IMG/VR virus record: IMGVR_UViG_3300017727_000141
Location: 1 to 25,513 of that record
From: a virus
Length of the DNA: 25,513 nucleotides
Strand: one strand, 5' to 3'
A program made the position numbers and the translations under genes. The notes below the pieces were generated by a model. It was not told the origin of the DNA, did no database searches, and worked only from the letters and a program-made list of their open reading frames with translations. Below, piece by piece: positions 1 through 25,513 of this stretch (position 1 is the stretch's first letter; each line of letters opens with the position of its first letter).

Positions 1-25
1 CGTAAAAGGTAGCTGGCAGAAGAAC

Positions 26-769
26 CTACCGCCTTGCACTGCGCTTTGCCTGTGCAAATCTTTTATTAAAATTCTTTTGCATAGACCGCCTTGCTGTACT
101 GTTTGCATCGTCATAGAAGTCGAATTGCTTGCGTATCTTGCCATCAGGTGTAAGCAAATATAAAACCTGTAGCGGATAGCGTTGCTTTGTTGTTCGCCTA
201 ACTATCAACTCTTGCCCTGATTTGCCACTGGTTATTCTAAATACATTCTTGCGGTTAAGCATAGCTGTTGCGCGCCTAGACTTTGGCACTGCGCCTTGCG
301 CGTTGCGTAAGGCTGAACCACGCGCAGGAATTGTAATGTTGCGCCCGTCTATAGGACGCTTAACACCACCTTGCGCTAGTGTCCCTAAATATTCTTTGTG
401 CCGTCTGCCTGATGGATAGTTTTGCACTATCGCAGTTAGCCTACGCTTAGTAGCCCTGTTATCACCGCGTATAGGCATAAGCATAGCAGACATAAAGTTT
501 TTCTTACGCACGATAACATCACTAGGCCAGACGCGCTCTATCGTATCTTTACGCACATCAAACGCTGCATCGTTTAACGCCATAGCTGTAGCGAACGGTA
601 ACTGGTTGCGCCCGAATGCGTCTAACGCCTTCTGCACTGTAGTTAAATTGCTGGTCAGGTTAACGCTCATGCCGCCTACAACTGCTTTCGCGGCTGCTTG
701 CCTGCGGTCTGCTATCTCTGACTTGATAGCCGAAACACCTACAAATCTTGCTAATAACGGTGCTGCCAT
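26..769 (-). CDS. Putative minor tail protein, lambda GpZ-like
   Basis: This 247-residue basic protein resembles the lambda tail protein Z family, which acts at the head-proximal end of the tail during tail completion. The segment LPFATAMALNDAA near residue 57 matches the GpZ pattern of an early Ala/Met helix, and RYPLQVLYLLTP near residue 197 matches the lambda RYPIDVV segment, followed by a basic amphipathic C-terminus. No signal peptide or membrane segment is visible. The ATG at 769 forms a TAATG overlap with the upstream gene. An internal ATG at 670 (Met34) has AGGCGGC just upstream and would give an N-terminus closer to GpZ in length, so the start is uncertain. The position is odd: Z normally lies between the connector and terminator genes. 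The family call rests on recalled similarity. A different virion morphogenesis protein is possible. Confidence 0.55.
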   Translation of the reverse strand: MAAPLLARFVGVSAIKSEIADRRQAAAKAVVGGMSVNLTSNLTTVQKALDAFGRNQLPFATAMALNDAAFDVRKDTIERVWPSDVIVRKKNFMSAMLMPIRGDNRATKRRLTAIVQNYPSGRRHKEYLGTLAQGGVKRPIDGRNITIPARGSALRNAQGAVPKSRRATAMLNRKNVFRITSGKSGQELIVRRTTKQRYPLQVLYLLTPDGKIRKQFDFYDDANSTARRSMQKNFNKRFAQAKRSARR

Positions 770-960
770 TAGTGTACTGTCCCATCTTCTAGCTGTAATA
801 CCACTACAGTATCGCCTAAAACGTCAGTAAAATCTAGCAGTGCTGCATCACATTCGGTGCAGTTTATCGTGCCGCTATGCTCTATCACATAGCATCGCGT
901 GTCTTTGCCGCAGGCTTGGCACGTTACATCTTCAGCGAAAAACTCGATAGCATCATCCAT
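769..960 (-). CDS. Small zinc-ribbon protein
   Basis: This 63-residue acidic protein has two CxxC pairs, CQAC at residues 15-18 and CTEC at 34-37, in the spacing of a zinc ribbon. No catalytic residues or membrane segments are visible and its function is unknown. It begins only about 20 bases after the early-operon terminator, so it must be transcribed by readthrough or from a promoter in the 961-1008 gap. Its stop overlaps the start of the Z-like gene (TAATG), so the two are probably co-translated. The Shine-Dalgarno is weak (GGTG). It may be a virion or DNA-associated adaptor, but nothing in the sequence decides this. Confidence 0.6.
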   Translation of the reverse strand: MDDAIEFFAEDVTCQACGKDTRCYVIEHSGTINCTECDAALLDFTDVLGDTVVVLQLEDGTVH

Positions 961-979
961 AAGCGCACCATTACATAAT

Positions 980-1003
980 AAAAAAGGGCGGTCAATGCCG
1001 CCC
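980..1003 (-). terminator. Rho-independent terminator of the leftward early operon
   Basis: On the minus strand a perfect 6-bp stem, GGGCGG/CCGCCC with a 6-base loop, is followed directly by six T residues and further AT-rich sequence. It sits five bases after the stop of the last early gene. This is a textbook intrinsic terminator and separates the early block from the zinc-ribbon/Z-like pair. Confidence 0.85.
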
Positions 1004-1008
1004 CTTAA

Positions 1009-1131
1009 TCAGTTACCTAACCAAACTATCAGATGCCACCACGTTGGCTGGCCTTCATAGAACTTTAACCAGCCTGCCGTAAAGGCGCACATTACCACCA
1101 CCATTATAATGCTTTCAGTTATCGGTTTCAT
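1009..1131 (-). CDS. Small membrane protein (40 aa), single TM segment
   Basis: The preferred reading starts at the ATG at 1131, which has a strong AGGGGG six bases upstream, and gives 40 residues with one hydrophobic segment (about residues 7-22) and a Trp-rich tail. A longer reading from 1203 would need a TTG start and would overlap the upstream gene by 60 bases, so I reject it. It is the last gene before the early terminator. No family is recognised. Small single-pass proteins at the end of early phage operons can be superinfection or toxin-like factors, but that is speculation. Confidence 0.5.
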   Translation of the reverse strand: MKPITESIIMVVVMCAFTAGWLKFYEGQPTWWHLIVWLGN

Positions 1132-1141
1132 GTTAAGCCCC

Positions 1142-1411
1142 CTATTTGTTGCTGCCGTCAGGATGATAAGGGCATAAATCCCAATCAGCCACCAAGCCAT
1201 CAATGAAATACTTTATATCTTCTAAAGTTTCTTTTACTGACATTTCGTTATAATAAGGCTCATTAACGTATACTGTTGTGGCATAAGTTGGATGCACAAA
1301 AGGCAGCTTAAACATGATATCAATGGTCGTGCCATCAAAAGAATATTCTTGTACCTTTTCCCAACGCGCCTTGCCTAAAGCCTTTTTCATTTGCTGTTCT
1401 GTGTAAGCCAT
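1142..1411 (-). CDS. Hypothetical phage protein (89 aa)
   Basis: An 89-residue soluble protein rich in Tyr, Glu and Asp, ending in CPYHPDGSNK. I recognise no domain. The start is well supported by AAGGGAG seven bases upstream of the ATG, within the leader motif AAGGGAGATTT-NN-AGATG that also precedes the genes starting at 4428 and 4188. It is the first gene after a palindromic operator overlapping a likely promoter, so it is probably regulated separately from the rest of the leftward block. The shared leader and operator suggest co-regulation with the genes at 4428 and 4188. Confidence 0.7.
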   Translation of the reverse strand: MAYTEQQMKKALGKARWEKVQEYSFDGTTIDIMFKLPFVHPTYATTVYVNEPYYNEMSVKETLEDIKYFIDGLVADWDLCPYHPDGSNK

Positions 1412-1447
1412 CTGTAAATCTCCCTTATATGATGTTGCTTATACACC

Positions 1448-1477
1448 ATATTACCACAATGGTAATAACAGGATCAA
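1448..1477 (-). promoter_or_regulatory. Candidate sigma70-type promoter for the 1142-1411 gene
   Basis: On the minus strand TTGATC (1477-1472) and TAATAT (1453-1448) are separated by 18 bases. Each matches the consensus at four of six positions. The operator palindrome lies across the spacer and most of the -10 element, as expected for a repressible promoter. Confidence 0.4.
1449..1467. promoter_or_regulatory. Palindromic operator TATTACC-N5-GGTAATA
   Basis: A perfect inverted repeat with 7-bp arms and a 5-bp spacer. The same core, TTACC-N5-GGTAA, occurs once more in the other regulatory gap at 4455-4471. Both copies lie in the only two gaps of appreciable size in the early region. The likely ligand is the Cro-like protein encoded at 3666-3866, which is inference. 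Confidence 0.55.
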
Positions 1478-1638
1478 GTATTATTATCACTTTTTTCTAA
1501 TTTTTTTTCATTAATGATATCTAAGCCGCAAATAACGCAATGCCAGCCAAAAACTCGTTCTACTAACTGGCTCAAGCATTTCGGGCATAAACCCTGCTTT
1601 AAACGCTTGGCTATCTCGCCATTCCCCCGCTCAATCAT
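1474..1638 (-). CDS. Small zinc-ribbon protein (54 aa)
   Basis: A 54-codon ORF filling the gap after the replication initiator-like gene. Its ATG at 1638 overlaps the upstream stop (ATGA). Residues CPKC (18-21) and CVIC (34-37) form a zinc ribbon, preceded by a basic segment AKRLKQG and followed by a charged, Lys/Glu/Asn-rich tail. Its function is unknown. It may assist the initiator, but adjacency is the only evidence. The stop lies a few bases from the operator and within the -35 element of the next promoter. Confidence 0.65.
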   Translation of the reverse strand: MIERGNGEIAKRLKQGLCPKCLSQLVERVFGWHCVICGLDIINEKKLEKSDNNT

Positions 1639-2315
1639 CTTCTAGCCTCTGGTATTGCTGATGGTCGGTTTTGCTTGTAATAACGCTTCATCGTATCGCT
1701 TAACGCATCCCACTCATCTGCGTTAAACATTTTCTTTTGCGCCACGCCAAAATTATCCCCTGTTGGCTTGCTATAACCGCGCTGCGGCTTCTCTGCCTCG
1801 CGCTTGCACCAATTCTTGAAGAATGCTGATGGGCTGGCATAAGCCGCCTTATTGCCGTTCTGTTCATCCCATAACCTTATGCTATCTAAAATGCTGTCTG
1901 GTGATAGCCCCTTGTCTTTAGCATACTGTCGGCACTCATCATCTAACTGCCATTCAGAGATTTTTATCTTTCCCCCCTTCTTTTTGTTAAGGGTTCCATA
2001 AGAGTTAGTGTGCCAACCTGTCACCCCTAGAGGTGACACTGTGTCACGTGTCAGATTGTCACCTATAAAGATTTCATAGATATCTGTCTTGTTAAAACGC
2101 TTGCGCCTGATGATATAACCAGCCGCCTCTAAATCCTTTAATTTGCGTATAACAGTGCGCCTGCTGACCCCTGTCACCTCTGCCAGTGTGTCTATGCTAG
2201 GCCAGCAAGTGCCAGTGCTATCGTTATAATGGTCAGCTAATACCACCATCACAAACTTAGCTATAGGGTCAGGAAAAGATGTTTTCATCACCTGCGATAG
2301 CTTCTGAATACTCAT
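1635..2315 (-). CDS. Replication initiator-like protein with N-terminal winged HTH
   Basis: Residues 15-95 have the pattern of the phage and plasmid HTH_36-type winged helix: CWPSIDTLAEVTGVSRRTV followed by a second helix and a basic wing (YIIRRKRF). Residues 120-175 resemble the C-terminal part of phage O-like and DnaT-like replication proteins, ending in the aromatic segment AFFKNWCKREAE. By analogy with lambda O it would bind the phage origin and recruit host helicase. No phage polymerase or helicase is in the window, so dependence on the host replisome is likely. The start overlaps the previous stop (ATGA). No obvious iterons are seen inside the gene. A transcriptional regulator is the alternative. 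Confidence 0.7.
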   Translation of the reverse strand: MSIQKLSQVMKTSFPDPIAKFVMVVLADHYNDSTGTCWPSIDTLAEVTGVSRRTVIRKLKDLEAAGYIIRRKRFNKTDIYEIFIGDNLTRDTVSPLGVTGWHTNSYGTLNKKKGGKIKISEWQLDDECRQYAKDKGLSPDSILDSIRLWDEQNGNKAAYASPSAFFKNWCKREAEKPQRGYSKPTGDNFGVAQKKMFNADEWDALSDTMKRYYKQNRPSAIPEARR

Positions 2316-2491
2316 ATCAACCTACCTGCGCTATCTATCAAATCTTCTATAAAATCATCGTGCATCTGCGCGTTTTTCTCTACGCATCTGCAAATAAACC
2401 AGCCAACGTTGCCAGTGTTATCCTCTGGCTCGCGTACCCATCCCTGCCCCATACAGAAACGGCAATCTATATCAGCCTTATCATCAATCAT
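2312..2491 (-). CDS. Small Cys-rich protein (59 aa), probable zinc-binding
   Basis: A 59-codon ORF occupying the gap between the 89-aa gene and the initiator-like gene. Its ATG lies within the end of the upstream gene (8-base overlap) and its TGA overlaps the next ATG (ATGA). Cysteines at 10 and 13 (CRFC) and at 34 and 36 (CRC) could bind one zinc ion. An acidic C-terminal helix follows (residues 44-55). It resembles small cysteine-containing proteins that accompany phage replication genes, but I cannot name a family. Confidence 0.6.
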   Translation of the reverse strand: MIDDKADIDCRFCMGQGWVREPEDNTGNVGWFICRCVEKNAQMHDDFIEDLIDSAGRLI

Positions 2492-2753
2492 CTTTAGCTG
2501 CCTTTTCTATCAGTTCCTGCGCCAGCCATAACATCTGCTGTTTTGTCATATGCCTAAAACTGCTTTCCCCATCGGTTGTTACCAGCACCCCATCATCATA
2601 AACAGCCATCAAAATCTGTTTCATCGGCTCTGCGTTCTCATCCTCTTTAATTAAGATGCCGTAGCCAGCTTCGGGGTCGTAGTGATACTTCAACGGCTCA
2701 AACCGCCAACCCTTCGGCACTGGTGCGCCTTTTATGCTATAACGTATAATCAT
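2484..2753 (-). CDS. Hypothetical phage protein (89 aa)
   Basis: An 89-residue protein with a beta-rich N-terminal half and a helical C-terminus (MLWLAQELIEKAA). I recognise no domain. It is coupled to the upstream nuclease-like gene by an ATGA overlap and to the downstream Cys-rich gene by an 8-base overlap, so it is a genuine member of the leftward early operon. Confidence 0.65.
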   Translation of the reverse strand: MIIRYSIKGAPVPKGWRFEPLKYHYDPEAGYGILIKEDENAEPMKQILMAVYDDGVLVTTDGESSFRHMTKQQMLWLAQELIEKAAKDD

Positions 2754-3190
2754 CTGTGAGCAATCATCGTAAAATCTTCGATAGGAAAGTGTATCATAAC
2801 ATCTTCATCATTAGGATCGCCCCTATCGTTCCTACCGCCCATAGCCGCAAAACTATCCGCAGTTAACGATATAAACCCTACCGCGTCAGTCCAGCCGACC
2901 AGCAAAACCACCTTTATGCCAATGTCTACAAACTGTTTTGCATATAGCACCTTGCCGACATTTACCATCATAGTGGGATATTTCTTATGCGGAAAGCTTC
3001 TGGTTTTAACCTCGACCATACCAGCCACCACTTTGTACCAGTGACCGTTAATGCGCTGCGGTTTAAGTATAGCATAATCCACTTTATGCTTTGGCGGAAA
3101 AGGCGCGTAATCATAACTAAAATGCTCGCAAAACCTTTTTATCATGCGTTCCTGCCGCGCTACATCTTCGTTTGTCTCATAAATCGGCAT
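2750..3190 (-). CDS. Putative PD-(D/E)XK nuclease-like protein
   Basis: A 146-residue protein with a candidate nuclease core: KVDYAIL (Asp38) followed by GMVEVKTR (Glu60, Lys62), the D-Xn-ExK arrangement of the PD-(D/E)XK superfamily, with Glu14 in the N-terminal helix as a possible extra ligand. The C-terminal half alternates hydrophobic strands (KVVLLVGW, GFISLT). The gene precedes the initiator-like gene and follows the Hjc-like gene, so a role in DNA processing during replication is plausible. The fold call rests on the motif alone, and substrate and activity are unknown. Confidence 0.5.
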   Translation of the reverse strand: MPIYETNEDVARQERMIKRFCEHFSYDYAPFPPKHKVDYAILKPQRINGHWYKVVAGMVEVKTRSFPHKKYPTMMVNVGKVLYAKQFVDIGIKVVLLVGWTDAVGFISLTADSFAAMGGRNDRGDPNDEDVMIHFPIEDFTMIAHR

Positions 3191-3380
3191 TTGGTTTTCT
3201 CACGCTTTTACGTCTTTGCATAGACTGCTTTAAGGTATGGCGCGTGATAACACCGCTACGCCACTTAGGATTGCGCCAACTATTACTATCTTCACGATGC
3301 CAGCCTGTTTCCAGATATTCGCGCATCCACTTTAGATGCACTTTAAATTCTTCAACCGTCATTTCTGCTGCTAGTTTCAT
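3177..3380 (-). CDS. Hypothetical basic protein (67 aa)
   Basis: A 67-residue protein with an N-terminal amphipathic helix (residues 7-25) and an Arg/Lys-rich C-terminus (residues 46-63), consistent with nucleic-acid binding. No family is recognised. It overlaps the upstream resolvase gene by ATGA and the downstream gene by 14 bases. Confidence 0.55.
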   Translation of the reverse strand: MKLAAEMTVEEFKVHLKWMREYLETGWHREDSNSWRNPKWRSGVITRHTLKQSMQRRKSVRKPNADL

Positions 3381-3682
3381 AGCTTCCCTGCCAGTAAGTT
3401 TAAAAAATCTTCATAATCGATAACCGCTAAAGGCTTTTTGCGGTCTGCCCCAATAACAAGCGCATCAGCCCCTTCGATATTCTGATAAATAAAAGCAAAG
3501 CCGTTTGCACGTTTCTTTGCCTCTATCTCCCATACCTCACGGCCTATCTTAATATGCACATCGTTTTTAATACTGCCAGCACCACTCAGAGGCACTCTAT
3601 ATGCCTCTAAGTTATGTGCTTTGGCAATATCGACTAACTGCCGTTCAAAGCGGCTGCCCTTTTCTTTATTCCGATTTGGCAT
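3377..3682 (-). CDS. Hjc-like Holliday junction resolvase/nuclease
   Basis: A 101-residue protein with the layout of archaeal Hjc-type and phage PD-(D/E)XK resolvases: KGSRFERQLVDIA (Glu13), a conserved Arg then PLSGAG, Asp41 in KNDVHI, and the catalytic WEIEAKKR strand (Glu54, Lys56). The length suits a minimal resolvase that acts as a dimer. It would cut branched DNA formed during replication and recombination, complementing the exonuclease/Erf module on the opposite strand. It is coupled to its neighbours by short overlaps. Confidence 0.75.
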   Translation of the reverse strand: MPNRNKEKGSRFERQLVDIAKAHNLEAYRVPLSGAGSIKNDVHIKIGREVWEIEAKKRANGFAFIYQNIEGADALVIGADRKKPLAVIDYEDFLNLLAGKL

Positions 3683-3866
3683 CTTCTAACCAATCTTCAA
3701 AGCTAACCGCACCGTCTGTAGCCTGTTTAATTTCATTTGCCATTCGTATAGATGGCATTCTAAAGCCGTTAGCCCAGCGATGCACTGTTGGCGGCTCTAC
3801 GCCCATAAGGTGAGCAAAAGCCGTTAAACTTTCGCCCTGCGTTTTAAGATATTCAGCAAGCTTCAT
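3666..3866 (-). CDS. Cro/YdaS-like HTH regulator
   Basis: A 66-residue protein containing a single helix-turn-helix: SLTAFAHLMGVEPPTVHRWANG (residues 13-34) is a Cro/C1-type HTH, followed by a dimerisation-type segment. It lacks an effector or cleavage domain and so resembles Cro or YdaS rather than CI. It is the only recognisable transcriptional regulator besides the initiator-like protein, which makes it the natural candidate for binding the TTACC-N5-GGTAA palindromes. It overlaps the resolvase gene by 17 bases. Confidence 0.75.
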   Translation of the reverse strand: MKLAEYLKTQGESLTAFAHLMGVEPPTVHRWANGFRMPSIRMANEIKQATDGAVSFEDWLEDAKSE

Positions 3867-3867
3867 A

Positions 3868-4188
3868 TTAATCCCCTATCAAAGAGCGTTCATATTCATG
3901 TTTAACCATTTCAAGCGACTGCTGCAGATCTTCTATTTGATCACGCATCGCGGAAATTTTTTGCCGCATATTGTCAAACCTTTCAGATTGCACTGGCTTA
4001 CCAGCTGGAATACAAAAGTGATAATTTTCGATGCAGCACTCAGCTTTCCATAAGCCATAAGCCATCTCACTTAATTCCTTTATCTGATCATATTTGAAAA
4101 ATTGCACTTCGTTTGTTTCTGCGTTTTTATACTGAAACATTTCTACATCACCAATTTTAGTAACGTGTTTAAAATTTTCTATCTTCAT
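3868..4188 (-). CDS. Hypothetical protein with C-terminal coiled coil
   Basis: A 106-residue protein. The N-terminal half is strand-like, followed by a Cys-containing segment around residue 52. The C-terminal 35 residues have heptad character (MRDQIEDLQQSLEMVKHEYE) and probably form a coiled coil. No family is recognised. The start follows directly on the stop of the upstream gene (TAGATG), with its Shine-Dalgarno encoded in that gene's last codons. Confidence 0.65.
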   Translation of the reverse strand: MKIENFKHVTKIGDVEMFQYKNAETNEVQFFKYDQIKELSEMAYGLWKAECCIENYHFCIPAGKPVQSERFDNMRQKISAMRDQIEDLQQSLEMVKHEYERSLIGD

Positions 4189-4210
4189 CTAAAAATCTCC
4201 CTTGCCTAGA
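4184..4210 (-). repeat. Leader repeat copy 1 (SD and start of the 3868-4188 gene)
   Basis: This 27-base segment matches the segment at 4424-4450 with one mismatch. It includes CAAGGGAGATTTTTAG followed by ATGAA, that is, the ribosome-binding site, spacer and start codon. In this copy it also encodes the last residues of the upstream protein (GKGDF, then stop). Confidence 0.7.
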
Positions 4211-4428
4211 ACATAACCACCATTTCCGTCTGGCTGTAAATCGCCAATCGTATATGGCAAGTAATTATGAACGGTCTGTTCGACAAAACCCTGCGCCCAC
4301 GATGCACAGTGTGATTTAACAAAATCGCGGAAAGTTTCATCATCGCTAGCCGTTTCTGCGTAATACATTTTTAAGGCTTTTAAATCGCGTTCCTTTAATT
4401 CGATGGTGGTTTCTATCTTGATTTTCAT
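4189..4428 (-). CDS. Hypothetical early protein (79 aa), first gene of the leftward operon
   Basis: A 79-residue acidic protein beginning with a strand (MKIKIETTIEL) and then a helix (ERDLKALKMYYAE). I recognise no domain. Its ATG has AAGGGAG upstream, and the gene lies just behind the operator at 4455-4471, so it should be among the earliest expressed products. First genes of phage early operons often encode host-takeover or anti-defence proteins, which is inference from position only. Confidence 0.65.
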   Translation of the reverse strand: MKIKIETTIELKERDLKALKMYYAETASDDETFRDFVKSHCASWAQGFVEQTVHNYLPYTIGDLQPDGNGGYVLGKGDF

Positions 4429-4450
4429 CTAAAAATCTCCCTTGTCTAGA
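4424..4450 (-). repeat. Leader repeat copy 2 (SD and start of the 4189-4428 gene)
   Basis: Near-identical to the segment at 4184-4210. Read in the corresponding frame, the upstream part would encode DKGDF followed by a stop, like the end of the 4189-4428 protein (GKGDF). This suggests a remnant of a gene end left by duplication. Confidence 0.6.
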
Positions 4451-4454
4451 TTGC

Positions 4455-4471
4455 GTTACCAAGACGGTAAC
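4455..4471. promoter_or_regulatory. Palindromic operator GTTACC-N5-GGTAAC between divergent operons
   Basis: A perfect inverted repeat with 6-bp arms and a 5-bp spacer in the gap between the divergent leftward and rightward operons. It shares its core with the palindrome at 1449-1467. The AT-rich stretch 4472-4500 (TATTTATTAGATAAT) probably contains the -10 elements, but I cannot assign a clear -35/-10 pair in either direction. Confidence 0.55.
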
Positions 4472-4499
4472 ATTATTTATTAGATAATGCAAAGAATAA

Positions 4500-5351
4500 A
4501 TGCTAAAAAAAATTATGACCGATGATAATATGTATGAATTGCAGAAACAAACCTACTGGTCTTTTAGCCGCGCTAACCAGCCTAACGGCTATTTTCTATA
4601 TTGGTATGGCACTAAGACCGCAGAAGAAAGACGCCAGCACGTTATAGGCGAAAGCGGTCAGATAGGCACGTTTATCCACGAAGGCGTCCAGCTAGTAGTT
4701 TCTCACGGCTTAGATATAGAACAGGCTATAGCCACTACCGAAGCCGCGTTTGATGATAAGTTTGTTAGTGAAGATGATGTGAAGCGTTCACGTTTTCGTG
4801 AAATGATAGCCCCTATGATAAATCAAGCCGTTGATATGCTTGGCAAATACAACTTCACAAAACCTAAAGACGAACTGAAAATAGAATGCCATCTGCCTGA
4901 CATAGACCTACCCTTTATCGGCTATGTAGATTTAGTGGGTGATGGGATGTTTTGTGAGATGAAAACTAAATCTGTCAGCAAATCGCGCACATTAAAAGAC
5001 GGTACGCAGGGCTGGTCTAAAGGCCGCTTGCCTACTAACGAGCCTGACTGGTCGCACGTTAAACAGGTAGCACTGTATTACCACGCTACAAAGCTAATAC
5101 CTTCTATTATGTATATTGCAGAACATGAAGCAAAGATATTTACGCCCTTTAATTGTGAGCGATTAGGCGATGCTATGCTGGCTACTGCGCTAGACGAACT
5201 GCGTAAACAGACGCTTATAAAGCAAAACCTGATTAAGATATCACCTGACCCTAAAGTGCTAGCTGGTCTGGTAGACCCTGACTGGCAGCATATGTATATC
5301 TGGAATGATGACCAACAAAGAGAGGAAGCTAAACGGTTATGGCAAATTTAA
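4500..5351 (+). CDS. RecB-like PD-(D/E)XK exonuclease (recombination module)
   Basis: A 283-residue protein with the RecB-family nuclease signature: FIHEG (His60), GYVDL (Asp144), CEMKTK (Glu153, Lys155) and the QxxxY motif HVKQVALYYHAT (Gln189, Tyr193). Such phage exonucleases degrade one strand from double-stranded ends and hand single strands to an annealing protein, here the Erf-like product of the next gene, with which it overlaps by 13 bases. The first ATG at 4500 lacks a good Shine-Dalgarno. ATGs at 4515 and 4530 are in frame and no better, so the start is uncertain. It is the first gene of the rightward operon, directly after the operator gap. Confidence 0.85.
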   Translation: MLKKIMTDDNMYELQKQTYWSFSRANQPNGYFLYWYGTKTAEERRQHVIGESGQIGTFIHEGVQLVVSHGLDIEQAIATTEAAFDDKFVSEDDVKRSRFREMIAPMINQAVDMLGKYNFTKPKDELKIECHLPDIDLPFIGYVDLVGDGMFCEMKTKSVSKSRTLKDGTQGWSKGRLPTNEPDWSHVKQVALYYHATKLIPSIMYIAEHEAKIFTPFNCERLGDAMLATALDELRKQTLIKQNLIKISPDPKVLAGLVDPDWQHMYIWNDDQQREEAKRLWQI

Positions 5352-5941
5352 TGAAAGCCCTGAATGAATTTAGGCAGGCATCTTCTGTCGGCAAATCTGG
5401 CAAAAATCCGATGTTTAAATCGCAATACACCACGCTAGGGGATGTGCTAACGGCTATCTCTGGCGCATCAGAATATGGGCTAGGCTGGCAACAGTTTTTT
5501 ACTGGTCGCACTTTGGTAACTATCGTGTCGCATATAGAAAGCGGTGAAAATATACGCAGTGATATAGAACTGCATCCAGAAAGCGATAAGCCGCAAGCGT
5601 TTATGTCATGCGTTACTTATTATAGACGCGCTAGCCTGATGACTATGTTCGGATTGAACGCAGATGATGATGATGGTAATATAGCATCAGCAACAAGGGG
5701 CGCGGCATCCTCCAACTCGCGACCTGTTGCAGGGGCTGGTGGTACTTCCTCCCTTGCGCCACCAGCCCCTTCACGCCCTTCTAATCAAGCTTTAAAAGAC
5801 GCCTTAACCGTATGCGCTAGCGTAGACGAGGTGACAGGCGTTTATAAAAGGCTGTTTCAGGAAAAGAAGTTATCACCTACTGAACAGCAGTTGAATATGT
5901 TAACAGAAGCAAAAGAGAGGCTAAAAAATAATGGATTATGA
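5339..5941 (+). CDS. ERF-family single-strand annealing recombinase
   Basis: A 200-residue protein. Residues 5-115 show the ERF family pattern: NPMFKSQYTTLGDVL (23-37), LGWQQ (48-52), TIVSHIESGE, TYYRRASLMTMFGL and the acidic signature DDDDGN (109-114). A Ser/Pro/Ala/Gly-rich linker (about 117-150) precedes a C-terminal helical tail (150-200). The protein should anneal complementary single strands produced by the upstream exonuclease, serving genome circularisation or recombination-dependent replication. It overlaps the exonuclease gene by 13 bases and the SSB-like gene by 11. Confidence 0.9.
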   Translation: MANLMKALNEFRQASSVGKSGKNPMFKSQYTTLGDVLTAISGASEYGLGWQQFFTGRTLVTIVSHIESGENIRSDIELHPESDKPQAFMSCVTYYRRASLMTMFGLNADDDDGNIASATRGAASSNSRPVAGAGGTSSLAPPAPSRPSNQALKDALTVCASVDEVTGVYKRLFQEKKLSPTEQQLNMLTEAKERLKNNGL

Positions 5942-6176
5942 TAACACTAATCGCGGTGCGCTGTTTAAGAATGACCGCAAAGACAAAGAAACGCAGCCTG
6001 ACTACAAGGGCGATATAAACGTGAACGGCACTGAAATGTGGATCAGCGCGTGGCTATCTACTTCTAAGGCTGGCAAGCCCTATATGAGCCTGTCTGTGCA
6101 GCCTAAAGAAGAACAGGCGGCAACACCCGCAACGCAGCCAGCTATGGATGCTATTGATGACGCAATCCCCTTCTAG
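5931..6176 (+). CDS. SSB-like protein with acidic tail ending in IPF
   Basis: An 81-residue protein. It starts with a short basic region (ALFKNDRKDKE), has a central beta-rich segment (DINVNGTEMWISAWLS, KPYMSLSVQPKE) and ends in an Ala/Pro/Gln linker plus the acidic tail DAIDDAIPF. The terminal IPF after acidic residues is the same kind of tip by which bacterial SSB recruits partner proteins. The core is short for an OB fold but belongs to a common small phage protein type found near annealing proteins. Single-strand binding is inferred from the tail and from position behind exonuclease and Erf. Confidence 0.65.
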   Translation: MDYDNTNRGALFKNDRKDKETQPDYKGDINVNGTEMWISAWLSTSKAGKPYMSLSVQPKEEQAATPATQPAMDAIDDAIPF

Positions 6177-6366
6177 CGCAAAAATCTCTGTAGATGCTAA
6201 CGGCCTAGCCGTTAGTGTCGCAGAACAGGATTATATAATCACGCTAAATAGTGCTGATATGGTAGGGCTAGCTATAGAGCTATTGAATAAGGCGCAAAAT
6301 CTTCATGTTCAAGAGAAAGAAAAAGAAGCAGCAGAAAGACGTGCCGCCACCACCGCGCTTCGATAA
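6148..6366 (+). CDS. Hypothetical protein (72 aa)
   Basis: A 72-residue protein with an N-terminal beta-like part (KISVDANGLAVSVAEQDYIITL) and a charged helical C-terminus. It overlaps the SSB-like gene by 29 bases and the following zinc-finger gene by 62 bases in another frame. An alternative in-frame ATG at 6157 (Met4) would shorten the first overlap. No clear Shine-Dalgarno is seen, so expression probably relies on coupling. No family is recognised. Confidence 0.5.
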   Translation: MLLMTQSPSSAKISVDANGLAVSVAEQDYIITLNSADMVGLAIELLNKAQNLHVQEKEKEAAERRAATTALR

Positions 6367-6487
6367 ATGCGCTTGGTGCGAAAAGCCAGTTAATCTCAAC
6401 GGTATGTTTACCTGTGATGGGGCAGGCGAAACGCTGCACATAGAATGCTTTAATAAAAGATGGGAATTGCTAAAAAATGAAGGTTGA
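6305..6487 (+). CDS. Small LIM/zinc-finger-like protein
   Basis: A 60-residue protein with a strongly basic N-terminus (KRKKKKQQK), a Pro run and a zinc-binding pattern CAWC (22-25), Cys37, then HIEC (45-48), spaced as in half of a LIM or treble-clef finger. It ends in a charged helix. Basic leader plus zinc finger suggest nucleic-acid binding. The 62-base overlap with the upstream gene is unusual, but the motif is convincing. Confidence 0.65.
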   Translation: MFKRKKKKQQKDVPPPPRFDKCAWCEKPVNLNGMFTCDGAGETLHIECFNKRWELLKNEG

Positions 6488-6698
6488 TAAAAACGTTCCT
6501 ATACCTAATAAGGGCGTATCGGGTAAGATGAACTTTATATCTGATATGAAGCGCGGTGAAAGTATCTTTACAGAAGATAGATATCAGCGCGACAGTATTC
6601 GTTCTGCGTTTAAATATCGTGGCTTGCACTGCATGACCAGACGCGAGGGTAAGGGCTGGCGCATCTGGCGCATAGATGAAAAAGATAAATTTATCTAA
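6477..6698 (+). CDS. Conserved-type small phage protein (73 aa)
   Basis: A 73-residue basic protein starting with MKVDKNVPIPNKG and ending GWRIWRIDEKDKFI. The layout (VPIP, then an MKRGES motif, then an Arg-rich helix, then a RxWRxD strand) matches a small family often seen in phages and annotated only as hypothetical. A DNA-binding role is possible. Its TAA overlaps the TAG of the convergent holin gene. Confidence 0.65.
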   Translation: MKVDKNVPIPNKGVSGKMNFISDMKRGESIFTEDRYQRDSIRSAFKYRGLHCMTRREGKGWRIWRIDEKDKFI

Positions 6699-6706
6699 TC
6701 TTTTTT
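6683..6706 (+). terminator. Possible weak bidirectional terminator at the convergent junction
   Basis: A 14-bp perfect palindrome (AGATAAATTTATCT) is followed by CTTTTTTC on the plus strand and by TTTTC on the minus strand. The stem has only A-T pairs apart from one G-C and must lose its centre to form a loop, so it would be weak. It sits exactly where two operons converge. Confidence 0.3.
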
Positions 6707-7081
6707 CTTTTTGCCAAAATCTAGCCCCAGATTTTTCATAGCGCGTTCACCGTACCAAAACCCCAGAGATAGCAGGTTAAGCTGCCATAGCATTTCCATA
6801 GCTTCATCGGATACGTTGCGCGTTAGAAAGCCGTATATAAACGCCCCTGCCAGAAAATAGGTTAATACAGGCCGCACCGTACCGCGCAAAATCTGGATGC
6901 TAATATGCACATCTTTTGCCGCGCCTTCATACTGCACCACAAAATCTCTAAATGTGCCTTCGGCTTTAGCTACCTCTGTTACCATCTGCGCTCTGGCCTT
7001 TTCTTTAGCCTTCGGGTCGGGTATCAGGTCTAGCGTCTTTTCTATAGCTGGCTGTAAAAGCGGTAATAGTGCCTGTATCAT
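6695..7081 (-). CDS. Holin, GTA-type 3TM holin family
   Basis: A 128-residue protein resembling the family known as holin of 3TMs for gene-transfer release. A charged N-terminal helical half (residues 1-60, with FVVQYEG) is followed by RGTVRPVLTYFLAGAFIYGF (about 65-84), a second hydrophobic segment LWQLNLLSLGFWYGERAM (about 98-115) and a basic end GKKKKD. It should form inner-membrane lesions that release the endolysin encoded just upstream, from which it is separated by one base. It is the last gene of the late block and its stop overlaps the stop of the convergent rightward operon. Confidence 0.75.
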   Translation of the reverse strand: MIQALLPLLQPAIEKTLDLIPDPKAKEKARAQMVTEVAKAEGTFRDFVVQYEGAAKDVHISIQILRGTVRPVLTYFLAGAFIYGFLTRNVSDEAMEMLWQLNLLSLGFWYGERAMKNLGLDFGKKKKD

Positions 7082-7082
7082 G

Positions 7083-7454
7083 CTAATAACTCCAAACGTT
7101 GCTGCGTGGCGTTTTTGTATAGATATCTAGGTGAATAAACCTATGATGCCCTTTCTGCGCTACGCCTACGCCAGTAAAGCCTAACTGAAAGGCTAAATAA
7201 AGTATGTGATAAGCCTCTTGACCATTACAGGCAATATCTACAGCTAGCCCCATAGTATGGATGCCGCCCTTATCTTTGGCTGCTTCTATAGGATGCGTAA
7301 TATCACGATAGCCGCTAGTTACTGTAATTGGCTTTCCATACTTATCGCGCAAGGTCTGTAGCTTTTCCATTAAAGCAGCGTCCATATCGCATTTGCCAGT
7401 ATGTGAGCAAGCAAACTCTTTTTCTGTAAAATTAGGATATTTAGACCAATCCAT
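7083..7454 (-). CDS. M15-family D,D-peptidase endolysin
   Basis: A 123-residue minimal peptidase M15 domain. The zinc motif HTMGLAVD (His66, Asp73) and the distal HLD (His108) are present, as is the substrate-side SGYRD motif. It should cleave cross-linking peptides of peptidoglycan at lysis. An M15 domain without a wall-binding domain is typical of phages of Gram-negative hosts. I place the start at the ATG at 7454 (TGATG overlap, AAGGG eight bases upstream). Extending to 7460 would need a TTG. There is no signal peptide, so export depends on the holin. Confidence 0.85.
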   Translation of the reverse strand: MDWSKYPNFTEKEFACSHTGKCDMDAALMEKLQTLRDKYGKPITVTSGYRDITHPIEAAKDKGGIHTMGLAVDIACNGQEAYHILYLAFQLGFTGVGVAQKGHHRFIHLDIYTKTPRSNVWSY

Positions 7455-7870
7455 CAGCAAAACCCTTCGCGCACAATTTGCACTGCTTTTTCCCAGCTAG
7501 CCATTTCTTTATGCACATCATCGAAAGCCGACAACGCATAACGCTGGCTGGTTTTATTGACTGACGCGGCTGCATAGAAGATGCACTTGCGTTCAAGTAG
7601 CGAACAATGACATAGGATATCATATTGGTCGTGCCTCAGTTTCTTTTTGCCACCAGAGCCATTATTAAAGTGATAACACCTACTGCGCCCGTCACTTTCC
7701 GATCTAGGCATTCCGCTTTTTACCTGTATCCGCAAAGCACCTATTTCATCAAATGCTACTAAATCATATCCATCGGTAGGAACGTGCGCGGCAGACCAGC
7801 CCTCAAAACCCATAATAACACTACAGGCTATCATCTCCCCTATCGCACCGCTTATAGTAGCTGATGGCAT
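7454..7870 (-). CDS. Putative PD-(D/E)XK nuclease inside the lysis cassette
   Basis: A 138-residue protein whose N-terminal third follows a PD-(D/E)XK pattern: GAIGEMIAC (Glu12 in the first helix), TDGYDLVAF (Asp36) and ALRIQVKSG (Gln49, Lys51), the variant D-Xn-QxK site seen in resolvase-like and restriction-like nucleases. Residues 60-80 are basic and glycine-rich (SRCYHFNN, GGKKKLR) and several cysteines follow. Its location between two lysis genes, with TAATG and TGATG overlaps, is unusual. It could be a moron-like nuclease for host DNA degradation or exclusion. Activity is inferred from motifs only. Confidence 0.55.
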   Translation of the reverse strand: MPSATISGAIGEMIACSVIMGFEGWSAAHVPTDGYDLVAFDEIGALRIQVKSGMPRSESDGRSRCYHFNNGSGGKKKLRHDQYDILCHCSLLERKCIFYAAASVNKTSQRYALSAFDDVHKEMASWEKAVQIVREGFC

Positions 7871-8049
7871 TAGTCTGCTTTAAACTTGTTTCTTATTTTC
7901 TGTACCGTTTCAGTTTCCCAGATGCGGATAGCAAACCAGATAATAGTCAACCCTGTAGCAATCACCGTTAGCATCTCTGGCAACATCCCCATCCATACCG
8001 CGCCTGTGCTGGTCGCAGCCGTTAAATCTATTGGTGTTTTGCTATCCAT
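7870..8049 (-). CDS. Small single-TM protein, holin-like (59 aa)
   Basis: A 59-codon ORF filling the apparent gap before the nuclease-like gene. The start at 8049 has AGGTGG at good spacing and the stop forms TAATG with the next gene. A hydrophobic segment at residues 24-43 (PEMLTVIATGLTIIWFAIRI) follows a short polar N-terminus, with a Lys/Arg-rich tail after it. This layout matches small class II or T7-type holins or lysis regulators. With a GTA-type holin downstream it might be an antiholin or a second holin, which is inference. Confidence 0.6.
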   Translation of the reverse strand: MDSKTPIDLTAATSTGAVWMGMLPEMLTVIATGLTIIWFAIRIWETETVQKIRNKFKAD

Positions 8050-8521
8050 TTATCCCACCTTTTAAATAGTCAGCCCATAAGTATATAGCATATATCCCCA
8101 CCGTTATACTTATACCACAAATCGCGCAAGCTAGCATCATTTCTCTATCTCTGCGCTTTTTGGCCTCAAACTTTAGCCTGTCTGCTTTTCTTTTACGCGC
8201 CATAGATAATTCACGCTGAAAAGCATCCCACGCACCTACCCCACCACCAAATAGCAGCATATGGCTACGCAATTCATCCATCGCCTTTTTGTGCGCTAGC
8301 TTTGCCTGACTAATTGCATAGGCTTCCTGTTCTGTGCTAGCCAGCTTTCGCAAAACACCTTTATGCTTGCCTGCCTCTGCAATTTGTATTTGCGCGTCCA
8401 ACTCACCTAACTTGCCAACACTAGGCATTAGGCTAGCAACATCTTTGCCAGCCTTTATACCAGTGCTAATAGCCCCTGCAATCTTTGTCACAGAGGCTGC
8501 AAGTGTGAGTATTTCTATCAT
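8042..8521 (-). CDS. Hypothetical protein with C-terminal membrane anchor
   Basis: A 159-residue protein. It starts with a weakly hydrophobic stretch (residues 3-25), has a long charged helical region (40-125, with a basic KRRDRE end) and finishes in a clear transmembrane segment (about 128-150). I do not recognise a named family, although similar proteins occur beside tail fibre and lysis genes of marine phages. It begins the lysis cassette and overlaps the small holin-like gene by 8 bases. A spanin-like role is possible, but there is no lipobox or periplasmic partner. Confidence 0.6.
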   Translation of the reverse strand: MIEILTLAASVTKIAGAISTGIKAGKDVASLMPSVGKLGELDAQIQIAEAGKHKGVLRKLASTEQEAYAISQAKLAHKKAMDELRSHMLLFGGGVGAWDAFQRELSMARKRKADRLKFEAKKRRDREMMLACAICGISITVGIYAIYLWADYLKGGING

Positions 8522-8529
8522 TATCTACC

Positions 8530-8886
8530 TTATGAGTAGGGATTATTACCGCAAGCAGCAGGCCAGCTAGCCTTTAACGCTGCAATATCGCTAGCACTAT
8601 CACCAGCCGTAGTAGCATCGCGCAGAGCCTGTTTATCGGCTACGATTTGCGTAGTATCTGCGCCAGTTTCCTGCGCTTTAATAAAATCTACGTCTAAAGC
8701 CTCTAATAATGGCTTGCGAACTTCGCGGATTTTATCAGCAAAGATTTCTTTTGCTTTTGTTAAATCTTCGGAAATAACGTTGCCAGATAATGACCACGCG
8801 CCCCGAAAATCACGATTAGATGGCACAGTTACTTCACTTGCGTTTGCGCTGTTCCCATCTTTATCTAGGATATATGTATCAACCAC
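8530..8886 (-). CDS. Tail fibre assembly chaperone-like protein
   Basis: A 118-residue protein. The C-terminal half (EIFADKIREVRKPLLEALD ... KQALRDAT ... ALKASWPA) follows the pattern of phage tail assembly chaperone/fibre assembly domains: R..R..LL...D, LRD, then WP. The start is a GTG at 8886 with AGGAG eight bases upstream. Position right after the tail fibre-like genes fits a fibre-associated role. It may alternatively be a small virion protein, since similar domains form the ends of some marine phage fibres. Confidence 0.55.
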   Translation of the reverse strand: MVDTYILDKDGNSANASEVTVPSNRDFRGAWSLSGNVISEDLTKAKEIFADKIREVRKPLLEALDVDFIKAQETGADTTQIVADKQALRDATTAGDSASDIAALKASWPAACGNNPYS

Positions 8887-8897
8887 TGTAAAAACTC

Positions 8898-9356
8898 CTA
8901 TGCGGCTAAATCATCTGTTATGCGCCAAGCGTTGCGCCATTCTCTTGTTTGCGGTAACTGCTGTTTTTTGCAGATGACCATCTTAGGGCGGTTGCCCTCA
9001 TCCCACGTTCTCCAAATGGATTGTGGTATGTCTTTTTGAATTAAGTATTCGATACATTCCTTTTCCGACATAGCTGACATCGGCTCTGTGTTATGTAGCA
9101 AATAACCGCGCGTATGCTTTTTAAAATCTGGCTGCGCTTCATCTTTAGCCAATTCCCAATAAACCCAAACAGGCGGTAAGATGCCGCCCTGTAGCGCACA
9201 GGCCATCCAATTAGGGTCTGGCACAAGTATTTTAGCGCACTCATCAATGCTGTCCTCATAGACCACACGGTAATCTGACTGATGCGGCTCAAGGTTTTCT
9301 TTTGCCCAGCCCAACCTATCCCAGAGATGTGTGCCTTTAAATTCAGGTGTTTGCAT
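8898..9356 (-). CDS. Hypothetical protein of the tail fibre region (152 aa)
   Basis: A 152-residue Trp-rich soluble protein with a distinctive ALQGGILPPVWVYWELAKDE segment (residues 54-73). I do not recognise a characterised family. It follows the third tail fibre-like gene and its Shine-Dalgarno (GGAGATTTGG) is encoded by that gene's last codons, so it belongs to the same translated series. Its high Trp content could suit carbohydrate binding or folding assistance for fibres, but that is speculative. Confidence 0.55.
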   Translation of the reverse strand: MQTPEFKGTHLWDRLGWAKENLEPHQSDYRVVYEDSIDECAKILVPDPNWMACALQGGILPPVWVYWELAKDEAQPDFKKHTRGYLLHNTEPMSAMSEKECIEYLIQKDIPQSIWRTWDEGNRPKMVICKKQQLPQTREWRNAWRITDDLAA

Positions 9357-9775
9357 CAGGCCAAATCTCCAAATACTACAGCTTGCCCTAAAACAAAATC
9401 AGTTGTTATTGCCCCTGTACTATAAACACCAGTGCTTACTTGAAACTGTGATGAAGTAAACGCTTCTGAGTGAGTTTGATCATAAGCACTGCTTGTGTCA
9501 GTGTTTGTCCCATCAGTGATAGCGTTATACGTTGCGTTATCCATTGCTGACAAAAAAGCCACTATTGATTTTCCAGACGTGCTATCTGTATAACTAGAAA
9601 CATTGTAGCTATTTACATTTGTTGATGTATCTTGATTATATCTGATACGAGCTTTTGCACTACCATTCACAACATACTTAACATCTACAGAATTAGGTAT
9701 TGATGAAGTAACACCGCCCACTGTTTCGGTATTTGTTGTTCCTTCAATAGTGTCTGCGATCATCTTGCCAGCCAT
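9356..9775 (-). CDS. Tail fibre-like virion protein, tandem paralogue 3
   Basis: A 139-residue Ser/Thr/Asn-rich beta-type protein. It aligns loosely with the two genes before it: KMIADTIEG start, AKARIRYNQ, NSYNVSSYTDS, FLSAMDNATYNAI, HSEAFTSSQFQ and the FGDLA end. Such short repetitive proteins in marine phages follow the tail tip gene and are thought to be fibre or receptor-contact proteins. The start is the ATG of a TAATG overlap. Among the three it is the most diverged, lacking the Trp/Cys pair of paralogue 1. Confidence 0.6.
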   Translation of the reverse strand: MAGKMIADTIEGTTNTETVGGVTSSIPNSVDVKYVVNGSAKARIRYNQDTSTNVNSYNVSSYTDSTSGKSIVAFLSAMDNATYNAITDGTNTDTSSAYDQTHSEAFTSSQFQVSTGVYSTGAITTDFVLGQAVVFGDLA

Positions 9776-10188
9776 TATGCTAAGTCTCCCAAATAATTTA
9801 TGCCTAAATCTAAATTATCTACTTGAGTAAAACTATCTGCATAAGCAACATTAGTGCGCCTCTTTTGGGTAGTGTTGAGCGTTGTAGAGTGTTCTGGAAA
9901 TAAAGCAAAACCCCAGCTAACCGCTTGACTTGTACCGTGTCCAAAAACATTGTAATTAACACTAGACATTAGATTTGTGACATTTAACTCCTGTTCTGAT
10001 GCTGCAACGTCTAAAAAACTAGATTCATTAAAGCTGTCGTTAACAGTTGGCACACTTTGGTCAACCTGACAAAAAGCCTTCACTAAGCCCTGTTGGATTT
10101 GAAAGGTGGCACCTCCACCTTCGCTCGTAACAGTCACATTGCCAGCCGCAGTCTTGCCAGTAAGCTTGTCTGTAATAATCTCACTCAT
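9775..10188 (-). CDS. Tail fibre-like virion protein, tandem paralogue 2
   Basis: I place the start at the ATG at 10188 (ATGA overlap, GGAG seven bases upstream), giving 137 residues beginning MSEIITDKLTG. A longer reading from 10215 would run back over the upstream gene. Shared features with paralogue 1 are VKAFCQVD, NDSFNESSFLD, NLMSSVNYNV and the LGDLA end. It is Ser/Thr/Asn-rich and probably beta-structured. A role in host contact is inferred from position and composition. Confidence 0.6.
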   Translation of the reverse strand: MSEIITDKLTGKTAAGNVTVTSEGGGATFQIQQGLVKAFCQVDQSVPTVNDSFNESSFLDVAASEQELNVTNLMSSVNYNVFGHGTSQAVSWGFALFPEHSTTLNTTQKRRTNVAYADSFTQVDNLDLGINYLGDLA

Positions 10189-10580
10189 GCTAGGTCTCCA
10201 AAGGTCTGTATGCAAGCTTGCTGTGAATCACGAGGTGCACCCGCATCTCTATTTCTCATAATTAACTGTGAAGCCGAAAACGCATGACTAAAATGCGCAT
10301 TAAATATATTATCGTTACTGACACTATCGCCTCTAACGGCTGCTGAAAAAGAATAGTTTACATCGCTCATAGCATTTACAAAAACGTAGGTGTAATCGCC
10401 CACGGCATTATCTACCGCGGCGCTTATATTGAAACTGTCTCTTACACCAGTTAAATCAGATGTTGCTGTTGCTGATGTGCCATCTAAATTACACCACGCC
10501 TTTGCCGCGTGTTGCTTAATCAGCGTGACAGGGCTAGAGCCGTCTGAAGCTACGATTGTATCTGCTTTTAATGTACTCAT
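10185..10580 (-). CDS. Tail fibre-like virion protein, tandem paralogue 1
   Basis: A 131-residue protein beginning MSTLKADTIVASDG, followed by AAKAWCNLDG, RDSFNISAAVDN, GDYTYVFVNAMSDVNYSF and a C-terminus ending FGDLA. This order (KADTI start, AAKAW, SFN, GDYT, AM.D.NY) is familiar from small virion proteins of marine phages. The start overlaps the previous stop (ATGA). Its last codons contain GGAGAC, which serves as Shine-Dalgarno for paralogue 2. Confidence 0.65.
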   Translation of the reverse strand: MSTLKADTIVASDGSSPVTLIKQHAAKAWCNLDGTSATATSDLTGVRDSFNISAAVDNAVGDYTYVFVNAMSDVNYSFSAAVRGDSVSNDNIFNAHFSHAFSASQLIMRNRDAGAPRDSQQACIQTFGDLA

Positions 10581-11032
10581 GCTATCACCAAATTACCGTT
10601 GACCGTCAACGTAACCCCTGTTGCCACTGTCAGGCTAAAGAAAGCCCCAGCGTTGTCACCCGATGCGATTGTGGTGTTTGTGTCTAGCTGTTGCTCATGC
10701 ACCCGAAAGATATCACCCTTGCCGTTAGTGGTATCACCTGTCGCACCGTTCTCGCCTTGAAAATAACCAGCACCGCCACCAGCAGCCGCACCAGCAGGGC
10801 TGGCAGTGTCTGCGGTCTGGTCTACGTCAAATAAATCAATCCACGCATCATCATCTGCATTACGCATTTTGAGTTTATTTGTGCTAGTGTCATACCATAG
10901 CTGGTAAGCGTAGGTAGTAGATGGCGCGGTTGCCCCAGCGTTAGCACTAACAATAGCAGCAAGCGCATTATTTAAATCTGTGCGCGTTGCTGGAAATGTT
11001 TGGTTGTCTATAACGTAATCGTGTTGAGCCAT
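10577..11032 (-). CDS. Tail fibre/structural protein (151 aa)
   Basis: A 151-residue protein starting MAQHDYVIDNQTFPATRTDLNN, then the motif TTYAYQLWYDTSTNKLKMRN, an Ala/Gly-rich hinge (about 78-92) and a beta-rich C-terminal part (LTVATGVTLTVNGNLVIA). This N-terminal module is common in structural proteins of marine phages and appears to be an attachment domain for fibres. Here it lies directly after the tip protein, separated by three bases, and is the likely base on which the following fibre-like proteins build. Confidence 0.65.
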   Translation of the reverse strand: MAQHDYVIDNQTFPATRTDLNNALAAIVSANAGATAPSTTYAYQLWYDTSTNKLKMRNADDDAWIDLFDVDQTADTASPAGAAAGGGAGYFQGENGATGDTTNGKGDIFRVHEQQLDTNTTIASGDNAGAFFSLTVATGVTLTVNGNLVIA

Positions 11033-11035
11033 CTA

Positions 11036-13834
11036 TTATACCCCTGTCGCAACATAATCAAATAATCTGTCTATTACCGTATTACTGCTATCTTTAAAGA
11101 CAATAGTAAACCCTGTTGCGCTTTTACTAGTTATAGCATAAAAATCACCGCTTTGCATATCGCCTACCGATATCGCTACAGCTTGCAGTGTCTTAAACGC
11201 TACAGGAAATGTAATTACCTTGCCGCTTGCCGCAGTGCCAGACTGTATATCGTTGTCTGATTGCTGTGTGTTAGCCATATTCATATTTATAACTAGTTGC
11301 TCTATCTGCGGTGTTTCATCGCTCTGTGTGGTCGTTAAAACGGCTTTAAACCTAAATGCTCGCGCTGTATAGCTGCCGACAATAAACTGGCGGTATGCGC
11401 CCCAAGTAGGGCTAGCCGCAGGATCATCGTCTGTAGTGCTTACAAATATATCTACATCGGTAGCACCTACGTTAGTGGTCGCGCCTGTAATTTGCGATAA
11501 CTGGTTTACTCGTAGCGTATAGGTAGCTTGCGCGGTATGTACTGCGCCTAAATCTATATAATCTTCAAATTCATAAGTGCCTGTAGCGGATACTGATGCA
11601 TTACCGCCATCAAACAAGCCTACTGCATCGTCAAAATTGCCAGATGCTTGGTCAAACAAATCCGAAGTATCTAGCTGCAATTTATCATCAACGATAACTA
11701 CGTTAGTTTTAGTGCCGCCAAAATCGGGATGCTCAGTTATGCTGCTAACATTCTGGAAGCCTTGCAGGGCAGATACCAGTACGATGCTACTATCTGCGTT
11801 TGCTGATTGACCGCCTAGCTTATCTTCTGCCTTGATGAAGTAAGTTCCTGTCTGCGCTGGTACGGTAGCCGTAGACGCAGGGCGTGATATCTTAGCCGCT
11901 ACTGTCTTAGCATTAGCATATGTTGCGCCAGTTGTTAGCGGTGAATGCCGCACAATATAATGTGAAAGCGTCTGGTCGGTTAAAGGCGTCCAGCTTAAAT
12001 CTGCGTTTTGACCGTTTACGTTTACGCTAAAGTTAGTAACATCGCTAATCTGCGTAGGTGTAGAGCCAATAGAATGCTGGATGGTAGTATATGGCGATAA
12101 GATACCCTGCTGCGATATAATACGCGCCCTAACATCGTAGGTAGTATTAGCGACCACGTTATGCAATTCAAAACGCGGGGATGATGATACGCCTAACGAG
12201 ATATAGTTAGTATCTGTCGATTTCTTTGCCTGCACCTCAAATTGATTAGCATAGACGCTAGTAGATGATGGCGTGGCTACCAGTACAGCCGTGATTTTTT
12301 GATTTACTACTTGCGCTTCATCTGTAGCCGTTAGCGTAGGGGCTGGCAGATTAAACGGTGATGGCAGTGTAGTATTATCTAGGCTAAATACTTTTTCGTT
12401 AGCGTTCCAATCATAGACCGCGCTATTATTCTCGCGCAGGGATAAATCTACAGCCAAAATCGGATCGCCTTGCTCACCAGATTTAACGCTAAATGACCAC
12501 TCAGCTACTTGGAAAACCTTTTGGTTAAATCCTAGACGAGAATTAGTTACATAAATATTATCGCCTACTGATATGTCAAACGCTTTTAAATTGCAGTTTA
12601 GCTGCATCGATACTTGTTGCCTGTTGCGGAATAAAACAATCTTAGCCAGCCTTTGCGCCATCGGACTAGATACTGTATAGGGCAAGTTATAATTTAAAAA
12701 CTTTCTGCTGCCTCCATCCTCTGCCTCAAACGTGCTGGATGTAAGCGCAGGATAATCAGCCGCAACGTAGTTAGTAACATCTGGCGAAAATATGCCCTTA
12801 ATCGCGTTATAATTATCGCGCTTTGAACGCTTCGTCTGCACATTAACAGTGTCTATGATATCATCTTCGTCTATAGTAACTGTAGGGGCTACATATTTAG
12901 CCACCTTTATAGTAAACTTGCCATTCACATAAGAAATAATCCCACCGCAACTTGTTACCATTTCTTCTAAAATACGTTTAGGGGCGTTGCTGGTTTGCAT
13001 TACACCGTGAAATTCATAGCGGTTTTCTGTACCACCAGCCGCAAGTGCTACACTTTCATCGCATATATTAGCAGCAGATATAAAATTTGTATCATTAACC
13101 TCTGCGGCTGATGCACCTACGCCATAAGTAGTATCCATAATATAGTCCCGGATACATAGCGCAGGATTGGGGCTATAAGCCGTAGTGCTAGTGCGTGGGT
13201 CGTAAACTTTTTTGCCTTCTACAAGTGCAGAAATGCTAGGGATGCCAGTAGGAAATGCGTTGGTGTCAAAATCTAATCGCGCATAAATATAGGCGATGCC
13301 AGATAGTTTATGATTAGCAGACCACCCTACCCCACTTTCTGCAATCAAATCTGCGTCTGCTGGCTGTCCAGCCGTACCCAAATGCGTATTGATACGCACT
13401 TTTCCAGCGTATTGAGATGGCGCGGTAACATTACCAGAGCCGTCAAGCGTCAAAGCCTGATCCTGTATGTAAATAGTATCGAAACTGTTTATCTCATGCG
13501 TTGCAACCAGAATAACAAGATGCAGTTTTTGGTCGCTGTCGGTGCTTTCTGCATGAGCCAGCAAGCCAGAAACGCGCGTTTTACCATATACAAACCTTCG
13601 CGGATGCGTAGGCTGTTTAATCATCTGCGTTCTATTTTGCGCGTCTGATGCGTAATCGTTATAATTTGGCAAATCAGGCGGAGGCGTTAAAGCTACATTT
13701 GCGCCTGCTAACGCAATTGTAGTAGCAGCCATAGCCCAATTACCTGTAAACGCATAAACTGCAGCGGTAATAAGGGTAGCGGGGTCTTGAATTGCTACCG
13801 TTACACCTCTAACAAAGCTGGAAAACCAAGACAT
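11036..13834 (-). CDS. Tail tip / host-specificity protein, lambda J-like
   Basis: A 932-residue protein. A hydrophobic, Ala-rich N-terminus (residues 1-50) leads to QPTHPRRFVYGKTRVSG (about 74-90), typical of J-type tip proteins, then a tail-hub region with TIDEDDIID near residue 325. Fibronectin type III-like stretches (FEVQAKKS, YDVRARIIS, ADLSWTPL) follow at roughly 510-680. The C-terminal 200 residues are Asp/Thr-rich and probably form the exposed receptor-proximal part. It ends the tail and contacts the host surface. It is shorter than lambda J (about 1130 residues) and may hand receptor binding to the small fibre-like proteins downstream. Confidence 0.85.
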   Translation of the reverse strand: MSWFSSFVRGVTVAIQDPATLITAAVYAFTGNWAMAATTIALAGANVALTPPPDLPNYNDYASDAQNRTQMIKQPTHPRRFVYGKTRVSGLLAHAESTDSDQKLHLVILVATHEINSFDTIYIQDQALTLDGSGNVTAPSQYAGKVRINTHLGTAGQPADADLIAESGVGWSANHKLSGIAYIYARLDFDTNAFPTGIPSISALVEGKKVYDPRTSTTAYSPNPALCIRDYIMDTTYGVGASAAEVNDTNFISAANICDESVALAAGGTENRYEFHGVMQTSNAPKRILEEMVTSCGGIISYVNGKFTIKVAKYVAPTVTIDEDDIIDTVNVQTKRSKRDNYNAIKGIFSPDVTNYVAADYPALTSSTFEAEDGGSRKFLNYNLPYTVSSPMAQRLAKIVLFRNRQQVSMQLNCNLKAFDISVGDNIYVTNSRLGFNQKVFQVAEWSFSVKSGEQGDPILAVDLSLRENNSAVYDWNANEKVFSLDNTTLPSPFNLPAPTLTATDEAQVVNQKITAVLVATPSSTSVYANQFEVQAKKSTDTNYISLGVSSSPRFELHNVVANTTYDVRARIISQQGILSPYTTIQHSIGSTPTQISDVTNFSVNVNGQNADLSWTPLTDQTLSHYIVRHSPLTTGATYANAKTVAAKISRPASTATVPAQTGTYFIKAEDKLGGQSANADSSIVLVSALQGFQNVSSITEHPDFGGTKTNVVIVDDKLQLDTSDLFDQASGNFDDAVGLFDGGNASVSATGTYEFEDYIDLGAVHTAQATYTLRVNQLSQITGATTNVGATDVDIFVSTTDDDPAASPTWGAYRQFIVGSYTARAFRFKAVLTTTQSDETPQIEQLVINMNMANTQQSDNDIQSGTAASGKVITFPVAFKTLQAVAISVGDMQSGDFYAITSKSATGFTIVFKDSSNTVIDRLFDYVATGV

Positions 13835-13837
13835 TAT

Positions 13838-14392
13838 CTAGCCCCAAATTATCTGTTTTTGCTGCAAATCTGCAACAAATTCCAACCCTTTATCGTTAGG
13901 GTAATCTATCTTTTGATCCTCGCTAGTATAACGCCTTTCTCTGGCAATTTCCAAATCAATCAAACGGCTTTCACCAGTGATGCTAATGTTGGCAGTGTTG
14001 CTGCTTTCAGATATGTTCATTACGTCCATTATGCCTTTAAACAAAACATAAGGCGTATCGTTTATCGCGCCTGTATTATCTAACGTGCCGAAATACATAG
14101 TAATATCGCGGCCTTGATAATTCTCTGACAAAGCAGCAGATAGCAGGTTAGACGGTATCCCACTAAGCATAACGTTTATGCCTGTAGCTTTAATCTCTGA
14201 TGTTTCGTCTACAGTAGCAATCTGCATAAAATCAGCCGCGCCTATATAGGTGTCGCTGTCGATAGTAATGTTACCGTAGCCTGTCCATAAACGTATAGCA
14301 CCGCCAGAAAAATCCATTTCAACAGCAAAAAACGGCTGTACCTCGTCAGCCGATAGCGCGTTTGTAAAATCAGTGCCTAATGAACGTGTCAT
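13838..14392 (-). CDS. DUF2163-type tail protein
   Basis: A 184-residue protein closely following the DUF2163 layout known from alphaproteobacterial phages and gene transfer agents: RSLGTDFTNAL start, IRLWTGYGNITIDSDTYIGA, SEIKATGINVMLSGIPSNLL, YVLFKGIMDVM, SITGESRLIDLEIARERRYTSEDQ and a terminal LQQKQIIWG. It is a tail tip/hub component between the distal tail protein and the J-like protein. It overlaps the upstream gene by ATGA and is three bases from the next. Confidence 0.8.
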   Translation of the reverse strand: MTRSLGTDFTNALSADEVQPFFAVEMDFSGGAIRLWTGYGNITIDSDTYIGAADFMQIATVDETSEIKATGINVMLSGIPSNLLSAALSENYQGRDITMYFGTLDNTGAINDTPYVLFKGIMDVMNISESSNTANISITGESRLIDLEIARERRYTSEDQKIDYPNDKGLEFVADLQQKQIIWG

Positions 14393-15015
14393 AATGCCTC
14401 TACCGCCCCAAATGTCATGCTATAAAAGCCAGCCTGATTAATCTGCCAATCTGTTACATTAGTGCCTAATCTAAACAGGCCAATCGCGCTGCTAACGACC
14501 ACTGTAGCCCCATCGCTAGGACTGCTACGCAAATCAGGCCAGATAGTTAATGCCGCCTCACCAGATGAGTTTGTATCTACATCATCAAGCACTTTATATA
14601 ATTGTGCGCTAGTGCCAGTGCCTAACTGTATATAATCGCCTGCTAGTAGATAGCCTGTTTCTGATGTAGGCAAGCCATCTATGTTTAGCGTGTCACCAGT
14701 TTGCGATGCGCCATTTACTACTGGCGTTCCAGCCGTACTAGCCGCAGTGCCGCGCGGTGTAGCCGCATTAGGATCGCCCATAGTGAAAGTGCCATAAGAG
14801 CCGTATAGCTTCATAAAGAAGCTAATCCATACTTCTGCCTGTGCGCGTTTCATAGGCGGCAGAGTTATATCTGCTTCCCAGCGTTGCCCTGCGTGTTTAT
14901 GCACCTGCTGTTTTAGGTTAAAAGGCGAAACTGTAGTGCCGATAACATTACGCGCTATTAAATTTATGCTTGCTACGCCTGATGTGGGGAATGTAAGCGG
15001 ATAAGTTATTGCCAT
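14389..15015 (-). CDS. Distal tail / minor tail protein
   Basis: A 208-residue beta-rich protein. The N-terminal half (YPLTFP, RWEADITLPPMKRAQAEVWISFFMKLYGSYGTFTMGDP) is the pattern of minor tail proteins directly downstream of the tape measure. A Gly/Thr-rich insert (88-130) contains a barrel-like segment, and the end (LGTNVTDWQINQAGFYSMTFGAVEAL) is also typical. It probably forms part of the ring joining the tail tube to the tip complex. The exact lambda equivalent (M or L) cannot be decided by eye. Confidence 0.65.
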   Translation of the reverse strand: MAITYPLTFPTSGVASINLIARNVIGTTVSPFNLKQQVHKHAGQRWEADITLPPMKRAQAEVWISFFMKLYGSYGTFTMGDPNAATPRGTAASTAGTPVVNGASQTGDTLNIDGLPTSETGYLLAGDYIQLGTGTSAQLYKVLDDVDTNSSGEAALTIWPDLRSSPSDGATVVVSSAIGLFRLGTNVTDWQINQAGFYSMTFGAVEAL

Positions 15016-15018
15016 TGT

Positions 15019-16623
15019 TTATGCCCCGAATGCTGTGCCGAATGAACCGCCACGCCTTTTTGCGTCTAGAACGCCAGAAACGGCTGCGTTTTGTATCTGC
15101 GGCAACATATTCATTACCTCTGTTCTGACGGTTTGCGCTACGCCAGTGCTTAGATTGATAGTTTGATTAACGGTTACACCGCCGCCGCCTGCCATAGCAT
15201 TATTAGGAACTATAGTGCCACTTTGATTAGGCACAAACATTTCTGCACCGCGTTCCCCAACCATATAAGCCTTACCAGCCGTTACTGCACCGCCATTCGC
15301 TCTAAAGCCGCCAAATAGTGCGCCTAGTGGATTGCCGCCACCGCCCATCCCGCCCATAATACTGCCTAGAGCTTTCCGCGCGGCTATACGAGCCAAATCA
15401 GATAAAATGCTATTAGCCATAGAACGGAACGCATCTTTAGCAGACATAGTGCCTGTAACCATACCAGCAAACGCATCTTCTAAACGGCCTAATCCATCGA
15501 TAGCCATTTTTTCTGTTGCAGATTTCATATCATTAGCTGCATCTATATACTTTTCAAATGCTGTTTTACTGCGCTCGCCTAAATTTGTAATCTTGTTGCC
15601 GATTTCATCATAGGTGACACCGACACTGGCTACCTCAAATTTAACATTTCTAAAGCCTTCCGCTGCCTCTTCATTTGATTTAGTTAAATCGTCTATGCTG
15701 TTTTTTACTAAGCCAGTAGATTCTTCTACATAATTGAACTGATTAGAAATCATACGCAAATTGGTAGATAATTCTTTGCCAAAAATTACGTTATCAATAC
15801 GAGGCAAGGCGGTAATAACCTCGCCTACTTTATTAAAAGCATCAATAAAGAAGTTAACGAAATCTCTAGCTCCATCAATAGCAACAGCAAAACCTAAAAC
15901 AATCTTTTGTGTTAGTAGCTTTGCAAAGTTAGCCAGAGGCGGTAAAACAAAAGCGGTTATTTGTTGCCCAAAAGATGAAAACGTTCTGCCTAAAGCATCA
16001 AATAAATCGTTTGCCTCTTCTACGGCCTTAGCCTGATCATCTGTAAGTGTCAGCGTTAAATCGTTAAATTTGCCTTGTAGCTTTTCAACCTCTGCTGAAC
16101 CGTTTTGCAAAGTGTTTACAAGGTTAACGCCTGACCGCCCAAACAAATCAAAAGCAATACGCACCCTATCGGCAGGGCTTTCTATCTGCGCTAAACGGTC
16201 AGAAACTTCGTCTAATAATTCACTGGTAGGGCGTAGATTGTTTTGTGCGTCAGTAACTTTAATTCCTAACGCCTCAAAAGACCGCAGGCCAGTACCGATG
16301 CCAGTAGACGCCTCAGAGATAGCGCGGCTAAAACGTGTCAGCCCCTTTTCTAACTCTTCTGCTGATGCCCCTGTCTGGCTGGCGGCAAACTGTAAAGACT
16401 GCAATTCGTTTACGGTTAGCCCTAAACGCGATGAGGCTTTTGCCAAATCATCTATCTGCGTGGCGAATTGCTTCAACGCTACACCAGCACCTAACCCGAC
16501 AAGTGCTGTTCTAACATTTACAATGGATTTACCAACGCGGCCTAGACCAGCACGAACAGATGAGAAGGCTTGCCGCGTTTTGTCGATGGCTGTTAACTGA
16601 ATTTTAAGATTTTGGTCTGCCAT
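15019..16623 (-). CDS. Tail tape measure protein (lambda H-like, short)
   Basis: A 534-residue protein. Helical, coiled-coil-rich N-terminal part (MADQNLKIQLTAIDKTRQAFSSVRAGL), a central region with hydrophobic segments (ITAFVLPPLANFAKLL, about 218-250), then AFAGMVTGTMSAKDAFRSMANSIL (about 385-410), a Gly-rich stretch, and the lambda-family ending GGAVTAGKAYMVGERGAEMFVPN followed by VNQTINLSTG. At about 1.5 angstrom per residue it implies a tail of roughly 80 nm, short for a siphophage. Its ATG lies inside the T frameshift segment of the upstream chaperone. Confidence 0.93.
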   Translation of the reverse strand: MADQNLKIQLTAIDKTRQAFSSVRAGLGRVGKSIVNVRTALVGLGAGVALKQFATQIDDLAKASSRLGLTVNELQSLQFAASQTGASAEELEKGLTRFSRAISEASTGIGTGLRSFEALGIKVTDAQNNLRPTSELLDEVSDRLAQIESPADRVRIAFDLFGRSGVNLVNTLQNGSAEVEKLQGKFNDLTLTLTDDQAKAVEEANDLFDALGRTFSSFGQQITAFVLPPLANFAKLLTQKIVLGFAVAIDGARDFVNFFIDAFNKVGEVITALPRIDNVIFGKELSTNLRMISNQFNYVEESTGLVKNSIDDLTKSNEEAAEGFRNVKFEVASVGVTYDEIGNKITNLGERSKTAFEKYIDAANDMKSATEKMAIDGLGRLEDAFAGMVTGTMSAKDAFRSMANSILSDLARIAARKALGSIMGGMGGGGNPLGALFGGFRANGGAVTAGKAYMVGERGAEMFVPNQSGTIVPNNAMAGGGGVTVNQTINLSTGVAQTVRTEVMNMLPQIQNAAVSGVLDAKRRGGSFGTAFGA

Positions 16624-17091
16624 CTTCTATCACCTTAAAATAAGCCATCCACTCGTTAAACTCTGACAGGCTCAATTCTTCTATCTCGCCCTGAGTTTTG
16701 TGTAAACGATCCGCCAAGCCCATCATGTTTAGCCTTAACGGATCGCTTTTTAGTTTTTTTCCTGTTCCTCTACGCTTGCAACATCGCCAAACATTTTGCC
16801 AGCAATATCTGCGATAAGGTTAACAGGCTCGCGCATCAACGTTGCTTTATCTTCTAACGTAAATACGCGGTTGCCGTCTGTATCTTCTGCTTTTGCTATA
16901 ATCAGGTCAATCATGCCTGCGATAGTCATGTTATTAAGAAAGTCTTTATGCTTTCTCTGTAACTTATCCATATCGCCTGCCGTAATCGCTCCAACATACA
17001 AAAGAACTGGCGCATCATCACCCCATTCGGGGACTTCGATTACGCGCCTTTCTTTATTGCGGTTTGCCGCAATCTGATTACCAAGTGACAT
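16604..17091 (-). CDS. Tail assembly chaperone GT frameshift product (162 aa)
   Basis: Translation of G that slips by -1 at A_AAA_AAC (16759-16753) continues for 49 residues: LKSDPLRLNMMGLADRLHKT, then QGEIEELSLSEFNEW, then MAYFKVIEDGRPKS, ending at the TAA 16606-16604 inside the tape measure start. The EFNEWMAYF segment matches lambda T-type chaperone tails. In lambda, G and GT coat the tape measure protein and recruit tail tube subunits. The T frame has no credible independent start, and the zero-frame stop follows the slippery heptamer directly. Confidence 0.85.
16750..17091 (-). CDS. Tail assembly chaperone G
   Basis: The 113-residue zero-frame product: a basic N-terminus (NRNKERRVIEVPEWGDD), a beta segment APVLLYVG, and a helical rest ending VASVEEQEKN. 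Order and size match lambda G, lying between the tail tube and tape measure genes. It should be the major product, with GT made in smaller amount by frameshifting at its last codons. Confidence 0.85.
   Translation of the reverse strand: MSLGNQIAANRNKERRVIEVPEWGDDAPVLLYVGAITAGDMDKLQRKHKDFLNNMTIAGMIDLIIAKAEDTDGNRVFTLEDKATLMREPVNLIADIAGKMFGDVASVEEQEKN
16753..16759 (-). promoter_or_regulatory. -1 ribosomal slippery site A_AAA_AAC
   Basis: On the minus strand CAG-GAA-AAA-AAC-TAA contains the heptamer A_AAA_AAC of the X_XXY_YYZ type, immediately followed by the zero-frame stop. After a -1 slip, reading resumes with CTA and stays open to 16604. Confidence 0.85.
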
Positions 17092-17094
17092 AAT

Positions 17095-17481
17095 TTAGAC
17101 AGTGCCTTCTGTAAGTGCGCCAGTGCCTTGGAATGAAACCGAAGCCTCTACCATACCGTCAAATGATGCGGTAATAGTGCGTCCTGTTACAATAATAGAA
17201 CCTGATAGCTGGTGATCGCCTGTTGTGTCACCCTCTACCTGAACGCTTATTGTACCTGTATCGCCTACCTGTACGTCTAGCTGCCCTGTATCTGTATCAT
17301 CAAAATATACATCCATAGAGCCGCTGAATGTTTTCAGACCGCTGGTGTACGTTCTGTCTGCATCACCAATGCTGCTATCTTCGATAACATCCATTGTTTG
17401 CTCTAAAGAATACGTGCGAATTTCGCCAATAGTGTTGCTGCCGATTTTTACAACACCGTCTTTACCCACTAAAGTTGCCAT
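17095..17481 (-). CDS. Major tail tube protein
   Basis: A 128-residue beta-rich acidic protein. It has VGKDGVVKIGSNTIGEIRTYSL at the start, a central SGLKTFSGSMDVYFDD and a C-terminal GRTITASFDGMVEASVSFQGTGAL, the layout of lambda V/TP901-type tail tube subunits, but without the extra Ig domain of lambda V. It stacks as hexameric rings around the tape measure. It has a very strong Shine-Dalgarno (AGGAGATTTTTAAATG), fitting a high-copy product. Confidence 0.88.
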   Translation of the reverse strand: MATLVGKDGVVKIGSNTIGEIRTYSLEQTMDVIEDSSIGDADRTYTSGLKTFSGSMDVYFDDTDTGQLDVQVGDTGTISVQVEGDTTGDHQLSGSIIVTGRTITASFDGMVEASVSFQGTGALTEGTV

Positions 17482-17495
17482 TTAAAAATCTCCTA

Positions 17496-17939
17496 TTAAG
17501 CGGCAGTTTCTACGTCATTTTCAAGTGTGCGGTATTGCACCTCAACAGTGAAACGGGCTATAGCAAGCGTGGTTTCACCATCGCCAGTATAATCCGCTTC
17601 AAACGCGGTAACTTGCAAATCTTTTGACAAGCCACCAAGCGTTACATCTGCTGCTAAAGCTTCCTCTACTTCTACAGCAATAGTGTCTAGCGTGTTATCT
17701 ACGTTTGTCATATTAGTTACAAACGCCTCTACGCCAATTTCTAAAACCCTGTTTATAGAGCGCGGTATGTGTAGCGTGTCAAACTCTACCGCCTCTGATT
17801 TACTAAAAACAGCCAAAGCTGGTAACTTAGCTTTTTCTAAAGGGAAAACGCGGCTGCGGTAAACATTGCTGCCAGTTGTAGACAGGCCAGTTAACGCTGT
17901 AACTACTGCATCCCTAATTTGCTTTCTAACGTGCGCCAT
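17496..17939 (-). CDS. Tail terminator protein, lambda U-like
   Basis: A 147-residue protein. HVRKQIRDAVVTALTGL at the start, then VYRSRVFPLEKAKLPALAVFSKSE, an acidic helix (NVDNTLDTIAVEVEEALAAD) and an ARFTVEVQYRT C-terminal strand fit the gpU fold pattern. The terminator caps the tail tube and makes the joining surface to the head. It is coupled to the connector gene by a TAATG-type overlap. Confidence 0.8.
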   Translation of the reverse strand: MAHVRKQIRDAVVTALTGLSTTGSNVYRSRVFPLEKAKLPALAVFSKSEAVEFDTLHIPRSINRVLEIGVEAFVTNMTNVDNTLDTIAVEVEEALAADVTLGGLSKDLQVTAFEADYTGDGETTLAIARFTVEVQYRTLENDVETAA

Positions 17940-18253
17940 TATGCTGGTACTTCTAAAACAAAGGTTGTAATGCCAGTGCCATCATCCTGCACTATTCTAA
18001 CAAAGTGGTCTAAACCGTTGATGCGAAACTGGTCATTTTCTGCTGCATTAGGAACGTCTGCTGTTCTGCATACAAAGCGTTTTTGTTGCATCGCAACACC
18101 GATATTACCGCCCACGTCAACTTCTATAAATTCGTTATCAAAAATACCGTTTACGTTAGACTGACCACCAGCTAGCGGAAAATATACCGCAGTAATACCA
18201 AAATCATCAGTACCAAAAAATATTGCTCTATCGTCTGCGGTTTCTACAGCCAT
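17939..18253 (-). CDS. Head-tail joining protein, lambda FII-like
   Basis: A 104-residue protein with FFGTDDFGITAVY, then VNGIFDNEFIEVDVGGNIGV and QKRFVCRTADVP, the pattern of FII-type joining proteins (a beta barrel with a Phe-Asp loop). It forms the last ring of the connector, to which the tail docks. Its neighbours are two small head proteins and the tail terminator, as expected apart from the absence of a Z gene between them. Confidence 0.75.
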   Translation of the reverse strand: MAVETADDRAIFFGTDDFGITAVYFPLAGGQSNVNGIFDNEFIEVDVGGNIGVAMQQKRFVCRTADVPNAAENDQFRINGLDHFVRIVQDDGTGITTFVLEVPA

Positions 18254-18414
18254 TATTCTGCGCTTTCAGTTTTAACCTTTTTAACTGGCGCATCCTTAGA
18301 TGCAAAGCCTCTGTCGATTAGCTTTTGCGCTATAGTGTTAGGCAAATCATATTCCTTGCCTTTTGCCAAAGCCTTGCCATCACCTACGCAATCTTCTTTG
18401 ATATAAATCTTCAT
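18253..18414 (-). CDS. Small head-region protein (53 aa), paralogue B
   Basis: A 53-codon ORF: MKIYIKEDCVGDGKALAKGK, EYDLPNTIAQKLIDRGFASK, then a Lys-rich tail ending ESAE. It aligns along its length with the gene immediately upstream (paralogue A): MK(I/V), Cys9, GK near residue 13, the (E/D)LP motif and LI..G. It overlaps both neighbours (ATGA and TAATG). Its function is unknown. Similar short proteins between capsid and connector genes in other phages are usually unassigned and might be capsid or connector accessories. Confidence 0.7.
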   Translation of the reverse strand: MKIYIKEDCVGDGKALAKGKEYDLPNTIAQKLIDRGFASKDAPVKKVKTESAE

Positions 18415-18620
18415 TTCTTTTTCGCACTTCTTTTAACAAGTGAGCCAGCAGATTTTCTAGTAAGGCCAACTGCGCGGTCTGTCATGCTTGTATCATCATG
18501 CGGCTGCCCTTTGCCTATGTTAATCAAATCTAAACCGACATTATCTGGCAATTCTACTACAGTGCCAGCCTCTGCTGTTTTGCCCTGTACCATACAAGTG
18601 CGCGTAATTTTAACCTTCAT
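18411..18620 (-). CDS. Small head-region protein (69 aa), paralogue A
   Basis: Starting at the ATG at 18620 (GGGGA five bases upstream), this gives 69 residues: MKVKITRTCMVQGKTAEAGT, VVELPDNVGLDLINIGKGQP, then a basic C-terminus (RKSAGSLVKRSAKKK). A GTG at 18623 is in frame but too close to the Shine-Dalgarno. It is the first gene after the capsid gene and its hairpin. Paralogous to the next gene. Confidence 0.7.
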   Translation of the reverse strand: MKVKITRTCMVQGKTAEAGTVVELPDNVGLDLINIGKGQPHDDTSMTDRAVGLTRKSAGSLVKRSAKKK

Positions 18621-18639
18621 CACAATCCCCTATAAAGAT

Positions 18640-18667
18640 AGCAAGGGCGGCTGATACCGCCCCTGCT
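18640..18667 (-). terminator. Strong hairpin after the capsid gene (partial terminator or mRNA stabiliser)
   Basis: On the minus strand an 11-bp stem (AGCAGGGGCGG/CCGCCCTTGCT, one G-U pair, six-base loop) begins eight bases after the capsid stop codon. The following sequence (ATCTTTATAGG) has no continuous T-run, so full termination is unlikely. Protection of the upstream capsid message or partial attenuation of downstream genes fits better. Confidence 0.65.
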
Positions 18668-18675
18668 GTTTAGAT

Positions 18676-19959
18676 TTAGGCATCGATGTCCAAGCAAGCT
18701 GCAAATGATTGCGCATGACGAACAGCAATGTCCATTTCCTGCATCACGCGGATACGAACCGCGCCTGATGAACCTGCTGTGTAAGGGTCAATCAGGATAT
18801 CAGGTGTAGAGAAGAAGCCCATCATCAACTGTGAGAAATCACCGAAGATCATAGCTGACAACGCTGTGCCTGTACCTTTTGTCAGGTCTGATGGTACGTT
18901 GTTGGTGATTGCCAAGTTGTAACCATATAGGCTGTTCCAAGGCGCATCCAGCAACATTACGCTATCAGTAGAAGATACTTTAGCAGTAGACGCCATCAGT
19001 GACTTTACCTTCGGGTTTGTCAGGTAGGCAAGTGAGTTGCCGTTAATAGCGGCATTGTCTACTTCTACTTCTTTAACAAGGTTAACAATATCGTCCCAAG
19101 CAATCGCGCCACCGTTTGTGCCGATAGCAACAGAACCGATGCCAGTAGTACCAGTGATGCCTGTTGGCTCGTTAGAACCGCCACCCTCGATAGCTACATC
19201 TTCGATTTTCTGTGCGATGCTGTTTAGCAGGTCATCGCGAACAATCTGTTCTACAGATGGGTCACTCTGGATCATCAGCAGGCGTGATACGTCTGTAAAC
19301 GCGCCCAGTGATTTAGGTGACATTGTAATCTGTGAGAATGTTGCGTTAACCTCTGCGGTTGCACCGTTCTCTGCTACGAAACCAGCAGAAACGCCAGTAG
19401 CAAGCTTTGGAATAGCCACATCGCCTTTAAGGCCAGACATTACGCGAGAACCTAACTCAGAGAAAACCAGACGAGCGCGTAGCGCGTCTACAAACTCATT
19501 ACCTAGATGCTCAGTAGGGCGTAAGAAACCACCAGCACTATCTGTGCCAACGGTCAAATCACGCTTGCCTGTCCAGAACTGGTCTGGTGCGTAGAAGCCG
19601 CGAGCCTCACGACCAGAGCGTTGTGCGATTTCTTCTGAAACCTCACGCTCTAGACCTTGCAGGCCAGAACCGTTTACCAGACCGCGTACAGCTTTCATAA
19701 AGCTATAATCGCGCTGCTCTTTTGCAGACATATCAACCGCGCCTGCGCTTTGCTCTAGCGGTGTGCCTTCGCCAATAGCGTCCAGCAGAACGCCTCTGAA
19801 CTGCTCAACAGATAGGCCATCGCCAATAGCTTGGTCGGCTAGGTCGCGTCTGTTGTGCTTTTGTGCCAGCTTCATAATTTCGCCAGCATTCTTCTGGAAA
19901 TCGCGCTTAGCTGCTTCTGATGCTGCTTCGCGGATTTCATCCACATTTACATCTGTCAT
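18676..19959 (-). CDS. Possible internally initiated major capsid protein (427 aa)
   Basis: The in-frame ATG for Met426 at 19959 is preceded by TTAAGGAAACTGAAAAA, giving an AAGGA Shine-Dalgarno about ten bases upstream. The product (MTDVNVDEIREAASE...) would contain the scaffold/delta segment plus the HK97-fold capsid domain, at 427 residues close to the 385 of HK97 gp5. This resembles the nested capsid genes of other phages (lambda C/Nu3). Alternatively all capsid protein is made as the fusion and released by proteolysis. Confidence 0.5.
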   Translation of the reverse strand: MTDVNVDEIREAASEAAKRDFQKNAGEIMKLAQKHNRRDLADQAIGDGLSVEQFRGVLLDAIGEGTPLEQSAGAVDMSAKEQRDYSFMKAVRGLVNGSGLQGLEREVSEEIAQRSGREARGFYAPDQFWTGKRDLTVGTDSAGGFLRPTEHLGNEFVDALRARLVFSELGSRVMSGLKGDVAIPKLATGVSAGFVAENGATAEVNATFSQITMSPKSLGAFTDVSRLLMIQSDPSVEQIVRDDLLNSIAQKIEDVAIEGGGSNEPTGITGTTGIGSVAIGTNGGAIAWDDIVNLVKEVEVDNAAINGNSLAYLTNPKVKSLMASTAKVSSTDSVMLLDAPWNSLYGYNLAITNNVPSDLTKGTGTALSAMIFGDFSQLMMGFFSTPDILIDPYTAGSSGAVRIRVMQEMDIAVRHAQSFAACLDIDA

Positions 19960-21234
19960 TTTTTCAGTTTCCTTAATTTCTATGACGGGTTTAGTTTCAG
20001 CACTGCGATTAACGCCCACGCCTGCATCGGCAGGAACGCTCACAATACTAGCCTCGTATGGCATCCAAGAATTAACAGAAACCGTACCAGCCCTATCATT
20101 CTTAGCGTCCATATTGCGGATTTGGTAGCCGATGCTGACGTTGCTTCTGATACCATCCTTAACGTCATCGTATATTTCCCTAGCAAGCGCACCTTTTCCA
20201 AAGCGCACCACTGCCCGTAGTCTGCGGTCAGTTGCATCAAGATATGTACGTTCGACAACGCCAATCTGTTTGGTTAAATCGTGGTCTAGCAATAATGGTG
20301 CATGACCACTGTTTAACCTTGTTAAATCTACTGCCTCTTCGCTATGCTCTAGCACTTCTAGGCCGAATGACCGCTCTACAGGCTCTTCTGATGATAATGA
20401 CATACGCACTCTGCGGTCATCTTCATCCACCATTTCGCCCTCTGCTGCGCGGAATGTAAGCGCAGAACGGTCAAAGCGTTCCATTTCATCATCATCATAG
20501 CTTGCAGTTTCAGTAGCTACAGGCTCTTGCATTTCGCTTTTGCCAAAAGTGATAACGTACTCATCATCAGTTTCAACAATGTTTTTAATATGTCTATCCA
20601 TCGCGTTTACCTCGCTATCAAAATACCGCAAATCAGCTATCTTAGTCAATGTAGAGAACTTATGACCAACAAGCCTATCTGTTTCATCATAGCCTTCATC
20701 AGTGCGTTGATATAAGCGTATTAGCGCGGCAGGGTCATCAGGTGTGCCGTTAATAGTAAAATCGCTATCAGGCACGTTTATAGAGCCATCACGCTCTATT
20801 CTCTCTATCTTGCCACGCGCTCTACCGCCAGAGGAATCCCAAGATACTGAGTCGCCTACTGATAGCGCATCTGGTGCAGCGCGTTCACCTTCATCAATTC
20901 TATCTAACATAGCATCTTTACTCCTAGCCCACGTTTGCCCTGCATCACCGCCCCACGCTGCCCACGCTACGCGGCCTTTTGATGGATAGCCTTCTTCCCC
21001 TGCGCTAAACCCTTCGGCTTGCTTGTCTACTTCGTGGCGGCTAAAAAAGCTGTGCATTCTGCGTACTGTCTCAGCCGACAATTCCTGACGGTTTACAAGC
21101 TGACGCGCTCTGGCTACAGCTACAGCAGTGCCGCCCTGTTCGCCTTCTTCACGCCACTTAAAAAACTTACGCGCTTCGGCTGCCATACCCTCTGTAGGCT
21201 TTAAGCTAATGTCTACGCCTTTATACGTTGCCAT
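18676..21234 (-). CDS. Fused prohead protease-scaffold-major capsid protein
   Basis: A single 852-residue ORF with four parts. Residues 1-115: a helical domain with RRMHSFFSRHEVDKQAEGF and a GYPSKGRVAWAAWGGDAG motif. Residues 125-200: an SH3/Tudor-like module (VGDSVSWDSSGGRARGKIERI ... LVGHKFSTLTKI). Residues about 250-410: an HK97-type S78 prohead protease with LLDHD (His318) and RSNVSIGY (Ser367). Residues about 426-852: a charged scaffold-like segment, then the HK97-fold capsid (AGGFLRPTEHLGNEF at 568-582; NEPTGITGTTGIG at 688-700). The start overlaps the portal gene by 14 bases with AGGA upstream. The protease should cut itself and the scaffold free during maturation. An internal start may also make free capsid protein. 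Confidence 0.88.
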   Translation of the reverse strand: MATYKGVDISLKPTEGMAAEARKFFKWREEGEQGGTAVAVARARQLVNRQELSAETVRRMHSFFSRHEVDKQAEGFSAGEEGYPSKGRVAWAAWGGDAGQTWARSKDAMLDRIDEGERAAPDALSVGDSVSWDSSGGRARGKIERIERDGSINVPDSDFTINGTPDDPAALIRLYQRTDEGYDETDRLVGHKFSTLTKIADLRYFDSEVNAMDRHIKNIVETDDEYVITFGKSEMQEPVATETASYDDDEMERFDRSALTFRAAEGEMVDEDDRRVRMSLSSEEPVERSFGLEVLEHSEEAVDLTRLNSGHAPLLLDHDLTKQIGVVERTYLDATDRRLRAVVRFGKGALAREIYDDVKDGIRSNVSIGYQIRNMDAKNDRAGTVSVNSWMPYEASIVSVPADAGVGVNRSAETKPVIEIKETEKMTDVNVDEIREAASEAAKRDFQKNAGEIMKLAQKHNRRDLADQAIGDGLSVEQFRGVLLDAIGEGTPLEQSAGAVDMSAKEQRDYSFMKAVRGLVNGSGLQGLEREVSEEIAQRSGREARGFYAPDQFWTGKRDLTVGTDSAGGFLRPTEHLGNEFVDALRARLVFSELGSRVMSGLKGDVAIPKLATGVSAGFVAENGATAEVNATFSQITMSPKSLGAFTDVSRLLMIQSDPSVEQIVRDDLLNSIAQKIEDVAIEGGGSNEPTGITGTTGIGSVAIGTNGGAIAWDDIVNLVKEVEVDNAAINGNSLAYLTNPKVKSLMASTAKVSSTDSVMLLDAPWNSLYGYNLAITNNVPSDLTKGTGTALSAMIFGDFSQLMMGFFSTPDILIDPYTAGSSGAVRIRVMQEMDIAVRHAQSFAACLDIDA

Positions 21235-22702
21235 CTTCGTCCTGTCCTACGTCTATGCTAGGCTGCGCTGGCAGTTTAGTGCCGTATGGCTGGAAAGCGG
21301 TATCTATGCCGTAACGGTCTGCTAATTCGCTCTCGCGGTTAATTTGCTCAAACACATCTTCTGTGTCTTTGCCGTATTGCGCGTGTATATCTTGCAAAGT
21401 AACGATGCCATTATTTAGAGCGGTTACACTCGCATTTATTTCCTTTTGTGGGTCTACCCACGCAAATCCGCGCGGTCTGTAGATTACGTTGTCTGCAAAT
21501 AAATCATATTTGCCCATTGGCAGATTTAGCTTGCCAACAGTGATAGCCATCTCTAGCCACGCCCGATATACAGGGTCAATAAACGCATCAATCATAAACT
21601 GCTGCATCATCTTGAAATGGTCGCGATCTTCGATAGTACCCTGCCTGATGGATGAGTAGCTTACGCCCTCTAGGTTGTTAGCCAGTGATACATAGCTAAC
21701 GCCTAGCCCTGATGCGATGCCGCGCAAAATAGCTTTCTCAAAATCAGCAAAATTATCTGTTGGCTGCGATGGGTCAAACGCTTTAAAATCCATACCCTGC
21801 GGCAGTTGTGTAAACGTACCGGGCGAAGCGTCCATAATTGGTGCGTGATTATCATAATCATCGCCTACAAAGCCATCACCTTCGGGGCTAACAAAGAAGC
21901 CCATCTTTGATGCGGCTACTCGCGCATTTACTAGGGAAGCCTCTTCAAAACCGTCTAGCATCTTTAACCGCGATAAAGCGTTGCTCATCATCGGAACGCC
22001 TCTGGTCTGCCCTGCGCGTTCCTGAATAAAGCAGTGAATAATCTGGTCGGCTGGCACTTGTATATGCCTGCGCTTATTGGTCGAGCCATAACTATGATCG
22101 TGGTGCGGATGATCCTCAAACATAAAATAGCTAACTGGCTTGCCAGCTTTATCTATCTCAACGCCCATACGCACTTCGTTGCCGTTGCTTAAACGCTTGT
22201 TATATTCTTCGTCTAGATAGTCAGCTTCTAAAAACTGTAAGCTAAACCCGAATGGATTATCGGCTGGCCTGCGTATCTTTTTGATGATTACTTCGCCATC
22301 ACGCGCTAGCGTTTCCATAAATAGACGCTGCGCCTGTATCCAGCTTAAACGCCCATCAACCGTACAAAATCCTGTACGCCCCCACGCTAAAAAGTTTTGC
22401 TCGATAAGGCGGTTGCCTACTGTATCTAAGCTATTATCATCGTTGCGCTTGCGAACCTGTAAAGATACGCCTGTTGCGCCTACGATGTTGGTGGTCATTA
22501 TTTGCAGATAGCGTTTTGCATAGGGATGGTTACGGCTAATCTCGCGGCATCTATCGCGCAAGGTGCGTAGAGTTGGCCTAATCTCACTATCAGCAGAACG
22601 TGAAGAAGATATAAAATCGCTAAATAGTCTACCGATATTTGCGCCTTGATAGTTGCGCTTTGCTGGCTTTGGCTTTGCCTTTAAGAAATCCATCACGCCC
22701 AT
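21221..22702 (-). CDS. Portal protein, lambda GpB-type
   Basis: A 493-residue protein with the lambda portal family pattern: LRTLRDRCREISRNHPYAKRY and an NIVGATGVSLQ segment near the N-terminus, LFMETLARDGEVIIKKIRR (about 131-149), YGSTNKRRHIQVPADQIIHCF (about 206-226), LARG-type central helices (LKMLDGFEEASLVNARVAASKMGFF), and YSSIRQGTIEDRDHFKMMQQFMIDAF. It forms the dodecameric DNA gate at one vertex. No Clp-type protease domain is attached. The protease sits in the next gene instead. Confidence 0.92.
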   Translation of the reverse strand: MGVMDFLKAKPKPAKRNYQGANIGRLFSDFISSSRSADSEIRPTLRTLRDRCREISRNHPYAKRYLQIMTTNIVGATGVSLQVRKRNDDNSLDTVGNRLIEQNFLAWGRTGFCTVDGRLSWIQAQRLFMETLARDGEVIIKKIRRPADNPFGFSLQFLEADYLDEEYNKRLSNGNEVRMGVEIDKAGKPVSYFMFEDHPHHDHSYGSTNKRRHIQVPADQIIHCFIQERAGQTRGVPMMSNALSRLKMLDGFEEASLVNARVAASKMGFFVSPEGDGFVGDDYDNHAPIMDASPGTFTQLPQGMDFKAFDPSQPTDNFADFEKAILRGIASGLGVSYVSLANNLEGVSYSSIRQGTIEDRDHFKMMQQFMIDAFIDPVYRAWLEMAITVGKLNLPMGKYDLFADNVIYRPRGFAWVDPQKEINASVTALNNGIVTLQDIHAQYGKDTEDVFEQINRESELADRYGIDTAFQPYGTKLPAQPSIDVGQDEDGNV

Positions 22703-22704
22703 AT

Positions 22705-23286
22705 CTAAAACCTCACTAGAACTGTTGCGCCTGTAGCACTGCCATTCTTAGCGCGTTCTAGCTGCAACTCTTTTGCGTATTCTTTACGGTAAAAATCACG
22801 CGCATCAATCAAATCTTGAAAAGACATTTTCGTAAGGCTACGCCCGTTAATGCTATAACTGCTAACGTCTGCATCAGCCTTGCCCTGCAAAATGCTTTCA
22901 ATCTTATCAATCATTATCTGAGCGTGACTGCGAGGGTCTACATTAACATCTAAATCATACTCAATATCGAGCGTACCTGTATCAACTATGATACGATTGC
23001 CCGATGATGTTTCTGTGATTTCTAGCTGCCAGTGATAGTGGCCTTGGTCAAAACCCGCACTTGTTGCGCTTGGTATAGAGAAAAGATAATAGGTAGCGGT
23101 TTCTGTAGCATTAACTGTAAATTCGCTACTGTTGCCGTGGGCTAACCTTGCTATGTATGTTGCGCTATGGGTAGCGGTAGGATAATCCCCTACCAAATCT
23201 TCGCGCTTCCATTGTACAAAATCACCTATCGCAAACGTTTCAGGTTCGGTAGTAGGTGCGTTAGCTACATCAAATAAATTTGCCAT
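22705..23286 (-). CDS. Beta-domain protein with C-terminal gpW-like connector domain
   Basis: A 193-residue protein. Residues 1-112 are beta-rich (AIGDFVQWKREDL, ATYYLFSIPSA, HYHWQLEITETSSG) with an Ig-like alternation. Residues about 118-193 (AQIMIDKIESILQGKADADV, YSINGRSLTKMSFQDLIDARDFY) follow lambda gpW, including the two helices, the short beta hairpin around GRSLTKMS and a C-terminal glycine/valine tail. gpW completes the head connector and is normally a free 68-residue protein. The position between large terminase and portal matches lambda W. The N-terminal domain's role is unknown. Confidence 0.65.
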   Translation of the reverse strand: MANLFDVANAPTTEPETFAIGDFVQWKREDLVGDYPTATHSATYIARLAHGNSSEFTVNATETATYYLFSIPSATSAGFDQGHYHWQLEITETSSGNRIIVDTGTLDIEYDLDVNVDPRSHAQIMIDKIESILQGKADADVSSYSINGRSLTKMSFQDLIDARDFYRKEYAKELQLERAKNGSATGATVLVRF

Positions 23287-25157
23287 TATCGCCAGCCGTT
23301 CACAAAACCGCCCGATGGGCGTGGTTTAAAGATAGGACTATTCTGCACTTGCGGTTGCTGTGGCTTTTCTGGCTCTGCTGGTGCATTCGCAATCCTATCC
23401 GCAATATCATTTAGCCGCAGTGACAATATCGACAATGCGGCATAACTGTAAACGCGGCAATCAAGTGCCTCATTTCTGGCGCGTGTTTTGACAAATTCCC
23501 TGCGCGGAAAGCCTTTATGATATTTTGTGACAATCTTTTCTGAAGCTGCCAACTGTTTAAAATATTCATCATCGCGCCCTGTAGGGAAGTGACAAAACCC
23601 TGCCCCCGCCATTGTAACCTTTAAACGGCTAAAAATCAATTCTTTGATATTGTCAACGCCAATAGTAAACAATTTGATTTTGCCAATATTGTTTCTAGTA
23701 GGTTTGCTGACAATAGGGCGTGTCTCGCCAGCCATACCCTTAATAGCAAATATGCGCTTGCCTTCGCGCGGCCTGACATAGTTATACACCGCTTGCGTAT
23801 AGTGGCCGCCACTATCGATGCAAGCTGACCTAATCCCTAGCTGGCGTCCATCTTCTGTTTCATAGATAGCTTGTAGGCGGTTATCAAGGTCGTTCCATAG
23901 ATGCGGTGTAGATGGATCGCCATAAAGAGTAATCCAATCAATAGACCAGCTTTCCTCATCTCTGCCCCAGCCTACTATCTCTATCGCTAGATAGCTATCC
24001 TGTACGTCAATGCCTGCTGTAATACATACTATGCCCGCGTCTAGCTTTTCATCATATTCCTCTGCACGTTCCGATATTGCGTAATCATCCACGCGCTCGC
24101 CTTGATCTTCCCACGTTTCGGCTAGATAAACGTTCGTCCATACGCGCAGGGTTTCAGGTAGTTTCTTTGCTGACAAGAAATCGCGCACTGCATCAGCTAG
24201 CGGTGTCCATACGCTGTAAATACCCGATATGTGGAAACCAGCCACGCCTGCAAATTCATCTGTAGATTGCCAAGTGCCAGCCCTTATAGCCCGATGGCGT
24301 TTTGCATCATCCCAAACGCTTCCGCAATCATCGCACATATAATGCGCGGTTTCTGGCTTGCCCTCATCCCAGCGCACGTTAGACCAGACTAAACGCTGAT
24401 GATGTCCACAATCTTCGCAAGGTACATAGAAGTAGCGTTTATCGCTTTCCTCAAATGCACTCTCTATCCTAGATGCACCTTTATTGGTCGGTGTGCTAAC
24501 CATCACAATCTTTCTATTCCAGAAAGTTGCGGAGCGTTTACGCGCTAGCTGTATCGGATCACCTTCACTACCAGCACTAGGCGGGTATCTGTCCACCTCA
24601 TCGCATAGCACTATGCGGATAGGGCGGCTAGCAAGGCCAGCAGGACTATTAGAGCCAACAATAGAAATATGCCCACCGCTAAACACTTTGTGCATCGTAG
24701 TATTATTTGCATCGCGGCTGCGTGGGTCTTTTACTTTGCCTTTAAGCTGCGGAGTATCACGCAACATAGGAGCTAGCCTGTCTTTACTAAATGCACCGCC
24801 CATTTCTGCTGTAGGCTGTACCAGTAGCATAGGTGCAGGGTCGTGGGCGATATGGTAGCCGATGCAGTTCAGAAGCATTTCGGTTTTGCCTACCTGCGCC
24901 CCTGCCATAACTACTACGTCCGATAACTCAGGCTCAGATATGGCATCCATTATGCCTCTTTGATATTCAGCCCTAGCGGTATGCCATCTGCCAGCTTCCG
25001 CGCTAGCTTCCGAGCTTAGCCGCCTTTCTAGGTCTGCCCACTCTGCTACGCTTAGACGCGGTGGCGGTTTTAACGTCACCATCGCCTGTTGCACTGCTGC
25101 TATTAGTGCCTGTTGTGCGTCCAGCGTGTTCATCGGGCTGGTAAGCTGATAATTCAT
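23286..25157 (-). CDS. terL: Terminase large subunit, lambda GpA family
   Basis: A 623-residue GpA-type packaging motor. PPPRLSVAEWAD (31-42) and RRLSSEASAEAG are the family's N-terminal hallmark. The ATPase has the Walker A-like GAQVGKTE (86-93) and Walker B IVLCDEVD (182-189, Asp186-Glu187). A zinc ribbon follows with CEDC (247-250) and CDDC (275-278). The nuclease domain shows AGIDVQD (Asp384) and CIDSGG (Asp448). It cuts concatemers and drives DNA into the prohead. The ATG at 25157 has AGGGAAG upstream. Later in-frame ATGs at 25133 and 25082 are possible. The GpA family usually implies cos packaging. Confidence 0.95.
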   Translation of the reverse strand: MNYQLTSPMNTLDAQQALIAAVQQAMVTLKPPPRLSVAEWADLERRLSSEASAEAGRWHTARAEYQRGIMDAISEPELSDVVVMAGAQVGKTEMLLNCIGYHIAHDPAPMLLVQPTAEMGGAFSKDRLAPMLRDTPQLKGKVKDPRSRDANNTTMHKVFSGGHISIVGSNSPAGLASRPIRIVLCDEVDRYPPSAGSEGDPIQLARKRSATFWNRKIVMVSTPTNKGASRIESAFEESDKRYFYVPCEDCGHHQRLVWSNVRWDEGKPETAHYMCDDCGSVWDDAKRHRAIRAGTWQSTDEFAGVAGFHISGIYSVWTPLADAVRDFLSAKKLPETLRVWTNVYLAETWEDQGERVDDYAISERAEEYDEKLDAGIVCITAGIDVQDSYLAIEIVGWGRDEESWSIDWITLYGDPSTPHLWNDLDNRLQAIYETEDGRQLGIRSACIDSGGHYTQAVYNYVRPREGKRIFAIKGMAGETRPIVSKPTRNNIGKIKLFTIGVDNIKELIFSRLKVTMAGAGFCHFPTGRDDEYFKQLAASEKIVTKYHKGFPRREFVKTRARNEALDCRVYSYAALSILSLRLNDIADRIANAPAEPEKPQQPQVQNSPIFKPRPSGGFVNGWR

Positions 25158-25464
25158 CTAATGCTTCCCTAACTTGATTTTCAATTACGCTTTGGATTAC
25201 TTTGATGTCTTTTTCTGTAGCGCATATCGGGGCGCACTTTGTTGGCAGTGCCAGTAGCTTTGCCTTCATAGCCGCCAGCACATCTACCCACGCTGCTGTA
25301 ACATCTTCTGATGAAACTAAATTGCGCTTTGCTTGCAATAACTCTAGCTCTGCCATCTGCGCGTCAGCTTCCATTTTACGCGCTCTAGCCGCATTATAGT
25401 CGGCATCCTGTATAGGTGGTCTGCCCCTTGATTTGGTTTGTGTTTGTGTCAATTTTCTGACCAT
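25003..25464 (-). CDS. terS: Terminase small subunit, Nu1-like
   Basis: A 153-residue protein. Residues 20-90 match the Nu1-type small terminase pattern: ADYNAARARKMEADAQMAELELLQAKRNLVS, then VTAAWVDVLAAMKAKLLALPTK. The N-terminus (KSRGRPPIQD) and C-terminus (RVGRPRKAA) both carry GRP cores like AT-hooks. It should recognise the packaging site and hand DNA to the large subunit. The last 155 bases overlap the large subunit gene in another frame. GAGG lies directly against the ATG, which is unusually close. An in-frame TGA 27 bases upstream excludes a longer ATG start. Confidence 0.85.
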   Translation of the reverse strand: MVRKLTQTQTKSRGRPPIQDADYNAARARKMEADAQMAELELLQAKRNLVSSEDVTAAWVDVLAAMKAKLLALPTKCAPICATEKDIKVIQSVIENQVREALDELSAYQPDEHAGRTTGTNSSSATGDGDVKTATASKRSRVGRPRKAAKLGS

Positions 25465-25513
25465 CCTCGAATTAATGTCAAAATTCTGTCACTAGAAAAA
25501 CTCTGCGCCTTCC

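Follow-up and report, generated by a model that had tools for sequence, protein, structure and literature searches.

Tail-fibre genes of a phage array appear to exchange C-terminal domains at a short coding seam that also holds the putative ribosome-binding site of the next gene

Three adjacent tail-fibre-like genes of a virus genome belong to a family in which C-terminal domains have been exchanged between different N-terminal parts, and the breakpoints coincide with short conserved border sequences, namely the codons of an Ala-Lys pair on the 5' side and GGAGACYTNGCAT on the 3' side. Rows of such small genes are found in many marine phages. We interpret these genes as a slot-and-cassette array of receptor-binding proteins that is swapped by short-homology recombination, a reading to which we assign a probability of about 0.8 and for which we infer the enzymology, the receptor contact and the initiation of translation at GGAG. 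The homology of the genes, the conserved seam, the exchange with its endpoints, the synonymous-only change of the Asp-Leu-Ala codons and the homogenization of seams within a genome are established. According to the proposed model, each slot would have its own N-terminal anchor of ~25–40 amino acids that stays put, and the beta-sandwich domain would be an interchangeable cassette bordered by Ala-Lys(-Ala-Trp) codons at the 5' end and by GGAGACYTNGCATRATG at the 3' end. The 3' seam would perform three jobs: its GGAG would be the ribosome-binding site of the next gene, its translation, GDLA, would be a conserved C-terminal peptide placed just after the last beta strand, and its shared DNA would be the place where exchange breaks occur. 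Because the ribosome-binding site lies inside the seam, any cassette would fit any slot without silencing the downstream gene. Exchange would take place via short-homology recombination, possibly helped by annealing proteins, and would be followed by selection.

The window, i.e. the whole stretch of DNA that was analysed, is a virus record of 25,513 bases with a lambda-family portal, a terminase gpA and a lambda-type tape measure. The sequence-only reading had placed three tandem paralogues at 9356–10580, which is correct; genes A, B and C are adjacent (10580–9356) and all features of the array lie on the minus strand. They are preceded by a J-like central fibre gene (13834–11036, minus) and by a small tail protein gene (11032–10577, minus) located directly before gene A. 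Gene A (slot A; 10185–10580, minus) encodes a 131-amino acid protein of the phrog_11355 tail-fibre family ending in FGDLA, and consists of an N-terminal anchor (MSTLKADTIVASDGSSPVTLIKQHAA; 10503–10580), a 5' seam made up of the Ala26-Lys27 codons GCAAAG (10500–10505), where the identity step of exchange pairs is located, an exchangeable C-terminal domain or cassette (10200–10499) and the 3' seam GGAGACCTAGCATG (10186–10199), which holds the GDLA codons together with the putative ribosome-binding site and the ATG of gene B. Gene B (slot B; 9775–10188, minus; 137 amino acids, ending in LGDLA), for which the listed TTG start at 10215 is unnecessary, has its anchor at 10188–10081, the Val36-Lys37 codons of its 5' seam at 10078–10083, its cassette at 10077–9790 and its 3' seam, GGAGACTTAGCATAATG, at 9773–9789, the last containing the GDLA codons and the putative ribosome-binding site and ATG of gene C. 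Gene C (slot C; 9356–9775, minus; 139 amino acids, ending in FGDLA) is laid out with an anchor (9775–9656), Ala40-Lys41 codons as the 5' seam (9653–9658), a cassette (9652–9371) and the 3' seam GGAGATTTGGCCTGATG (9354–9370), in which the GDLA codons would supply the ribosome-binding site of a gene whose product begins with MQTPEF, and which includes the ATG of that gene. This MQTPEF gene (8898–9356, minus; 152 amino acids) is the last of the array. At 8886–8900 (minus), its stop codon, TAG, is part of the TAGGAG that forms the putative ribosome-binding site of the following gene, which begins with GTG at 8886. Elsewhere in the window, two adjacent small genes (3868–4188 and 4189–4428, minus) carry near-identical leaders, (a)agggagatttttag, before their ATG.

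The proposed homology of the three genes was borne out by profile alignment: A, B and C matched phrog_11355 over most of the protein (E values of 5e-17, 4e-7 and 1e-5, respectively), and A shares 31% identity with B and 26% with C. The landmarks said to be shared among the three proteins are present but looser than claimed, reading AKAW, VKAF and AKAR; DSFN, DSFN and NSYN; and AMSDVNY, LMSSVNY and AMDNATY in A, B and C, respectively. Pfam contained no family for A, B or C, no sequence relatives were found in the PDB, and a Foldseek search against the PDB returned no match below an E of 0.14. Modelled with AlphaFold2 (mean pLDDT 71.8), protein A is a beta sandwich in which GDLA comes after the last strand. 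Structural comparison gave Z scores of 7.1 for the phiAB6 tailspike, 5.8 for the Pam1 tailspike and 4.5 for the R1 pyocin fibre, all below Z 8 and obtained with a model of pLDDT 72. The family name and the position beside a J-like fibre gene suggest that the slot proteins are probably tail-fibre proteins; from family, position and sequence, the cassette domains probably contact receptors.

A sister contig, L010, matches the window at 95% identity in the 600 nt before slot A and at 86% in the 600 nt after slot C, and its anchors, compared slot by slot (A, B and C), are 91, 77 and 90% identical to those of the window. The cassettes of L010 have an identity of 0.51–0.57 to those of the window, the random mean being 0.54, with the exception that the slot A cassette of the window corresponds to the slot C cassette of L010 (identity of 0.93). 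On the upstream side, the match to L010 runs as far as 10482, shortly beyond the slot A Lys codon; on the downstream side, a 93% match sets in at 9373, where slot C has its GGAG seam. Judged from these alignments, the anchors were kept, the cassettes were replaced and one cassette was moved between slots A and C.

To follow exchange among the relatives, members were aligned on the near-invariant Lys (profile position 29) and thereby divided into an N-terminal anchor and a C-terminal domain. A total of 119 pairs share a domain (75–99% nucleotide identity) on different anchors (<55% amino acid identity), and the downstream 60 nt differ in 117 of these. When 39 non-redundant pairs were examined, identity climbed at the Ala-Lys codons from ~0.35, as seen in random pairs, to ~0.95 and fell back to the random level right after the 3' border. 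Conversely, 12 non-redundant reciprocal pairs have flanks that are at least 90% identical around unrelated domains, with the seam following the flank, and 72 of the 125 multi-member cassette families were found on at least two anchors. The swapping anticipated from the sequence is thus real and frequent, and breakpoint mapping placed the loss of identity at the anticipated seam (GGAGAC..ATG) and revealed a 5' step at the Ala-Lys codon pair. The exchanged unit had been thought to be the whole gene; it is instead the C-terminal domain, from Ala-Lys to GDLA/GGAG, and the anchors stay in fixed slots. Of the variation expected among related genomes, that in copy number was observed (3–8 per record), and slot order is largely conserved as ABC, a gap, and then DEF. 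No recent within-array duplicate was found, contrary to the idea that gene units are duplicated. An origin of the array by tandem duplication was also considered and set aside, on weak grounds, given that no within-locus cassette pair reached 75% nucleotide identity and that ~1 was expected by chance. The seams observed are all in direct orientation and number one per gene.

The HMM used for collecting members was built without the last five residues of the proteins. Among the members that it fetched from the first loci, 255 of 271 distinct closed sequences end in GDLA. The enlarged set comprised 901 members in 257 loci, mostly on metagenomic contigs; as a check for bias, the contigs fetched by DNA pattern were removed and the key statistics repeated, and with these left out GDLA ends 548 of 584 members. 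Near-duplicates were removed by identical ends only, and the counts are uncorrected for relatedness. The residue before GDLA may be His, Phe, Leu, Asn, Met or any of ten others, and this wide variation means that conservation begins abruptly. The GDLA ending is real, general and far beyond chance. The sequence-only reading had named, as evidence against itself, relatives whose genes end in unrelated peptides and have their own ribosome-binding sites; these do occur, though only as a few distant members, e.g., L003 and L005. In bacterial genomes one locus was found (Bosea, L318), and its endings are divergent. A GDLA ending joined to a TAATG start overlap is also present in tail-like proteins that lack detectable homology to the family (L113:2437–3279, L177:3785–4636 and L189:4823–5674), perhaps as a convergent solution.

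Seam Leu codons of different slots agree within a genome at a frequency of 0.51, compared with 0.30 after permutation (z 14.9), and concordance was also observed at the seam Asp (z 3.7) and at the 5' seam Ala (z 4.1). Most conserved codons in the domain interior or the anchor showed little or no such concordance, one exception being Ser45 (z 3.3). GC content or codon bias as the cause was rejected, since CTC makes up only 8% of the body Leu codons in loci whose seams are at least 80% CTC. The likeness of seam codons among slots indicates that the seam DNA is copied or kept alike, independently of the cassettes in between. With regard to the codons chosen, CTC encodes the seam Leu in 335 of 845 members (L001–L317) and CTG does so in a single one, compared with ~5% CTC and ~15% CTG in the gene bodies, and the seam Asp is GAC in 748 of 845, compared with 35% in the bodies. 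By these codon counts, the bias exceeds the needs of a Shine-Dalgarno sequence plus a peptide. At the 5' seam, GCG accounts for 353 of 648 codons of the Ala that precedes the invariant Lys (profile position 28), compared with 16% in the bodies, an excess indicating a DNA-level bias at this seam too.

How the seams came to mark the breakpoints can be explained in two ways. The seam GGAGACYTNGCATRATG may have been selected as a recombination seed, such that one 17-nt sequence would act as C-terminal peptide, ribosome-binding site and crossover site; we hold this view tentatively, at somewhat below even odds. Alternatively, the seams might not be used for recombination at all, with breaks falling anywhere and selection retaining the working joins at domain borders. 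That the seams coincide with domain borders, that the shared sequence is only ~6 nt at the 5' seam (it is up to 17 nt at the 3' seam) and that the 36 related records yielded no dedicated enzyme all favor this explanation, to which we would give a substantial, if less than even, chance. It accounts poorly for the within-genome homogenization of the Leu, Asp and 5' Ala codons, which are far from body usage, and for the cross-slot pairs, of which 29 of 49 have the same Leu codon, a level between the third-position identity of the cassettes themselves (0.82) and random (0.30), suggesting that crossovers fall on both sides of the seam Leu codon. As for annealing proteins, ERF was found in 2, RecT in 0 and a Sak4-type protein in 1 of the 36 related records. 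The window itself encodes an ERF-family annealing protein (5339–5941, plus; PF04404, E 8.8e-11), a candidate for carrying out the exchange. Its gene belongs to a small plus-strand operon (4500–6176), in which the 283-amino acid protein encoded upstream of ERF (4500–5351, plus) had no Pfam match. ERF-type (Rad52-like) phage proteins recombine diverged sequences efficiently (PMC3945230), as does lambda Red (PMC2327257).

Whether the seam is kept as a translation signal or as a peptide could be addressed at the level of single codons. Gene A ends with GGA GAC CTA GCA and TGA in an ATGA overlap, which places GGAG 7 nt before the next ATG; genes B (GGA GAC TTA GCA, TAATG) and C (GGA GAT TTG GCC, TGATG) each place it at 10 nt, in agreement with the 7–10 bases initially noted. 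GGAG with a spacer of 8 precedes several other genes of the window. In the 548 members, the Gly codon of GDLA is GGA in 534 and GGG in 14, with no GGT or GGC, compared with 22% GGA, 41% GGT and 25% GGC for Gly in the bodies of the same genes. An immediately overlapping start follows 836 of 845 GDLA members, and coupled junctions are associated with GDLA (Fisher p 0.001). Members in which the Asp is replaced (by Glu, Ser, Val or Ala) mostly retain GGAG, sometimes via a shift to GGGAG. A member in L304 has an earlier stop, ends in EVNVVIHR and has lost the GDLA peptide, and TGGAGACCTAATATG is retained after the stop; as read from the sequence, the peptide and the putative ribosome-binding site are naturally separated in this member. 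The codon evidence agrees with the earlier proposal that the Gly-Asp codons double as the downstream Shine-Dalgarno sequence, and GGAG would thus drive initiation of the next gene.

One could go further and regard GDLA as a by-product of a Shine-Dalgarno sequence and spacer lying in the last codons, with the peptide itself having no role. The restriction of Gly to GGA and GGG, the GGAG or GGGAG retained by Asp-replaced members, the L304 member and the association with coupled junctions would all fit. However, the seam Leu has a codon heterozygosity of 0.71 and an amino acid heterozygosity of 0.04, i.e., it is almost never replaced, and the seam Ala is also Ala at TAATG junctions, where its third base is free. 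In a free-codon scan, viral contigs were searched for GGAGAC-NNN-GCATAATG; NNN encodes Leu in 153 of 153 family junctions, and among 20 matches outside the family 12 encode Ile, Ala, Asp, Phe, Met, Gln or Thr. The remaining eight, which encode Leu, are five short frames (fragments) and three cases of one unrelated tail-like protein type. Since Leu is fixed in family junctions and other residues occur in unrelated genes with the same junction, a protein-level constraint exists. For Leu and Ala, these codon data already contradict a pure translation signal, which we consider improbable overall. The suggestion that the peptide is kept by translation signals is therefore supported for the Gly-Asp codons, but such signals alone do not account for Asp, Leu and Ala as residues conserved over synonymous change.

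Two further explanations were judged very improbable. Nearly all of the exchange evidence comes from metagenomic contigs, HMO-2011 being the sole isolate in the phage collection that closely matches slot queries, and the swaps could in principle be assembly chimeras, but the homology at the joints (~6 nt at the 5' and up to 17 nt at the 3' seam) is below the usual assembly k-mers, and the same cassette-anchor combinations recur in contigs from different samples, such as the GHNQVF cassette in slot A of L013, L034 and L040. A dedicated diversifying machine, e.g., a diversity-generating retroelement or an invertible shufflon, would produce similar-looking variable C-terminal domains with conserved ends; against it, whole domains and not point positions differ, and in the 36 related records, some of which are fragments, no reverse transcriptase (RVT_1) and no resolvase or invertase was found, with an integrase in 6.

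A counterpart of the array is present in Puniceispirillum phage HMO-2011, where members of phrog_11355 among gp29–gp40 form a tandem array with GDLA ends and coupled starts, annotated just as tail fibre proteins. HMO-2011 is of another phage type and has other replication genes than the window, and yet its MQTPEF gene near the array, gp36, is highly similar to that of the window; the genes after slot C (window 9356–8530, minus) are very similar to gp36–gp35 (L001:5565–6417). This likeness between the lambda-tail-type phage of the window and HMO-2011 suggests that phages of different types exchange the host-contact module. No description of the HMO-2011 cassettes or seam was found in the literature searched, a body of work to which the HMO-2011 genome paper did not belong. 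In the shufflon (R64 pilV) and in pilin silent cassettes, exchangeable C-terminal segments with short conserved flanks are joined to a constant N-terminal part. In contrast to these systems, the present array has no resolvase that we could find, its exchange occurs between phages and between slots, and it has no known inversion or silent storage.

Phage receptor-binding proteins that otherwise differ are subject to domain shuffling (PMC10684548); what differs here is that the nucleotide seams and the slots are fixed and that the putative ribosome-binding site of the next gene is carried along. The idea of mosaicism at short conserved boundary sequences has been discussed (PMC3029335), and, like relaxed Rad52-like recombination (PMC3945230; PMC2327257), it involves short shared border sequences as exchange sites, but in the present case the border is itself coding, would serve both the protein and translation, and is repeated in every slot. 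Host-recognition genes are hypervariable in marine phage populations according to the work on metaviromic islands (PMC3909814), the accessible part of which does not use the word recombination and describes no joint motif, unlike the array studied here. In the accessible literature that we searched, we found no description of a multi-slot array in which one coding seam combines the roles of peptide, ribosome-binding site and point of exchange. The three-role coding seam is what appears to be new here; phage domain shuffling and boundary-sequence mosaicism were already known.

Because the ribosome-binding site rides in the seam, the operon would stay translatable despite replacement of a domain. 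Both seams are known to the base; hence, recoding a dozen nucleotides synonymously would put the role of short homology in phage mosaicism to a direct test. If the seam does act as a recombination seed, it would be a standard cassette port through which host-recognition domains are freely transferable among slots and phage lineages. For the way in which abundant marine phages may alter their host contacts, the array provides a unit defined by sequence, in which the domains can be catalogued, the slots named and the movements traced from sequence alone.
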